Program-made: the position numbers and the translations under genes
NCBI GenBank assembly: GCA_030682575.1
Contig: JAUXNX010000011.1
Span: forward strand, 1-64,000
DNA length: 64,000 nucleotides
Source: Gammaproteobacteria bacterium
GTDB lineage: Bacteria; Pseudomonadota; Gammaproteobacteria; Pseudomonadales; Pseudohongiellaceae
Direction of reading: 5' to 3'
The notes under the pieces: model-generated
Told to the model about the DNA's origin: nothing
Database searches by the model: none
Seen by the model: only the letters and a program-made list of their open reading frames with translations
Shown: positions 1-64,000 of the stretch, piece after piece
Layout of the letters: each line of letters starts with the position of its first letter
Position numbering within the stretch: position 1 is the first letter of the stretch

Positions 1-1
1 C

Positions 2-115
2 CGAACGATGGATATGGCCAAGGCAGATATATTTAATTACATTGAACGCTTTCACAATCCTCGGATGCGACGAAGAGTGGCAAAGAGTGATTTGGAGTTT
101 TCAGCCGTTTTATAA
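2..115 (+). pseudogene. IS3-family transposase, C-terminal remnant (runs off the left edge)
   Basis: An open frame from the window edge ends in TAA at 113-115. It encodes the end of an integrase-type transposase: DIFNYIERFHNPRMRRRV resembles the 'YIE-FYN-R-RH' tail of IS3 OrfB proteins. Only about 37 residues are visible, so the DDE catalytic residues and the left end of the element lie outside the window. The copy could be intact to the left or could be a fragment. After the stop, 41 bp separate it from the first CRISPR repeat and probably contain the right end of the element. Family assignment is by motif recognition only. Confidence 0.6.
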
Positions 116-156
116 CCGTCCGTGAAATCGGGGTAGAACCCGACCGAATGCTGTGA

Positions 157-865
157 ATCGTAGCTCATCCGGGGTGAGAGAGGGAGCTACAACGGCCCTG
201 ATCGGCCTAATGGAATGGCAGCTATCGTAGCTCATCCGGGGTGAGAGAGGGAGCTACAACGTGATTACCTCCGGCTCCTCGTCCAGCCTTATCGTAGCTC
301 ATCCGGGGTGAGAGAGGGAGCTACAACTCAGTGCAGTGCCTTGCGCCCCCCCCTGGAATCGTAGCTCATCCGGGGTGAGAGAGGGAGCTACAACACTAAT
401 AAACGACTCAGCATCAGCCTTGCCATCGTAGCTCATCCGGGGTGAGAGAGGGAGCTACAACGTTCGATGGCTTGCGGTCGAGGATGGATCTATCGTAGCT
501 CATCCGGGGTGAGAGAGGGAGCTACAACGCCTGTGCATCGCGGGTGAATCACTATCTCATCGTAGCTCATCCGGGGTGAGAGAGGGAGCTACAACATTAA
601 ACCCGCCCTCAACTGCTCGGTATTGATCGTAGCTCATCCGGGGTGAGAGAGGGAGCTACAACCCTGATTGATGGGGTTATTCACGGCTGCGCATCGTAGC
701 TCATCCGGGGTGAGAGAGGGAGCTACAACCGAGCGCTGTCGATATGGCGGTGAATCTTGATCGTAGCTCATCCGGGGTGAGAGAGGGAGCTACAACCCCT
801 TGTCGCCAGGATGATTGACGTACCCGATCGTAGCTCATCCGGGGTGAGAGAGAGGGAGCTACAAC
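157..865 (-). CRISPR. CRISPR array, type II-C-like repeats, 11 repeats and 10 spacers
   Basis: Repeats start at 157, 224, 291, 358, 425, 492, 559, 626, 693, 760 and 827. The first ten are identical 37-mers. The last (827-865) carries an extra AG and is 39 bp. All ten spacers are exactly 30 bp and differ from one another. The repeat ends contain the inverted pair GTAGCTC/GAGCTAC. On the minus strand the repeat begins GTTGTAGCTCCC and ends GAGCTACGAT, very like the 36-bp Neisseria type II-C repeat, which shares the GTTGTAGCTCCC start and a CTAC-AT end. Spacers of 30 bp also fit type II-C. The strand is inferred from this similarity. No cas9, cas1, cas2 or tracrRNA is recognisable in the window; a cas locus could lie to the left beyond the IS remnant. 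Confidence 0.95.
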
Positions 866-1122
866 CCAGCCTCGTCTGTGACGAAGACAGCCCACAGCGT
901 ATCGCATTCGGGGGGGGGGGGGTCAAAGAATCCTTTACAACTGAATGGTAGATGCAAAACCGCGCATTTTATGCACTCGTCCACACATCTTCATTTCAAC
1001 TTTCTCAGGTTTCGACCTGAACCGTCCGGGAATTCCGGAGAGTCCCAATTGAACGAAGCACAGCCCAAACCAGCTCCATTAGTTACTGCGCACCGCATAT
1101 CCCATTTGAATGGAGATGAAAA
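866..1122. other. Intergenic segment with a 13-G homopolymer
   Basis: This segment separates the CRISPR array from the DUF4926 gene. It contains an uninterrupted run of 13 G at 910-922. I see no twelfth CRISPR repeat, no clear tracrRNA-like anti-repeat and no convincing gene. A short open frame running through the G run has low-complexity composition and no ribosome binding site, so it is not called. GGAG at 1112-1115 serves the gene that starts at 1123. Confidence 0.5.
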
Positions 1123-1353
1123 ATGATTTCCATAAAAGATTATGACCGCATCGTGTTGACCAAGGATGTGCCAGAAGCAAAGCTGGCGCTGGGTGACGTG
1201 GGCGTTGTCATTCATGTCCACGGTAATGACAAGGCGTATGAAATTGAATTCGTTGCGCTCGACGGAGAAACGATGGCGGTCGTCACGCTTGACCATGATC
1301 ATGTGCGGCACGTGGAATCGCACGAGATCAGCCATTCACGTCGAATGGTATGA
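1123..1353 (+). CDS. DUF4926 domain-containing small protein
   Basis: A 76-residue protein, MISIKDYDRIVLTKDVPE..., with the pattern typical of DUF4926: an N-terminal 'D-IVLTKD-PE' segment, 'LGDVGVVIHVH', then 'YEIEFVALDGETMAVVTL' and 'HVR'. GGAG at 1112-1115 lies eight bases before the ATG and supports the start. The family has no established biochemical role. From memory, members are often next to a small DUF6883 partner, but none is visible here, so the gene appears solitary. It lies between the CRISPR array and a cluster of hairpins, a setting that suggests accessory DNA. The last residues (SHEISHSRRMV) look unlike the family and may be a drifted tail. Confidence 0.7.
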   Translation: MISIKDYDRIVLTKDVPEAKLALGDVGVVIHVHGNDKAYEIEFVALDGETMAVVTLDHDHVRHVESHEISHSRRMV

Positions 1354-1422
1354 CGATTTCATCGCAATCACCGAATATGCAAGACTGTCTGGGCTGACAT
1401 AAACAGAAGTGGTAGCAAAAAT

Positions 1423-1450
1423 CTAAACCCGTCGAAATCGACGGGTTTAG
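1423..1450 (-). terminator. Perfect 13-bp hairpin with A/T flanks, probable terminator of the leftward lipoprotein gene
   Basis: CTAAACCCGTCGA and its exact complement are separated by only AA. On the minus strand the stem is followed by ATTTTTG and preceded by a T-rich stretch, so it can act as an intrinsic terminator for the lipoprotein gene at 1599-1991. It is the first of three adjacent dyads sharing a GAAATC centre. Confidence 0.55.
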
Positions 1451-1486
1451 AAAAACTGGGGCACCGCTGAATTGCTGCCATACCCC

Positions 1487-1516
1487 TCTAATGTCATCGA
1501 AATCGATGACATTAGA
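1487..1516. repeat. Perfect 14-bp inverted repeat, GAAATC centre
   Basis: TCTAATGTCATCGA, then AA, then the exact complement. No T run follows on either strand, so a terminator role is not evident. It is built on the same CGAAATCG centre as the hairpin at 1423-1450, although the arms differ in sequence. Confidence 0.7.
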
Positions 1517-1525
1517 AGTAGAGTC

Positions 1526-1552
1526 GAACAATCCGGAAATCCCGGATTGTTC
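1526..1552. repeat. Perfect 11-bp inverted repeat, GGAAATCC centre
   Basis: GAACAATCCGG pairs exactly with CCGGATTGTTC across a five-base loop. It is the third consecutive dyad in the gap between the convergent DUF4926 and lipoprotein genes. It has no T run. Function unknown. Confidence 0.65.
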
Positions 1553-1598
1553 ACGACCCACGCATAAGCCCCTGCTTTCCGTTCCAAATCGCAACGCT

Positions 1599-1991
1599 TT
1601 AATCTGTAATCGCTGAATCGACCTCCAAAACAACATGCAACGGATTCGGCGACAACTCATTCATCGACCCATTCGACGCATCCACTCCCGCACCGATGAT
1701 TCCCCCGAGAAGTACATTGCCCGCCATCGCGGTACCTCCTCCACCAGAGATCGACGACACCACGCTGGTGGTCACGGTCCTGTATCCCTCCTTCTCCACA
1801 GTCACTACAAACCCGGGGCGGCGCTTGACCTCCAGCGCACAGGGCGTCCGACAGACCAATCCATTGGATAACCGGATGTCGGCACCGGTGGGATCAGAAG
1901 TAATGGTGAATGCGTCGGTCGTACCTCGAGTGATCGTGGCGCAATTGCTGAGAATCAGGCCGATCGCAATCATTGCTAACACTCTCTTCAT
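1599..1991 (-). CDS. PEGA-like putative lipoprotein
   Basis: A 130-residue protein starting MKRVLAMIAIGLILSNC. It has a short hydrophobic signal, with Cys17 as a likely lipidation site; the preceding Asn is unusual for a lipobox. CATITRGT follows, as in a common family of small lipoproteins. The middle reads like a PEGA fold (SDPTGADIRLSNG... CRTPCALEVKRR... VTVEKEGYRTV). A glycine-rich segment (GGGGTAMAGNVLLGGIIGAGVDASNG) near the C-terminus is also typical of that family. The frame stays open upstream, but the upstream residues look non-coding; the ATG at 1991 gives a proper signal peptide and is preferred. It lies about 100 bp after the GST gene on the same strand. Predicted location is an envelope membrane. 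Role unknown. Confidence 0.75.
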   Translation of the reverse strand: MKRVLAMIAIGLILSNCATITRGTTDAFTITSDPTGADIRLSNGLVCRTPCALEVKRRPGFVVTVEKEGYRTVTTSVVSSISGGGGTAMAGNVLLGGIIGAGVDASNGSMNELSPNPLHVVLEVDSAITD

Positions 1992-2095
1992 ATGGGGTCT
2001 CCGTGAAGTAATGGATGTTGATTTCGCATCCACTATTCCACGGTCACCCGGACAAACGCTGTGCTGTTGTTGTGTACAGTGCCATTGCCTTTCTG

Positions 2096-2905
2096 CTAAC
2101 CAAAAAACGTTTCTGCAGAAACGCATTTCGGCACAGGCAAGTAATCGCGGACAGGACCCACTCCCACATGGAAGTGCTGCTCGCTGCATACTCGCTCTGG
2201 CACCAACCGAATCTCCAGCTCATCAAGCGTGACATGCCCCCTGAACACCCGGTTCGTGGCAACGGCCTCTCCCCGCTCCATCTTTTCCGCGAACATCACC
2301 GCCGGATCTGTCTGCAGTTTCTGCAAATGACGATGCAGATGAGGATACTCACGCTCCATATCGAACAGTTTGTGATAGTCCGCCCAGCGCGCCACGCCGA
2401 CAAAGTACGCATCGGCCACCGACGGGCTCTTGCCACCAAGCAGCCACTGCCGATTCGCGAGCAGGTTGTTCAAGTAGCTGAAGTTTCTCGCCGCACCATC
2501 TTCACCAATGGCCCGCAGTGTTGCCCTGCTCTCCTCGTCCAGCATCTTGAACTCGCAAGCAATCCACAGTGGGTTGAATGCCGAGAAGAAATCCGTGTGC
2601 AGATACGCCAGCATCTGATTGAGCTGATCGAACTCCACAGTGCCTTGCGCAAAACCAATAGGTTTATCGAGGTCCCGACCTGCGATGTGCAGCAGAATGG
2701 CGAGGCTTTCACCCAACACTCTGTCATCTTCCAGCAACATTGAGGGAGTCTGGCGCAGCGGGTTGATGCGCTCATAAAGGGGATGCCACGGATGTTTCTG
2801 CATCTCGATGCGACAAAGACGATAGGGCTGCCCCAGCCATTCCAGCGCGACAATCGAGCCGAAGGAACATCCCTGGGGGACGCCGTAAAGAAGTATGGGT
2901 TCCAT
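2096..2905 (-). CDS. Glutathione S-transferase family protein
   Basis: A 269-residue protein with an N-terminal thioredoxin-like domain (ILLYGVPQGCSFGSIVALEWLGQPYRL, residues 4-30). The GST hallmark region 'RQTPSMLLEDDRVLGESLAILLHI' spans about residues 51-74. An all-helical C-terminal domain includes 'RQWLLGGKSPSVADAYFVGVARWA', the usual N-capping-box region. Members conjugate or reduce substrates with glutathione. The Cys13-Ser14 pair near the N-terminus could be catalytic. About 40 residues extend beyond the normal GST end (from roughly residue 228) and look unrelated to the family. It is divergent from the WYL regulator at 2995 across a palindromic promoter region, so it may be that regulator's target. 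Confidence 0.85.
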   Translation of the reverse strand: MEPILLYGVPQGCSFGSIVALEWLGQPYRLCRIEMQKHPWHPLYERINPLRQTPSMLLEDDRVLGESLAILLHIAGRDLDKPIGFAQGTVEFDQLNQMLAYLHTDFFSAFNPLWIACEFKMLDEESRATLRAIGEDGAARNFSYLNNLLANRQWLLGGKSPSVADAYFVGVARWADYHKLFDMEREYPHLHRHLQKLQTDPAVMFAEKMERGEAVATNRVFRGHVTLDELEIRLVPERVCSEQHFHVGVGPVRDYLPVPKCVSAETFFG

Positions 2906-2942
2906 GCTGTCTCTCCTTGGTTATTCAGTACCGCAGAGCATA

Positions 2943-2979
2943 GAATTCAATGAGGCTATAATCCGCCCTCATTGAATTC
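2943..2979. promoter_or_regulatory. 13-bp palindromic operator enclosing a TATAAT box
   Basis: GAATTCAATGAGG (2943-2955) and its exact complement (2967-2979) are separated by 11 bp. A perfect TATAAT, in plus-strand orientation, lies inside the gap at 2957-2962. The dyad sits between the divergent GST and WYL-regulator genes. It is most simply an operator through which the regulator controls its own promoter and perhaps the GST gene. No good -35 box is visible, as expected if a protein assists or blocks polymerase there. Confidence 0.6.
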
Positions 2980-2994
2980 GGAGTTGCAAATAAA

Positions 2995-4005
2995 ATGTCG
3001 AACCCCACGACGCGAGTGCTGACAGTTCTGGAGTTGTTGCAGACCCACGGCCGCATCAGCGGCACCGAGCTGGCCAGGCGTCTGAACGTGGATGTGCGCA
3101 CGGTGCGCCGCTATATCGGCGCGCTGGAGGAACTGGGGATTCCGGTCACGGCGGAACAGGGGCGCTATGGCGGCTACTACCTGGTGGCAGGATTCAAGCT
3201 GCCGCCGATGATGTTCACCAATGAGGAAACACTGGCCATCGCACTGGGACTATTGGCGGCGCACAGCCTTGGCTTGGCCGAAGCTGCACCGGCAATTGAG
3301 AGCGTGCAGGCGAAACTGGAGCGGGTGATGCCGGGGCGCCTGCGGCAACAGATCAGGGCGCTGGGTGAGACGACGGTGCTGGATCTGCCTGGGGCAAATC
3401 CCGTCGGCAACATGCAGATACTGGCGGAACTGAGTACGGCGGCACGGGAGCAGCAACGAGTGGTAATTCGGTACCAGGCACCAGAGAACCCGGGGCAATT
3501 CACTGACACGCCGAATCATTCAATCGCTGTGGAGGCTCGTGCCCACAACAAGAACACACCGACACAGAGAGAGTTCGATCCTTACGGGCTGGTGTTCCGC
3601 TACGGCAACTGGTACGCCGCAGGATACTGTCATTTACGCAAGAGTCTGCGCACGTTCCGCCTGGATCGAATATTGTCCTTGCGTAGTCTGGACACACACT
3701 TCCAGCGCCCCGCCGATTTCAATGCGGCCGATCATCTAAGCCTGAGTATTGCGACGATGGGTCGCGGCATCCCCGTGGTGGTAAAGCTGCACACCGATCT
3801 CGACACGGCAATGAAGAGCATGGTCGATGAACTTGGTCTGTTGGTTCCGCAGGAAGAGGGCTTGCAGTTGCACAGCAGCACGAATTGCCTGCAGTGGTTT
3901 GCACGTATGCTGGCAAGGCTGCCCTTTCGCTTCACGATCGAGCAGCCGGATGCATTGCGAGAAGAGTTGCAGAAACACGCGGAGCAACTGCTGCAGGCCT
4001 GTTAA
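2995..4005 (+). CDS. HTH/WYL-domain transcriptional regulator (YafY-like)
   Basis: A 336-residue protein. Residues 1-60 form a DeoR-like winged helix ([41 protein letters not shown]). 'GRYGGYYL' and the usual linker follow. The WYL ligand-sensing domain covers about residues 140-235, with the signature '[10 protein letters not shown]' near residue 205 and 'RTFRLDRI' after it. A WCX-like C-terminal domain ends the protein. Such regulators bind DNA as dimers and respond to small ligands or nucleic acid. The gene faces the GST gene across a perfect 13-bp dyad, so autoregulation and GST control are likely. Its stop codon overlaps the end of the convergent permease gene by a few bases. Confidence 0.85.
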
Positions 4006-4763
4006 ACCTTGACCTTGTAGCCAGTGCGAAACATCCACGTGATGATGCCCAGACAGATCAGCATGAACACTGCAATCATGGTCAGACTCAGTCCGACATT
4101 CACGTCAGCCACGCCATAGAAACTCCAGCGAAAACCACTCACCAGATACACCACCGGATTGAACAGCGTGATCGTCTGCCACACTGGCGGCAGCATGTTG
4201 ATGGAGTAGAAGCTGCCGCCGAGAAACGTCAGCGGCGCCACGATCATCATCGGAAACACCTGCAATTTCTCGAAGCTGTCAGCCCAGATGCCGATCATGA
4301 AACCAAACAGGCTGAACGTGATGGAGGTCAGCACCAGAAACGCGATCATCCAGAACGGGTGCATGATCGTGAAATCCACGAAGAAGCGCGCCGTGATCAG
4401 AATGATGATGCCGATGATGATGGACTTGCTGGCCGCTGCGCCCACGTAGCCGAGCACGATCTCGATTGCCGAAATCGGCGCCGAGAGAATCTCGTATATG
4501 GTGCCGGAAAACTTCGGCATGTAGATGCCGAACGACGCGTTGGACGTGCTCTCGGTGAGTACGGTAAGCATGATGAGTCCTGGCACGATGAACGCGGCAT
4601 AGCCCACGCCATCGATTGCCACCATGCGCGAACCGATCGCGGAGCCGAACACGATGAAGTACAGCGAAGTGGACAGTACGGGTGACGCAATGCTCTGCAT
4701 CCAGGTGCGCCACGTACGGGCCATTTCAAACAGGTAGATCGCTCTGATTGCGTAGGTATTCAT
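4002..4763 (-). CDS. ABC-2 type transporter permease (YadH-like)
   Basis: A 253-residue integral membrane protein with about six hydrophobic segments. It has the ABC-2 pattern '[47 protein letters not shown]' in the middle and '[36 protein letters not shown]' near the C-terminus. These residues closely follow the YadH family. It should form the membrane channel of an exporter with the ATPase encoded just upstream; the two genes overlap by four bases (ATGA type) and must be one operon. Substrate is unknown. Confidence 0.85.
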
Positions 4764-5689
4764 GCTTTTTCTCCTACCAGATTGACGAAGATATCTTCCA
4801 GTGAACTCTGCGTGGTGTGCAGATCGCGGAACTCGATGCCGAGTTCATGCAACTTGCGCAGCAGGCTGGCGATCTGGCCATGCTCCTTGTCCTTGTCGTA
4901 GGTGTACACCAGTTGCTCGCCATTCTCGGACAGCGCCAGACCATAGGAGGACAGTTCTGGAGGCAGCGCACTGGCCGGTTGCTGAAGTTGCAGCGTCAGT
5001 TGTTTCTTGCCCAGTTTCTGCATCAGCACATCCTTGTCTTCCACCAACATGATTTCACCTTTGTTGATGACACCGATGCGATCAGCCATCTCTTCGGCTT
5101 CATCAATGTAGTGCGTGGTCAGAATGATGGTGGTGCCGCGCTCGCGCAGACGACGGATCATTTGCCACATGTCGCGGCGCAGTTCCACGTCCACGCCGGC
5201 GGTAGGTTCGTCGAGAAAGAGCACTTGCGGCTCATGGGCCAACGCCTTGGCAATCAGCACGCGGCGCTTCATGCCGCCCGACAGCGTCATGATCTTGCTG
5301 CTGCGTTTATCCCACAGCGACAGATCTCGCAGCACCTGTTCGATAACCGTGGCATCCGGCGCCTTGCCGAAAATACCCCGGCTGAATGCAACCGTTGCCC
5401 AGACGCTTTCGAACATGGCAACCGACAACTCCTGCGGCACCAGGCCGATGCGCTTGCGAGCCTCGCGATAGTCGCGCACGATGTCGAGACCATCCACGAG
5501 GGCTTCACCGCTTCCGGGATTTACAATGCCGCACAGCGTGCTGATCAGCGTGGTCTTGCCAGCGCCGTTAGGCCCCAGCAGGGCGAAGATTTCGCCACGC
5601 TTGATTTCCAGATTGATGTTCTTGAGGGCATGCAGCCCGGAGGGGTAGATCTTGCTGAGATTCCTGACAGAGATAATGCTGTTTTCCAT
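4760..5689 (-). CDS. ABC transporter ATP-binding protein (YadG-like)
   Basis: A 309-residue ATPase. Walker A is GPNGAGKTT at residues 39-47. The ABC signature LSGGMKRR lies near residue 142. Walker B is [12 protein letters not shown], and the switch His is in '[16 protein letters not shown]'. The C-terminal 90 residues form the extra domain found in ABC-2 exporter ATPases. It would energise the YadH-like permease encoded immediately downstream, with which it overlaps. On the minus strand, TATAAT (plus positions 5733-5738) upstream of the start is a plausible -10 element; no strong -35 box is seen. Confidence 0.88.
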
Positions 5690-5789
5690 GGAGCTTCCCT
5701 ACCTTGATTGACGGTACTGATAACTGCGCTGGATTATAGTCGAATATCAGTGACAACAATCGACAGCGCAGACACCGTCATTGACAACC

Positions 5790-7250
5790 TCATTCCTGGT
5801 CGTGACTGCGTTTTTCGTCGGCAAGTCGCTCTATCCAATATTCAGCTCCCTTGATGCCCAGTTCTTCCGGATGGAACACCGGATCAATCCCTTGCGCCTT
5901 CTGTGCCTCGTAGTCGCGCAGACACGCGAACGCGGGTTTGCGCAGCAACAGGATGGCAGCAATATTCAACCAAGCCATCAATCCCACGCCGATATCGCCG
6001 AGCCCCCAAGCCAGCTCCGCCGTTCTGAGCGTGCCATATACCACTGCGCCGATAATCCCGAACTTCAGCACGGTGTTCATCCAGGGCCGCGCAATTGTGC
6101 GATTGATGTAGCTGATATTGGTTTCTGCAATGTAGTAGTAGGCAAGGATGGTCGTGAAAGCGAAGAAGAATAGAGCCACTGCGACGAAGATATTGCCAAA
6201 TCCAGGCATCAGGTTTTCCATCGCGGTCTGGACGTAGCCAGGGCCTGCACCGACACCCATGACTCCCGTATACATCACATCGCCGGTTGGACCTTCCACA
6301 TTGTACAGACCAGTAATCAGCAGCATGAAACCGGTGGCGGAACAGATGAACAACGTATCCACATAAACCGAGAACGCCTGCACCAACCCCTGCTTGGCAG
6401 GATGACTTACCGAGGCGGCTGAGGACGCATGCGGAGCCGTACCCTGCCCCGCTTCATTGGAGTACACACCGCGACGTACGCCCCACATGATCGCCAGCCC
6501 GAGAATTGCGCCAAATGCGGAATCAAATCCGAAGGCGCTTCTGAAGATCAGCGCGATCATCGCGGGCACCTGGGTGATGTTGAGCAGGATGATGAGGATT
6601 GCGATGCCTACATAGGCTACTGCCATGAAAGGCACTACGGCTGAGGCAAAGGCGGCGATTCGCCGCAACCCGCCAAAAATGATGAAAGCCAGCAGAAGAG
6701 CGAGTCCTGTTGCGGTAATCCGTGTGTCGATGCTGAACGCCGTGCTGACGCTACTGGAAATGGCATTGGCTTGAACCCCAGGCAACAGCAGACCGCAGGC
6801 CAGAATGGTAGTAAACGCAAACAGCCAGGCAAACCATTTGATACCCAGTCCCTTTTCGATATAAAACGCTGGTCCGCCTCTGTACTCCCCGTCGATTTTC
6901 TCTTTGTATACCTGCCCCAGTGTGGATTCGACAAAAGCTGAACTGGCACCAAGAAATGCTACTACCCACATCCAGAACAGGGCACCGGGGCCACCGAAAG
7001 TAATTGCCGTAGCCACTCCGGCGATGTTGCCTGTACCTACCCGGCCCGCCAGCGTCATGCTCAGCGCCTGAAAGGGCGATATGCCGGTATTACTCACCTT
7101 GCTCTGGAAAATCAGACGGATCATTTCCCGGAAGTGACGCAGCTGCAAAAAGCGAGTTCGCACCGAAAAATACAGCCCCGCACCCAAACACAGAAACACA
7201 AGGGCAGGACTCCAGACCACAGCGTTGATCGCACTCACAATCTCGTTCAT
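5790..7250 (-). CDS. Amino acid:sodium/proton symporter, AGCS family
   Basis: A 486-residue polytopic membrane protein. The family signature lies near residues 65-95 (LAGRVGTGNIAGVATAITFGG, GALFWMW), and a second conserved stretch reads 'GVRRGVYSNEAGQGTAPHASSAA'. AGCS proteins import alanine or glycine with Na+ or H+. Length matches the family (450-500). The frame is open further upstream through TTG and ATG codons. The ATG at 7250 (MNEIVSAINAVVWSP) is preferred because the family starts there and GGGA lies eight bases upstream. It appears to be a single-gene unit. Confidence 0.9.
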   Translation of the reverse strand: MNEIVSAINAVVWSPALVFLCLGAGLYFSVRTRFLQLRHFREMIRLIFQSKVSNTGISPFQALSMTLAGRVGTGNIAGVATAITFGGPGALFWMWVVAFLGASSAFVESTLGQVYKEKIDGEYRGGPAFYIEKGLGIKWFAWLFAFTTILACGLLLPGVQANAISSSVSTAFSIDTRITATGLALLLAFIIFGGLRRIAAFASAVVPFMAVAYVGIAILIILLNITQVPAMIALIFRSAFGFDSAFGAILGLAIMWGVRRGVYSNEAGQGTAPHASSAASVSHPAKQGLVQAFSVYVDTLFICSATGFMLLITGLYNVEGPTGDVMYTGVMGVGAGPGYVQTAMENLMPGFGNIFVAVALFFFAFTTILAYYYIAETNISYINRTIARPWMNTVLKFGIIGAVVYGTLRTAELAWGLGDIGVGLMAWLNIAAILLLRKPAFACLRDYEAQKAQGIDPVFHPEELGIKGAEYWIERLADEKRSHDQE

Positions 7251-7374
7251 TGATGACATCCCGGGCAAAGCACCGAGAGTACCACAGGACTTGAGTGCGA
7301 GAATCTACCTTGGCCTGTGGAGCCGCATTTTCTCTCTCAACTTCAACGCGCTGAAACAGGGCGAGAATATTTGC

Positions 7375-8295
7375 TCAATCAGCCCCTTCAAGGGTAAACA
7401 CCAAATGCTGCGCGTCTGTCAGCAGGAAACGTACATTCCTGTAAGCCACTTCGCCGTCAATCCGCAATTCCGGAATAGTAAGTCGGCCTGTGCTGCTGTC
7501 GAACGTGGCCATGCCGGGGACCGTCTGATCCAGATAAAACAGTGACGCACCATCCAGCTTGACCACAATGTTGGGCGTTTCGCTGATCAGGGCGAACTCA
7601 CCACGGATCATTCCCAACTCACCGGCGTTGACCATGGCATTCAGTTTGGCAGTGGATACGTCAAACACTGCCGGATCGCCCTCAGTGCTGCCCATCCTGG
7701 TCATACTCAGATGCACCAGATGGCTGCTTAACAACTGTCCTGTGGTGTAATTGATAAGGGGAAATGTATCCAGTCCGTTGATCACAGTCACCGGTGGCAG
7801 GGCACCGATCGCATCCACTGTGTGCATTCCAGCACCCATCACGCGACCGAAGACCGTGAAACCACCGTTGCTGGAGTCCAGCTCTGTATTGTTTCCCAAA
7901 TTGATAAACCACTGACTTGTGGCACTATGGGGATCACCCGACACCTTGGCCATGGCGATGGTGCCGCGCAGATTGGAGATGGAAAACTCATTCTGAATCG
8001 TCGGCCCAATGGCTATATCGTAAAAAGTCTGTTGTGCCTCGTTGAAAGTCAGCCAGCCCCCCTGAATGACAAAATCGGGCACCAGGCGATGCACTACCGT
8101 GCCATTGTAGGCACCACTGTTCACGTAGCTCAGAAAGTTGGCCACAGTGCCTGGGGCTGCTGTGTCAAACAATTCAATCTGGAATTCGCCCATCGAAGTA
8201 GCTACTCGCACAACCGTTCCGGCGGACACGGACAGGGGAAGCAACAACAAGGCACAAAACAGGAGGCGAGTGGCTGAAATAACACGGTAAGGCAT
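7375..8295 (-). CDS. Exported cyclophilin-type peptidyl-prolyl cis-trans isomerase with a C-terminal extension
   Basis: 306 residues from the ATG at 8295, which has AGGA nine bases upstream. A signal peptide (MPYRVISATRLLFCALLLLPLSVSAG) leads into a cyclophilin domain of about 165 residues. Recognisable parts are 'ATSMGEFQIELFDTAAPGTVANFL', the active-site region 'VVHRLVPDFVIQGG', 'GTIAMAK', 'SATSQWFINLG' and 'FTVFGRVMGAGMHTVDAI'. It should accelerate prolyl isomerisation of proteins in the periplasm. About 110 further residues follow, with a predicted beta-rich character and no recognised family. The upstream GTG at 8328 is an alternative start but would spoil the signal peptide. Confidence 0.88.
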   Translation of the reverse strand: MPYRVISATRLLFCALLLLPLSVSAGTVVRVATSMGEFQIELFDTAAPGTVANFLSYVNSGAYNGTVVHRLVPDFVIQGGWLTFNEAQQTFYDIAIGPTIQNEFSISNLRGTIAMAKVSGDPHSATSQWFINLGNNTELDSSNGGFTVFGRVMGAGMHTVDAIGALPPVTVINGLDTFPLINYTTGQLLSSHLVHLSMTRMGSTEGDPAVFDVSTAKLNAMVNAGELGMIRGEFALISETPNIVVKLDGASLFYLDQTVPGMATFDSSTGRLTIPELRIDGEVAYRNVRFLLTDAQHLVFTLEGAD

Positions 8296-8405
8296 GGGCA
8301 GGTTTCCTGGGAAGTTGGCACGAAGCACGAACTATACCAATAAATCCGCTCACCGTGTCCACGCCAATGATTCACTACAGGTGCGCGCTTGCTCCTGTCG
8401 GCAAT

Positions 8406-8431
8406 AAAAAACCCCGCCGAAGCGGGGTTTT
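8406..8431 (-). terminator. Intrinsic terminator after groL
   Basis: CCCCGC (8412-8417) pairs with GCGGGG (8422-8427) around a CGAA loop (TTCG on the transcribed strand). On the minus strand six T follow (A run at 8406-8411), 40 bp past the groL stop. Confidence 0.9.
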
Positions 8432-8470
8432 CTGTTCTCGCGAACGAGCTTGGGACAGCCAGGCTGACTC

Positions 8471-10138
<1,668 letters not shown>

Positions 10139-10184
10139 TCATTGTCGGTTGTTCGAGGGGGATTGCGGAACGTTGTTCCTGCAA

Positions 10185-10475
10185 TCAGGCCTGGATCACG
10201 CCGTAGATTTCGCTCTCGCTGAGGATGAGCAGTTCTTCATTGTCGATCTTGACGGTGTTGCTCGCGTACTTGCCGAATACCACGATGTCGCCGACTTTCA
10301 GGTCCACCGGACGCTTCTCGCCGTTATCCATGATCTTGCCTGGACCCACTGCCAGCACTTCACCCTGGGCGGGTTTTTCAGCTGCTGAACCGGGTATTAC
10401 TATTCCTCCTGCTGATTTGGTCTCTTCTTCCTTGCGGCGCACAACGACTCGGTCTTGCAACGGTCTGATTTTCAT
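10185..10475 (-). CDS. groS: Co-chaperonin GroES
   Basis: A 96-residue protein, [35 protein letters not shown]..., the full GroES sequence pattern including the mobile loop (about residues 17-32) and the '[10 protein letters not shown]' segment. It forms the heptameric lid of GroEL. GGAG lies nine bases before the ATG. It is the first gene of the groSL operon, about 80 bp downstream of a heat-shock type promoter. Confidence 0.98.
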
Positions 10476-10554
10476 TGCTTTTTATCTCCTGGATCAAATG
10501 ATTAGGGCACTCGCACACTTGGCGCGGGAACCCTGAACGATAAACTGTGGACTC

Positions 10555-10583
10555 TAAGTGGGGCTGCGGCGGAGGATTTCAAT
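10555..10583 (-). promoter_or_regulatory. Sigma-32 (heat-shock) type promoter for groSL
   Basis: On the minus strand ATTGAAA (plus 10577-10583) and CCCCACTTA (plus 10555-10563) are separated by 13 bp. This nearly matches the sigma-32 consensus CTTGAAA, 11-16 bp, CCCCATNTA. It lies 80 bp upstream of groS, the expected place. Confidence 0.75.
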
Positions 10584-10690
10584 GGCAGCAGAGTAAATAT
10601 TTTCCTGTCAGGAGCATGCTGGCAGGCTAATAGATCTGTTTCAGATTCTTCGCCCGTAAACAGGCTCGGCTGGACAAAGGGCTCGGCCCC

Positions 10691-11173
10691 TTATTTGTCA
10701 TCCAGTTCGGGATTGGGTGTCGTCTCGTTCCGGTACTCCCCGTCGATGATTTCTCCGTCCTCCTTCTGCGTACTGCCATAGTGGACGTGGCTGCCAGCCG
10801 AAAAACTGCCGCCACTGACGAACACGCTTCCGGAGCGCAGGATTCTCTTCGCAATCCCGGCTCGTACTGCCGGCAACAGACCAAGCAGGGCCAGTGTATC
10901 GGTGATGAATCCGGGGGCCAGCAACAAGGCACCACAAAAGGCGATGATCATTCCTTCCACGATTTCCTGACCGGGAATGTCGCCACTGTGCAAGCGCTGC
11001 TGAAAGCGCGTCAAGGTGCTGATCCCCTGGCGTTTGAGCAGGTGAATTCCCAGCGCTGCTGTCACCACGATCAACAGCACGGTATACAGTGCACCGATCC
11101 GGTCCGCGACCTCCAGCAGAATCAACAACTCCGTAAAAGGGATGATGATGAAAAAGAACAACGAAAATTTCAC
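10691..11173 (-). CDS. fxsA: FxsA family membrane protein
   Basis: A 160-residue protein with three to four membrane segments (KFSLFFFIIIPFTELLILLEVA; TVLLIVVTAALGIHLL; GALLLAPGFITDTLALLGLLP) and a polar C-terminal tail. 'PFTELLIL' and 'PGFITDTLGLLLL'-type segments are diagnostic of FxsA, known in E. coli for relieving phage T7 exclusion by F plasmids when overproduced. The normal cellular role is not established. The gene lies just upstream of groSL, as in E. coli, and three bases after ampG, so it is in an operon with yajQ-ampG. Confidence 0.85.
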   Translation of the reverse strand: MKFSLFFFIIIPFTELLILLEVADRIGALYTVLLIVVTAALGIHLLKRQGISTLTRFQQRLHSGDIPGQEIVEGMIIAFCGALLLAPGFITDTLALLGLLPAVRAGIAKRILRSGSVFVSGGSFSAGSHVHYGSTQKEDGEIIDGEYRNETTPNPELDDK

Positions 11174-11176
11174 GGG

Positions 11177-12550
11177 CTATGCCCTCTCTGGCGCATCAGT
11201 CTGGCGTACAGGTGCGTCGTGCTCATCCTTGTACTGCTGAATCTGTCTGGCTATCCACAGCAACAACAGCAGACCCGGAATCACCATCAGCGAGGTAAGA
11301 ATGAAGAATGTGGCCCAATCACCGTCGAGAAAGTCCACCAATCCCCCACTGCTGGCAGCCAGCGTCGTGCGGCCAAAATTCGAGACGGAGGACATCAGGG
11401 CATACTGGGTGCCGGTGTAGGTACGACTTGTGAAATAGGAAATGAATGAAATGAAGGCAACCGTGGCGAAAGCCGCGCTGAAGTTGTCCACCAGCATCGT
11501 CACCATCAGCAGATTCACGTCCGGCCCGACGACGGCCATCAGCGCAAACAGCAAGTTGGAGGACGCCATCGCGATGCCGCCGACGAACAAGCCGCGCACC
11601 ACGCCGAAGCGTGTATTGATGACGGCGCCCATCAGACTGAAGACAGCGGTGACCATGCCGCCAAAAAACTTCGAATAGAGTGCAATCTGGTCGGTAGTGA
11701 ACCCGACTTCCCCATAGAACACCAGTGACATCCTGCCCAGCATGGCCTCGCCAAGACGGAACACCAGCAGGAGCAACAGAATGGAAAATGCCAGCTTGAA
11801 TCCACAACGCGCGAAGAACTCGCGAAACGGCGCAGCTATGTAGGTATTGAACCAATACACAACACCGTTGCTCTCACCAGCTGCGAGTGGCTTATCGACA
11901 GGCAGATCGCTATCCGGCTCGCGAATGAACAGCACAAGCAGCATCATGACTACGTACACCAGGGCAAGAATTCGATAAACATCCGGCCAACTGAACCCAA
12001 TGGTTTCACCGCCCAGGTACAGTGCAAACGCCCCGCCTAGAAACCCGTATCCCGCCCACCAGCCAGTCGTGCTGACCGCCGCCGCAAAAGGCATCTTGTT
12101 GTCCGCCTCTGCCCGGCTGAAGATGCTGATGCGGTAGGCATCCACGGCAATGTCCTGAGTCGCCGAGAAGAACGCGATACTCAGGGCCCACACACTCACC
12201 AGCACAAGATTCTGTGTGGGATTCGTGGCACTGAGAAACAGCAGGGAAATGAGAATGGCGCATTGGGTGAGCAGAATCCAGGAGCGGCGCTGCCCGAGCC
12301 TGCCGAGCAACGGTAATCTGAACCTGTCGATGAGCGGTGCCCACGCCCAGTTCACAGCATAGACCGTTGCCACGGCGCCAAAGTAACCGATAGTGGAGCG
12401 CGACAGGCCTGACGACTGCAACCACAGCGTCATTACCGAGCCATGTAACACCCATGGGAAGCCGCTGGAAAATCCCAACAGGAAGATCATCAGAAAACGT
12501 CTGTCAAAGAGCTGTTCGAAGGACTGACGCAGCGTTTTAGTGTTATTCAA
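11177..12550 (-). CDS. ampG: AmpG-type muropeptide permease (MFS)
   Basis: A 457-residue major-facilitator protein with about 12 hydrophobic segments. The N-terminal half matches AmpG closely (FLLGFSSGFPWVLHGSVMTLWLQSSGLSRSTIGYF; INWAW-type segment; 'RLGQRRSWILLTQ'; 'SATQDIAVDAYRI'). AmpG brings anhydro-muropeptides from the periplasm into the cytoplasm for wall recycling, feeding AmpD, also encoded here (23378-23950). The start codon is TTG, supported by AAGG six bases upstream. It follows yajQ by 29 bp and precedes fxsA by three bases. Confidence 0.88.
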   Translation of the reverse strand: MNNTKTLRQSFEQLFDRRFLMIFLLGFSSGFPWVLHGSVMTLWLQSSGLSRSTIGYFGAVATVYAVNWAWAPLIDRFRLPLLGRLGQRRSWILLTQCAILISLLFLSATNPTQNLVLVSVWALSIAFFSATQDIAVDAYRISIFSRAEADNKMPFAAAVSTTGWWAGYGFLGGAFALYLGGETIGFSWPDVYRILALVYVVMMLLVLFIREPDSDLPVDKPLAAGESNGVVYWFNTYIAAPFREFFARCGFKLAFSILLLLLVFRLGEAMLGRMSLVFYGEVGFTTDQIALYSKFFGGMVTAVFSLMGAVINTRFGVVRGLFVGGIAMASSNLLFALMAVVGPDVNLLMVTMLVDNFSAAFATVAFISFISYFTSRTYTGTQYALMSSVSNFGRTTLAASSGGLVDFLDGDWATFFILTSLMVIPGLLLLLWIARQIQQYKDEHDAPVRQTDAPERA

Positions 12551-12579
12551 TGGCGGCCTTGTAGCGAAAGAGTGTGTTA

Positions 12580-13062
12580 TCAGTCCCTGAAATTGTTGAA
12601 CTGCACAGGCACATCGAGATTGGCCTCACGAAGCAGTGCAATCACTTCCTGAAGATCATCGCGTTTCTTGCCCGTCACGCGCAGCTTCTCGCCCTGAATA
12701 GCGGTCTGCACCTTGGACTTGGAGTCCTTGATCAACTTGACGATCTTGCGGGACACATCGGCTTCGATGCCTTGTTGAATGGTGACTGTCTGCAGGGCCT
12801 GCTTGCCCGACTTCTTGACCTCGCCCATTTCCAGTGACTTTACATCCACATTGCGCTTGACCAGCTTGCCCTTGAGGATGTCCAGCATTTGTTCCAGTTG
12901 GAACTCCGAGTCTGCCGTCAGCGTGATTTCCTTGTCCCTGAGCTCAAATGTGGCATCCACCCCCTTGAAATCAAAGCGCGTTCCAACTTCCCGCCGGGCC
13001 TGATCCAGCGCGTTGTTGACTTCGGGCATATCCACTTCTGACACGATATCGAACGATGGCAT
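12580..13062 (-). CDS. yajQ: YajQ family nucleotide/cyclic-di-GMP-binding protein
   Basis: A 160-residue protein, [26 protein letters not shown]..., an almost complete YajQ consensus, with '[13 protein letters not shown]' and C-terminal '[20 protein letters not shown]'-like segments. Members of this family bind cyclic-di-GMP in some species (shown in Xanthomonas) and are implicated in transcription control. GAGG lies seven bases before the ATG. It is the first gene of the leftward yajQ-ampG-fxsA unit and diverges from the PanE-like gene. Confidence 0.95.
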
Positions 13063-13142
13063 GGTGTGACCTCTTCACTCTCTCACTGGAATTCGATGAA
13101 TAACCAAAAACTTTGCTCGCCATACTACCACCGCGCGGCAGG

Positions 13143-14135
13143 ATGGTGAATCATGGAGTCCCTGCAAGGAGATTCGCTATCAGTACCACACCCCCCTCTC
13201 TGACTTCGTCCACCAAGCCGCTGTGGCATGTGCTTGGCGTGGGAGCAATGGGCTGCCTCTGGGCGGCACGTCTGCACCAGTGGTCTGCGAAGGCTGTTCT
13301 GATGATGCGTGATTCACGTCAGGTTGAGACATATTCGGCACTTGGCGGCCTGTCGATTGAAAATGAAGGGTCTGTGACAACGCTGCCGGTACCCGCTACC
13401 AGTCCACAGTCATGCACATCCATTACCCATCTGCTGGTCGCTACCAAGGCCCAGGACGTTGAAGTGGCACTTGCCGGTGTCAAGCATCTGCTGACTTCCG
13501 ACGCCCGCATCGTGTTGTTGCAGAATGGCCTCAAGGTGCAACGCATCGTCAGCGCAGCCTTCGGGCCAGAACGGGTCTGGTGCCTGAGCACAAGTGCAGG
13601 TGCCTGGTTGCGGGCCCCATTCCACGTCGTCGCGGCAGGTCAGGGAGAAACCTGGCTTGGGCAGCTTGATTACGACTCTGCCGAGCAAGGCATGTTGCAA
13701 AGTCTGCCCGGCGACGCCATGGGAATTCGCTACGATCCTGCCATCGAAAACCGGCTTTGGCGAAAGCTGGCGGCCAACTGCGCGATCAATGCCCTGACGG
13801 CACTGTACAACTGTCGCAATGGCGAACTGCTGTCGTTGCCAGGTGCGTACAGGGAATTGATCAGTCTATGTGCGGAGATTGGTGCAATAGTCCACGCGCT
13901 GCCCGGCGCTCCTTCCATGCCGGATATCGAAGAGCTTGTGAAAACGATACTGAAAGCGACAGCAGACAACTACTCCTCGACACTTCAGGATATTCGCAAA
14001 GGTCGCAGCACCGAGATCGATCATCTCAATGGTTATCTGTGCGAACTGGCACAGAAACACGGGCTCGATTGTTCCGTCAATCAACAGATACTGACGCGGT
14101 TCAAGAGGCTTTGCGAGTCAAAAGGGATTGATTGA
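13143..14135 (+). CDS. panE: 2-dehydropantoate 2-reductase family protein (PanE-like)
   Basis: 330 residues as annotated. A Rossmann NADP-binding motif lies at the start of the conserved part (HVLGVGAMGCLWAARL). 'THLLVATKAQDVEVAL' and 'ARIVLLQNGL' follow, and the C-terminal catalytic domain carries the ketopantoate reductase motif 'LWRKLAANCAINALTALYNC' and 'SSTLQDIRKGRSTEIDHLNGYL'. It would reduce ketopantoate to pantoate in coenzyme A synthesis; CoaE is also encoded in this window. The start is uncertain: the ATG at 13143 lacks a ribosome site, whereas AAGGAG at 13166-13171 precedes an in-frame ATC at 13179 that would give a family-like N-terminus. Confidence 0.85.
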   Translation: MVNHGVPARRFAISTTPPSLTSSTKPLWHVLGVGAMGCLWAARLHQWSAKAVLMMRDSRQVETYSALGGLSIENEGSVTTLPVPATSPQSCTSITHLLVATKAQDVEVALAGVKHLLTSDARIVLLQNGLKVQRIVSAAFGPERVWCLSTSAGAWLRAPFHVVAAGQGETWLGQLDYDSAEQGMLQSLPGDAMGIRYDPAIENRLWRKLAANCAINALTALYNCRNGELLSLPGAYRELISLCAEIGAIVHALPGAPSMPDIEELVKTILKATADNYSSTLQDIRKGRSTEIDHLNGYLCELAQKHGLDCSVNQQILTRFKRLCESKGID

Positions 14136-14221
14136 AGTGCATAGAACTATCCCTTACCATTCCTGCCCATCAAGTCAAAAACCCCAAAAATAATGAAAAT
14201 CAATGCAGAGACAATAACAAC

Positions 14222-15925
14222 ATGAAACAGCACTGGCGCATGTTCACGTTCGGATGGGCTCTTATCCTCCTCGGTTCACTCCTCGCACACTTCATTCAGA
14301 CCTCTGGCGACATCACCATCAAGGACGTGCGCTTCAACGGTGCCAACGGTCGCATGCTCAGCGCCTATCTCTACGTCCCGCCGGGAGTTACAGCAGACAC
14401 GCCGGCACCTGGCATTCTGGCAGTGCATGGTTATATCAATTCTCGCGAAGTGCAGTCGGGTTTCGCCATCGAGTTCGCACGGCGTGGCTATGTGGTGCTC
14501 GCACTTGATCAGGCTGGTCACGGCTATTCCGATGCTCCCGCTTTCGCCGGTGGCTACGGCGGGCCTGCGGCCCTGACTTATCTGCGAAGTCTGGATATTG
14601 TCGATAGAAACAATATCGGCCTCGAAGGACATTCGATGGGTGGATGGGCAATTCTGGCTGCCGCCGCAGCTTTGCCCGATGATTACAAAGCCATGGTACT
14701 CGAAGGGTCGAGCGTGGGTGGTGGACGATCGGTGCCCGGCACGACCACATGGCCACGCAATGTGGCTGTAGTGTTCTCCGAGTTCGATGAGTTTGCTGCC
14801 AGCATGTGGCAGGTGCCCACCGGCAGAGAGATTGGCAACAGCGCCAACCTGCAGGCACTGTTCGGTGCCACCAGTACAGTGACCGAAGACCGACTGTATG
14901 GTGACATCAATCAAGGTACAGGACGCATACTGCACTCACCTCCCGTCACCCATCCCGGCGATCACATCTCGCACGCCGCCATAGGACATGCATTGGACTG
15001 GTTTGCGCAGACACTCGAAGGAGGCACGCCACGCCCTGCTTCCGACCAGATCTGGTTCTTCAAGGAGATCGGCACGCTCATCGGGCTTATCGGTTTCGTG
15101 GTATTGCTCTGTGGCAGCTTCAACCTGCTGCTCAACAGCGCACCGTTTTCAGCGCTGGCAAGATTTCCCGACAGCTTTGCCTATCAACAGCGCTCGCCAA
15201 AGTGGTGGCTGACACTTGCACTGAGTACCGTCATTCCTGTGCTCACCTTCTATCCATTCATGGGGTGGGGCGGACAATTACTGCGGGCTTCAGCGCTGCT
15301 GCCGCAGACGATTACCAGTCAGGTGGCGTTCTGGGGCGTACTCAACGGGCTGATCTTTGCTGCACTCGGTTTTGTCGTCCGTGGCAATCGGGTGCAGTTT
15401 ACAAATCACCTCAAGCCAACGCTGTTGATCAGCCTGGCCACGGTGGGAATCGGGTACATCGCAGTACTGCTGGCTGACTTCCTGTTCATGATCGACTTCC
15501 GCTTCTGGTTCGTCGGCGTCAAGGCCATGAACCTGATGCAGTTCCAGATCATGCTGGTTTACCTGCTGCCATTTACCGCATTCTTCATGCTCGCCCTGCG
15601 TGCGCTGCATGGAGGGCTCTCGGTACAGGGTGACTCTCGGCTCGTCCATTTCGGCAACAATATTGCGGCACTTGCAGGAGGTTTCTTCGTGTTCCTCACA
15701 CTGCAATACGCCAATCTGTTCATCAACGGCTCATTGCTGACACCAGCGCAGCCATTGAACACCATCGTGATGATACAATTCGTCCCGCTGCTGACCATAG
15801 TCGCCATTGTCAGCACCTATACCTATCGTCGCACTGCCAGCTATCTGCCGGGTGCATTCATCAATGGCCTGTTTGTCAGCTGGTATATCGTGGCGGGGCA
15901 GGCAACACAATTTCCCGTGGGATAG
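14222..15925 (+). CDS. Alpha/beta hydrolase fused to a C-terminal multi-pass membrane domain
   Basis: 567 residues from the ATG at 14222; an upstream TTG is possible but adds non-family sequence. Residues 8-28 form a membrane anchor. Residues 35-280 are an alpha/beta hydrolase with oxyanion-loop 'AVHGY', 'DQAGHGYSD' and the nucleophile elbow GHSMGG (Ser138); His in 'HAAIGHALDWF' is a candidate triad member. From about residue 285 the protein has some seven long hydrophobic segments to the end. The N-terminal anchor would place the hydrolase in the periplasm or at the membrane face. Substrate is unknown. It follows the PanE-like gene and is 16 bp ahead of the importer genes, so all may be co-transcribed. 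Confidence 0.75.
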   Translation: MKQHWRMFTFGWALILLGSLLAHFIQTSGDITIKDVRFNGANGRMLSAYLYVPPGVTADTPAPGILAVHGYINSREVQSGFAIEFARRGYVVLALDQAGHGYSDAPAFAGGYGGPAALTYLRSLDIVDRNNIGLEGHSMGGWAILAAAAALPDDYKAMVLEGSSVGGGRSVPGTTTWPRNVAVVFSEFDEFAASMWQVPTGREIGNSANLQALFGATSTVTEDRLYGDINQGTGRILHSPPVTHPGDHISHAAIGHALDWFAQTLEGGTPRPASDQIWFFKEIGTLIGLIGFVVLLCGSFNLLLNSAPFSALARFPDSFAYQQRSPKWWLTLALSTVIPVLTFYPFMGWGGQLLRASALLPQTITSQVAFWGVLNGLIFAALGFVVRGNRVQFTNHLKPTLLISLATVGIGYIAVLLADFLFMIDFRFWFVGVKAMNLMQFQIMLVYLLPFTAFFMLALRALHGGLSVQGDSRLVHFGNNIAALAGGFFVFLTLQYANLFINGSLLTPAQPLNTIVMIQFVPLLTIVAIVSTYTYRRTASYLPGAFINGLFVSWYIVAGQATQFPVG

Positions 15926-15941
15926 AAGTAGTGAACCTCCG

Positions 15942-16928
15942 TTGATACAGCGTCACCATTACATACTGCTGGCACTGTTGCTGGTGCTGACGGCGGTCAG
16001 TTTTCTGATCTCGTTCAGCAGCGGCAGTGTGGATCTGGGCATCGGCGCCGTGTTGCGTCAGTTGATCAATCCAGAGCCGGGGCTCGAACGGCAGATACTG
16101 TTTGAGCTGCGCATTCCACGCAGCATTGCCGCTTTCCTGACCGGGGGGCTGCTCGCACTCTCCGGAGTCATCATGCAGGTGCTGCTGCGCAATCCCCTGG
16201 CCGATCCGTATATTCTCGGCATCTCCGGTGGAGCCGCCGTGGCAGCTCTTGCCAGCATACTGCTGGGTTTCAGTGGCATCTGGATTTCCAATGCCGCGTT
16301 CTGCGGTGCACTGTTCTCCATTCTCATTGTGTTTGGTCTGGCACGCTCACAGAACAGCTGGTCAGCGACTCGCTTGCTGCTGACCGGCGTGGTGATCTCT
16401 GCCGGATGGGGCGCAATGATCAACATCCTGCTGACAACCAGCGCCAACAACAGTGTCTACAGCATGCTGTTCTGGTTGATGGGAGATCTCAGCCAGAGCA
16501 GTGCGGGCATTACCAGCGCGCTGGTACTGCTGAGCGGTTTCCTGTTGATGATGATGCTGGCAACATCACTCAACGTGCTGACCAGGGGCGATCTGCAGGC
16601 TGCTTCCCTTGGCGTGAACGTCGCCCGCCTCAAGTTGATCCTGTACTTCTCTGCCTCGGTCCTGACCGCATGTGCTGTCACAATCGCTGGATCGATCGGC
16701 TTTGTGGGACTCGTGATTCCTCACATGTTGCGCCTGCTGGGCGCTCGCGACCATCGCGTGCTGATTCCTGCTTCAATTTTGCTCGGTGGCAGTTTTCTGA
16801 TGATTGCAGACAGCTTTGCGCGTTCGATCATTGCGCCACAACAGCTGCCTGTGGGTGTCGTCACTGCCATCATTGGTGTGCCTGCATTCTTGCTGATACT
16901 GCGCCGTACAAGGCCAACACTTGAGTAA
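15942..16928 (+). CDS. FecCD/BtuC-family ABC importer permease
   Basis: 328 residues from TTG at 15942. The frame is open far upstream, into the hydrolase gene, but the family homology starts at LIQRHHYILLALLLV. About ten membrane segments are visible, with the family signatures 'LRIPRSIAAFLTGGLLALSGVIMQVLLRNPLADPYILGISGGAA' and 'GSIGFVGLVIPHMLRLLGARDHR'. Such permeases import iron-siderophores, haem or cobalamin. It pairs with the ATPase just downstream (stop and next start four bases apart). No periplasmic binding protein or TonB receptor is in the neighbourhood, so the substrate cannot be assigned. Confidence 0.88.
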   Translation: MIQRHHYILLALLLVLTAVSFLISFSSGSVDLGIGAVLRQLINPEPGLERQILFELRIPRSIAAFLTGGLLALSGVIMQVLLRNPLADPYILGISGGAAVAALASILLGFSGIWISNAAFCGALFSILIVFGLARSQNSWSATRLLLTGVVISAGWGAMINILLTTSANNSVYSMLFWLMGDLSQSSAGITSALVLLSGFLLMMMLATSLNVLTRGDLQAASLGVNVARLKLILYFSASVLTACAVTIAGSIGFVGLVIPHMLRLLGARDHRVLIPASILLGGSFLMIADSFARSIIAPQQLPVGVVTAIIGVPAFLLILRRTRPTLE

Positions 16929-16932
16929 TGTC

Positions 16933-17715
16933 ATGACCAGCATTCATGAATACATACTGGAAACCCGTGCGATGGACCTGAGCATCGCAGGCAGGAGCCT
17001 GTGCAAGAACTTGAACCTCAGGATCACGAAGGGCGAGTGTATTGGCGTGCTGGGTCAGAACGGCACTGGCAAGACCACATTGCTGCATACGCTGCTCAAC
17101 TTCCGGCAGCCGCAAGCGGGCGAAGTCTTGTTGTGTGGACGTCCGGTATCCGTCTGGCCCAGAAAGGAGCTGGCCACCACGCTTGGAATACTCTTTCAAA
17201 ACAACAGCGACGATATGCCGGCCACAGTGTTGGAAACTGCATTGCTGGGACGCCATCCTCACCTCGACAGTTGGCAATGGGAAAGCAGTGCGGATGTAGC
17301 ACTGGCGCAATCGGCACTCGCGGATATGGGCATCGATTCATTGGCTGAACGCGATGTGACTACGTTGTCGGGTGGAGAACGCCAGCGACTTGCCATGGCG
17401 ACGCTTCTGACCCAGGCACCCATGCTCTATCTACTCGACGAACCCGGTAATCATCTGGACATTGCGTTTCAGTCAAAGTCCATTACCCTGTTGCGACGGC
17501 AGGTCATCGAGAAACAGTTAGCTCTGTGCATGGCAACTCACGACATCAATCTGGCCGCACGCTTCTGTGACCAGATTCTGCTACTGATGGGCGATGGCAA
17601 ATTCCTGCTGGGAGAATCACACGAGATACTGACGCCTGCAAATCTGTCGAAGGCTTATGGGTGCGAGATCAGGGAAGTGTCGTATGAGGGAGGTAGGATT
17701 TTCTTTTCAGCGTAA
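16933..17715 (+). CDS. FecE/BtuD-family ABC importer ATP-binding protein
   Basis: 260 residues from the ATG at 16933; TTG at 16921 is an alternative. Walker A is GQNGTGKTT at about residues 41-49, the signature LSGGERQRLAMA lies near residue 143, Walker B is MLYLLDEPGNHLD, and the switch His is in 'ATHDINLAARFCD'. It powers the adjacent FecCD-type permease. 'DEPGNHLD' replaces the usual 'DEPTNHLD', a mild change. A bidirectional terminator starts immediately after the stop. Confidence 0.88.
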   Translation: MTSIHEYILETRAMDLSIAGRSLCKNLNLRITKGECIGVLGQNGTGKTTLLHTLLNFRQPQAGEVLLCGRPVSVWPRKELATTLGILFQNNSDDMPATVLETALLGRHPHLDSWQWESSADVALAQSALADMGIDSLAERDVTTLSGGERQRLAMATLLTQAPMLYLLDEPGNHLDIAFQSKSITLLRRQVIEKQLALCMATHDINLAARFCDQILLLMGDGKFLLGESHEILTPANLSKAYGCEIREVSYEGGRIFFSA

Positions 17716-17756
17716 AAAAAATGGGGTCAAAAATGTGTCTCTGACCCCCATTTTTT
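17713..17756. terminator. Bidirectional terminator with GGGGTCA...TGACCCC stem
   Basis: A run of A, then ATGGGGTCA, a loop of about 12 bases, TGACCCCCAT and six T. The stem has one bulged C. It lies between the convergent importer ATPase gene and aceF and has a T run in both directions. Confidence 0.8.
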
Positions 17757-17758
17757 CT

Positions 17759-17783
17759 GTGGGAGCGGGCCCTGCCCGCGATT
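17759..17783. repeat. REP-like element (single copy)
   Basis: GTGGGAGCGGGCCCTGCCCG followed by CGATT is very like the Pseudomonas REP unit that begins GTGGGAGCGGGC and ends GCCCGCGA. It forms a GCGGGC/GCCCGC stem. It sits beside a terminator between convergent genes, the usual REP position. I see no second copy in the window. Confidence 0.5.
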
Positions 17784-17797
17784 ACCGCTAACTTTAC

Positions 17798-19450
17798 CTA
17801 CAACGCCAGCAACCGAATATCACCCAGCAGCCTGCAAAGGTAAGTGGCAAACAAACCGCCATCCACCCCATTCACTGCACGGTGATCGTACGACAGTGTA
17901 ATCGGCAGCATCTGCCTCGGTACCAGTTGTCCGTTCATGTACACAGGTTTGGTCTGCGTTCTGGAAACCCCGAGAATTGCCACTTCCGGCGCATTCACGA
18001 TTGGAATGAAGCCAGTACCGCCCAAGGCGCCAAGACTGGAGATAGTGAAACATGCACCCTGCATGTCTTCCTTGGTCAGGCGGCGCTGCTTGGCCTTGTC
18101 GCTCATCGCCGCCACTTCTGCTGCCAACTCCCATAGTGATTTCTTGTCCACATCGCGAATCACCGGCACCATCAACCCGGCTTCTGTCGCTACTGCCACA
18201 CCAATGTGGATGTAATTCTTCTGAATGATATATTCGCCTGAGGAATGCAGGGAGACGTTGAACTGCTTGTACTCCTGCAAGGTTTTCGCGCAGGCCTTGA
18301 GCAGGAACGGCAAGAACGTCAGCTTGACACCCTTCTTGTCCGCCTCACCTTTCAAGTCATTTCTGAATGCTTCCAGATCCGTGATGTCGGCTTCGTTGAA
18401 TTGTGCGACATGAGGCACCGTTGACCAGTTACGCTGCATATTGACAGCAGTCACCTTGTGCAACTTGCTCATCGGCACCTGTTCGATCGGACCAAACTGA
18501 CTGAAATCGATATCGGGCACGGCAGAAATGCCAGCCACCATACCCATTGCTGCAACCGGCGTCTGCAGACGTGTTTTCACGAAACTGTGAATGTCTTCCT
18601 TCTGAATACGATTCCTGGCACCTGTACCCGTGACCTGAGTCAGATCGACACCCAGCTCGCGGGCCAGCTTGCGAACCGCAGGGCCTGCGTAGACCTCACC
18701 AGAGGAGGCTTCTGTCGCTGCCACAGCAGGCTGCGGAGAAGCCGCTTTCTGTGCGACCGCAGATTGAGCTGATGCTGATTGCGCTGCAGCAGGAGCCGGG
18801 GCCGCAACGGGTGCTGCTGGTTTGCTTTCGATGGCTGCCGGCGCAGGAGCTTCAGCAGAGTTGACTTGCAGTTCCAGAATGGCGGATCCCTTGGAAACCT
18901 TGTCACCCAGCTTGAGCTTGAGCGACTTGACCACACCCGCCTTGGGTGCAGGGATGTCCATCGCGGCCTTGTCAGATTCGAGTGTGATCAGGGAATCTTC
19001 CTTCTTGACCGTATCACCGACCTTCACATGGATCTCGATCACTTCGACATCGCTGTCGCCACCCAGATCAGGCACTTCAATCAGTTCAACACTGCTGCCT
19101 CCGGAGGTAGCAGGTGCGGCAACCGGTGCTGCTGCAGGCGCTGCCTCCTGCCTGAATGTTGCTTCGCTCCTGGCTGCAGGCTTTTCCGCCGGAGCTTCCA
19201 CAGAGGCGGAGCCCTCCACTTCCAACATCAGAATCTCATGTCCCTCGGACACCAGATCCCCTACCTTGATACTGATGCTCTTTACGACACCACTCTTCGG
19301 AGAGGGAATCTCCATCGCGGCCTTGTCGCTCTCCAACACCATGAGCGAGTCGTTCTCGCTGACCGTCTGACCTGGCTTGACCAGCAGTTCGATCACTTCT
19401 ACATCTTTCGAATCACCAAGATTCGGTACTTTTATACTTTCAACTGGCAC
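17798..19450 (-). CDS. aceF: Pyruvate dehydrogenase E2, dihydrolipoyllysine acetyltransferase
   Basis: 550 residues. Two lipoyl domains (residues 1-78 and about 121-197) carry the lipoylated lysines in ESDKAAM at Lys43 and Lys161. Ala/Pro-rich linkers follow each. A peripheral-subunit binding domain lies near 254-288 (AGPAVRKLARELGVDLTQVTGTG). The catalytic domain ends with 'SYDHRAVNGVDGG', where the usual HRxxDG Asp is Asn, as in the E2p of Azotobacter and Pseudomonas. It transfers the acetyl group to CoA. aceE lies 78 bp upstream on the same strand. The E3 gene (lpd) is not in the window. Confidence 0.97.
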   Translation of the reverse strand: MPVESIKVPNLGDSKDVEVIELLVKPGQTVSENDSLMVLESDKAAMEIPSPKSGVVKSISIKVGDLVSEGHEILMLEVEGSASVEAPAEKPAARSEATFRQEAAPAAAPVAAPATSGGSSVELIEVPDLGGDSDVEVIEIHVKVGDTVKKEDSLITLESDKAAMDIPAPKAGVVKSLKLKLGDKVSKGSAILELQVNSAEAPAPAAIESKPAAPVAAPAPAAAQSASAQSAVAQKAASPQPAVAATEASSGEVYAGPAVRKLARELGVDLTQVTGTGARNRIQKEDIHSFVKTRLQTPVAAMGMVAGISAVPDIDFSQFGPIEQVPMSKLHKVTAVNMQRNWSTVPHVAQFNEADITDLEAFRNDLKGEADKKGVKLTFLPFLLKACAKTLQEYKQFNVSLHSSGEYIIQKNYIHIGVAVATEAGLMVPVIRDVDKKSLWELAAEVAAMSDKAKQRRLTKEDMQGACFTISSLGALGGTGFIPIVNAPEVAILGVSRTQTKPVYMNGQLVPRQMLPITLSYDHRAVNGVDGGLFATYLCRLLGDIRLLAL

Positions 19451-19528
19451 TGATTAATGCTCCTGAAAAATTCTGCTCTCTTGTTGTTTTGACTTCCGTT
19501 GGCGCATCGCTCGCGGGCATGAAAAAAG

Positions 19529-22222
19529 CTACACGGTCAGCGGATCAACCTTGTCCTGATCAATATCCATGGACTTCATCGCCTTGACGATGGTATCGGC
19601 TGTCACCAAGCCACGTGCCTTCAACTCTGTCAGCGCCGCCAGCACCACGAAATGACGATCCACTTCGAAGAAGTGACGCAGATTCTCCCGCGTATCGCTA
19701 CGCCCGAATCCGTCTGTACCGAGTACACGATAAGTATCGGGCATGAACTCGCGCACCTGATCCGCGTGCACTTTCATGTAGTCTGTGGACGCAATGATCG
19801 GACCGGATGCGCCGGACAGACACTTGTTCACGTAACTGACCTTCTCTTTCTTGTTCGGGTGCAACATGTTCCAGCGCGACGTCGACAGACCATCCTTGCG
19901 CAGTTCATTGAAGCTGGTAACACTCCATACGTCCACGGCCACCTTGTAGTCGTCGCGCAGAATGCGAGCCGCAGCGCGCACTTCTCTCAGGATAGTGCCG
20001 CTGCCAAGCAAGCGAATACGTAGATCCGTCAACGCCTTGCCCTGCACTTTATACTCTTTACTGCCACCATCTTCCAGCAAGTACATACCCTTGATGATGC
20101 CCTCCTCACAGCCTGCAGGCATATCGGGGTGCGTGTAATTCTCGTTCATCGTAGTAATGTAGTAGTACACCGATTCCTTCTCGTGATACATCCGGCGCAA
20201 ACCATCCTGAATGATCACGGCAAGCTCGTAAGAGTAGGTCGGGTCATAGGTCACACAATTGGGAATCGTGGAGGCAAGCAGGTGGCTGTGGCCATCCTGA
20301 TGCTGCAGACCTTCACCGTTGAGTGTGGTGCGACCGGCAGTGGCGCCAATCAAGAAGCCGCGAGCCTGCGAATCACCGGCCGCCCAGGCAAGATCGCCAA
20401 TACGCTGGAACCCGAACATGGAGTAGTAGATGTAGAACGGGATCAACGGATAGTCGTTGACGCTGTACGAGGTCGCTGCCGCCAGCCACGCAGAGAACGC
20501 GCCAGCTTCGGTGATGCCCTCTTCCAGCATCTGACCTTTCTTGTCTTCGCGGTAATACATGACCTGATTCGAGTCGACCGGGTCGTAGAGCTGTCCCTCC
20601 GACGAATAGATACCGATCTGGCGGAACATGCCTTCCATACCAAAGGTGCGGGCTTCGTCCGGCACGATTGGCACGATGCGCTGACCGATCTCCTTGTCCT
20701 TGCACAGGTTGGTGAGGATGCGCACAAACGCCATGGTCGTGGAAATTTCACGCTCCTTGGTACCCTGGGTCTGAGCGGCAAACGCGCTCAGGTCCGGTAT
20801 CTGCAACTGCTGCGCTTCCACACGACGACGCGGCACGGGTCCACCCAGCGCCTCGCGCTTCTTACGCATGTAGCGCATTTCCAGGCTGTCTTCTGCAGGA
20901 CGGTAGTAGGGAACTGCTTCGAGCTGATCATCAGGAATTGGGATATTGAAGCGGTCACGGAATGTCTTCAGAGCCTCAACGTCAAGCTTCTTCACTGAAT
21001 GGGCGACGTTCTGCGCTTCACCCGAGGCACCGAAGGCGTAACCTTTCACGGTTTTGGCCAGAATAACGGTGGGCTTGCCATTGGCTTTCGCCGCCTGTGC
21101 GTAAGCGGCATAGACCTTGAACGGATCGTGGCCGCCGCGATTGAGCGCCATGATGTCGTTATCCGACAGGTGCTCCACCATTTTCAGCAACTCGGGGCTC
21201 TTGCCGAAAAAATGTTCGCGAGTGTATGCCCCCCCACGGCCCCAGTAGTTGATGTATTCGCCATCGACTACTTCGTCCATGCGTTGCTGCAGAAGACCCT
21301 CCGTGTCATTGGCCAGCAGGGCATCCCAATGACGCCCCCACACCACCTTGATCACGTTCCAGCCAGCACCGCGGAAGATGCCTTCCAGCTCCTGGATCAC
21401 CTTGCCGTTGCCGCGTACCGGACCATCCAGACGCTGCAGATTGCAGTTGATCACGAAGATCAGATTATCGAGCTTTTCGCGCCCTGCCTTACCGATGGCA
21501 CCGAGTGATTCCGGCTCGTCGGTCTCACCGTCACCAAGGAATGCCCATACCTTGCGATCACTGTTGTCCATCAGGCCACGGCTGGTGAGGTATTTCATCA
21601 CGTGCGCCTGATAGATCGCTGCCAGGGGGCCAAGGCCCATGGAGACGGTCGGGAATTGCCAGTAGTCAGGCATCAGCCAGGGGTGCGGGTATGACGACAG
21701 GCCGTTGCCGTGCACTTCCTGACGGAAGTTGTCCAGTTGCTCGGCACTCAGACGACCTTCCAGAAAGGAACGCGAGTAGATACCGGGAGAAGAATGGCCC
21801 TGAAAATAGACCAGGTCGCCACCGTGGTTTTCAGAAGGGCCACGGAAGAAGTAGTTGAAACCCACATCGTACAAGGTAGCGGCGGAAGAGAACGTTGAAA
21901 TATGACCACCAAGGTCAGCTCCGGGCTTCTTGCCGGCACGCATGACCATAGCCAGCGCATTCCAGCGAATGATGCCGCGAATCTGGCGCTCCATGAACAT
22001 GTCGCCGGGCATCTTTTCTTCTTCAGCGGTGGATATGGTGTTGCGGTAAGGGGTGGTGACAGCGGAATACGGAAGTTGCTGCGTGTTGCGGGTCGCCTCT
22101 TCGGTCAACCTGCCCAGCAGAAAGTGTGCTCTTTCCAGGCCTTCTTCATCGATGACAGAATCAAGCGCATCAAGCCATTCTTTGGTTTCGGTGGGATTCA
22201 AATCTTGTTTGTTCAGGCTCAT
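19529..22222 (-). CDS. aceE: Pyruvate dehydrogenase E1 component, homodimeric
   Basis: 897 residues, the normal size for the AceE type. It has the N-terminal 'ETKEWLDALDSVIDEEGLERAHFLL', the 'GGHISTFSSAATLYDVGFNYFFRG' segment, and the thiamin diphosphate motif GDGETDEPES...NCNLQRLDGPV near residues 230-270. 'EKESVYYYITTMNENYTHPDMP' and 'YRVLGTDGFGRSDTRENLRHFFEVD' mark the C-terminal part. It decarboxylates pyruvate and acetylates the lipoyl arm of AceF. It heads the aceEF operon. No pdhR gene is found upstream; the gap before ampE holds two 15-bp palindromes. Confidence 0.98.
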   Translation of the reverse strand: MSLNKQDLNPTETKEWLDALDSVIDEEGLERAHFLLGRLTEEATRNTQQLPYSAVTTPYRNTISTAEEEKMPGDMFMERQIRGIIRWNALAMVMRAGKKPGADLGGHISTFSSAATLYDVGFNYFFRGPSENHGGDLVYFQGHSSPGIYSRSFLEGRLSAEQLDNFRQEVHGNGLSSYPHPWLMPDYWQFPTVSMGLGPLAAIYQAHVMKYLTSRGLMDNSDRKVWAFLGDGETDEPESLGAIGKAGREKLDNLIFVINCNLQRLDGPVRGNGKVIQELEGIFRGAGWNVIKVVWGRHWDALLANDTEGLLQQRMDEVVDGEYINYWGRGGAYTREHFFGKSPELLKMVEHLSDNDIMALNRGGHDPFKVYAAYAQAAKANGKPTVILAKTVKGYAFGASGEAQNVAHSVKKLDVEALKTFRDRFNIPIPDDQLEAVPYYRPAEDSLEMRYMRKKREALGGPVPRRRVEAQQLQIPDLSAFAAQTQGTKEREISTTMAFVRILTNLCKDKEIGQRIVPIVPDEARTFGMEGMFRQIGIYSSEGQLYDPVDSNQVMYYREDKKGQMLEEGITEAGAFSAWLAAATSYSVNDYPLIPFYIYYSMFGFQRIGDLAWAAGDSQARGFLIGATAGRTTLNGEGLQHQDGHSHLLASTIPNCVTYDPTYSYELAVIIQDGLRRMYHEKESVYYYITTMNENYTHPDMPAGCEEGIIKGMYLLEDGGSKEYKVQGKALTDLRIRLLGSGTILREVRAAARILRDDYKVAVDVWSVTSFNELRKDGLSTSRWNMLHPNKKEKVSYVNKCLSGASGPIIASTDYMKVHADQVREFMPDTYRVLGTDGFGRSDTRENLRHFFEVDRHFVVLAALTELKARGLVTADTIVKAMKSMDIDQDKVDPLTV

Positions 22223-22310
22223 AAGCTAAGGCTCTCGTTTATTCTGTCCCCGCAGGGCTTTTGGTATGTAAATCAGGCGCGAATCGTCAATTGTGGATAT
22301 CGAACCGATT

Positions 22311-22325
22311 TGTAAATAATTTACA
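22311..22325. promoter_or_regulatory. 15-bp palindrome upstream of aceE, candidate operator
   Basis: TGTAAATAATTTACA is a perfect dyad about 90 bp upstream of the aceE start, in the 184-bp gap between ampE and aceE. It lacks a GC stem and T run, so it looks like a protein-binding site rather than a terminator. The binding protein is unknown; it does not match the E. coli PdhR site. Confidence 0.4.
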
Positions 22326-22383
22326 TGGTAGCCGGATTTTACCCTAGCACCAAGGCGATTTTCAATGCAGAAAGCGGATAAAA

Positions 22384-22398
22384 TGTAGTTTAACTACA
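22384..22398. promoter_or_regulatory. 15-bp palindrome just after ampE
   Basis: TGTAGTTTAACTACA is a perfect dyad nine bases past the ampE stop, followed on the minus strand by TTTTATCC. It could be a weak terminator for ampDE, or an operator related to the dyad 73 bp away, which also begins TGTA and ends TACA. Confidence 0.35.
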
Positions 22399-22406
22399 AA
22401 AACGGC

Positions 22407-23381
22407 TCAGCTTCCTGTTCCGTATAGCGCCATTATCGCAAGCACACTTACCCAGATCACCTGACTGCGGTTGAGCAGGGCCAGTAATTCCTCCACCTGG
22501 CGCGCCGCTCGGACGCCAAGGGTGTGCTCATCGACAGCACTCTCGGCATCGATCAACACTGTGGTCACCGGGTCAGCCGTCCCATCATCGGCAGCGGAAT
22601 CACGCACCAGCACCATTCTCTCTGACGAACCCAGCGCCGCCAGAGCGCAGGTGTGAACTACACTGATGGCACTGCGATCCATATCCATGACGACCTCTCG
22701 CAGACGAGCAAAAGCACCCACGAAATCCCCCGCCAACGAAAAGGTCAATGCCAGAAGCCGCGCAGGTACCCACTCCAGCACATAGGCCAACCGCAGCACC
22801 AGCTCACCCTCTTCTGTGGCCGAGTGCTGCCAGACGCGACTGCGATACAGAAAGGCCAGATGGTAGAACAGCGCGCCGGTGGGGCCGAGCAGTAGATACC
22901 AGAAGAGCACTGCAAAAAGCCGCTCGAAATAACTGGACATCAGGAAACGACAGAACTCTTCATGCAGCATTGCGCGATCATCACAGTTGTCGAGCGAGAC
23001 CTGATGCCAGCGCTCCTGCAGCAGCAGAAAGGCACCCTCATAATTTTCCGCCCGCCACAGATCCAGGTAACGTCCCGTCAGAGTATTCACATTTACCCGA
23101 TCAAACAGGGCAAGCAACACTCCGACATGCACGAGCAGGGTCACCAGCCCAAAGGCAACCCCATCCACGAGCCACAACACAACACCTAACAACGCGGCAG
23201 GCAACAGGAGAACCAGTGCGGGATAGAGCAGGGTGTGCCGAGCCAACCGCTCTGGAAACTCGTTGGTGCGCTCGGTCAGCCATCCCTGAAACCTTACAAA
23301 CCACGAGTCGTTAAGGATGTCACGATCGCGGGTCCAATAGTGGTTCACAGCAAGCGCCAGCAGTATCACTAGAAATTTCAT
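22407..23381 (-). CDS. ampE: AmpE-like inner membrane protein
   Basis: A 324-residue membrane protein with hydrophobic segments at the N-terminus (KFLVILLALAVNHYW), around residues 50-95, near 160-180 and at the C-terminus (QVIWVSVLAIMALYG). 'WFVRFQGWL', 'LFDRVNVNT...YLDLWRAENYEGA', 'EEFCRFLMSSYFERLFAVLFWYLLLGPTGALFYHLAFLYR' and 'LEWVPARLLALTFSLAGDF' match AmpE/CobD-like proteins. AmpE is linked to beta-lactamase induction signalling, with an unclear mechanism. Its start overlaps the ampD stop, giving an ampDE operon. Confidence 0.85.
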   Translation of the reverse strand: MKFLVILLALAVNHYWTRDRDILNDSWFVRFQGWLTERTNEFPERLARHTLLYPALVLLLPAALLGVVLWLVDGVAFGLVTLLVHVGVLLALFDRVNVNTLTGRYLDLWRAENYEGAFLLLQERWHQVSLDNCDDRAMLHEEFCRFLMSSYFERLFAVLFWYLLLGPTGALFYHLAFLYRSRVWQHSATEEGELVLRLAYVLEWVPARLLALTFSLAGDFVGAFARLREVVMDMDRSAISVVHTCALAALGSSERMVLVRDSAADDGTADPVTTVLIDAESAVDEHTLGVRAARQVEELLALLNRSQVIWVSVLAIMALYGTGS

Positions 23382-23950
23382 GCGTTTTGTCCTGCTTCAT
23401 GCGCCAAGGTCAATTGACAACGGGTCTTGAAAAGCCGCCAGTCGAAATGGGGGCCGGGGTCGGTCTTCCTCCCCGGCGCAACATCGCTATGCCCCACAAT
23501 GCGATCCAGAGTGATTTGCGGATACGCCGCCGTGATGAGCCCGGTGACACTCACCAACTGATCGTACTGGGCGGCAGTGAAAGGTTCGAAGTCGGTGCCT
23601 TCCAATTCAATACCTATTGAGAAGTCATTACAATTCTCGCGACCGCAAAAACTGGAAACTCCTGCGTGCCATGCCTTCCTGTTGAACGGCACATACTGAG
23701 ATACCGCGCCAGCCCGATCAATAAGCAGGTGCGACGAAACCCGTAGATGAGCTATTTCGGCGAAGTAGTCATGCTCCCCGGCATCAAGTCGATTGCAGAA
23801 GAGCGCATCAACATAGCCCCCACCATACTGGCCAGGAGGCAGGCTGATATTGTGGATCACCAACATGTCTATGACCGTACCCACTGGTCGCTCGCTGCAA
23901 TTGAGCGAAGGCACCTGGCGGGCGAAACTGAGACGATGATCTACGATCAA
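23378..23950 (-). CDS. ampD: 1,6-anhydro-N-acetylmuramyl-L-alanine amidase AmpD
   Basis: 190 residues from TTG at 23950. The amidase_2 fold shows zinc ligands in 'MLVIHNISLPPG' (about His33) and in 'DPGPHFDW' near the C-terminus; 'SSHLLIDRAG', 'AWHAGVSSFCGRENCND' and 'IGIELEGTD' are typical. It removes the stem peptide from anhydro-muropeptides delivered by AmpG. TTG is chosen because GGAG lies six bases upstream and the resulting N-terminus (LIVDHRLSFARQVPS) aligns with AmpD. An ATG at 24007 would add 19 unlike residues. It overlaps ampE by four bases. Confidence 0.92.
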   Translation of the reverse strand: MIVDHRLSFARQVPSLNCSERPVGTVIDMLVIHNISLPPGQYGGGYVDALFCNRLDAGEHDYFAEIAHLRVSSHLLIDRAGAVSQYVPFNRKAWHAGVSSFCGRENCNDFSIGIELEGTDFEPFTAAQYDQLVSVTGLITAAYPQITLDRIVGHSDVAPGRKTDPGPHFDWRLFKTRCQLTLAHEAGQNA

Positions 23951-24182
23951 TTCACTCTCCAATTCTTGTGGAAGCGGACCAAGCCCGCGATCAGCTGCAC
24001 GCTGCATCGCAGCGCTTGCACAGCACGCTCCCGCAGTGGAAGCAGGGCAGGCCCGCAGCAGATTCTATCCGGGCTTCGTCCGGCAAGCCATCGCACCTCT
24101 TCCTGGCCAAGGCACAAAACTATCAATCAACCGGAGGATACGCCATAATTTTGAGCCCATCACATGCCCGCAGTACACGCCT

Positions 24183-24713
24183 ATGAGCGCACAGGAACAG
24201 CCACACCCCACTCGCCCGATCGGCCTGTCCATGCTGATCGCCAGTTTCGTGCTGGGTCTCGGACTGCTGACCGTCTTCTTCGACTCCATGCTGGGACGCC
24301 GGGAAAATCCCAACCAGAACCCTGTCAGTCAGATCGACACAGATGGCAGTGTAGTAGTTGAATTGCAACGCAACCGTCAGGGGCACTATGTTGTGAATGG
24401 CGAGATTGAGGGGAAACCGGCCATTTTCCTCCTCGATACTGGCGCCACTGACGTGGTGTTGCCCGAAGAACTCGCACAGAGTGCTGGACTGGAGCGTGGT
24501 TTCCCTACCCGCGCCACCACGGCCAACGGCGAGTTGGTGGTCTATTCTGCCAACATCAGACAACTGCAAATCGGCGAAATACTGCTGACTGACGTTCGAG
24601 CCAGCATCAATCCCGCCATGCATGGCAATACTGTGCTGCTCGGGATGAGCGCCCTGCGCCATATCGAATTCACGCAGCGTGGCGATACGCTGACGCTGCG
24701 CTATATCCCTTGA
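24183..24713 (+). CDS. Retropepsin-like aspartyl protease, membrane-anchored (TIGR02281 type)
   Basis: 176 residues from the ATG at 24183. One membrane anchor spans roughly residues 15-35 (IGLSMLIASFVLGLGLLTVFF). A clan AA protease domain has the active-site motif LLDTGATDVVLPEELA near residues 95-110 and the closing 'VLLGMSALRHIEFTQRGDTLTLR'. Retropepsin-like enzymes work as dimers, one Asp per subunit. The active site should face the periplasm. Substrates are unknown. The gene lies between ampD (divergent) and nadC (same strand, 45 bp downstream). Confidence 0.82.
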   Translation: MSAQEQPHPTRPIGLSMLIASFVLGLGLLTVFFDSMLGRRENPNQNPVSQIDTDGSVVVELQRNRQGHYVVNGEIEGKPAIFLLDTGATDVVLPEELAQSAGLERGFPTRATTANGELVVYSANIRQLQIGEILLTDVRASINPAMHGNTVLLGMSALRHIEFTQRGDTLTLRYIP

Positions 24714-24758
24714 TGCGAGATACAGTAATCAACCCATCACTCTCCTAACAGGAAAACC

Positions 24759-25598
24759 ATGAGCAGTAATCACATTCTACCTTCGGACATCGCCCCCACT
24801 GTCGCGAATGCTCTACGGGAAGACATTGGGCCGGGTGACATCACTGCACTATTGATTGCCGAGGACACACTGGCGACGGCACACATTTTCAGTCGCGAAC
24901 CCGCCATTCTCTGCGGTGTCGCATGGGTCAACGAGGTGATGCGCCAGGTAGATCCTGCGATCAGCATCGACTGGCACGCTGTTGATGGAAATATGGTAGA
25001 CAAGGATCAGAAACTGCTGACCTTGCACGGCTCTGCCAGACACTTGCTGACAGCCGAGCGCTGTGCACTCAACTTCCTGCAGACACTCTCCGCCACGGCC
25101 ACTCTCAGCCATCAGTACGCCGCGCTGGTGAAGCATACTGCAGTCCGATTGCTTGATACCCGCAAGACCATTCCCGGCCTGCGTACCGCGCAAAAATACG
25201 CCGTGGCCGTCGGTGGTTGCCACAACCACCGCATGGGGCTTTATGATGCTTTTCTCATCAAGGAGAATCACATCAGCGCCTGCGGCTCCATCACTGCCGC
25301 CGTTGCAAAAGCGCGTTCGCTGCATGGTGACAAGCCTGTGGAAGTTGAGGTGGAAAATCTTGAACAATTGCGCGAAGCCATGGCAGCCAATGCAGAGATC
25401 ATCATGCTCGACAATTTTGAATTGAATGCCATGCGTGAAGCAGTCATGATCAATGACGGCAAAGCAAGACTCGAAGCCTCGGGTGGCATCAATCGAGACA
25501 CACTGGTAGCCATCGCGGAAACGGGTGTCGACTATATTTCGATAGGCGCGTTGACCAAGGATTGCAAGGCCGTCGATCTTTCGATGCTGTTCACATAA
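24759..25598 (+). CDS. nadC: Nicotinate-nucleotide pyrophosphorylase (carboxylating)
   Basis: A 279-residue enzyme, the normal length. Characteristic stretches are '[16 protein letters not shown]', '[22 protein letters not shown]', '[42 protein letters not shown]', '[14 protein letters not shown]', 'IIMLDNFEL' and '[12 protein letters not shown]...[15 protein letters not shown]'. It converts quinolinate and PRPP to nicotinate mononucleotide in NAD synthesis. Its place between ampD and pilA matches Pseudomonas. Confidence 0.97.
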
Positions 25599-25650
25599 AC
25601 AGAAATGTTATTACCGGCATATGCAGGATTCTGAGAATCAGGAGGATCGC

Positions 25651-26385
25651 ATGACCACTTCTCTCTGGAAGATTTCAACCCTCGGCGCAGACGTGATGAC
25701 AAGAACATTTGGACTGACAACGCTCCTGCTCGGACTGTTTGGCCTGAGTCCCGCCGCCCTGTCACACCCTGGCCCACTTGATGAAAACGGTGGCCACTAC
25801 AATGGCGCGTCCTACCATTGTCATCTATCAGTATGTGAGGAACCGGATACGTTCACGCGCGGCAACCGTGACAGCTTTTTCTTTGATCCACAGTCCCGCG
25901 ATAAATTCTTCAATGCGGCGGACTGGCCCTACGACGAAGACTTCGATGGCGACTGCCAGAATACCCGCAACGAGATCCTTGTGGTCACCAGTCGCGCCTC
26001 TGTGAGCTACACCAACCCGCGAAATTGCGAAGCCCGCATTGGGGAATGGTTTGACGAATACACGGGCAAGACCTTTACGGTTGCCGCTCAACTTGAACTC
26101 GATCACATCATCCCACTGCGCTATGCCCACAACCTTGGCGGTGATGCATGGCCGCAGGGCAAGAAAGTGGCATTCGCCAACGATCCATTGAATCTGATTC
26201 TTACTGAGCGTAGCGAAGCACGGCGCAAGAATGAACGTGGGCCCAGTCGCTATCTGCCAAGGGAGGAGTATCGATGCGACTATGTCAGGCAGTGGCTGGC
26301 GATTGCAGAAAAATATGAGTTGAGGTTGGCGACAACAGACAGCAACCGCATTACCGTCATCCTGCGCGATTGCGGAGAGGAATGA
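25651..26385 (+). CDS. Exported HNH (GmrSD/DUF1524-like) endonuclease with an N-terminal His-rich YHYH-type motif
   Basis: 244 residues from the ATG at 25651, which has AGGAGG five bases upstream. A signal peptide or anchor covers residues 1-38. 'HPGPLDENGGHYNGASYHCH' follows, the metal-binding-looking motif found in many small exported nucleases. The HNH core lies near residues 148-195: LELDHIIPLRYAHNLGG, then 'AFANDPLNLILTERSEARRKNERGPSRYLP'. The combination suggests a periplasmic or secreted DNase, possibly for nutrient use or DNA processing. It sits 52 bp after nadC and ends at a terminator. Activity is inferred from motifs only. Confidence 0.8.
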   Translation: MTTSLWKISTLGADVMTRTFGLTTLLLGLFGLSPAALSHPGPLDENGGHYNGASYHCHLSVCEEPDTFTRGNRDSFFFDPQSRDKFFNAADWPYDEDFDGDCQNTRNEILVVTSRASVSYTNPRNCEARIGEWFDEYTGKTFTVAAQLELDHIIPLRYAHNLGGDAWPQGKKVAFANDPLNLILTERSEARRKNERGPSRYLPREEYRCDYVRQWLAIAEKYELRLATTDSNRITVILRDCGEE

Positions 26386-26387
26386 AA

Positions 26388-26423
26388 AACGGGGTCTGGA
26401 CACTATTGCGCCCAGACCCCGTT
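26388..26423. terminator. Terminator with GGGGTCTGG...CCAGACCCC stem
   Basis: AACGGGGTCTGG (26388-26399) pairs exactly with 26412-26423 across 12 bases. It lies between the convergent HNH and cytochrome genes. T runs are short (GTTTC on plus, GTTTTTCA on minus), so it serves the leftward cytochrome gene best. The design resembles the GGGGTC/GACCCC hairpin at 17713-17756. Confidence 0.65.
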
Positions 26424-26447
26424 TCAGGTGTTTCTATCTGTATCAGC

Positions 26448-26849
26448 CTAACTCGCCGGCTCGATTGCAATCTCTCTCATGCCGCCGCCACCGTACTGCA
26501 GACGGGCCGCTCCTGACGGGAATCCTGTCAACTGAAGCACGTAGGCCATGATGTCTTCGTACTCTGCATCAGAGAATGAACCGGGGTTGTCAGCCGGCAT
26601 TGCACTCATGACCTGCTCGAAGAGGTACATCAGTGGCTGACCACGCCATGTCTGGAACACAGTCTTGTAGTAGTCGGCGTTATGGCACGTTGAACAGCTA
26701 CGGTCGAACAGATCCTTGCCTGCTGCGGCCTGCTCCTGAGTGTAGACGCCTGCGCTTATTGACGTAGGTGCGGCTCCTGCGTCAGCAATCGCCGCGCTGC
26801 CCAGTACTACAGTCATCAGTGTTGCGATCGCAAATCTAGTTTTTTTCAT
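26448..26849 (-). CDS. Exported c-type cytochrome, single haem
   Basis: A 133-residue protein with a signal peptide (MKKTRFAIATLMTVVLGSAAIADAGAA) and one haem-binding motif CSTCH (Cys52, Cys55, His56). A candidate axial methionine is Met84 in 'SAMPADNPGSFSD', a spacing seen in class I cytochromes that serve periplasmic dehydrogenases. 'EYEDIMAYVLQLTGFPSG' is the usual C-terminal helix. It probably carries electrons in the periplasm. No partner oxidoreductase gene is adjacent, so the donor is unknown. Confidence 0.88.
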   Translation of the reverse strand: MKKTRFAIATLMTVVLGSAAIADAGAAPTSISAGVYTQEQAAAGKDLFDRSCSTCHNADYYKTVFQTWRGQPLMYLFEQVMSAMPADNPGSFSDAEYEDIMAYVLQLTGFPSGAARLQYGGGGMREIAIEPAS

Positions 26850-27299
26850 ATCCGATTACTCCAGCACATACTGTGCAACTGGTTCACTTTTTTTACAGTT
26901 CCAATCTTAACAGTTCAGACTGAACGGCACCTGAACACGGCCATCACATCATGTTTGGCCGTCTTTGCAGGGGTGCAAATCGGACCTGCTCGGGCCTGTC
27001 AAAAGCGCGCTACCTTAAACCACCTTCCCGCTTTAATCAAGCAAAGCGGCCCGCAGTTTGGGTCACACATCCCCGCTCATGCCGCCGATATACATCTGTG
27101 TGCCCCTTTGATATCCATCTTCATTTCGACAACAACCACCATCACCGCACCCACTTCAGTGATGACCTGAACGCAACTGCAAAATTTTCGACCAACAGTT
27201 TACTGTCACCCGGATCACTAGCTTGTCAAACAGGTCGGAATCAATTAACTGGTTTGTAATATCCAGCAATGCAAGGGTAAAAATGCTGGTATGTACGAA
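26850..27299. other. 450-bp intergenic region, no gene recognised
   Basis: The stretch separates the cytochrome gene (which reads leftward out of it) from the pilA terminator. It should hold the cytochrome promoter, but I see no confident -35/-10 pair. Short open frames here lack ribosome sites and recognisable products. No tRNA or known small RNA was identified by eye. Confidence 0.4.
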
Positions 27300-27300
27300 T

Positions 27301-27330
27301 AAAAAAACCCGGCATAGAGCCGGGTTTTTT
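27301..27330 (-). terminator. Intrinsic terminator after pilA
   Basis: CCCGGC (27308-27313) pairs with GCCGGG (27319-27324). Seven A precede it and six T follow on the plus strand, so the minus-strand transcript ends in U7. It lies 40 bp past the pilA stop and could also work in the other direction. Confidence 0.9.
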
Positions 27331-27369
27331 GCTGAGCCTTTCAGCTCTCTGTCACTCAAGCTGAATTGA

Positions 27370-27801
27370 TTAACATAAGCCCGAAGTCGTACAGCCACCA
27401 GATGTGACCCACGTGACGGTGCCATTCGCAGGCGTGCCAGTCAGTATGTAGGTGTCCGTAGCAGCTATCCCGTTGGCTGCAACGGGAGTGACCGTGATGG
27501 TGTAGCCTGTACCTGCTGTGCCACCTATGGCAATAGTGTTGACAGAAGCTGCCTGGGTCCAGCCAGCCTGGACTGCAATGGTCTGGCAACCTGCCGCTGG
27601 AATACCCGTCTGTACGCAGACGTCAATAGCAGATCGAGCCGGTGTGGCCGCACTGATCACTTCGCTGAAGCGGGCGCGAGCCGTGTAAGTCTGATATGCA
27701 GGCAACGCAACCGCCGCCAAAATGCCGATAATCGCAACAACGATCATTAACTCGATCAGGGTAAAACCTTTCTGTTTCTTCTTGGTCATGGTGTCGGTCA
27801 T
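27370..27801 (-). CDS. pilA: Type IV major pilin-like protein PilA
   Basis: A 143-residue prepilin. The leader [12 protein letters not shown] is cut before Phe13 by Pil[26 protein letters not shown] is the invariant pilin helix with Glu5 of the mature protein. Four cysteines (two in '[12 protein letters not shown]', two in 'GGCTTSGLC') probably form disulphides, one making the C-terminal loop. The globular part is Gly/Thr/Ala-rich and strain-specific. AGGAG lies seven bases before the ATG. It diverges from pilBCD and ends at a strong terminator. Confidence 0.95.
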
Positions 27802-27899
27802 GTTTCATCTCCTGGGGGGTATCGCTTAAAGCATGTTTAGAATGAAGATTCGGATTCAAGCACTTTCCCGCCTTGTTCTAAAACGGTTGAAACGTTTAC

Positions 27900-27915
27900 A
27901 TCACAACGCGTGCCA
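27900..27915 (-). promoter_or_regulatory. Possible sigma-54 promoter for pilA (weak)
   Basis: On the minus strand TGGCACG (plus 27909-27915) matches the -24 element exactly. The -12 element reads GTGAT rather than TTGCA, so it matches only in part. The distance to pilA (about 100 bp) is plausible, and pilA of Pseudomonas uses sigma-54 with PilR. Confidence 0.3.
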
Positions 27916-28036
27916 GTTTTCGTTAGTCTTTCGAAAACTCATTTAACATAATGATTTTTAATGAATTTTAATTTTCGTAATTTCCCTCCAAAAAAACGGA
28001 CTGCCAAGCACGTCACAAAGCGCCCGCAGCATGAAG

Positions 28037-28051
28037 TGACAATTTTTGTCA
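28037..28051. promoter_or_regulatory. Palindrome TGACAA-TTT-TTGTCA between pilA and pilB
   Basis: A perfect six-base dyad with a three-base centre lies in the 450-bp gap between the divergent pilA and pilB genes. The rest of the gap (27802-28253) is AT-rich near pilA and shows no gene. The dyad is a candidate regulator site; the binding protein is unknown. Confidence 0.3.
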
Positions 28052-28253
28052 GTAGCAAACCATTAACGGCAAGAGGTGACAAGATCGCGTCGATAATGCA
28101 GTGTTCGACAGACATGACAAAGTTTGAGCATACCGCAAGCAGGCTTACATCCACACGAGCGCCACGCCTGTCTTATGCCTCCTCGCAATGATAATCTATA
28201 CTCACCCCATCAGCCCCAGTGGCATCCTTTGACGGTTTCAGCAGCTCAGACTT

Positions 28254-29954
28254 ATGCCTACTACTCTCAGCGGCCTGGCCAAACGACTTGTGACCGATGG
28301 CCTGTTGACCCAGCCCCAGGCGGAAGATGCCCTGCGCCTGGCCCGCCGAGACAAGATTCCGTTCGTAGCCCATCTGGTGAAGCACAAAATCGCTGACTCG
28401 CACCGTATTGCCATGGCTGCCTCCGAGGAGTTCGGGGCCCCACTGCTAGACTTGTCTGTCTTCGATCTACAGTTATGCCCAAGGGACCTTGTAGATCCCA
28501 AGCTACTGCGCAAGCATCGCGTACTCCCCCTGTCCCGTCGCGCTAACCGCTTGTACCTTGCAGCATCCGACCCCACCAATATCAACGCCTTCGACGAAAT
28601 CAAATTCCACACAGGTCTGACGACCGACATCATCATCGTTGACGAAGCAGTGCTCTCCCCGGCCATCGACAAAATCATTGACCAGCTTGAGGGCAGTGAT
28701 GCCATGCTCGGTTTGCTCGACGACGTAGATATGGAAAGCCTCAACATTGAGCTTGCCCAAACAGAGGCCTCCGGAGACGATGGGCCCGATGCTGCCAACG
28801 AAACCCCCATCGTACGCTTCGTCAACAAAATACTGCTGGATGCCATTCGCATAGGTGCTTCTGACATTCACGTGGAGCCCTACGAAAAAAGTTACCGCAT
28901 CCGCTTCCGCACCGATGGCATTCTGAAAGAAACTGCACGGCCACCATTGAATATTGCCAATCGCATTGCATCTCGCCTCAAAATCATGTCACAGATGGAT
29001 ATCTCCGAGCGACGGCTACCCCAGGACGGCCGCATCAAGATGAAACTGTCACACACGCGGGCAATCGATTTTCGGGTCAACACGCTGCCAACCCTGTGGG
29101 GAGAGAAGCTGGTGCTGCGCATTCTGGACCCCAGCAGTGCGCAGATGGGTATCGACGCTCTTGGCTACGAGGATGATCAGAAGCAACTATTCCTGCATGC
29201 CTTAAACCAGAGTCAGGGACTCATCCTTGTCACCGGCCCCACTGGCAGCGGCAAGACTGTATCGCTATATACCGGACTCAATATCCTCAACACTCCCGAG
29301 ACCAACATCTCAACCGCAGAAGACCCAGTCGAAATCAATCTGGAGGGCATCAATCAGGTACCGGTCAACAACCGGATTGGCCTCAGTTTCGCCACCGCTC
29401 TGCGCGCGTTTTTACGTCAGGATCCGGACGTAATCATGGTGGGAGAGATACGTGATCTGGAAACAGCAGAGATTGCCATCAAAGCCGCCCAGACGGGTCA
29501 CTTGGTACTCTCAACACTGCACACCAATAGTGCTCCAGAGACACTGACCCGTCTGCGTAACATGGGCATTCCGTCATTCAATCTGGCCACATCTGTCAGC
29601 CTCATCATTGCCCAAAGACTGTGTCGGCGACTATGTAACCACTGCAAGGCGCCACTGAAACTGCCCGACAGTGTGCTATTGGAGGCGGGGTTCACGGAGG
29701 CGCAACTGCCCAATGTCCACCTGTTCAGCCCAGTGGGATGTGAAGCGTGCAACGGCGGTTACAAGGGACGTGTAGGAATCTATGAAGTGGTTCCTGTCAC
29801 AAACGGCATTTCGCGTATTATCATGCACGATGGCAATTCCATAGAGATTGCCGACCAGGCACAGAAAGAGGGTTTCAATAACCTGCGCCAGTCTGCTTTG
29901 GTCAAGGTGGCACAGGGGCTAACCAGTCTGGAAGAAGCCAACAGAGTTACGTAA
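28254..29954 (+). CDS. pilB: Type IV pilus assembly ATPase PilB
   Basis: 566 residues, normal for PilB. The N-terminal MshEN/GSPII_E domain is followed by the motor. Walker A GPTGSGKT lies at about residues 328-335. The Asp box is in 'STAEDPVEINLEGINQVPVN', Walker B in 'DPDVIMVGEIRDLETAEIA', and the His box in 'TGHLVLSTLHTNSA'. A four-cysteine zinc site (CRRLCNHC ... CEACNGGYKGR) lies at about residues 456-505. It powers pilin polymerisation at the inner membrane. It begins the pilBCD-coaE-yacG series; pilC follows after 44 bp. Confidence 0.97.
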   Translation: MPTTLSGLAKRLVTDGLLTQPQAEDALRLARRDKIPFVAHLVKHKIADSHRIAMAASEEFGAPLLDLSVFDLQLCPRDLVDPKLLRKHRVLPLSRRANRLYLAASDPTNINAFDEIKFHTGLTTDIIIVDEAVLSPAIDKIIDQLEGSDAMLGLLDDVDMESLNIELAQTEASGDDGPDAANETPIVRFVNKILLDAIRIGASDIHVEPYEKSYRIRFRTDGILKETARPPLNIANRIASRLKIMSQMDISERRLPQDGRIKMKLSHTRAIDFRVNTLPTLWGEKLVLRILDPSSAQMGIDALGYEDDQKQLFLHALNQSQGLILVTGPTGSGKTVSLYTGLNILNTPETNISTAEDPVEINLEGINQVPVNNRIGLSFATALRAFLRQDPDVIMVGEIRDLETAEIAIKAAQTGHLVLSTLHTNSAPETLTRLRNMGIPSFNLATSVSLIIAQRLCRRLCNHCKAPLKLPDSVLLEAGFTEAQLPNVHLFSPVGCEACNGGYKGRVGIYEVVPVTNGISRIIMHDGNSIEIADQAQKEGFNNLRQSALVKVAQGLTSLEEANRVT

Positions 29955-29998
29955 TCCTGTAGAGCAAATGAGGAAACGATTTACTCCCGGAGTTAATC

Positions 29999-31228
29999 AT
30001 GGCAACACAAACATCCACAGATGCCGTTCAGACGATCTATCTGTGGCAGGGAACAGACAAGAACGGCAAAAAGACCAAAGGCGAAATGCCGGGCGCGAGC
30101 CAGGCGTTGGTGAAGGCGCAACTGCGTAAACAGGGTGTCATTGCCACGAAGGTGAAACGCAAACCCAAGGATCTGTTCGGCCCCAGACAACAGAAGATCA
30201 CTCCTGGAGACATTGCAATCTTCAGTCGCCAGCTCGCCACCATGATGAAAGCCGGCATCCCTTTGGTGCAATCGTTCGAGATTGTTGGTGACAGCCTGGA
30301 AAATCCTTCCATGGCAAAGCTTGTACGTGAGGTGAGAGATGACGTAGCTGCGGGTAACAACTTCGCCGATTCCATCCGTAAACATCCGCGTTATTTTGAT
30401 GAACTGTTCTGTAACCTGGTGGAATCTGGCGAACAATCCGGTGCGCTTGAAACCATGCTGGACAGAGTCGCCACTTATAAAGAAAAGACCGAGGCATTGA
30501 AGTCCAAGATCAAAAAAGCGATGAACTATCCGATTGCAGTAGTAGTAGTGGCTATTGTGGTTACAGGGCTCCTTTTGGTAAAAGTGGTTCCACAATTCGC
30601 CGAGACATTCTCCAGCTTCGGTGCCGATCTCCCTGCCTTTACTCTGCTCGTGCTCGCCCTGTCAGACATCGCGATCGCCCACTGGTGGAAGGCTATTATC
30701 GTTATGGCTATCGCAGCTTATGCCTTCAAGGAAGCGAAGCTGCGCTCAAAGGCGTTTGCCGATGCAGTGGATAGAGTGGCTCTGAAATTACCAATCATCG
30801 GCCCTATCATTGAAAAATCCTGTTATGCACGATTCACACGCACGCTTTCTACAACATTTGCCGCTGGCGTCCCACTTGTGGATGCCCTGGACTCCGTGGC
30901 AGGCGCAACAGGCAATATCGTTTACTCAACAGCAACCAGAAAGATCAAGGACGATGTCAGCTCCGGTCAGCAGCTGAACTTTGCCATTCGCACTACCGGA
31001 CTGTTTCCCGTGATGATCAACCAAATGGTCGGGATTGGCGAAGAGTCGGGCGCACTGGATGCAATGTTGGACAAGTGTGCAACCTATTACGAGGCAGAAG
31101 TAGACAACGCTGTTGATGGCCTGACCAGTCTCATGGAGCCCATCATCATGTCCGTACTCGGTACGCTCATCGGCGGTCTCATGATTGCGATGTATCTGCC
31201 AATCTTCCAACTCGGCCAGGTTGTATAG
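29999..31228 (+). CDS. pilC: Type IV pilus inner membrane platform protein PilC
   Basis: A 409-residue GspF/PilC protein with two similar T2SSF domains. The first runs from 'DIAIFSRQLATMMKAGIPLVQSFEIV' to the membrane segment 'AVVVVAIVVTGLLLVKVVPQF'. The second runs from 'CYARFTRTLSTTFAAGVPLVDALDSVAGATGN' to the final membrane span 'PIIMSVLGTLIGGLMIAMYLPIFQLG'. It anchors the pilus motor in the inner membrane and couples PilB to pilin addition. The order pilB-pilC-pilD is the Pseudomonas one. Confidence 0.97.
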   Translation: MATQTSTDAVQTIYLWQGTDKNGKKTKGEMPGASQALVKAQLRKQGVIATKVKRKPKDLFGPRQQKITPGDIAIFSRQLATMMKAGIPLVQSFEIVGDSLENPSMAKLVREVRDDVAAGNNFADSIRKHPRYFDELFCNLVESGEQSGALETMLDRVATYKEKTEALKSKIKKAMNYPIAVVVVAIVVTGLLLVKVVPQFAETFSSFGADLPAFTLLVLALSDIAIAHWWKAIIVMAIAAYAFKEAKLRSKAFADAVDRVALKLPIIGPIIEKSCYARFTRTLSTTFAAGVPLVDALDSVAGATGNIVYSTATRKIKDDVSSGQQLNFAIRTTGLFPVMINQMVGIGEESGALDAMLDKCATYYEAEVDNAVDGLTSLMEPIIMSVLGTLIGGLMIAMYLPIFQLGQVV

Positions 31229-31238
31229 CGAGAACCCG

Positions 31239-32132
31239 ATGACAGTGATTGACCTGATCGTGTACGACCCGGCGGCGCGCCTGATTTTTGCTGCCATCAT
31301 CGGCCTGCTGGTAGGAAGCTTTCTGAACGTGGTGATCTACCGCGTTCCAGCAATGCTGCAGCGCGAATGGCGACAGCAGTGTTGCGAGTATCTGGAGCTG
31401 GACGAAAAAAAATTCAGCAAGGATGACCCTACGGCAAAACACAAGGTTTTCAACCTGGTGAAACCGGACTCTCATTGCCCCCAGTGCAATGCGCCGGTAC
31501 GCGCATGGCAGAACATCCCTGTTTTCAGCTATCTGTTCCTGGGAGGCAAGTGCGCCAAATGCAGTAAGCCAATCTCAATTCGTTATCCAATTATCGAAGC
31601 AGTGACCGGCCTGTTGTCCGTACTGGTTGTATGGCAGTTCGGTGCCATGTGGCTCACTCTGGCATTGCTCGTGCTGACCTGGAGCCTGATCGCGCTTACC
31701 ATGATCGACTTCGACCATCAGTTGTTACCCGACAACATCACCATGCCGCTGCTGTGGCTGGGCCTTCTCGTCAACACGCTGCTGCCTGAATCCGACGTTG
31801 GTGCAACTGATGCCGTAATAGGGGCAGTGGTGGGCTACCTCTCCCTATGGTCACTATACTGGGCCTTCAAACTGCTGACTGGCAAGGAAGGCATGGGCTA
31901 CGGAGATTTCAAGCTGCTGGGCGCGCTGGGTGCCTGGATGGGTTGGCAGAGCCTGCTCTTGATAGTCATACTGTCATCGCTGGTGGGTGCTGTGGTCGGA
32001 ATCTCGCTGCTGGTGTTCCGCGGGCGCGACCGCAACATTCCGATTCCATTCGGCCCCTATCTGGCAGGAGCAGGATTCATTGCATTGCTGTGGGGCGACA
32101 CCCTCAGCTCACTCTACTTGAATACACTTTGA
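31239..32132 (+). CDS. pilD: Prepilin leader peptidase/N-methyltransferase PilD
   Basis: 297 residues from the ATG at 31239, ten bases after pilC. A zinc-binding motif CPQCN...CAKCSKPI begins near residue 80. The aspartate protease signatures are 'TMIDFDHQLLPD' and 'GMGYGDFKLLGALGAWMGW' (near residue 220). Several membrane spans surround them. It cleaves and N-methylates prepilins, PilA here and pseudopilins if present. The frame is open upstream within pilC, but the family begins at MTVIDLIVYDPAARLI. Confidence 0.96.
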   Translation: MTVIDLIVYDPAARLIFAAIIGLLVGSFLNVVIYRVPAMLQREWRQQCCEYLELDEKKFSKDDPTAKHKVFNLVKPDSHCPQCNAPVRAWQNIPVFSYLFLGGKCAKCSKPISIRYPIIEAVTGLLSVLVVWQFGAMWLTLALLVLTWSLIALTMIDFDHQLLPDNITMPLLWLGLLVNTLLPESDVGATDAVIGAVVGYLSLWSLYWAFKLLTGKEGMGYGDFKLLGALGAWMGWQSLLLIVILSSLVGAVVGISLLVFRGRDRNIPIPFGPYLAGAGFIALLWGDTLSSLYLNTL

Positions 32133-32155
32133 TACAACTGCAGGGTACGCTGGCT

Positions 32156-32773
32156 ATGGCAGAGAAACACGTCCCCCGCATGGTAGTAGGTCTTACCGGT
32201 GGTATCGGCAGCGGCAAAAGTGCTGCTACGCACATTTTCTCATCTCTCGGCGTGAACATCGTGGACTCGGATGTAGTGGCGCGTGAAGTTGTCGAAACCG
32301 GCTCGCCAGCACTGCAGGCCATCGCCGAACATTTCGGTCCTGACGTATTGCAGGACGATGGCCAACTGAACCGGGCAGTACTGCGGAACCGGATATTCAG
32401 CAATGCAGATGAAAAGTTATGGCTTGAAAAACTACTGCACCCTCTCATCCGCCTGGAAACAGAAAAGCAGTTGCGCAGTGCCCAGTCGGATTATGTCATT
32501 CTCTCCTCGCCACTGCTGCTGGAGACTGGACAGGATGTGTTGACAGACAGAGTGCTGGTCATTGACGCCCCGGAGCTTCTGCAGATTGAGCGCGCCCGTC
32601 TGCGAGACAACACTTCAACCAATGCCATTGAGGCTATCATGGCAAGTCAATGGAGCCGCGAGAGACGCTTGAGATGCGCCGATGACATAATCGTGAACGA
32701 TAGTGATATAGCCAATCTGGAACGCGAAATCAGAAAATTGCATGACCACTATTGCAAGGATATTTCGAAATGA
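32156..32773 (+). CDS. coaE: Dephospho-CoA kinase
   Basis: 205 residues from the ATG at 32156, the normal size. P-loop [22 protein letters not shown] lies near residues 11-32. '[29 protein letters not shown]', 'LLHPLIR', 'SPLLLETG' and '[21 protein letters not shown]' follow the family. It phosphorylates dephospho-CoA in the last step of CoA synthesis. It is 24 bp after pilD and overlaps yacG by four bases (ATGA). Confidence 0.96.
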
Positions 32774-32961
32774 GCACGCGCGAATTGAAAGTCAATTGCC
32801 CCACCTGCAAGGAGATCGTGCCTTGGACAGACGCGAGTCCCCACCGGCCATTCTGTTCCAGCCGCTGCAAACTGATCGACTTCGGCGAGTGGGCCAGCGA
32901 AAGGAATACCATCGCTGGCGAACCTGTCATTCCTGACGACGAGCAGGACGACTATCGTTAA
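32770..32961 (+). CDS. yacG: DNA gyrase inhibitor/zinc-binding protein YacG
   Basis: A 63-residue protein with a four-cysteine zinc site (Cys10, Cys13, Cys29, Cys33: '[10 protein letters not shown]' and '[17 protein letters not shown]'). YacG of E. coli binds GyrB and inhibits gyrase. The acidic C-terminus ([11 protein letters not shown]) is typical. The start overlaps the coaE stop, so the two are translationally coupled. Confidence 0.95.
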
Positions 32962-32971
32962 GGAAGCCAGA

Positions 32972-34984
32972 TTATAACGGAGCAAAACTCGGCAACGGCA
33001 CCCAGTAAATCTTGCCACTCTTGGCATTAAGACCAGACTCAATGAAGATGAGGACCAGCTTGCCATCTCTGGACAGCCGAACCTGTTTCACCACTTCCCC
33101 ATCAGGCAATCCCAGATCGTAGCTGTCGTGCAATAAATGCATCCTGGTATCGAAGTAGTAGAGTTTGATGCCATCGGTGGCAATCAGCACGTTCCCAGTT
33201 TGATCGAACGTTGCACTGACGGGTGAATTTTCCAGATACCATTCGCCATCCGTGTTGTAGTAGTCACGCGGATCAATGTCCACGATACTGGTATGCGGGT
33301 CGGGTTCATTACCTTGCGGACAAGAGTAGGCAAGGCGCTGACCGCCTGGGGAAATACTGAAGTCTGTACAACCACTACCTACCGGGATGTCGGTTCCTGG
33401 CACGATGGTGATGTCTTGAGTCTCTACGTTAAAATCGAACGTAACGAGATTGGATTCCGTAGCTAGGAACAAGTGCCGCTGGGCTGGATCGTACTCGATT
33501 CTTATTGGAGAAAGCAGCGGTATCGCAGGTACTTCCGGATCACCATCACGATTGAAAATTCCCATCCAGAGCCCCTCTTCCGCCGGCCCGTTCTCCTCCA
33601 GATCATAAACCGGATCGAACAACAGGGTAAAAACATTGCCGTTTTCGCCCAAGGCCATGTCTCTGGGAATGAAGCTGCGCCCTCCTTCCCGCAATCGGTG
33701 ATATGTGAATGCCCCCGTATGGAGATCCAGTTGATACAGTCGCTGCGATTCCGGGTGTGTGGTCAAGTAAACCACTCCAGCATCCGGATCGAGCAACATC
33801 TGATCGGGAATGGTGTTGAACTTGTAGACACCGCCAGTCTCTCCCGAGATGACATTTCTCTCCACGAGCGCGTTGCGGGACGTATCACCTATCAGCACCC
33901 AACCATGGCAGAGCGGAATGAAGTCCTGTGACGGCTCGATAATCAGGCTGCCGCCGAACTGAGTAATGGAGTTCACGGGAACGGCTATGCCAGAAGTGAC
34001 CTCTGTGAAGGAGATCAAACTGAAGCGCATGGGATTGCTCCCCTGCAGATATTGCATCTGCACACTGAATTCCTTGCCGCTGAACAGCACGGAAGGAACT
34101 TCCAGAATTCCTGTGTTGACATTGAACACTGGCGCCCCCGGAGTCAGTGTCTGAGATCCAGGTGGCGCGGTAAAGGCATTGCAATCGAGCAGGCTCATGC
34201 CGCGGAGTCCAGAACCACTGATGCTTCCCGGAGGGGTGATATCAGTGGCCGCACTGAGCGCAAACTCGGAATTGTTGGCATCCACCAGCGCCAACGCCAC
34301 GTTGAATACACCGACACCGGGGGCGCTGAGGCCCGGTACAGAAAGCGTGAAACCGTCGAAACGAGGACGATCAGTTGGTGCTGGTGCTGGAGTACCCGTC
34401 GAGAATTCCAGACTATAGAAAGGTCGAAACTTGACGCCGGTCCAGACCGGAAAACCCGGTGTTACATCGGCAGGTACCGCAGTGCTCTGAATGCGAAACC
34501 CCACATAACGACTGGTGGGAAGAGTAGCATTTACTGCGCCGGTTACATTCAACGTAATCACTGCGGAACTGTTGCCACCTGATGCAACTACCGCGTCAAA
34601 CTCGGCCACTGGAATAGTACTGCCTGCCTTGTAGTCGAACAGGTCTATCGCACCATCATCCGCAAATACGTATACGCGCAGCGGTGCCTTTCCTTCGCGT
34701 GTGAAAATGGCCTCCAGTGGAAGACTGATGATCGCCTGGCTTACGGAACTGGTCGTGCCAAAGTCGAACACCATCGTGGCAGCATCTATATATGTGGGGC
34801 TTGTGACGGCCCAGCCATCACTGGTCTTGTATGATGCGCGGAAGACTGGCTGATCAGGCTTCGGATTGGACTCCACCAACACCGCTTCTTCGACAAGAAT
34901 TGCCTGATCTGCTGATACTGTGCTGCACACGGCAAGCATCCCTACCGCTGCAAGCCTGATTATCCTCATGAAGCCTCTGCGCAT
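32972..34984 (-). CDS. Exported protein of unknown function, possible C-terminal beta-propeller
   Basis: A 670-residue protein with a signal peptide. The start is MRRGFMRIIRLAAVGMLAVCSTVSA, supported by AAGGA eight bases upstream; a second ATG at 34969 is possible. The N-terminal half has a domain (about residues 25-200) of a type that binds carbohydrate or metal in other exported proteins. A Thr/Pro-rich linker (TGTPAPAPTDRP) and another beta-rich domain follow. The C-terminal half contains repeated segments such as 'DQMLLDPDAGVVYLTTHPESQRLYQLDLHTG' and 'ISPGGQRLAYSCPQG', which read like blades of a propeller. I do not recognise the family. It converges on yacG with ten bases between them. 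Confidence 0.6.
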   Translation of the reverse strand: MRRGFMRIIRLAAVGMLAVCSTVSADQAILVEEAVLVESNPKPDQPVFRASYKTSDGWAVTSPTYIDAATMVFDFGTTSSVSQAIISLPLEAIFTREGKAPLRVYVFADDGAIDLFDYKAGSTIPVAEFDAVVASGGNSSAVITLNVTGAVNATLPTSRYVGFRIQSTAVPADVTPGFPVWTGVKFRPFYSLEFSTGTPAPAPTDRPRFDGFTLSVPGLSAPGVGVFNVALALVDANNSEFALSAATDITPPGSISGSGLRGMSLLDCNAFTAPPGSQTLTPGAPVFNVNTGILEVPSVLFSGKEFSVQMQYLQGSNPMRFSLISFTEVTSGIAVPVNSITQFGGSLIIEPSQDFIPLCHGWVLIGDTSRNALVERNVISGETGGVYKFNTIPDQMLLDPDAGVVYLTTHPESQRLYQLDLHTGAFTYHRLREGGRSFIPRDMALGENGNVFTLLFDPVYDLEENGPAEEGLWMGIFNRDGDPEVPAIPLLSPIRIEYDPAQRHLFLATESNLVTFDFNVETQDITIVPGTDIPVGSGCTDFSISPGGQRLAYSCPQGNEPDPHTSIVDIDPRDYYNTDGEWYLENSPVSATFDQTGNVLIATDGIKLYYFDTRMHLLHDSYDLGLPDGEVVKQVRLSRDGKLVLIFIESGLNAKSGKIYWVPLPSFAPL

Positions 34985-35145
34985 GGCTCTGATCCTTGCT
35001 GTATCGTGGTAACCGTAACGAGGGTTGAGTGGTTTTGAATTATGCGCTTAACTTCAGGAAATTCAATCTATTACCAAGCAAAGCGGTGATTCGAGTCACA
35101 CTCTTGACGCTAACTTGCTCTTAATAGTAGCACTTCATTGAGAAT

Positions 35146-36099
35146 TTACCTCCCCAGAGGCATGGGCCACCAAGCGGATATCGCGGCTATGCCGGCTGCG
35201 CCGTGTCTTTGAGCAACCCCAACATCATCACTCGTAAGCCCTCCCAACCCGAACACGGGCACACTGACCGCGCTCGCAAGTGATTGGAAGGTCTGCCAAC
35301 CCAGCGCGGACCGTCCGGGGTGCGATGTCGTTTCCTGCACTGGAGAGAGAAACGCGAAATCGGCACCGAGCATCTCTGCATGCTGTAGTTCTTCCAGCGT
35401 ATGACAGGAGGCGCCAAACAGACGATCATCGGCAACGGGTCGATGATCCAGGCTTAACAGTGCTTGTGAGTTAACGTGCAGGCCATCCGCCCGCAAGTGG
35501 TTGCCCAGCGCGGGTTCTGTGTTCAGAACCAGGCGCACGCCACAGCGACGGCAAAGTTGCAAACAACGGGTCGCTCTCGCCAGAAACGCCGTGGCATCAA
35601 GCTCAGGGGCTCGCAGTTGGATCATGGCGGGGGCTGTGTCGAGGAGGCGCATGAAGCGATCAAAGAAATCTTCTTCGGACTCTGCAGCACCGGTAATCAC
35701 TATGCTGTGTGGCAATTGCAGGCGACGGATGATGGAGCGGTTGGCGGCCGGAAACTGTGAGGGTTCCAACGCGGATGTATCGGCCCAGCGGATCGGTTGT
35801 CCCTCTTTGCCAACAGCCACACCAGAGAAAGCGTCGACTTTACGCACATCGAGCAGCACTTCCTTGTCACCGTAGTCATGCCGAATGAGGCAGAAGGGGT
35901 ATTGATGCAACACAGTAATACCCACTTCTTCAAACAATTCACGGGCAAGTGCGTGCTCCACAGGCTCATCCGGTTCGCATTTGCCACCTGGAAATTCCCA
36001 CAATCCACCCTGATGCGTTTGCTCGGAACGCAATGCGATCAGCACTCGGCCTCTGCCATCTACAACGACACCCACGGCGACGTGAATCACTCGTTTCAC
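35146..36099 (-). CDS. Nudix hydrolase fused to a thiamine-phosphate-synthase-like domain
   Basis: 317 residues from GTG at 36099, chosen because GGAG lies seven bases upstream and the family begins KRVIHVAVGVVVD. The N-terminal MutT domain has a full Nudix box, GGKCEPDEPVEHALARELFEEVGI, around residues 36-59. From about residue 130 the protein resembles ThiE, with 'GLHVNSQALL', 'GASCHTLEELQHAEMLGADFAFLSPVQET' and 'VPVFGLGGL'. This fusion, adjacent to argJ and secA, is common in Pseudomonas-type bacteria. The first domain should clean oxidised or modified nucleotides. The role of the ThiE-like half is not established. Confidence 0.88.
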   Translation of the reverse strand: MKRVIHVAVGVVVDGRGRVLIALRSEQTHQGGLWEFPGGKCEPDEPVEHALARELFEEVGITVLHQYPFCLIRHDYGDKEVLLDVRKVDAFSGVAVGKEGQPIRWADTSALEPSQFPAANRSIIRRLQLPHSIVITGAAESEEDFFDRFMRLLDTAPAMIQLRAPELDATAFLARATRCLQLCRRCGVRLVLNTEPALGNHLRADGLHVNSQALLSLDHRPVADDRLFGASCHTLEELQHAEMLGADFAFLSPVQETTSHPGRSALGWQTFQSLASAVSVPVFGLGGLTSDDVGVAQRHGAAGIAAISAWWPMPLGR

Positions 36100-36192
36100 G
36101 ATATGTCTCCGCAGGGGAATGACGAACACTTGCCAAGAGAGACGGCCGTCAACCTCACGAATAGTTCATGAGGCAGACTGCCTGAAGAAACC

Positions 36193-37419
36193 CTAGCTAC
36201 GATAGCTGGCATTGATACGAACATAGTCTTCCGACAAGTCCGAGGTCCAGACGGTTTCGCGCGCGTCGCCACGGGCAAGTTTGACGGTGATCTCAATGGC
36301 TGACTTGTTCATTTCCGCCTGACCAAGTTCTTCGCTGTAAGTGGTTGAACGGGTACCATTTTCCGCAATGCAGACTGAACCAAGATAAACGGAGATACGG
36401 CTCACATCCAGATCCTTCAATCCGGCTCTGCCTACTGCTGCGAGAATTCTTCCCCAATTGGGATCAGACGCCGACAGCGCTGTCTTCACCAGTGGCGATT
36501 CGGCAATAGCGTATGCCACCTTCAAGCACTCCGCTGTATCAGCCCCTCCCTGAATATCCACTGTGACGAATTTTTTCGCACCCTCGGCATCACGAATTAT
36601 GTCCTTGGCCAATTCTCGCACCAGATCCTGCAACGCAGCATCAAAGAGCGTAAAGACTGCATCATCCGCTTCGCTGATCATCACATCGCTCTTGCCGGTT
36701 GCCGTCATCACACAGCAATCGTTCGTCGACGTGTCACCATCTACGGTTATTCTGTTGAACGATTGGTCCACGACACTGTTGAGCATCTTCTGCAGCAAAG
36801 GTTGAGCAATACCCGCATCCGTGAAGACGAAACTGAGCAGGGTTGCCATGTTCGGCTTGATCATTCCGGCACCTTTGGCGATGCCGGTAATCACCACCTT
36901 ACGACCGTTGCAGTCAACAATTACAGACCGTGCCTTTGGGCGTGTATCAGTAGTCATGATGCCTTTGGCAGCACTCAGCCAGTCGTGACCCAGCGCAGCA
37001 AGTGCCGATGGAACCCCTGCGGCGATCTTGTCTACAGGAAGATTTTCCCCAATGACGCCTGTTGAGAATGGCAGTACGGCGCTGACATCCACACTGGCAG
37101 CCTTAGCAACCAGTGTGCACGATGACAATGCATCATCAAGCCCTTTCTGACCCGTGCCCGCATTGGCATTGCCGGTATTGATGAGCAGGTAACGAACATC
37201 GCCACCGCTGTCGACAAGGTGCTTGCGAGCAATCTGTACCGGTGCTGCACAAAATGCATTGCGAGTGAAGACACCTGCGACTGTGGAGCCTGGCGCAATC
37301 TCCATGAGCACAAGATCCAGGCGGCTCTTGTAGCGAATGCCACTTTCCACGGCCGCCACGCGAATGCCTTCCACTCTGTACAAATCTTCCGCCTTGATTG
37401 TGCTTGCTGTGCTGGACAT
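36193..37419 (-). CDS. argJ: Glutamate N-acetyltransferase/amino-acid acetyltransferase ArgJ
   Basis: 408 residues from the ATG at 37419. The self-cleavage site is in 'KGAGMIKPNMATLLSF', with the nucleophilic threonine at about residue 193; 'LINTGNANAGTG' and 'VDGDTSTNDCC' are diagnostic. The precursor splits into alpha and beta chains. ArgJ recycles the acetyl group between ornithine and glutamate in arginine synthesis. The frame also opens at 37446 inside secA, but the later ATG avoids that overlap. It follows secA by five bases. Confidence 0.96.
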   Translation of the reverse strand: MSSTASTIKAEDLYRVEGIRVAAVESGIRYKSRLDLVLMEIAPGSTVAGVFTRNAFCAAPVQIARKHLVDSGGDVRYLLINTGNANAGTGQKGLDDALSSCTLVAKAASVDVSAVLPFSTGVIGENLPVDKIAAGVPSALAALGHDWLSAAKGIMTTDTRPKARSVIVDCNGRKVVITGIAKGAGMIKPNMATLLSFVFTDAGIAQPLLQKMLNSVVDQSFNRITVDGDTSTNDCCVMTATGKSDVMISEADDAVFTLFDAALQDLVRELAKDIIRDAEGAKKFVTVDIQGGADTAECLKVAYAIAESPLVKTALSASDPNWGRILAAVGRAGLKDLDVSRISVYLGSVCIAENGTRSTTYSEELGQAEMNKSAIEITVKLARGDARETVWTSDLSEDYVRINASYRS

Positions 37420-37424
37420 GATGC

Positions 37425-40187
37425 TTAACTCAGTTTCCCGTGACATTGTTTGAATTTTTTGCCCGATCCGCAGAAACAGGGATCGTTGCGTCCGACTTTC
37501 TTTTCCTCACGTACAAACGGAGCTTTTTCGGATGAAGCAGGAACAGTCCCGTCAGCACTGGCCACTTCCTGCTGCAGTGATGCCGCCTGCGCGTGCTCGA
37601 ACTGCATCTTCTCCCGGGCCCGCTCTTCCTCTCGCTGGCGTTCTATGGCGTCGATCTCTTCTGTCGTTCTGATCTGCACATGACTCAGGAAGCGAATCAC
37701 TTCGTGCTGCAGATTGGAGAGCAAATCCTGAAACAGTGTGAAGGCTTCGCGCTTGTACTCCTGCTTGGGGTTCTTGCCAGCGTAGCCACGCAAGAAGATG
37801 CCTTGACGCAACTGATCCATCGCAGCCAAATGTTCCTTCCATAAATTGTCGAGAATCTGCAGCACTATCTGTTTTTCCAGAAGACGCATCTTGGCTCCAA
37901 CCAGCGCCGATTTCTTCTCGTAGTCCTCATGCAGCACTGCGACAATCTTCTCTCGTAGTGTTTCCTCAAACAGTTTCTCATCCTCGTCCAGCCACTGCTG
38001 TACGGGCAGTTTTCTCGCGAACTGCGCCTCAATTGCCTGCTCCAACCCTTCTATGTCCCACTGCTCGGGAACACTCTGAGGCGGAATGTGGTTACCGACC
38101 ACCTGACTGCCAACCTCCTGGCGCATGCTGGTAATAATGGCGGAGATGTCATCACTCGCCATCAACTCATTGCGTTGACGATAAACTATCGTGCGCTGGT
38201 CGTTGGCAACGTTGTCGTATTCCAGCAACTGCTTGCGGATATCGAAGTTACGTCCTTCTACCTTGCGCTGTGCTTTCTCGATGGATTTGGAGACCATGCC
38301 ATGCTCGATGGCTTCACCGCGCTCCATACCAAGGGCCTGCATGAAATTCTTGACGCGCTCAGACGCAAAGATGCGCATCAGATTGTCTTCCAGCGACAGA
38401 TAGAATCGCGAAAATCCCGGATCACCCTGACGACCGGAGCGACCACGCAGTTGGTTGTCGATGCGGCGTGATTCATGACGCTCTGTGCCAATGATGTGTA
38501 AACCACCGGCATCCAGGACCTGCTGATGCCGTTCTCGCCAGCGCGCCCGAACCTCTTCGACCTGTTCAGGTGTTGCGTTTTCCAGTGCGGCAATCTCGTG
38601 CTCGGCATTGCCACCCAACACAATGTCAGTACCGCGACCAGCCATGTTTGTTGCTATGGTCACCACACCGGGCCGACCCGCCTGTGCAATGATGTATGCC
38701 TCCTTCTGGTGAAACTTGGCATTCAATACTTCGTGCTCAATTTTCTCTTTTTTCAAGAATGCAGAGAGCGTTTCTGACGTATCAATGGACGCAGTACCCA
38801 CGAGTACAGGTGCACCCTTGGCACTGTATTCCTTGATGTCTCGCACGATCGCTTCAAACTTTTCCTCCATGGACAGGAAGATCAGGTCATTTTTGTCGAT
38901 ACGGATCATCGGCTTGTTTGACGGGATAACGACAACATCCAGGCCATAGATCTGCTTGAATTCGAAAGCCTCGGTATCCGCAGTTCCTGTCATACCCGCA
39001 AGTTTTCGATACAGGCGGAAATAGTTCTGGAAAGTAGTGGAGGCCAATGTCTGACTCTCACTCTGAATGGCAAGCCCTTCCTTCGCTTCGATCGCCTGAT
39101 GCAGGCCTTCTGACAAGCGGCGCCCCTCCATCGTGCGTCCCGTATGCTCATCGATCAGCACAATCTTCTTGTTCTGAACAATATATTCCACATCCTTGTG
39201 AAAGAGATAGTGTGCCTTGAGTGCAGAATGAATGTGATGCAAAAGGCCGAGATTTGTCGCAGCATAGAGATTCTCACCTTCATTAAGAAGCTTTTTTTGA
39301 ATCAACAGATCTTCGAGAAACTCATGGCCAGCTTCCGTCAATTCCACTTGACGCGCCTTCTCATCAATAATGAAGTGACCTGACTCTATATACTCGTTGT
39401 CGCGATCCATGCCGAAGCCAGTCTTTTCTGGCTTCGGCGTTCCTCTTTCCAATTTCGGTATCAGTGCATTGATCGCAAGGTACTGCTTCGAGCTGTCTTC
39501 CGCCGCACCAGAAATGATCAGAGGTGTTCTCGCCTCATCAATCAGGATGGAGTCAACTTCGTCGACAATCGCAAAGTTCAAGGTCTTCTGCAGTTTGTCC
39601 TCAAGCCGGAATGCCATGTTGTCGCGCAGGTAGTCGAAACCGAATTCATTGTTCGTACCGTAGGAAACGGACGCCTCGTAGGCTTCCTTTTTCTGCTCCT
39701 GGGTCTGACCGGACACGATGATGCCTACGCTCAGTCCGAGGAACTCATACAGAGGTCGCATCCAGTTCGCGTCACGAGCCGCGAGATAATCGTTCACCGT
39801 GACGATGTGCACGCCTAACCCAGTAAGCCCGTTCAGGTAGGCCGGCAGAGTTGCGACCAGAGTCTTGCCCTCACCGGTCTTCATTTCTGCAATATTGCCT
39901 TCGTGAAGCACCATGCCGCCAATCAATTGAACATCGAAATGACGCATACCCATCGTGCGCTTGCTGGCCTCGCGCACTACGGCAAAAGCTTCAGGCAACA
40001 ACTGGTCGAGCGTCTCGCCCTTGTCGAATCTTTGCTTGAACTCGACGGTCTTCGCCTTGAGCTGGTCGTCGGACAACGCTTCGCAACTGCTTTCCAACGC
40101 GTTGATTTTAATTACATTTTTATGCAGCCTTTTCAACTGTCTGGAGTTACTGCTGCCGAATATTGCTTGTAGAAATTTTAAAGCCAT
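37425..40187 (-). CDS. secA: Preprotein translocase ATPase SecA
   Basis: 920 residues. Walker A is in '[20 protein letters not shown]' (about residues 102-120). DEAD-type '[20 protein letters not shown]', '[14 protein letters not shown]' and '[22 protein letters not shown]' are all present. The C-terminal zinc/SecB-binding motif is [19 protein letters not shown]. It drives protein export through SecYEG. It lies downstream of the M23 peptidase gene with a 130-bp gap that can hold its own promoter, and is followed at once by argJ. Confidence 0.99.
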
Positions 40188-40317
40188 GATCGTGTTTAGC
40201 TCGCGTTATGACTGGGATATCACCAGATTTGGGTATCTTGAAATTTATGCATGAGTCGTGAAGTTTTCCGCCAACCTTATTTGGATAGCAGAAGATTCAG
40301 TTGTTCCGGGAAGGGAA

Positions 40318-41247
40318 TTAGCGCGCCGTGCGGTGTATATACGACGCCGGGTCAACGACCCGACCGTTCTTGTAGACTTCGAAGTGAACATGCGGGCCTG
40401 TCGAACGCCCGGTACTACCCACCAAGCCGATGGTCTGCCCCTTTTTAATGACTTCGCCCACATCAACCAACAGCGCTTCGGCGTGCCCATAGCGGGTAAC
40501 ATAGCCATTGCCATGATTCACATCAATCGCCAGGCCATAACCTTGGCGCTCTCCGGCGCTGGTTACAACGCCAGCGGCCACAGACACGATGTCAGCTCCC
40601 GCCTCTGATGTCGCAAAGTCGATGCCGTAGTGCGAGGCGATGCGACCGGTGAACGGGTCTGTACGGCGTCCGAAAGGTGACGAAATCCAGCCCTGCTTGA
40701 CCGGGCGGCCTGCAAGGAAGATATCCGATTCAAACTGCCGTTCGGCCATCAAACCTTCGAGAATTTCCAGTTGCTGAGCACGATCAGCGATTTGCTGCTC
40801 CAACTCGCTGATGGCGTGGAGAAACTCGGGCGGTGCATAGGCAACAGAATCCTCACTCAAAGGTCCGCCTACAGGAGGCGCCTGAGTGAAATTGAACTCT
40901 CCGGAATCCAACTGGGCAACCGTCGTAATGCGTTCGCCGAGAGCTTCGAGGCGCAGCAATCTTGCCTGCAGCGTGGCCAGGCGCAGAGTCAGCGCCTCCA
41001 GATTTTCTGACGATTCCTGTTTGAGCTTGGCAATCGCGTCCGCCTGGGACTCGATTTCGTCGGTCCAACCCAGTGCGCTTTCCAGGGAATATTCACGGGA
41101 ATCCTGAGAGACAGCAACCTGATAACCGAGATAACCAAACGCAACCGGGGCGCCGAGAATGCATATGGACAGGAGGCCTTTCAGCCATCCTTTCAGGACA
41201 ATAGTGCGGGTGTGACCGTGGCGCTGGTCAACAAGTATGACTTTCAT
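40318..41247 (-). CDS. M23-family peptidoglycan endopeptidase, membrane-anchored
   Basis: A 309-residue protein. An N-terminal anchor (LKGLLSICILGAPVAFGYLGYQVAV, about residues 22-46) precedes a coiled coil (ESQADAIAKLKQESSENLEALTLRLATLQARLLRLEALGERI). The C-terminal LytM domain has zinc ligands in 'HYGIDFAT' (HxxxD) and 'GPHVHFEVYKNG' (HxH), plus 'SSPFGRRTDPFTG'. All catalytic residues are present, so it may be an active cross-link hydrolase rather than an EnvC/NlpD-like activator. The place between lpxC and secA is conserved in Pseudomonas. Confidence 0.92.
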   Translation of the reverse strand: MKVILVDQRHGHTRTIVLKGWLKGLLSICILGAPVAFGYLGYQVAVSQDSREYSLESALGWTDEIESQADAIAKLKQESSENLEALTLRLATLQARLLRLEALGERITTVAQLDSGEFNFTQAPPVGGPLSEDSVAYAPPEFLHAISELEQQIADRAQQLEILEGLMAERQFESDIFLAGRPVKQGWISSPFGRRTDPFTGRIASHYGIDFATSEAGADIVSVAAGVVTSAGERQGYGLAIDVNHGNGYVTRYGHAEALLVDVGEVIKKGQTIGLVGSTGRSTGPHVHFEVYKNGRVVDPASYIHRTAR

Positions 41248-41362
41248 AGCTCAGGGTGTTCTCAAAATTCGTTACTAGAACACCTGAGCATGCAAGGGCA
41301 GCCGCACATCAAACCACCTGAAAATCAACAGGTTACAATAGTCTGACGACAAAAATGCAGAA

Positions 41363-42274
41363 TTACGCTGCCAATACGGGTTTCATGTAGGAAATAGGTA
41401 CGTGTGTATCGGTATCGAAACTTACAATTTCCCAGGCGTCTTTGTTTACTTCCAGCGACCTTAATAATGCATTATTCAAGGCGTGTCCAGATTTATATCC
41501 TTTGAACTCGCCGATGAGGCTGTAGCCACTCATATACAGATCGCCGATTGCGTCCAGAATCTTGTGCTTCACAAACTCGTCTTCGTAGCGCAAACCATCC
41601 TCATTGAGCACTTTGTAATCACCCACAGCAATTGCGTTTTCCATACTCGCACCCAGAGCGAGATTACGATTGCGCAGCTCTTCGAACTCATGCATGAAAC
41701 CGAAGGTGCGGGCGCGGCTCACTTCCTTCACGAATGACATGCTGGAGAAATCGACGGTCGCCGTTTTTGTGTACTTCCTGTACACAGGGTGATCATACAA
41801 CAGCGTGTAACTCACCTTGAAGCCATCGAAGGGCTCCAGGCTCACAGACTTGTCGCCATCCTCAACACGCAGTGGTCTCTTGATACGAATGAATTTCTTC
41901 AACGCTGACTGCTCTTCGATGCCAGCGGACTGGATAAGGAACACGAACGGACCGGCACTGCCGTCCATGATGGGAACCTCTGGAGCGCTGACATCAATAT
42001 AAGCGTTGTCGATACCTAGACCACACATCGCCGACATCAGATGTTCAATAGTGGAAATCCTGACGTCACCCTTGATCAGAGTTGTCGACAGAGTAGTGTC
42101 TCCCACATAGGAGGCTTTGGCTGGAATCTGCACCATGGGATCGAGATCCGTACGAGTGAAGATGATGCCGCTGTTGATCGGTGCAGGACGCAGGGTCAGG
42201 TAGACTTTCTCACCGTTATGCAGTCCCACTCCAGTGGCTCTGATAACGTTTTTCAAGGTTCTTTGATTAAGCAT
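41363..42274 (-). CDS. lpxC: UDP-3-O-acyl-N-acetylglucosamine deacetylase LpxC
   Basis: 303 residues, the standard length. '[32 protein letters not shown]' opens the protein. '[17 protein letters not shown]' supplies a zinc His, '[27 protein letters not shown]' follows, and '[15 protein letters not shown]' and 'YKSGHALNN' give the remaining zinc and catalytic residues. It performs the committed step of lipid A synthesis. It lies 241 bp after ftsZ and appears to have its own promoter. Confidence 0.98.
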
Positions 42275-42333
42275 AAATGTCTTTCCCGGTTAGATGTGGC
42301 GCCTGCATGACCGCCAGTTTCAGCGCAGGCCGG

Positions 42334-42362
42334 ATAATAGCAAAGATCAAACAATAACCCAA
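42334..42362 (-). promoter_or_regulatory. Candidate sigma-70 promoter for lpxC
   Basis: On the minus strand TTGGGT (plus 42357-42362) and TATTAT (plus 42334-42339) are 17 bp apart, 60 bp before the lpxC start. Three of six and five of six consensus bases match. Confidence 0.45.
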
Positions 42363-42409
42363 CAACTCGATCGGTCTTAACCCGGTGCATCCCGGCTCAT
42401 TCAAAGCCT

Positions 42410-42478
42410 GGCAGAGGTCAGTTCAGCCCTCTGCCCCAAACAGGAATTCCCTGCATTTCGTGCCAGTTCAATGGCACG
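42410..42478 (-). terminator. Two hairpins after ftsZ, possible attenuating terminator
   Basis: CGTGCCA/TGGCACG (42459-42465 and 42472-42478) and GGCAGAGG/CCTCTGCC (42410-42417 and 42428-42435) lie in tandem downstream of ftsZ. Neither has a long T run. They may slow or partly stop transcription between ftsZ and lpxC, or protect the ftsZ mRNA end. Confidence 0.45.
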
Positions 42479-42515
42479 GAACGCGCACCTTCCACACACA
42501 TTTCAAACAACGAGT

Positions 42516-43685
42516 TCAGTCAGCCTGTCGTCGCAAGAAGGCAGGAATATCCAAGTAGTCCATATCTGTATCGGAACCTACCGCCCTGGCAAGACCAGTC
42601 TGTGGCATCGTATGCGCTGATGCAGAACGGGTTCTTAATGCTGCAGGTCTATCGAGTTGACGATAATCAGTCACCACTGCCTTTGGTGCCAATTCGACTG
42701 GTTTGGTCGGTGCGGTAACTGTCGCTGCACGAGAACCCAGACCGGTGGCAACCACGGTGACGCGAATCTCGTCGCCCATATCCGGATCGATCACGGTACC
42801 TACAACAACAGTCGCATCATCAGATGCAAACTCTTCAATGGTGTCACCCACTTCCGTAAATTCACCGAGAGACAGATTCTCACCTGCTGTGATGTTGACG
42901 AGAATGCCGCGCGCACCATGCAGATTTACATCTTCAAGCAGCGGACTGCGAATAGCTGACTCAGCTGCCTCGCGCGCGCGGCCTTCACCTTTCGCATATC
43001 CGGTACCCATCATCGCCATGCCCATCTCGGACATAACCGTACGCACATCGGCGAAGTCCACATTGATCATGCCAGGGCGCATGATCAGATCGGCGATGCC
43101 CTTCACTGCACCGAGCAGTACATCGTTCGCAGCCTTGAAGGCGTCCAGCAGAGAAGCGGATTTACCCAACACCTCGAGCAGCTTTTCGTTGGGAATAGTG
43201 ATCAGAGAATCAACGTGCTGTGACAATGCACGAATCCCTTCCTCTGCAACCAGTGCTCGTTTCTTGCCTTCAAAAGGGAAAGGTTTGGTGACTACGGCGA
43301 CAGTGAGAATGCCAAGCTCTCTTGCCACTTCGGCAAAAATAGGCGCAGCACCAGTTCCGGTACCACCACCCATGCCTGCTGTGATGAACACCATATCGGC
43401 ACCAGAGAGTATCTCGGCAATTTCATCACGATCTTCCAGAGCGGCCTGACGTCCTATTTCCGGATTAGCTCCAGCACCAAGCCCCTTGGTGACACAACTG
43501 CCCATCTGCAGGAGGGTTTTGGCACGCACATTATTCAATGCCTGCGCATCAGTGTTGGCGCAAATGAATTCAACGCCCTCGATGTGATTGGCAATCATGT
43601 GACGCACCGCGTTTCCGCCGCCGCCGCCCACACCAATCACCTTGATCACTGCGTTCTGCGGAATACTATCGACTAATTCAAACAT
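42516..43685 (-). CDS. ftsZ: Cell division GTPase FtsZ
   Basis: 389 residues. The tubulin signature [10 protein letters not shown] follows 'MVFITAGM' around residues 95-115; '[14 protein letters not shown]' starts the GTPase domain and the T7 loop residues lie in '[11 protein letters not shown]'. A variable linker leads to the conserved C-terminal peptide [13 protein letters not shown], which binds FtsA and ZipA. It polymerises into the division ring. ftsA lies 83 bp upstream, the usual order. Confidence 0.99.
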
Positions 43686-43768
43686 ACGGCCTCCGGTTAT
43701 TATAAATTTGAAAACTCTTCCTGTGGTTTATGACTAACAATCCAAAACGTGCAAATCGAAAATGATGT

Positions 43769-45007
43769 TCATAAATTTTTCTTGAGCCATGCGGTAAAGC
43801 GTTCCACGAAACCACCTGCCTGAGATTCCTTGGCTGGCACTTGAAAATCCCGATCCTGTTGCTGCTTCAATCCATACAGCAACAAGCCGACACCCGTTGA
43901 GTAAATTGGATTTCTGACAATATCGGCCAACCCCTTGACGTTCTGTGGAGAACCAATACGCACTGGCGCATGGAATATTTCTTCGGCCAGTTCCATAACA
44001 CCCTCCATCTTGCTGGTACCGCCGGTCAGGACAATACCGGCTGCGAGCATGTTCTCGTAACCGCTTCGCTGAAGCTCCGCACGAATGAGAGTAAAAAGTT
44101 CGTCGTAGCGCGGCTCAACCACTTCCGCCAGCGCCTGACGGGACAGCTCACGAGGTGGCCTGTCTCCCACACTGGGGACCTTGATAGTTTCGCCAGCGCT
44201 GGCCAGTTGAGTCAGCGCGCACGCATATTTAATCTTGATCTCGTCGGCGTTTTCGGTGGGTGTACGCAGAGCCATCGCAATATCATTGGTCACCTGATCA
44301 CCGGCAATTGGAATCACACCTGTATGGCGAATAGCTCCTTCGGTAAACACTGCGATGTCGCTGGTACCGCCTCCGATGTCTACCAGACAAACACCCAACT
44401 CCTTTTCGTCTTCGGTCAGTACTGCGTAGCTGGAAGCCAACTGCTCAAGGATGATCTCCTCAGTCACCAGACCACAACGTTTAATGCATTTTTCAATATT
44501 CTGCACAGCATTGATCGCACAGGTCACAAGATGCACCTTGGCTTCCAAGCGTACGCCGGACATGCCTAGCGGTTCCTTCACTCCTTCCTGTGAGTCGATG
44601 ATGTATTCCTGCGGCAAAATGTGCAGCACCTTCTGATCTGCCGGAATCGCCACTGCCTGCGCCGCGTCGATGACACGCTCAATGTCGGCACGCGTGACTT
44701 CACCATCACGGATCGCGACGATGCCGTGAGAATTCATGCTGCGGATATGACTTCCCGCAATACCTGCGTATACCGAGTGAATCTGGCAACCTGCCATCAA
44801 CTCTGCTTCTTCGATCGCACGTTGAATGGACTCGACAGTGGACTCGATGTTAACCACCGTACCTTTCTTCAATCCTCGGGATCTGTGACTACCTATGCCA
44901 ACGATATCCAGGCTGCCGTCTGATTTGATGTCACCGACAATAGCCACCACCTTGGAGGTTCCAATATCAAGACCAACGATCAGATTACCGCGTGTTGTTT
45001 CGCTCAT
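43769..45007 (-). CDS. ftsA: Cell division actin-like protein FtsA
   Basis: 412 residues from the ATG at 45007, where MSETTRGNLIVGLDIGTSKVVAIVG aligns with FtsA; the longer open frame upstream is unlike the family. The actin fold shows phosphate-1 'DIGTSKV', phosphate-2 'LVDIGGGTSDIAVF' and the adenosine motif 'GIVLTGGTSKMEG'. The C-terminal amphipathic helix (FVERFTAWLKKNL) binds the membrane. It tethers FtsZ filaments and recruits later division proteins. Confidence 0.98.
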   Translation of the reverse strand: MSETTRGNLIVGLDIGTSKVVAIVGDIKSDGSLDIVGIGSHRSRGLKKGTVVNIESTVESIQRAIEEAELMAGCQIHSVYAGIAGSHIRSMNSHGIVAIRDGEVTRADIERVIDAAQAVAIPADQKVLHILPQEYIIDSQEGVKEPLGMSGVRLEAKVHLVTCAINAVQNIEKCIKRCGLVTEEIILEQLASSYAVLTEDEKELGVCLVDIGGGTSDIAVFTEGAIRHTGVIPIAGDQVTNDIAMALRTPTENADEIKIKYACALTQLASAGETIKVPSVGDRPPRELSRQALAEVVEPRYDELFTLIRAELQRSGYENMLAAGIVLTGGTSKMEGVMELAEEIFHAPVRIGSPQNVKGLADIVRNPIYSTGVGLLLYGLKQQQDRDFQVPAKESQAGGFVERFTAWLKKNL

Positions 45008-45089
45008 AATCCGCGAGCTCCCCATGAGGTTGAGAGCCATACTGATGCGCTGGCGCTCGTGTTCTGTGCTATGTATGTCCTGACAAAAT

Positions 45090-45929
45090 TCATTTTGATG
45101 CAACCTTTCCCTGCATGACTTCTTTGTTCCTGATTGAAATTCCATTGTTGTAACGCAGATCAAACGCTTCTATTTGACCGATCTGTGTATGAAAAAGGCT
45201 GTCGTAAAGTTTGACAAGACGCTGCATTCTTTCCACAACATCATTACGGCCGATCGTCACCAGAACATCGTTATCCATACGCAGAGTCCAGCTACCGCGC
45301 TCATTCAATTCCAATGCGCGAACTCGCAATCCAGAGGCAAACAACATCTGGCTGAACGACTGATACTGTTCCATCACTCGGCGATGTGTTCCTTCCGGCC
45401 CTTTCAATGAAGGAAGTGCCATATCGTCCTCAATGACTGTGGGTTTGAATATCGCCCCGTACTGATTCAACAACCTGTCTTCCCCCCAACGAGCAATTGC
45501 TACTTCCTCAGTGATAGCAACCGACAGAGTGTCCGGCCAGACTCTGGTGATCATGGCCTGATCGATCCATGGATCAGCTTCAAGTTCAGTTTTGATCGCT
45601 TGCACGTCAAGGGCCAGAAATCCTTTGTTGATGTGAGCAGCGAGAACGGATCTGACATTGCGCTCGTTCACTCGCAGTAATGGATTTTCCATCAACACGG
45701 TCTGTACCGGCTTACTCATGTATGCCGCCATTTCCTCAGCATGTTGACTGAACAACACCAAGACAGACAGCAACAGTACTATCAGCAATATCCCTGTTCT
45801 GCTCTTTGGCGACTGCTTTTCCTGCGGCGCTCTCTTATCGACAAGCACTGCACCACGAGCGATGTCCCGTATGCCGCCATGCGCAGAGAAAGAATTGTGG
45901 TTAACCGCCGTTTTCATGTCTTCAGTCAT
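45090..45929 (-). CDS. ftsQ: Cell division protein FtsQ
   Basis: A 279-residue bitopic protein. A cytoplasmic N-terminus of about 45 residues is followed by one membrane span (GILLIVLLLSVLVLF). The POTRA domain covers about residues 80-145 ('NERNVRSVLAAHINKGFLALDVQAIKTELEADPWIDQAMITRVWPDTLSVAITE'), and the FtsQ beta domain follows. It links early and late divisome proteins. AGAGGA sits directly against the first ATG, so the ATG at 45917 (five codons in) may be the real start. Confidence 0.95.
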   Translation of the reverse strand: MTEDMKTAVNHNSFSAHGGIRDIARGAVLVDKRAPQEKQSPKSRTGILLIVLLLSVLVLFSQHAEEMAAYMSKPVQTVLMENPLLRVNERNVRSVLAAHINKGFLALDVQAIKTELEADPWIDQAMITRVWPDTLSVAITEEVAIARWGEDRLLNQYGAIFKPTVIEDDMALPSLKGPEGTHRRVMEQYQSFSQMLFASGLRVRALELNERGSWTLRMDNDVLVTIGRNDVVERMQRLVKLYDSLFHTQIGQIEAFDLRYNNGISIRNKEVMQGKVASK

Positions 45930-45964
45930 TCCTCTTCGCCGTTACTTCTTGCAACAGCAGGGCA

Positions 45965-46897
<933 letters not shown>

Positions 46898-46957
46898 TCA
46901 GTACACACTTTTATCTTGTCTTCCTGATTGCAGACACATTGATTACAAAATCAGTAA

Positions 46958-48394
46958 TTACAGAACCAATCCTTGTTCAGCCAGTTGCTTCGCCAATAGA
47001 CCAACACTGCCAGCACCTTGAGTGATCACGATGTCACCATCAAGCAGAATCCCGGTCAGCACTTTGCGAATATCTTCATCATCCTGCACAAACACCGGGT
47101 CGACTTTGCCGCGAGCACGAATGCTGCGACAGAGATGACGGGAATCAGCACCGGGGATTACATCCTCGCCTGCTGAGTAAACTTCCAGCATCAACAACAC
47201 ATCGACGTCGGAAAGCACTTTCACGAAATCTTCGTAGAGGTCTTTGGTGCGCGTGTAACGATGCGGTTGATAGATCATGACCAGACGTGCATCCGGCCAG
47301 CCGTCCCGCAACGCGGCAATAGTGGCAGCCACTTCGCGCGGATGATGTCCGTAATCGTCAAGCAACATCACGCTGCCGCTGTGCAGGGGAAACTGTCCTT
47401 GAATATCGAAGCGACGCCCGACGCCCTGAAACTTGCTTAATCCCGCACAGATATGTTCATCACTGATGCCTTCGTCGCTCGCTATGGCAACGGCAGCCGT
47501 TGCATTGAGCGCATTGTGCTTGCCGGGAATGTTCAAATTGACTTTCAGCGTGCCGGAACGCTCAGGACGCACGATCTCGAATTCCGTATATTGGCGATCC
47601 TGACGCAGATTGAGAATGCGGTAGTCCGCCTTCTCGGAAAATCCGTAAGTGAGCTTAGGTCTTGAAACATGCGGCAGGATTTCTTCGACAACAGGATCAT
47701 CGATACACAGAACGGCCAAACCGTAGAAAGGCAGGTTGTGCAAAAATTCAATGAAGGACTTCTTCAGTTTGTTGAAGTCTCCCTCATAGGTACTCATGTG
47801 ATCCGCATCAATATTGGTGACTGCGGCGACCATCGGCTGAAGGTGCAGGAACGATGCATCACTCTCATCCGCCTCAGCGACAAGGTAGCGGCTCTCACCC
47901 AATCTGGCATTCGCCCCTGCACTGTTCAGCAGACCACCAATCACGAATGTCGGGTCGAGTTTCGCTTCAGCGAATATGGATGCTACCAGGCTCGTCGTTG
48001 TGGTCTTGCCATGAGTGCCGGCGATGGCGATCGCGTGGCGGTAGCGCATCAGTTCCGCAAGCATTTCTGCACGAGGGATAATGGGTCTGCCCAACACTCT
48101 GGCAGCGGCGAGTTCTGGGTTCTCTGGATTGACGGCACTGGAATAGACCACCACATCTGCAATCTCAATATTCTCTGCGCGATGACCAATGAATACTGTT
48201 GCTCCCAATGCCACAAGGCGCTGAGTGACAGAAGATGCCTTCAGATCGGAACCTGATATGCGGTATCCCTGATTCAGCAACACCTCGGCGATACCGCACA
48301 TACCCGCTCCACCAATACCGACAAAGTGAATGGTCTTGATGCGACGCATCTCCGGAACGGAATACAGCTTCCCCTGTGATACTTGATTTGTCAT
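46958..48394 (-). CDS. murC: UDP-N-acetylmuramate--L-alanine ligase
   Basis: 478 residues from the ATG at 48394, eight bases after murG; the frame is open further upstream inside murG. '[23 protein letters not shown]' binds UDP, and the ATP loop [12 protein letters not shown] lies near residue 125. '[12 protein letters not shown]'-like '[16 protein letters not shown]' and '[16 protein letters not shown]' complete the Mur ligase pattern. It adds L-Ala to UDP-MurNAc. Confidence 0.98.
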
Positions 48395-48401
48395 AAGCTC
48401 T

Positions 48402-49523
48402 CTAACCCTTGCAGGCCTCCATGCATTCACGTGTAACCAGATCACACGCATCGGGACGCGCAAGTGTTCTTGCTGCTGCAGCCATGGCAGCCAGTTTCTC
48501 TCTGTTATCTCTGAACTCTTTGAACCGTAGAGCCATACCCTGTGCACTCAAGTCTGCCTGCTGTATCAACAGCGCCGCGCCAGCCTGGCTGAGCCACTGC
48601 GCATTACGTGTCTGATGGTCGTCCACTGCGTGCGGGAACGGGATCAGCACCGATGGCACTCCAACGGCAGCAATTTCACTGACGGTCAAAGCGCCGGCGC
48701 GGCAAATCACCAGGTCAGCCCATGAGTAAGCTGCAGCCATATCCGCTATGAATGAATCGACCCGGCACTTGTCGTGCAACTCGATGCCAGCATCTGTGTA
48801 AGCTTTGCGAGTCTCATTCAGATTGTTGCGGCCTGACTGATGCCAGATTTCCGGTCTGTCATGCTCACTCAGTTCCTGCAGTGCTGCAGGAATCAAACGA
48901 TTGATTGCCACTGCCCCCAGGCTGCCACCCAGCACCAGTACTCGCAGTGAGTTGGAAGCATCCCGCACACGCAGTTGCGGCTCCGCCAGCGCCACGATTT
49001 CGGCTCGCACAGGATTGCCGGTAAAAACCACACCCGGACTTGCCCGGAAGGTCCCAGGAAAAGCCTCCATGACCCGATCTGCGATGCGTGCCAACAAGCG
49101 ATTGCTGAATCCTGCGATGGCGTTCTGTTCATGAATCAACAACTTCTTTCCAGAGAGTTTTGCAGCAACACCACCTGGGCCGGTAACATACCCACCCATG
49201 CCGAGGACACAGCACGGTTTGACCGCACGCAGCACCTGCAACGATTGCATTACCGCGCCAAGTATCATGAATGGTGCCAACAGCAATCCGAGAATGCCCT
49301 TACCACGCAGCCCTCGCACACGGATGAAGTGCAGAGGAATGTCTGTATCACGCAGAACTTCGACTTCCATGCCCCGTTCCGTTCCCAACCATTCCGTGCG
49401 ATAGCCCCTGCTCTGCAGATTGCGTGCAATGCTGAGTGCGGGGAATATGTGGCCTCCGGTACCTCCAGCCATGATCAGAACCGTTCCCGCATTGCCGACC
49501 GCCAATTGTGTGTGGCCGCTCAT
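48402..49523 (-). CDS. murG: Lipid II synthase, undecaprenyl-PP-MurNAc-pentapeptide GlcNAc transferase
   Basis: 373 residues. The glycine-rich loop '[17 protein letters not shown]' lies at about residues 17-33, with '[15 protein letters not shown]', '[18 protein letters not shown]' and the UDP-GlcNAc motif '[36 protein letters not shown]'. It acts on the cytoplasmic face of the inner membrane to finish lipid II. The start overlaps ftsW by four bases. Confidence 0.98.
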
Positions 49524-50707
49524 CGCTCACCTCGCTTGACGTTGCGAATGTCAGGGCTGGCATATTCGAACTGAATGCGCACCAGTACTGCCACCATGAA
49601 ACAACTGATGAGTAGACTGTTGCCGCCGTAGCTGAGGAATGGCAGCGTCAGCCCCTTGGTAGGAAGAAGGCCGATGTTGACACCGACATTAATCAGGGTC
49701 TGACAGGCAAACAACAGCGCGATACCATAGGCAACATAAGCCGGGAATAGATCGCCACTCTTCTCTACTCGTTTGCCTATCTGGAAGCCCTGAGCGATCA
49801 GCGTAATGAATAGCGCAATCACGATGGATACACCCAACAGTCCGAATTCCTCTGCGATGATGGCGAGCACAAAGTCGGTGTGCGCTTCGGGAAGGAAGTA
49901 GAGTTTCTGGATGCTGTTGCCCAACCCTTCTCCGAACCAGCCACCACGACCAAATGCGATCAGCGCCTGGGTCAGTTGATAGCCTTCACCGTAGACATAC
50001 TCCGCTGCCCAGGGATTCAGGAACGACGAGAATCGATCAATCACATAAGGCTTCATGATCGCCAGTGCAGCCACTGCGGAGAGGCAGGTAGCAAGTACCA
50101 GTGCAAAACGGTGCAGCTTCGCACCTGCCAGAAAAATCATGCTGAACGTAGTACAGATCAGAATCACCATCGCACCGTGATCTGGCTCAAAGTGCAGCAG
50201 CACAATGGCTGCCGCCAGGATCAGCATCGGTTTGATGAATCCCACCCAGGTCTCCGATACTTCGACACGACGTCTTTCCAGATAGGCGGCCAGATAAAAG
50301 ACAATGAATATCTTGGCCATTTCCGATGGCTGAAGGTTGTAGAATCCCAGATCTATCCAGCGTGCGCTTCCGTTCACCACTCTTCCAACACCTGGTACCA
50401 ACACCAGCAACAGCAGCGCGAACGACAACATCAGCAGAAACCAACTGATGGAATACCAGAACCGCACCGGCACCATGAGTGTCACCAGCGCAATGAAACC
50501 ACCCAGCACTGTGAAAAAAAACTGCCGCTTGAGGTAAAAGAACGGGTCACCATATTGACCATTGGCAATTTCCACGGAGGCCGATGTCATCATCAACAGT
50601 CCGATAGTCATAAGCAGCAGCATGGTCACCAAAAGCACATTCACTTGACCTGGCGCTTCCATCCGACGCTGCAGTGTTCCCAGTGCTGTAATCGCAGACG
50701 TGCTCAT
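49520..50707 (-). CDS. ftsW: SEDS-family septal glycan polymerase FtsW
   Basis: A 395-residue protein with ten membrane segments. 'NGSARWIDLGFYNLQPSEMAKIFIVFYLAAYLERR' is the SEDS hallmark, followed by 'LLHFEPDHGAMVILICTTF' and 'LPEAHTDFVLAIIAEEFGLLG' and the closing 'GLTLPFLSYGGNSLLISC'. It polymerises septal glycan with FtsI, also encoded in this cluster. It overlaps murD and murG by four bases on either side. Confidence 0.98.
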   Translation of the reverse strand: MSTSAITALGTLQRRMEAPGQVNVLLVTMLLLMTIGLLMMTSASVEIANGQYGDPFFYLKRQFFFTVLGGFIALVTLMVPVRFWYSISWFLLMLSFALLLLVLVPGVGRVVNGSARWIDLGFYNLQPSEMAKIFIVFYLAAYLERRRVEVSETWVGFIKPMLILAAAIVLLHFEPDHGAMVILICTTFSMIFLAGAKLHRFALVLATCLSAVAALAIMKPYVIDRFSSFLNPWAAEYVYGEGYQLTQALIAFGRGGWFGEGLGNSIQKLYFLPEAHTDFVLAIIAEEFGLLGVSIVIALFITLIAQGFQIGKRVEKSGDLFPAYVAYGIALLFACQTLINVGVNIGLLPTKGLTLPFLSYGGNSLLISCFMVAVLVRIQFEYASPDIRNVKRGER

Positions 50708-52056
50708 GGCAGTCCCTCCACAGCTTCGGTGAATACATGGCCTCGATGAGTGAAATCTGTGAACATATCGAAACTTGCACAGGCTGGTGACAACAGCACG
50801 GCGTCACCCGGCACAGCTCTAGCTGCAGAAACGGCGACAGCATCGGGCAGGGTCTCAGCGAAAATGGTTTCAGTGACGTCTTTCAGGACAATGGCTATTT
50901 TTTTCGCGTCGCGACCAATCAGTACTGCCAGTTTCACGAACTTCTCCACCACTGGTTGCATGGGAGAGAAATCCGCCCCCTTATCGACACCACCTGCAAT
51001 CAAAACGATTCTGCCTTTGACAAGTTCTCCGAGACTCTCAACGGCAACCATCGACGCACCCACATTGGTTCCCTTCGAATCATTGTAGTAGTCCACGCCA
51101 CGCAAGTTGCGAATCCACTGACAGCGGTGAGGAAGGCCGGGGAATTTTCGTAGCGTGACCAGCATGCAATGACGGGGCAGCCCGATGGCCGTCCCAAGCG
51201 CGAGAGCAGCCAAAGCGTTGGAAAGATTGTGCTTGCCGGCAATCTTCAGCTCGCTGGCCGCAATCAGCTTTTCATCACCAAACGCCAGATAATCCTGCTG
51301 GCCTGCTCTCACTATCCCCCAACTGTTGTACTGCGGAACGTCGAGCCCGTAACTGTGTGTAGTGGCACTTGGGGGAGCAATACGGGGAATACTGGCAGCA
51401 TCGTCGCGGTTCACGACTACTTGCCGACAACCAAGAAAGATACGCTGCTTGGCATTTTGATATTCCTGCAAATTCGAGTACCGATCCATGTGGTCGTCAC
51501 TGACATTCAGAATTACCGCCGCCTCTGCACCGAGATTACGTGTCGTTTCCAGTTGAAAGCTGGAGAGTTCGAGAATGTAGAGATCCGCAGGCTTCAGGCG
51601 TAACAAGTCGAGAGCTGGTGACGCCTCTGCACCATCGAGATTGCCACCCACACTGACATTGATACCTGCTTCTCTGGCCATGGCGCCAAGTAGCGACACC
51701 ACTGTGCTTTTGCCATTGGAACCGGTAACTGCCACGATCGGACGCTGAACTGCACGACTGAAGATATCGATATCGCCAGTGATACCAACACCCGCATTGA
51801 TTGCCACCTGAATCTCTAGCGTCTGCAGACTGATGCCAGGGCTGACAATCAACTCGCTGGCATTCACAAGTGTCTCCTCACGGAAACCACCAAGTTCAAG
51901 TGCCACTTCGGGAAATTCCGCTCGAAACTCCGCGAGTCCGGGCGGCGTCTGGCGACTGTCAGTTACCATGAAGACCTCACCCAGTGAATGCAAATAACGG
52001 GCACAGGACAATCCTGTCTTTCCCAACCCTACTATGATTCGCAGCTTCTCTTTCAC
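50704..52056 (-). CDS. murD: UDP-N-acetylmuramoyl-L-alanine--D-glutamate ligase
   Basis: 450 residues from GTG at 52056, 32 bases after mraY, giving VKEKLRIIVGLGKTGLSCARYL, which aligns with MurD. The frame continues upstream in mraY, but those residues are not MurD-like. ATP loop VTGSNGKSTVVSLL lies near residue 112; 'LNVSDDHMDRYSNLQEY' and 'VDYYNDSKGTNVGAS' follow. It adds D-Glu to UDP-MurNAc-L-Ala. Confidence 0.96.
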   Translation of the reverse strand: MKEKLRIIVGLGKTGLSCARYLHSLGEVFMVTDSRQTPPGLAEFRAEFPEVALELGGFREETLVNASELIVSPGISLQTLEIQVAINAGVGITGDIDIFSRAVQRPIVAVTGSNGKSTVVSLLGAMAREAGINVSVGGNLDGAEASPALDLLRLKPADLYILELSSFQLETTRNLGAEAAVILNVSDDHMDRYSNLQEYQNAKQRIFLGCRQVVVNRDDAASIPRIAPPSATTHSYGLDVPQYNSWGIVRAGQQDYLAFGDEKLIAASELKIAGKHNLSNALAALALGTAIGLPRHCMLVTLRKFPGLPHRCQWIRNLRGVDYYNDSKGTNVGASMVAVESLGELVKGRIVLIAGGVDKGADFSPMQPVVEKFVKLAVLIGRDAKKIAIVLKDVTETIFAETLPDAVAVSAARAVPGDAVLLSPACASFDMFTDFTHRGHVFTEAVEGLP

Positions 52057-52088
52057 GTTGTGTTTCGTCCTGTTGTTTTCGTTGTTCT

Positions 52089-53171
52089 CTAACGCAATTT
52101 CAGTGTTGCCAATCCAAACAGCACCAGCATGACAGTGATGATCCAGAAGCGGACGATCACGCGGGGTTCCGGCCAACCCTTCAGTTCAAAGTGATGATGC
52201 AATGGCGCCATGCGGAAAATCCGCTTGCCAGTCAGTTTGTAGGAACCCACTTGCAGGATTACCGACACCGTTTCCATTACAAAGATGCCGCCCATGATGA
52301 ACAGTACAATCTCGTGGCGCGCAATCACGGCGACAACTCCGAGCGCAGCACCCAGCGCAAGAGCCCCCACATCCCCCATGAACACCTGAGCGGGGTAAGT
52401 GTTGAACCAGAGAAAACCCAGTCCTGCGCCGACGAGCGTGCCGCAGAAAATCACCAACTCCCCCGCGCCTGCGACATATGGAATTCGCAGATACTCGGAG
52501 AACTCTACGTGACCAGCCAGATAGGAAATGATGCCGAGCGCACCACCGACCATGACGGTAGGCAGAATTGCGAGACCATCAAGGCCATCGGTTAGATTGA
52601 CAGCGTTGCTGCTGCCGACAATCACGAAGTACGTAACCACAACGTAGACAATGCCGATGTTGATAGAAACAGTCGCGAAGAACGGAATAATGTAGTGACT
52701 CTCGGCCGGCCCCATTGCGCTGTAATAAAGGAACACGGCAGCACCCAGACCAATCACGGATTGCCAGAAATATTTCCAGCGTGCGGCCAGCCCTTTAGGG
52801 TTCTTTTCAAAGACCTTGCGATAGTCATCCACCCAGCCAACTGCACCGAACAACAGAGTCACGAGCAGAGTAGTCCAGACATAGTGATTGCCAAGATCCG
52901 ACCACAGCAGAGTACTGAATGCCATGCTCACTAGAATAAGCGCACCACCCATGGTAGGTGTGCCGGCCTTGCTGAAATGGCTCTTGGGACCATCGTCTCT
53001 GACCACCTGACCTATCTGCAGCATATTGAGTTTGCGTATCATCCACGGCCCGATGATCAGCGAGATCATCAGCGCTGTCAGTATCGCGAAGATACCGCGT
53101 ACAGTAATGTACTGGAGTACCGCGAATCCGCTGTCAATCTGGGTAAGATAGTTTGCAAGCCATACCAGCAT
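52089..53171 (-). CDS. mraY: Phospho-N-acetylmuramoyl-pentapeptide transferase MraY
   Basis: 360 residues, the normal length, with ten membrane segments. '[16 protein letters not shown]', '[29 protein letters not shown]', '[14 protein letters not shown]', '[26 protein letters not shown]' and '[17 protein letters not shown]' contain the catalytic Asp, Lys and His residues. It makes lipid I. Start and murF stop share one base (TAATG), so the genes are translationally coupled. Confidence 0.98.
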
Positions 53172-54577
53172 TATCCAGCCTCTTCGTTCTTGATTTTATG
53201 TACGGCCATTTGCTGTACTGATATTTTTTCTACCACTTGGTTCATCGCGGCACTGCGCGAACCTTTCACAAGCGCAACAAATCCATTACGCAGTGTTTGC
53301 AGCGCTTTTTCCACCAACTGCTGTTGATCAGCAAAGTGCTCACCGCCAACGCCGAATGCTGTCGATGCCAGAGAGCTGAGCTCTCCTGTGGACCACAGTG
53401 CGTTTACGCCGTGTGCCCGGGCATACTCCCCCAGTTCGCGGTGCGCGGATTCGCTCTGTACTCCAAGCTCACCCATGTCTCCCACAATCAGGACACGAGT
53501 GCCACCGTACCCCACCAGCACATCGATGGCAGCACGGAACGATGAGGGGCTGGCATTGTAGCTGTCGTCGATCAATATCGAATTGAAAGGACCTTGCAGA
53601 ATATTCAGTCGTCCTGGCACAGGCTTGACGAGGGCATATCCCTTCTTCACTTCAGTAAGACTTGCACCTGCTTCCATGCTGGCCGCTGCAGCTGCGACTG
53701 CATTGGCCACGTTATGCAACCCAGGCAGACTGATAGTGACAGGCATATTTCCTACGGGAGTACACAAGGTAAAAGACACTCCTGCGCCGGTGCCTAAATC
53801 AATGTCCGTCGCGCGATAGTCTGCAGCATTCACCTCTGTCCTCACGCTGAAGGTCACTACCTTTTTTCCACCCGCTCTCGCCTTCCATGTCGGAGTATTT
53901 TCATCATCGGCATTAAGAACTGCGACTCCATCAGGAGATAAACCATCGATGATTTCTCCTTTGGTAGCCACTACACCTTGCAGATCACCAAAACCTTCAA
54001 TGTGTGTCGCGGCGGCATTGGTAATGACAGCAACGTGTGGCATCGTCATGCGTACTGTGTAGGCGATTTCTCCTGGACCGCTTGCCCCCAGCTCGATCAC
54101 AGCACACTGGTGTGTTTCATCCAGCTCCAATAAAGTCAGAGGGACACCCACGTGATTATTGAAGTTTGCCTTGGTGACCAGCACGGGACTGCTTACACTC
54201 AGTATGCAACCGGTGATTTCCTTGACAGTCGTCTTACCCTGGCTACCTGTGATCGCTACAAATCGAGCTGTGGATTGCAGACGATTCAGACGCGCAATCT
54301 CGCCAAGAGCCAACGTGGTATCAGCCACGCAGAGCACTGGACAATCACCTGGAATCGGATCATTGACAACAGCAGCACAAGCACCTTTTGCAAAGGCTTG
54401 CAGAGTGAAATCATTGCCGTCGAAGGTCTCTCCCACCAATGCCACATAAAGATCGTCAGTACGCAGCGTCCTGGTGTCAGTCGAAACACGGGAAAAATGC
54501 GCATCGGGTCCATAATGACGACCCTTCACCGCACTTCTCAATCTTGACAATGACATGCTGCCTATCACGTGATTCAC
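53171..54577 (-). CDS. murF: UDP-N-acetylmuramoyl-tripeptide--D-alanyl-D-alanine ligase
   Basis: 468 residues. Mur ligase motifs: '[24 protein letters not shown]', ATP loop '[13 protein letters not shown]', '[32 protein letters not shown]', '[13 protein letters not shown]' and '[17 protein letters not shown]'. It attaches the D-Ala-D-Ala made by DdlB. The start overlaps the murE stop by four bases. Confidence 0.98.
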
Positions 54578-56124
54578 CTGTCTGCCTGAGTCAAAAATGA
54601 TTTTCTGTTCTGTAGAGCAATGCGCGCCTGACTCACATCGCTGAACACCATTTTGCAGCCATTCACATCCTGATAGGTCTCGTGCCCTTTACCGGCAATG
54701 AGCACCACGTCACCCGGCTTGGCACTGTTGATTGCAAGAGTGATTGCCTTCGCACGATCCCTCTCTACGACAACCCGCGAAACATCCTGAATCCCGAGCA
54801 CAATCTGCTTGATGATGTCATTGGCACATTCGGTGCGTGGATTGTCGTCCGTGATAATGAGATGGCTCGCGTACTTCTCGGCCACTTCAGCCATCAACGG
54901 GCGCTTACCCTGATCGCGATTACCACCGCAACCGAAGACACACCAGATGCTGCCACTGAAATGCTCTCTAAGTGCAAGCAGTGCACTACGCAGCGCATCG
55001 GGAGTATGGGCATAGTCAACGACAGCAGTAATATCTACGTTTTCTCCTACTATCTGCATGCGGCCACTGACTGGCTGCAAGCGCGACAACTGCCTAAGCA
55101 GAATGTCGAGGCTGAAATCACTCCTGCCCGATTCGGTAGCCAGCAAGGTTGTAAGAACCGCCAGCAAGTTGCTGAAATTGAAACTACCAAGAAGACCACC
55201 ACTTATCTCTCCATCTCCAAACGGTGTACAAACACGCGCCTTGTATCCATTGCGATTGAACTCAAGACTTAGTGCATGTACATCAGCGCGATGACTAACA
55301 GCACTGAATGTGTAACATTTCACAGTCGGCGCAACGCTATTGAGTATGGTCGAAGCAACTGGATCATCTGCATTCACTACCGCACTGCTCAGCCCATCAA
55401 CCATGAATAGTTTGCGTTTGGTTTCCGCATAAGCTTCCATGCTGCCGTGGTAATCGAGATGGTCACGAGTCAGGTTCGTGAAGACCGCAACATCAAACCG
55501 GATGCCATTGACGCGATGTTGGTGCAAGCCCTGCGAGGAGACTTCCATCGCCACGGTATCTGCTCCTTGCAGACGCATTTGTGCAAGTGCTGACTGGATG
55601 AAAATCGGGTCTGGAGTGGTATAGGAGGACTCCTCCATATGACCATAGAAACCATAACCAAGTGTGCCTATCACTCCACACTTGCGTTGCATCGATGTCA
55701 GTGCCTGAGCAATGAACTGCGTACAGCTGGTCTTTCCGTTCGTGCCAGTCACACCAATCATTGTCATTGCGGCACTGGGTTCATCGAAAAATCTTGCGGC
55801 GATCTCGCCGATTCGAGCAGAGAGGTCGTCGACAGCAAGCACCACAATACCGCGACGCACTGTTACACCATGCCAACGACCACCAGCGTGCGCAAGCACA
55901 GCGACAGCACCTTTATCTATCGCAAAATCAATGTAGTCCCGCGCATCGTGATTGCTGCCAAAGCAGGCGAGGAAAAGATCTCCAGACACGACCTGTCGGC
56001 TGTCCATCCGCACACCGCTGATCTGAACCTCAAACTCGCGCGGTAGCTCCTGCGGAAGCTCCACAATACCGTCGAGTAATTGTTCAAGAGAGGTTTTGTA
56101 CAAGATCTTTTCCGCTGTATTCAT
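54574..56124 (-). CDS. murE: UDP-N-acetylmuramoyl-tripeptide synthetase, meso-diaminopimelate type
   Basis: 516 residues. ATP loop 'GVTGTNGKTSCTQFIAQAL', 'SSQGLHQHRVNGIRFDVAVFTNLTRDHLDYHGSMEAY' and 'YAHTPDALRSALLALREH' mark the ligase. The substrate motif DNPR (ITDDNPRTECANDII, near residue 424) selects meso-diaminopimelate, so the wall is the usual Gram-negative type. It follows ftsI by 13 bp. Confidence 0.98.
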   Translation of the reverse strand: MNTAEKILYKTSLEQLLDGIVELPQELPREFEVQISGVRMDSRQVVSGDLFLACFGSNHDARDYIDFAIDKGAVAVLAHAGGRWHGVTVRRGIVVLAVDDLSARIGEIAARFFDEPSAAMTMIGVTGTNGKTSCTQFIAQALTSMQRKCGVIGTLGYGFYGHMEESSYTTPDPIFIQSALAQMRLQGADTVAMEVSSQGLHQHRVNGIRFDVAVFTNLTRDHLDYHGSMEAYAETKRKLFMVDGLSSAVVNADDPVASTILNSVAPTVKCYTFSAVSHRADVHALSLEFNRNGYKARVCTPFGDGEISGGLLGSFNFSNLLAVLTTLLATESGRSDFSLDILLRQLSRLQPVSGRMQIVGENVDITAVVDYAHTPDALRSALLALREHFSGSIWCVFGCGGNRDQGKRPLMAEVAEKYASHLIITDDNPRTECANDIIKQIVLGIQDVSRVVVERDRAKAITLAINSAKPGDVVLIAGKGHETYQDVNGCKMVFSDVSQARIALQNRKSFLTQADR

Positions 56125-56137
56125 GCTGTCGCATCCG

Positions 56138-57877
56138 TTACAGAGCGCTCAGGTTGAGGAGTTCGGCTTCGTTGATCCTATCTGGTGGCACATTCAAAAT
56201 GCGCATGGTGCCACCTGCAATCTTTGAAAAAATAGGTGCCGCTACCTGGCTGCCATAGTGCTCCCTGCCACTCAGCTCATTCACTACCACTACTACTACA
56301 ATTCTAGGATCGGAAGCGGGCGCATAACCGACGAAAAAAGTGTTGTACAAATTACTGACATAACCGGTTGAACCAACAACGTGAGCGGTACCGGTTTTCC
56401 CGGCTACGCTGTAGAACGGAATGTTGGCCGCGATGGCGCCACCCCCTCGTCCATCATCTACAACGGTCTCAAGCGCAGACATGATCTGATGGGCTATTTC
56501 CTCGCTGAACACACGCTCCTGCGGCATCGAGTCAACAGCAACCGAATTCAACTTCAGCAGAGAGACAGGTTTTTTCACTCCACCGCTGGCTATGGAAACG
56601 TAAGCTTGCGCAAGCTGTAGAGCCGAAACGGATAGGCCGTAGCCGTAGGAAAGCGTCGCAGTTTCGATATCACTCCAACGTCGATGATTGGGTAGCACTC
56701 CACCGCGCTCTCCAGGGAATCCGCTACCAGTGCTCTCTCCAAAGCCTACCTTGGCAAGCACACTTCGAAGAGCTTGCGGTCCGATTGCGAGTGCGATCTT
56801 GGAGGCACCAACATTACTCGACTTTGTAATGATCCCTTGAACCGTCAACAGACCGTGGTTGATATCGCGAGTGGTAGCATCAGTCACCCAGTTCCGGCCA
56901 ACACGCATGCGACCTGGATTGGTATCCACCAATGTTTCGGCAGTAAACATGCCGGATTCGAGCGCCGCCGCAACTGTAAAGGCCTTGGCTGTGGAGCCTG
57001 GTTCGATAAGATCCGTTACAGCACGATTGCGCAATGCGCTGAAATCGGTAATCGTGCCTCTGTTGTTTGGGTTGTAGGATGGCTGATTCGCCATTGCCAA
57101 CACCTCACCCGTCTTGACATCCATTATCACGACAGAAGCACCTTTCGCATCACGTGCCATGAATTCCGCTTTCAATTCTTTGTAAGCCAGATTCTGGATA
57201 CGAAAGTCCAGACTAAGCTCGACATCCTTGCCTGGCTGCGCAGGCTGGATTGTGTCCAGCTCACGAATCACGCGGCCACGACGATCCTTCATGACCTGTT
57301 GCCTCCCAGGAACACCCTGCAGCCAGGTATCGTACGCAAGCTCAAGCCCGTCCTGACCAACATCATCTACATTCGTAAAACCCACAACGTGTGCTGCAAT
57401 TTCTCCCTGAGGGTAGTAGCGTTGATATTCCTGGCGCGCATATACACCCGCTATGCGCAAGGCGAGGACGCGATCGGCTTCTGCCGGAGGCAGGCGACGC
57501 TTCACAAAGAGAAATTCCTTATCGGCATTTGCAGAGATACTGCTGGCCAACGACCGCACATCCAGGTCCAGTTCTTTGGCCAGCAATTCAACATCACGCG
57601 ATTCCTGGGAAAGCTCTTTCGGATTGACCCAGATAGACTTTACCGGCGTGCTGACAGCCAAAGGTTCGCCATTCCTGTCAGAGATGACACCACGATGTGC
57701 GGACAATGGCTCTGTTCGAATCGTGCGCGCATCACCCTGTCCCTGCAAAAACTCTTTTTCAAGTATGTGAATGGACGCCAGCTTCAACAATACCGCAACC
57801 ACACACAGCGCCATGACAAAGAAAATCAGATAGAGACGCCATGTCAGCGGCTTGTGATCTATTCCCTTATCGCTCAT
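56138..57877 (-). CDS. ftsI: Septal transpeptidase FtsI (PBP3)
   Basis: 579 residues. One N-terminal membrane span (LYLIFFVMALCVVAVLLKLASI, about 14-35) and a pedestal domain come before the transpeptidase domain. Catalytic motifs are STAK in 'IEPGSTAKAFTVAAAL' (about residue 293), SSN in 'ITKSSNVGASKIA' (about 351) and KTGT in 'VAGKTGTAHV' (about 492). It cross-links septal wall with FtsW. Its start overlaps the ftsL stop by 11 bases. Confidence 0.98.
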   Translation of the reverse strand: MSDKGIDHKPLTWRLYLIFFVMALCVVAVLLKLASIHILEKEFLQGQGDARTIRTEPLSAHRGVISDRNGEPLAVSTPVKSIWVNPKELSQESRDVELLAKELDLDVRSLASSISANADKEFLFVKRRLPPAEADRVLALRIAGVYARQEYQRYYPQGEIAAHVVGFTNVDDVGQDGLELAYDTWLQGVPGRQQVMKDRRGRVIRELDTIQPAQPGKDVELSLDFRIQNLAYKELKAEFMARDAKGASVVIMDVKTGEVLAMANQPSYNPNNRGTITDFSALRNRAVTDLIEPGSTAKAFTVAAALESGMFTAETLVDTNPGRMRVGRNWVTDATTRDINHGLLTVQGIITKSSNVGASKIALAIGPQALRSVLAKVGFGESTGSGFPGERGGVLPNHRRWSDIETATLSYGYGLSVSALQLAQAYVSIASGGVKKPVSLLKLNSVAVDSMPQERVFSEEIAHQIMSALETVVDDGRGGGAIAANIPFYSVAGKTGTAHVVGSTGYVSNLYNTFFVGYAPASDPRIVVVVVVNELSGREHYGSQVAAPIFSKIAGGTMRILNVPPDRINEAELLNLSAL

Positions 57878-58229
57878 ATCGCACCATGACTATCTCGGAA
57901 AAATCCGGCACTTCCATCTGCAACTCGTCCATGGCCTTGCGTTCGATACGCCCTTCAAGACTGAAGGTACTCTGCTCGATGAGCAACTGCCCCCACTGCA
58001 CCTGCAAGTCATTGCGCTGATTCTTCAATTGCTGCAATTCATTGAGAAGGTAGCGACTCTTGAACGTGGTATAGATCACCGATACGCCAGAGACCAACAG
58101 AACTGCCAACAGAACGAATACGAAGGTCATGCGCGCAGAGAAGAGATCGGCCCAGGCAAGCACTGACTGTTGCCCGCGCCGCACTCTGGCAGTTTGGTAA
58201 CCTGTTGCTCTTGCTGTGTGTGGACTCAT
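57867..58229 (-). CDS. ftsL: Cell division protein FtsL
   Basis: A 120-residue bitopic protein with a basic N-terminus, one membrane span (MTFVFVLLAVLLVSGVSVIYTTF, about residues 34-56), and a periplasmic coiled coil with the FtsL pattern 'YLLNELQQLKNQRNDLQVQWGQLLIEQSTFS'. It forms a complex with FtsQ and FtsB that activates FtsWI. Sequence similarity is low, as usual for the family, but position between rsmH and ftsI and the layout make it secure. Confidence 0.95.
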   Translation of the reverse strand: MSPHTARATGYQTARVRRGQQSVLAWADLFSARMTFVFVLLAVLLVSGVSVIYTTFKSRYLLNELQQLKNQRNDLQVQWGQLLIEQSTFSLEGRIERKAMDELQMEVPDFSEIVMVRYER

Positions 58230-58279
58230 ACTTCCGGCATCCTTTTATAATTCAGACTCTTGTTGGAATTACCGTTCTT

Positions 58280-59215
58280 TTAAGCCGTCTTTTCCGCTAC
58301 CCGCATTATGGCGCTGCGTGAACGAGGGTTGCCTCTCAGCTCCTCGTCGCCTGCTTTCACCGGCTTGCCCACTTTCTTCATCCTGGGATTCAGATCCGCG
58401 TACTGCACCGGCACCCCGGCGGGATAGTCATCTCCTTTCGCCTGTTCACTGATGAACTGCTTCACGATACGATCTTCCAGCGAATGAAAACTGATTACCG
58501 CCAGACGCCCGCCAACACACAGAACATCAAGGGCCTGCCCCAGAACACTCTGCAGATCATCAAGCTCACTGTTGATGTGAATGCGTATCGCCTGAAAGGC
58601 TCTGGTGGCCGGGTGTTTGTGCTTTTCCCAGGCCGGATTGGCGTTCTTTATGATTTCTGCAAGCTGCAGCGTGCCACTGATGGGCGATATCTTGCGCTGT
58701 TCGACTATTGCGCGGGCCATACGCCTGGAAAAACGCTCTTCACCGTAGCGATAGATGACGTCGGCGATCTCTTGCTCGGGCGCGGAAGCCAGCCACTGTG
58801 CAGCACTCTGCCCTTCATTTGGATTCATGCGCATATCCAAAGGCCCGTCTTGAGTAAAGCTGAAGCCACGCCGAGCCTCGTCCAATTGCGGCGAGGACAC
58901 CCCGAGATCCAACAACACGCCATTCACCTTCCCCGCCCTTCCCACGCTCGTCACAAATTCGCCAAGCCTGGAAAATGATCCCTGTACAATTTCGAATCGC
59001 TCATCAGCACCAAACTCGGTGCGGGCAGCACGGACCGCCTCCGGATCCTTGTCTATCGCCAGTAATCGACCCGACTGCCGCAAACCCTTCAGAATCAACC
59101 TGGAGTGCCCCCCTCGCCCGAAGGTGCCATCTACGTAAAAGCCCGCATCATCAGTCACTAGCGCTGCAACGGCAGGCTCAAGCAAAACGGTTTCATGCAT
59201 CGACTGGTCTGTCAT
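58280..59215 (-). CDS. rsmH: 16S rRNA (cytosine1402-N4)-methyltransferase RsmH (MraW)
   Basis: 311 residues. 'HETVLLEPAVAALVTDDAGFYVDGTFGRGGHSRLIL' includes the SAM-binding loop at about residues 31-40. 'GVLLDLGVSSPQLDEARRGFSFTQDGPLDMRMN', 'ATRAFQAIRIHINSELDDL' and 'VISFHSLEDRIVKQF' are family signatures. It methylates C1402 in the ribosomal P site. It follows mraZ by 40 bp. Confidence 0.98.
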   Translation of the reverse strand: MTDQSMHETVLLEPAVAALVTDDAGFYVDGTFGRGGHSRLILKGLRQSGRLLAIDKDPEAVRAARTEFGADERFEIVQGSFSRLGEFVTSVGRAGKVNGVLLDLGVSSPQLDEARRGFSFTQDGPLDMRMNPNEGQSAAQWLASAPEQEIADVIYRYGEERFSRRMARAIVEQRKISPISGTLQLAEIIKNANPAWEKHKHPATRAFQAIRIHINSELDDLQSVLGQALDVLCVGGRLAVISFHSLEDRIVKQFISEQAKGDDYPAGVPVQYADLNPRMKKVGKPVKAGDEELRGNPRSRSAIMRVAEKTA

Positions 59216-59255
59216 AGGCTGCTCACCACCACACTGGTTGATTGACGCTCACGCC

Positions 59256-59711
59256 TTACAGAGACAGCGATTGCAACTCTGCAGGCAACTCGCCACCAGA
59301 AGTTGCTTGAGACAGCCAGAGCTCGGTCTGCTCCGCCCAATTCTTCTCGCTCCATAGCTCCAGCTTCTTGCCTTGCCCAACCAGCGCCACGTGCTTGTCC
59401 AATTCCGCATGATTACGGAGGACCTGCGAAAGCAAGATTCGCCCACTACCATCCAACTCAAGATCTGTCGCATAACCGATCATCATGCGCTGGAATTTGC
59501 GCGTATCAGCGTTGAAGCTGGACAGCGCCTCGATCTTCTTCTGGATGTCTTCCCACACATCTATTGGATACAACAAGAGGCACTTCGCCATGGGATCAAT
59601 AGTCGCCACCAAACGACCGCCAAACTGACTCATCAAATCATCGCGATAGCGCGATGGCATGGCCATTCGCCCTTTCGTATCGAGATTGATTGTGTTGACG
59701 CCTCTGAACAC
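59256..59711 (-). CDS. mraZ: Transcriptional regulator MraZ
   Basis: A 151-residue protein with two SpoVT-AbrB-like halves. 'FRGVNTINLDTKGRMAMPSRYRDDL' and 'LELDGSGRILLSQVLRNHAELDKHVALVGQGKKLELWSEKNW' are the two DxKGR/DxxGR units. It is a ring-forming DNA-binding protein that represses its own dcw promoter through GTG-rich boxes, a set of which lies just upstream at 59766-59811. First gene of the dcw cluster. Confidence 0.97.
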   Translation of the reverse strand: MFRGVNTINLDTKGRMAMPSRYRDDLMSQFGGRLVATIDPMAKCLLLYPIDVWEDIQKKIEALSSFNADTRKFQRMMIGYATDLELDGSGRILLSQVLRNHAELDKHVALVGQGKKLELWSEKNWAEQTELWLSQATSGGELPAELQSLSL

Positions 59712-59765
59712 CCGTGATGCCCCTGTGATATGTCACGACTGAAGTCTTGCGGCAGCTATTTAATT

Positions 59766-59811
59766 CCCACTTTTCTACAGAAATATCCACTTTTTGCCAC
59801 CTTGCGACACT
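59766..59811 (-). promoter_or_regulatory. MraZ-type operator: GTG boxes at 10-bp spacing
   Basis: On the minus strand GTGTC, GTGGC and GTGGA start exactly 10 bp apart. A weaker CTGTA holds the next position, and GTGGG lies 20 bp after GTGGA. The first box reads AAAGTGTCG, like the AAAGTGKCW box of Mollicutes. They overlap the -10 element of the mraZ promoter. Confidence 0.7.
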
Positions 59812-59836
59812 TTAGCACAGGAAAAGCAATCCGCAA
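59809..59836 (-). promoter_or_regulatory. Promoter of the dcw cluster (mraZ)
   Basis: On the minus strand TTGCGG (plus 59831-59836) and an extended -10, TGC followed by TAAAGT (plus 59809-59814), are 16 bp apart. The first MraZ box overlaps the -10 element, as needed for repression. It lies about 100 bp before the mraZ ATG. Confidence 0.6.
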
Positions 59837-60027
59837 GGGAAATTTGGTGTTTTTGGTAGAGGGTGAACGCAAAAATGCTTATATAAATCCGGAAGTTACG
59901 AGCGAAGGATAAAGCCAGGAAGAGGAAAAATAGCAATATCAAAACCCTGAAACCAACAGTTAAAGTGGTTTGTTAAGAGTTGCTGAATATCTGGAATGGG
60001 AGCGAAGAGATAAAGCGAGGAAAAACT

Positions 60028-60407
<380 letters not shown>

Positions 60408-60580
60408 GCGCGCAGGTTAAGCGAGCGTACAGCTTTATACAAGTACTTTGTGAATACCGTCACGCTTTGAGATGTCATGAAAGACCTTGATCAAGTCACT
60501 GTCATCACTGTGCTGTCATTGGAAATGCCCCTATGTCACACTCAATGCACTCTGCTGCAAGAACCTGCCAGTAAACATTG

Positions 60581-63229
60581 ATGAGCACACCCGCTTCTTT
60601 CAGGAAAATACTTCGCGCAACAGGACTGTTGCTGACCGCGCTGGTTCTGCTCGTCCTCTCTGCAGGCACAGTCGCTTACCTGCAGCGTCATACAGTGGCT
60701 GTGCTGATCGGCAATTTGTATCTTGCCTCTTTCGGCATTGAGTTGCGCTCCGTATCCGGGTTGCAGATCAGATTCAACTCAATCAGCGTGGACAGCGTCC
60801 GCTTCGTAGTCATCGATCCGGACAACAATGAGCTGCAGCAGGAAAGCAGCATGGTCGGCACACATCTGACATTCACACCGGGCGAACTCCTGCAAGGGCG
60901 TATTCAGGAGGTGGAGATAGCGTCGCTGTCGCTGCTCGGATTTCCTGCAGATCGAGCCGCAGATTCGAATGTGGAAGACTCGCTCAGGAGCAGACTTCAA
61001 TTGGAGTCTGTTGTGGCGGCTCTGCAAGGTCTTCCTCTGAACAGCATCAACGTGGACAGCGTCAGCATCCCTCCATACATCAGCAATGCGCACATCGCAA
61101 TGACACGTAACTATCGCGAAGTCAGCGCACGAGTTACTGCCGACGACTTCGATTTCAGCCTGCTGACCAACTGGCACGACAGTGCGTTTGTTTCCAGCTA
61201 TTTCATCCCTGATGCAGAGTTACCAGGTCATATTTTTCCAGGCCATGCCCTGACAGGTGCCTTGCGTCTTTATTTTCGGGATGAGTTGGCCGCACGCGCT
61301 GATTTCTCACTCGGCGAGACCGACAATCTACTTGTCGTGGATGGCAGCGGAGAACTGCAGTTCTCTGTGCTGGTCCCCTTGCTTCAGCAGCACGGGTTGT
61401 TTTCCGGCGAATTGGCAGGCTACGAGGGAGCGATGCACTTTTCTGCGTCAGTCCAGGAGCAGTCAACAGTCGCTGAGGAACAAAGCCTCAACTTCTCACT
61501 CTCCATGCTCGGCGGTTCGCATGCATCCGGCCCCATTCCCTCTTACCCAGGGGACGCAAATGCAACCTTCCTCTGGACTGGCGATCCGCCATTGAGTGTG
61601 TCAGGCAGTTACAAGCCGCAGAGCGGCAACTTCAGCCTGAACGCAGAAAATCAGCATCTGCTCCTTACGCTGCTCAGCCAGGGAGAAGAAAGACAATTGT
61701 CACTGGAGCTTGCGACCCTTTCGGCGCAATGCACACCAGAATTCGGCTGCAGTGCCACCCAGTCCTCAACGCTGCAAATCCCATTCGTTAGAATTGGAGA
61801 TGCAGTGCTGGAGAATGTCAGCGCAGTGACTAGCGCTGAACTGACTGCTGGTGGAAACGGTATCAATGTCCGTCTTGATCAGGGCTCGCGCATTGCCGCA
61901 GGGAGAGTCAACGCCATGGATGCCAGGATGGAGGACGTCGATTTGCTTGTGCTGGAAACACTGACATTCAACACATCTGCTGCGGGAGATATACAAGCAC
62001 AAAGTAACGGCGCTGAGTTGTATCTGCCATCCATATTTGTTGGCGAGAGCAATGCCAGTGTCATGCTTAACGCAACGGATCTGTCCATGCGCTGGACTGC
62101 AGTAGCGGACTCATATCCCGAGATAAGCGCCCGACTGCAGTTGCGGAATCTGAGCGTCGATGTGTTGCCGGTAGTGCTGCGAAAACCTGAAGTGGATGCC
62201 ACTGTCGCACTGCTCAATAACTCCCTGGAAATCGATTCACAAATACGGCTGGCTGACCGCCACGTCATGCAACTCAATGCCAGGCACTCACTGACCACAG
62301 GAACAGGCGAAGGCGCGCTGAGGATTCCATCGCTGCAGTTCGACGCGAGTCAGCAGAGCCTGTCGCAATTGTTCTTCAGCATGCCATATGAGGCCGACAT
62401 CATATCTGGAGCTATTGCTGCCACCGGGGAGTTGCGCTGGCATCTCGATGAGACTGAAGGCTGGTTGGTGGAGGGGCCGCTCAGCATCAGTGCCAACGAG
62501 CTCAGTGGTTTCTATCAGGACATAGCATTGCTGAACCTGACAACGACATTCAGTGGCGAACTGGCAGGTATGCAATTCATCAGCGATGACAACCTCCACC
62601 TGCGAATTGGAAGCATCGACCCTGGCCTTCCGATTGAAAACATCAGTCTCGATTACAACTTCAACTCCACAACTACAACAATGGAGATTCGCGATGTGCA
62701 GGCGACCATGTTCAACGGCACATTGAGCTCGACCGGACTTGCCTACAACTGGACTGCTCCCGAAAACCTCTTCGCCCTGGCACTTGACAACATCGATCTC
62801 AGTCGCCTGCTCGCCATGGGGGCCTATGAAGGTATAAACGCAACCGGGCTGATCAGCGGAGCAATGCCCATTCGCATCGCGGGCAGCAATATCTCAGTGC
62901 GCGGTGGGACACTGCAGGTGGAGCCGCCCGGAGGCAGTATCAGCTATCGCTCGGCCGTGGCGGGCGTCAGTGGCAACGCTGCGCTTGATCTGGTTAATCA
63001 AGCTCTCAGCAATTATCAGTACGGTCTTCTGGAGGCTGAGGTAGACTATCTGCCCAGCGGTGAATTGATACTGGCAGTGAAACTGGAAGGTTTCAGCCCA
63101 GCGGTGAACCGGGGGCAGCCAATCAATATCAATCTCAATGTCACTGACAACATTCCTGCGCTGCTGGAGAGCTTGCAGGCAAGCCGCAATATTACAGATG
63201 CCCTGCAAAGAGGCCTGGATGAGCGCTGA
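60581..63229 (+). CDS. ydbH: YdbH-like AsmA/TamB-superfamily protein (intermembrane phospholipid transport)
   Basis: 882 residues. A membrane anchor at about residues 12-36 (GLLLTALVLLVLSAGTVAYLQRH) is followed by a long beta-rich periplasmic region. The C-terminal part (TFSGELAGMQFISDDNLHLRIGSID...; RDVQATMFNGTLSS...; LSRLLAMGAYEGINATGLISGAMPIRIAGSNISVRGGTLQ...) is the DctA-YdbH domain. In E. coli YdbH acts with TamB and YhdP to carry phospholipids to the outer membrane, probably as a bridge-like groove. The downstream YnbE- and YdbL-like genes complete the E. coli-type operon and support the assignment. ATG at 60581 is used; TTG just before it is possible. Confidence 0.88.
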   Translation: MSTPASFRKILRATGLLLTALVLLVLSAGTVAYLQRHTVAVLIGNLYLASFGIELRSVSGLQIRFNSISVDSVRFVVIDPDNNELQQESSMVGTHLTFTPGELLQGRIQEVEIASLSLLGFPADRAADSNVEDSLRSRLQLESVVAALQGLPLNSINVDSVSIPPYISNAHIAMTRNYREVSARVTADDFDFSLLTNWHDSAFVSSYFIPDAELPGHIFPGHALTGALRLYFRDELAARADFSLGETDNLLVVDGSGELQFSVLVPLLQQHGLFSGELAGYEGAMHFSASVQEQSTVAEEQSLNFSLSMLGGSHASGPIPSYPGDANATFLWTGDPPLSVSGSYKPQSGNFSLNAENQHLLLTLLSQGEERQLSLELATLSAQCTPEFGCSATQSSTLQIPFVRIGDAVLENVSAVTSAELTAGGNGINVRLDQGSRIAAGRVNAMDARMEDVDLLVLETLTFNTSAAGDIQAQSNGAELYLPSIFVGESNASVMLNATDLSMRWTAVADSYPEISARLQLRNLSVDVLPVVLRKPEVDATVALLNNSLEIDSQIRLADRHVMQLNARHSLTTGTGEGALRIPSLQFDASQQSLSQLFFSMPYEADIISGAIAATGELRWHLDETEGWLVEGPLSISANELSGFYQDIALLNLTTTFSGELAGMQFISDDNLHLRIGSIDPGLPIENISLDYNFNSTTTTMEIRDVQATMFNGTLSSTGLAYNWTAPENLFALALDNIDLSRLLAMGAYEGINATGLISGAMPIRIAGSNISVRGGTLQVEPPGGSISYRSAVAGVSGNAALDLVNQALSNYQYGLLEAEVDYLPSGELILAVKLEGFSPAVNRGQPININLNVTDNIPALLESLQASRNITDALQRGLDER

Positions 63230-63350
63230 CCAGGTTTACTTAATAAAGAGCATCAGTTCAGTTCGGATTAAGCTGGCTCTGTTATAGTGGGGCCAGGATT
63301 GAACAAGGGCCTGTCGAGAACGGGTCAACTTTCAACAGACAGAGATCATT

Positions 63351-63542
63351 ATGAATATCAAACCATTCACGCTGACGCTGGCCATACTGACGGGTATCTG
63401 TGCATGTACTCCGACCGTACAGGTGGCCATGCCAAACGAACCCATCACCATCAATTTGAATGTGAGGATCGAGCACGAAATCCGCGTAAGAGTAGAGCGG
63501 GAACTCGACGACATCTTCACCGGCGACAGCGGATTATTCTAA
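63351..63542 (+). CDS. ynbE: YnbE-family lipoprotein
   Basis: A 63-residue lipoprotein. Signal MNIKPFTLTLAILTGICAC has its probable lipidation site at Cys19. 'TPTVQVAMPNEPITINLNVRIEHEIRVRVERELDDIF' is the characteristic YnbE sequence. In E. coli YnbE is the outer-membrane partner that binds the C-terminal end of YdbH. It is 121 bp after ydbH and 13 bp before the ydbL-like gene. Confidence 0.92.
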   Translation: MNIKPFTLTLAILTGICACTPTVQVAMPNEPITINLNVRIEHEIRVRVERELDDIFTGDSGLF

Positions 63543-63555
63543 GGGAGGCACTGAC

Positions 63556-63906
63556 ATGAGTAGCAACAACAAATTGGTAAAGATAATCAGTTGGAGTTTT
63601 CTACTGCTGATGCTGTCAATGGGCAGCGCCTTCGCGGCGACACTGGAAGAAGCCAAGACTGCGGGGCAAATTGGTGAGAAACAGGACGGTTACATTGGCT
63701 TTGTACAGAGCAACGTTCCTGCTGATGTCGTCGCCTTGGTCAATGATGTGAACGCACAGCGAAGACAGCGGTATGAGCAAATCGCGCGCGAAAATGGTAT
63801 TGCTGTCCAGGACGTTGCCAAGCTGGCCTTCACGCGTGCTTTTGAAAACACTCGCTCTGGCCATTTCGTCGAAGGCAGCCCCGGGCAATGGGTTCGAAAA
63901 CCCTGA
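63556..63906 (+). CDS. ydbL: YdbL-family periplasmic protein (DUF1318)
   Basis: A 116-residue protein with a signal peptide (MSSNNKLVKIISWSFLLLMLSMGSAFA) and the DUF1318 domain: 'LEEAKTAGQIGEKQDGYIGFV', 'ALVNDVNAQRRQRYEQIARENGIAVQDVAKLA' and 'EGSPGQWVRK'. In E. coli YdbL is a periplasmic chaperone that modulates YdbH-YnbE assembly. GGGAGG lies shortly before the ATG. It is the last gene of the operon in the window. Confidence 0.93.
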   Translation: MSSNNKLVKIISWSFLLLMLSMGSAFAATLEEAKTAGQIGEKQDGYIGFVQSNVPADVVALVNDVNAQRRQRYEQIARENGIAVQDVAKLAFTRAFENTRSGHFVEGSPGQWVRKP

Positions 63907-63980
63907 AATCTGAACCTGAACTACTCCATCCTGCTCAAGGCGCGCTGATAGAGCAGATTTTTCTTCACTCCTGTAATGCG

Positions 63981-63999
63981 GGCGGCCATTGCGGCCGCC
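63981..63999 (+). terminator. Probable terminator hairpin after ydbL, cut by the window edge
   Basis: GGCGGCC (63981-63987) pairs with GGCCGCC (63993-63999) around a five-base loop. The window ends one base later, so a following T run cannot be checked. Confidence 0.5.
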
Positions 64000-64000
64000 T

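Follow-up and report, generated by a model that had tools for sequence, protein, structure and literature searches.

A CRISPR array with no cas genes around it raises the question of which effector, if any, could use it, and this question is posed by the first lines of the DNA stretch studied here (positions 1 to 64,000 of contig C33, hereafter the window). The genome to which the window belongs amounts to 3.73 Mb in 33 contigs, with some short stretches read as N. On the sequence-only reading, the array resembled those of type II-C and either adjoined a cas9 locus situated immediately beyond the window or was an orphan separated from it by an insertion. The findings presented below make it very probable that the window array is the cas-distal, older half of a single array belonging to a complete type II-C system. 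The cas genes are missing to the left of the array because base 1 of the window is also base 1 of the contig.

The window array comprises ten identical 37-bp repeats (starting at positions 157, 224, … 760, with a period of 67), ten spacers of 30 bp each, and an eleventh repeat copy of 39 bp at 827–865, which carries a 2-bp insertion; the repeat positions and lengths first read off the letters were verified. Chance cannot account for ten exact copies of a 37-mer with constant spacing. In the crRNA sense, the array lies on the minus strand. Its ten regular repeats and the nine spacers between them occupy 157–796 (crRNA-sense 5′ end GTTGTAGCTCCC), followed by the tenth spacer, presumably the oldest, at 797–826 and the variant repeat, presumably the oldest, “extra” one, which forms the crRNA-upstream end of the array. 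The Rfam family RF01344 (CRISPR-DR34) matches all eleven repeats on the minus strand, in each case under its gathering score of 35 bits (30.2 bits for the ten regular repeats, 27.9 for the variant).

On the other side of the array, a 15-nt remnant of a cut spacer (142–156) separates the first repeat (start 157) from an insertion sequence (IS) ending at position 141. The flank past the array (866–1122) matches, among the fetched relatives, only genome G013, and there with its last bases; it includes a 13-base G run at 910–922. Next comes a gene for a DUF4926 protein (1123–1353, plus strand; Pfam DUF4926, 70.1 bits), representing the right chromosomal flank of the CRISPR site. A long G run shortly past the array end is also present in L026, a related locus described below (8243–8251), whose contig ends inside the run.

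The identical 37-mer occurs at ten places on C33 and at 18 places on contig C5 of the same genome, in one orientation throughout. No further match was found in the readable genome, either to the whole repeat with up to three mismatches or to a half-repeat with one mismatch; the latter search added solely the variant copy. On C5 (coordinates of its stretch L011), cas9, cas1, and cas2 follow one another on the same strand and are succeeded by the array. The cas9 gene (4453–7884) encodes 1,143 amino acids with no internal stop and matches TIGR01865 with 758.6 bits (cut-off 100). The cas1 frame extends to 8779, its likely start, judged by eye, being a GTG at 7871 that overlaps with the end of cas9 (type II Cas1, NCBIfam, 273.4 bits), and cas2 is found at 8783–9115 (NCBIfam Cas2, 77.2 bits). 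The C5 array begins at 9178, 62 bp past cas2, and comprises 18 full repeats before the contig ends in mid-array, 17 nt into a further repeat (C5 position 86,399). The calls of Cas9, Cas1, and Cas2 agree with those of PADLOC. Apart from these three genes, there is no same-strand open reading frame of at least 80 amino acids between the gene of a WYL regulator preceding the locus and the C5 array. A terminator before the array was also considered and rejected: two candidates were present in the region versus 1.0 (sd 1.0) in shuffled sequences, and the strong one was about 560 bp off.

On the minus strand ahead of cas9 (L011, approximately 4432–4340), an anti-repeat is followed by a GC-rich hairpin and a T-rich tail. 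The pairing of the first 60 nt of this putative tracrRNA with the crRNA-sense repeat was predicted at −59.5 kcal/mol, as compared with a mean of −21.6 kcal/mol (sd 3.7, best −39.7) for 500 mononucleotide-shuffled repeats; the variant repeat pairs almost equally well (−57.9 kcal/mol). The stretch, taken as 104 bases, is 95% identical in L026. The locus contains a predicted tracrRNA gene with a strong anti-repeat, as is characteristic of type II-C.

The composition of the operon fits type II-C as well: it includes cas1 and cas2, with neither csn2 (II-A) nor cas4 (II-B). The best solved structures for the C5 Cas9 are chains 6kc8, 8ja0, and 6jdq (1,082–1,092 residues, 749 bits), which we take to be NmeCas9 of Neisseria meningitidis. 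The RuvC and HNH motifs, the catalytic positions of which are known in Cas9, are kept in the visible part of the best solved-Cas9 alignment. Judging by its sequence, the C5 locus is a canonical type II-C system, in line with the type guessed initially from the repeat. The use of the repeat by another Cas type was ruled out, since the single Cas1 of the genome is of type II. The search for cas9, cas1, cas2, and an anti-repeat to the left of the array, proposed from the letters of the window, thus led to contig C5 of the same genome, as did the search for a second array with the same repeat, which is represented there by 18 full copies. With the cognate cas genes on C5, the orphan option was discarded; the alternative offered beside it, a cas9 locus immediately beyond the window edge, stood, with the addition that an insertion lies between the two. 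The puzzle flagged at the outset is settled: there is neither an orphan array nor a missing effector, just a contig edge, and the array with its system is most likely an ordinary representative of type II-C.

In the type II-C system of N. meningitidis, a 36-bp repeat starting with GTTGTAGCTCCC alternates with 30-bp spacers. This system shares with the present one the start of the repeat, the spacer length, the gene order cas9–cas1–cas2, and a tracrRNA with a strong anti-repeat. The differences include the repeat length (37 bp here), the size of Cas9 (1,143 amino acids here versus 1,082–1,092 in the solved chains), the interruption of the array by an IS, and the WYL regulator preceding the locus. 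Among 38 genomes (the own one and 37 relatives), Cas9 of this kind was detected in one, the own. When the genome collection was scanned with a pattern, 17 loci with relatives came up, the closest being L026 (JAUSMV010000081.1, labelled as a Parvibaculum MAG), with an 86% identical Cas9, an identical repeat, and the same flank of sodB and the WYL gene. It differs from the present locus in its 12 exact repeats and 12 spacers, none of which is common with the 28 found here; by eye, its array continues to a degenerate repeat, and no IS was seen in the 8.3-kb contig. Since its flank is 93–95% identical to that of G013, a member of the genus of the window, L026 is probably mis-binned. A metagenomic system, EH CRISPR-Cas9, is described in PMC10281378 as type II-C with the order cas9–cas1–cas2, a tracrRNA upstream of cas9, and an array at a contig end, the latter being put down to the assembly of repeats; the repeat with which its own is compared in that paper is the one of Sulfitobacter. 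A separate, 21-bit match to the Cas9 family, under the cut-off, was noticed in a 637-aa frame of G000 (C28:257201–257401), possibly representing another HNH protein.

Why, then, does the array appear in two pieces? Elements of the IS3 type have an OrfA with an HTH_Tnp_1 domain, an OrfB integrase, inverted ends, and 3-bp target duplications. Positions 1–141 of the window (plus strand) belong to an IS3-like element present in multiple copies, of which they form the right end: the last 37 codons of the transposase (2–112), a stop, and the terminal inverted repeat. Thus, what had been read as an IS remnant at the left edge is indeed IS sequence, although not a remnant but the end of an element residing at several contig edges. 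Contigs C9 and C17 terminate in the same 141 bases, with an identity of 99–100%; the 17-bp inverted repeat was found at six contig edges, those of C2, C25, and C30 being on the OrfA side. The transposase domains score below their cut-offs (rve_2, E = 0.03; HTH_Tnp_1, 23.2 bits versus 24.1), and the parts of the element seen were its ends at contig edges. Because a mere 15 nt separate it from the first repeat, the IS sits inside a spacer, and its multiple copies explain the start of C33 at this point. The contig edges at the IS branch overlap by 140–141 bp, which suggests the operation of a k-mer assembler.

Duplications of 3 bp were found in two of the three possible pairs of IS edges (C25–C17, CTC; C2–C9, AAC). 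The remaining pair, C30 and C33, was rejected as a simple insertion due to its differing flanking triplets (GAC versus CGC); this implies at least one more IS copy or a rearrangement. The end of C5 has no edge k-mer in common with any other readable contig end, so the break on this side is not explained directly by the IS. The last three bases of C5 (GGG) agree with the beginning of the IS, but a match this short arises too easily at random and was given no weight. The insertion of IS into CRISPR arrays is known in general: PMC10359306 deals with cas genes hit by IS and refers to previous reports on the insertion of IS into CRISPR loci and on prophage integration into arrays. Among the listed papers on IS-split arrays, no type II-C case was seen in the titles and the first lines of the abstracts; such a case may still exist in print.

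No contig spans the junction between C5 and C33, and their adjacency was approached by comparison with 11 relatives searched for sodB, the left gene (C5), and groEL, the right gene (C33). In six of them (G001, G003, G004, G006, G016, and G023), both genes reside on one contig at a distance of 3–19 kb and have the expected convergent orientation; the remaining five have them on separate contigs. According to BLASTN, DNA from the left of the C5 locus and from the right of the C33 array shares one fetched stretch in ten of 11 relatives compared in this way (L050–L057, L059, and L060). The exception is G013, where the two flanks are on two contigs, each ending in an array of one I-E-type repeat. 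In G002, a relic of the WYL gene and the DNA found to the right of the C33 array are together on one 4.4-kb contig. This synteny puts the end of C5 next to the start of C33, and from it we are highly confident that the two contigs are neighbours on the chromosome. The gap between them would hold the remaining part of the array and the IS; as the assembly lists no contig under ~2.6 kb, a short piece with the array middle would be missing from it.

It is conceivable that one system has two distinct arrays, a cas-linked one on C5 and a distant one on C33, and the unassembled junction would permit this, as would the IS at the C33 edge, given that recombination between IS can rearrange chromosomes, together with the unpaired IS edges of C30 and C33 lacking a common 3-bp duplication. 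Against such an arrangement speak the ten of 11 relatives with sodB and the DNA right of C33 on one stretch, the convergence of sodB and groEL in the six relatives having both on one contig, the contig of G002 uniting the WYL relic with this DNA, and the corresponding flanks of G013, both terminating in arrays with the same I-E repeat; we therefore regard two arrays as very improbable. More room, though still on the doubtful side, is left for the IS at the contig edge being a strain-level variant, with a part of the population retaining the intact array. Such a variant branch with short, unlisted legs would leave C5 without a common edge, as observed, and contigs under ~2.6 kb are indeed absent from the listing, but C33 displays the IS-bearing version alone at the junction. 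A single array split by the IS is the reading retained in what follows.

If this single array operates like its published counterparts, the minus strand would yield the crRNAs, with a promoter for each of them within its own repeat; a TACGAT at the repeat end was recognized by eye as a weak match to the −10 element. The tracrRNA, whose transcription diverges from that of cas9, would then pair with the crRNAs, and these would direct Cas9 to the invading DNA to be cut. Cas1 and Cas2 would insert new spacers next to cas2, on C5. By analogy, the system most likely works in this standard type II-C way. With acquisition at the cas2-proximal end, the oldest spacers would be those of the window, and with promoters borne by the repeats, the IS need not silence the window half. 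PMC12080349 reports that in type II-C arrays every crRNA is transcribed from its own repeat and that 60% of the “extra” repeats are variant; with its 2-bp insertion, the outermost repeat of the window would fit the oldest, “extra” repeat of these arrays. Acquisition of spacers at the 3′ end is reported in PMC12638026, which also points to an inconsistent orientation of II-C arrays and raises the idea of subgroups that differ in the end at which they acquire spacers; hence, the age order of the window spacers is not certain.

One could also argue that the window half is dead, cut off by the IS from both transcription and spacer acquisition, and merely decaying. The alteration of the outer repeat and the location of the IS within a spacer would agree with this, and the window half would be out of reach for spacers acquired next to cas2. 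Still, the ten inner repeats are identical to the C5 copies, that is, they display no sign of decay, and the transcription of individual crRNAs from individual repeats described in PMC12080349 could spare this half from silencing by the IS. A dead half appears unlikely, and the ten window spacers are probably still usable despite their separation by the IS.

The targets of these spacers were sought in phage records, viral contigs, and genomes of relatives, and no convincing protospacer was found there. Against 50,697 phage records, the best E-values were 2 for the window array (15 records with one 21-base match) and 1 for the C5 array (56 records, short matches). The first 22 nt of six of the 28 spacers (three of the ten in the window and three of the 18 on C5) had no exact match in viral contigs, and neither had the exact repeat. 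In 57 genomes (the own and 56 relatives), the window array gave weak matches (E up to 1, the best 0.0169) in 26 relatives, which were taken as chance; the real matches in this search were the own arrays and the anti-repeat.

The site itself is mildly interesting, since it harbors different CRISPR types in related genomes. The WYL regulator preceding the II-C locus (L011 2989–3957) exceeds the cut-offs for the HTH_11, WYL, and WCX domains and is also recognized by the WYL models of PADLOC. Its homolog in G013 (C42 10158–11117; 83% identical, compared with 84% for that of L026) precedes an operon at the same site comprising cas3, Cse1, Cse2, CT1975 (Cas7), PF08798 (Cas6), Cas5, Cas1, and an array, which is read, from its gene content, as type I-E. 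The DUF4926 gene is also found about 0.4 kb from the end of the I-E array in G013 (C29, stretch L061). Over 748 bp and 1,234 bp, the flanks of L026 (II-C) and G013 (I-E) are 95.5% and 93.0% identical, respectively, so one system has probably replaced the other recently. In both the genome of the window and G013, contigs end within an array, and where arrays without cas genes are met at contig ends, the remaining contigs of the genome deserve to be examined. A second, partial groEL is present in G013 (C29:43555–44892), 98% identical over residues 95–539 and 3.5 kb from the first, possibly as an effect of assembly.

BrxR and CapW regulators share the HTH–WYL–WCX architecture. The presence of a WYL-domain regulator beside defence genes is a feature common to them and the present locus, which differs in that the regulator, a putative one here, stands beside type II-C and type I-E systems at one site. 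As WYL regulators adjoining defence systems are already known (BrxR and CapW; PMC9122601, PMC9122588), the WYL gene beside CRISPR is a new instance of a known association; the unusual part is the exchange at one site. On a more far-reaching reading, which we consider less likely than not, the region from sodB and the WYL gene to DUF4926 is a docking site where whole CRISPR-Cas systems of different types (II-C and I-E) swap, each possibly controlled by the resident WYL protein, and where the older half of the IS-split II-C array might escape silencing owing to promoters in each repeat. The alternation of II-C and I-E behind one WYL gene would make it testable if one regulator can serve unrelated CRISPR types.

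An intact WYL gene was found in two of the 14 genomes of the genus, exactly those possessing Cas1 (the own and G013). Speaking against a strict link between WYL and Cas are a 34% identical WYL protein in G032, a genome without Cas1, and the absence of a WYL match at E 1e-30 from G019, G027, and G030, i.e., from three of the six Cas1 genomes among the 38. No Cas1 was found in G002 (86% complete), whose WYL relic (L136, G002 C378 3675–3995; 108 residues with a stop) adjoins DNA like that to the right of the window array, possibly marking a lost CRISPR site. In the order-level relative G035, a partial WYL gene at a contig start (C316 4–438; 44% identical) stands directly before a type I-F operon.
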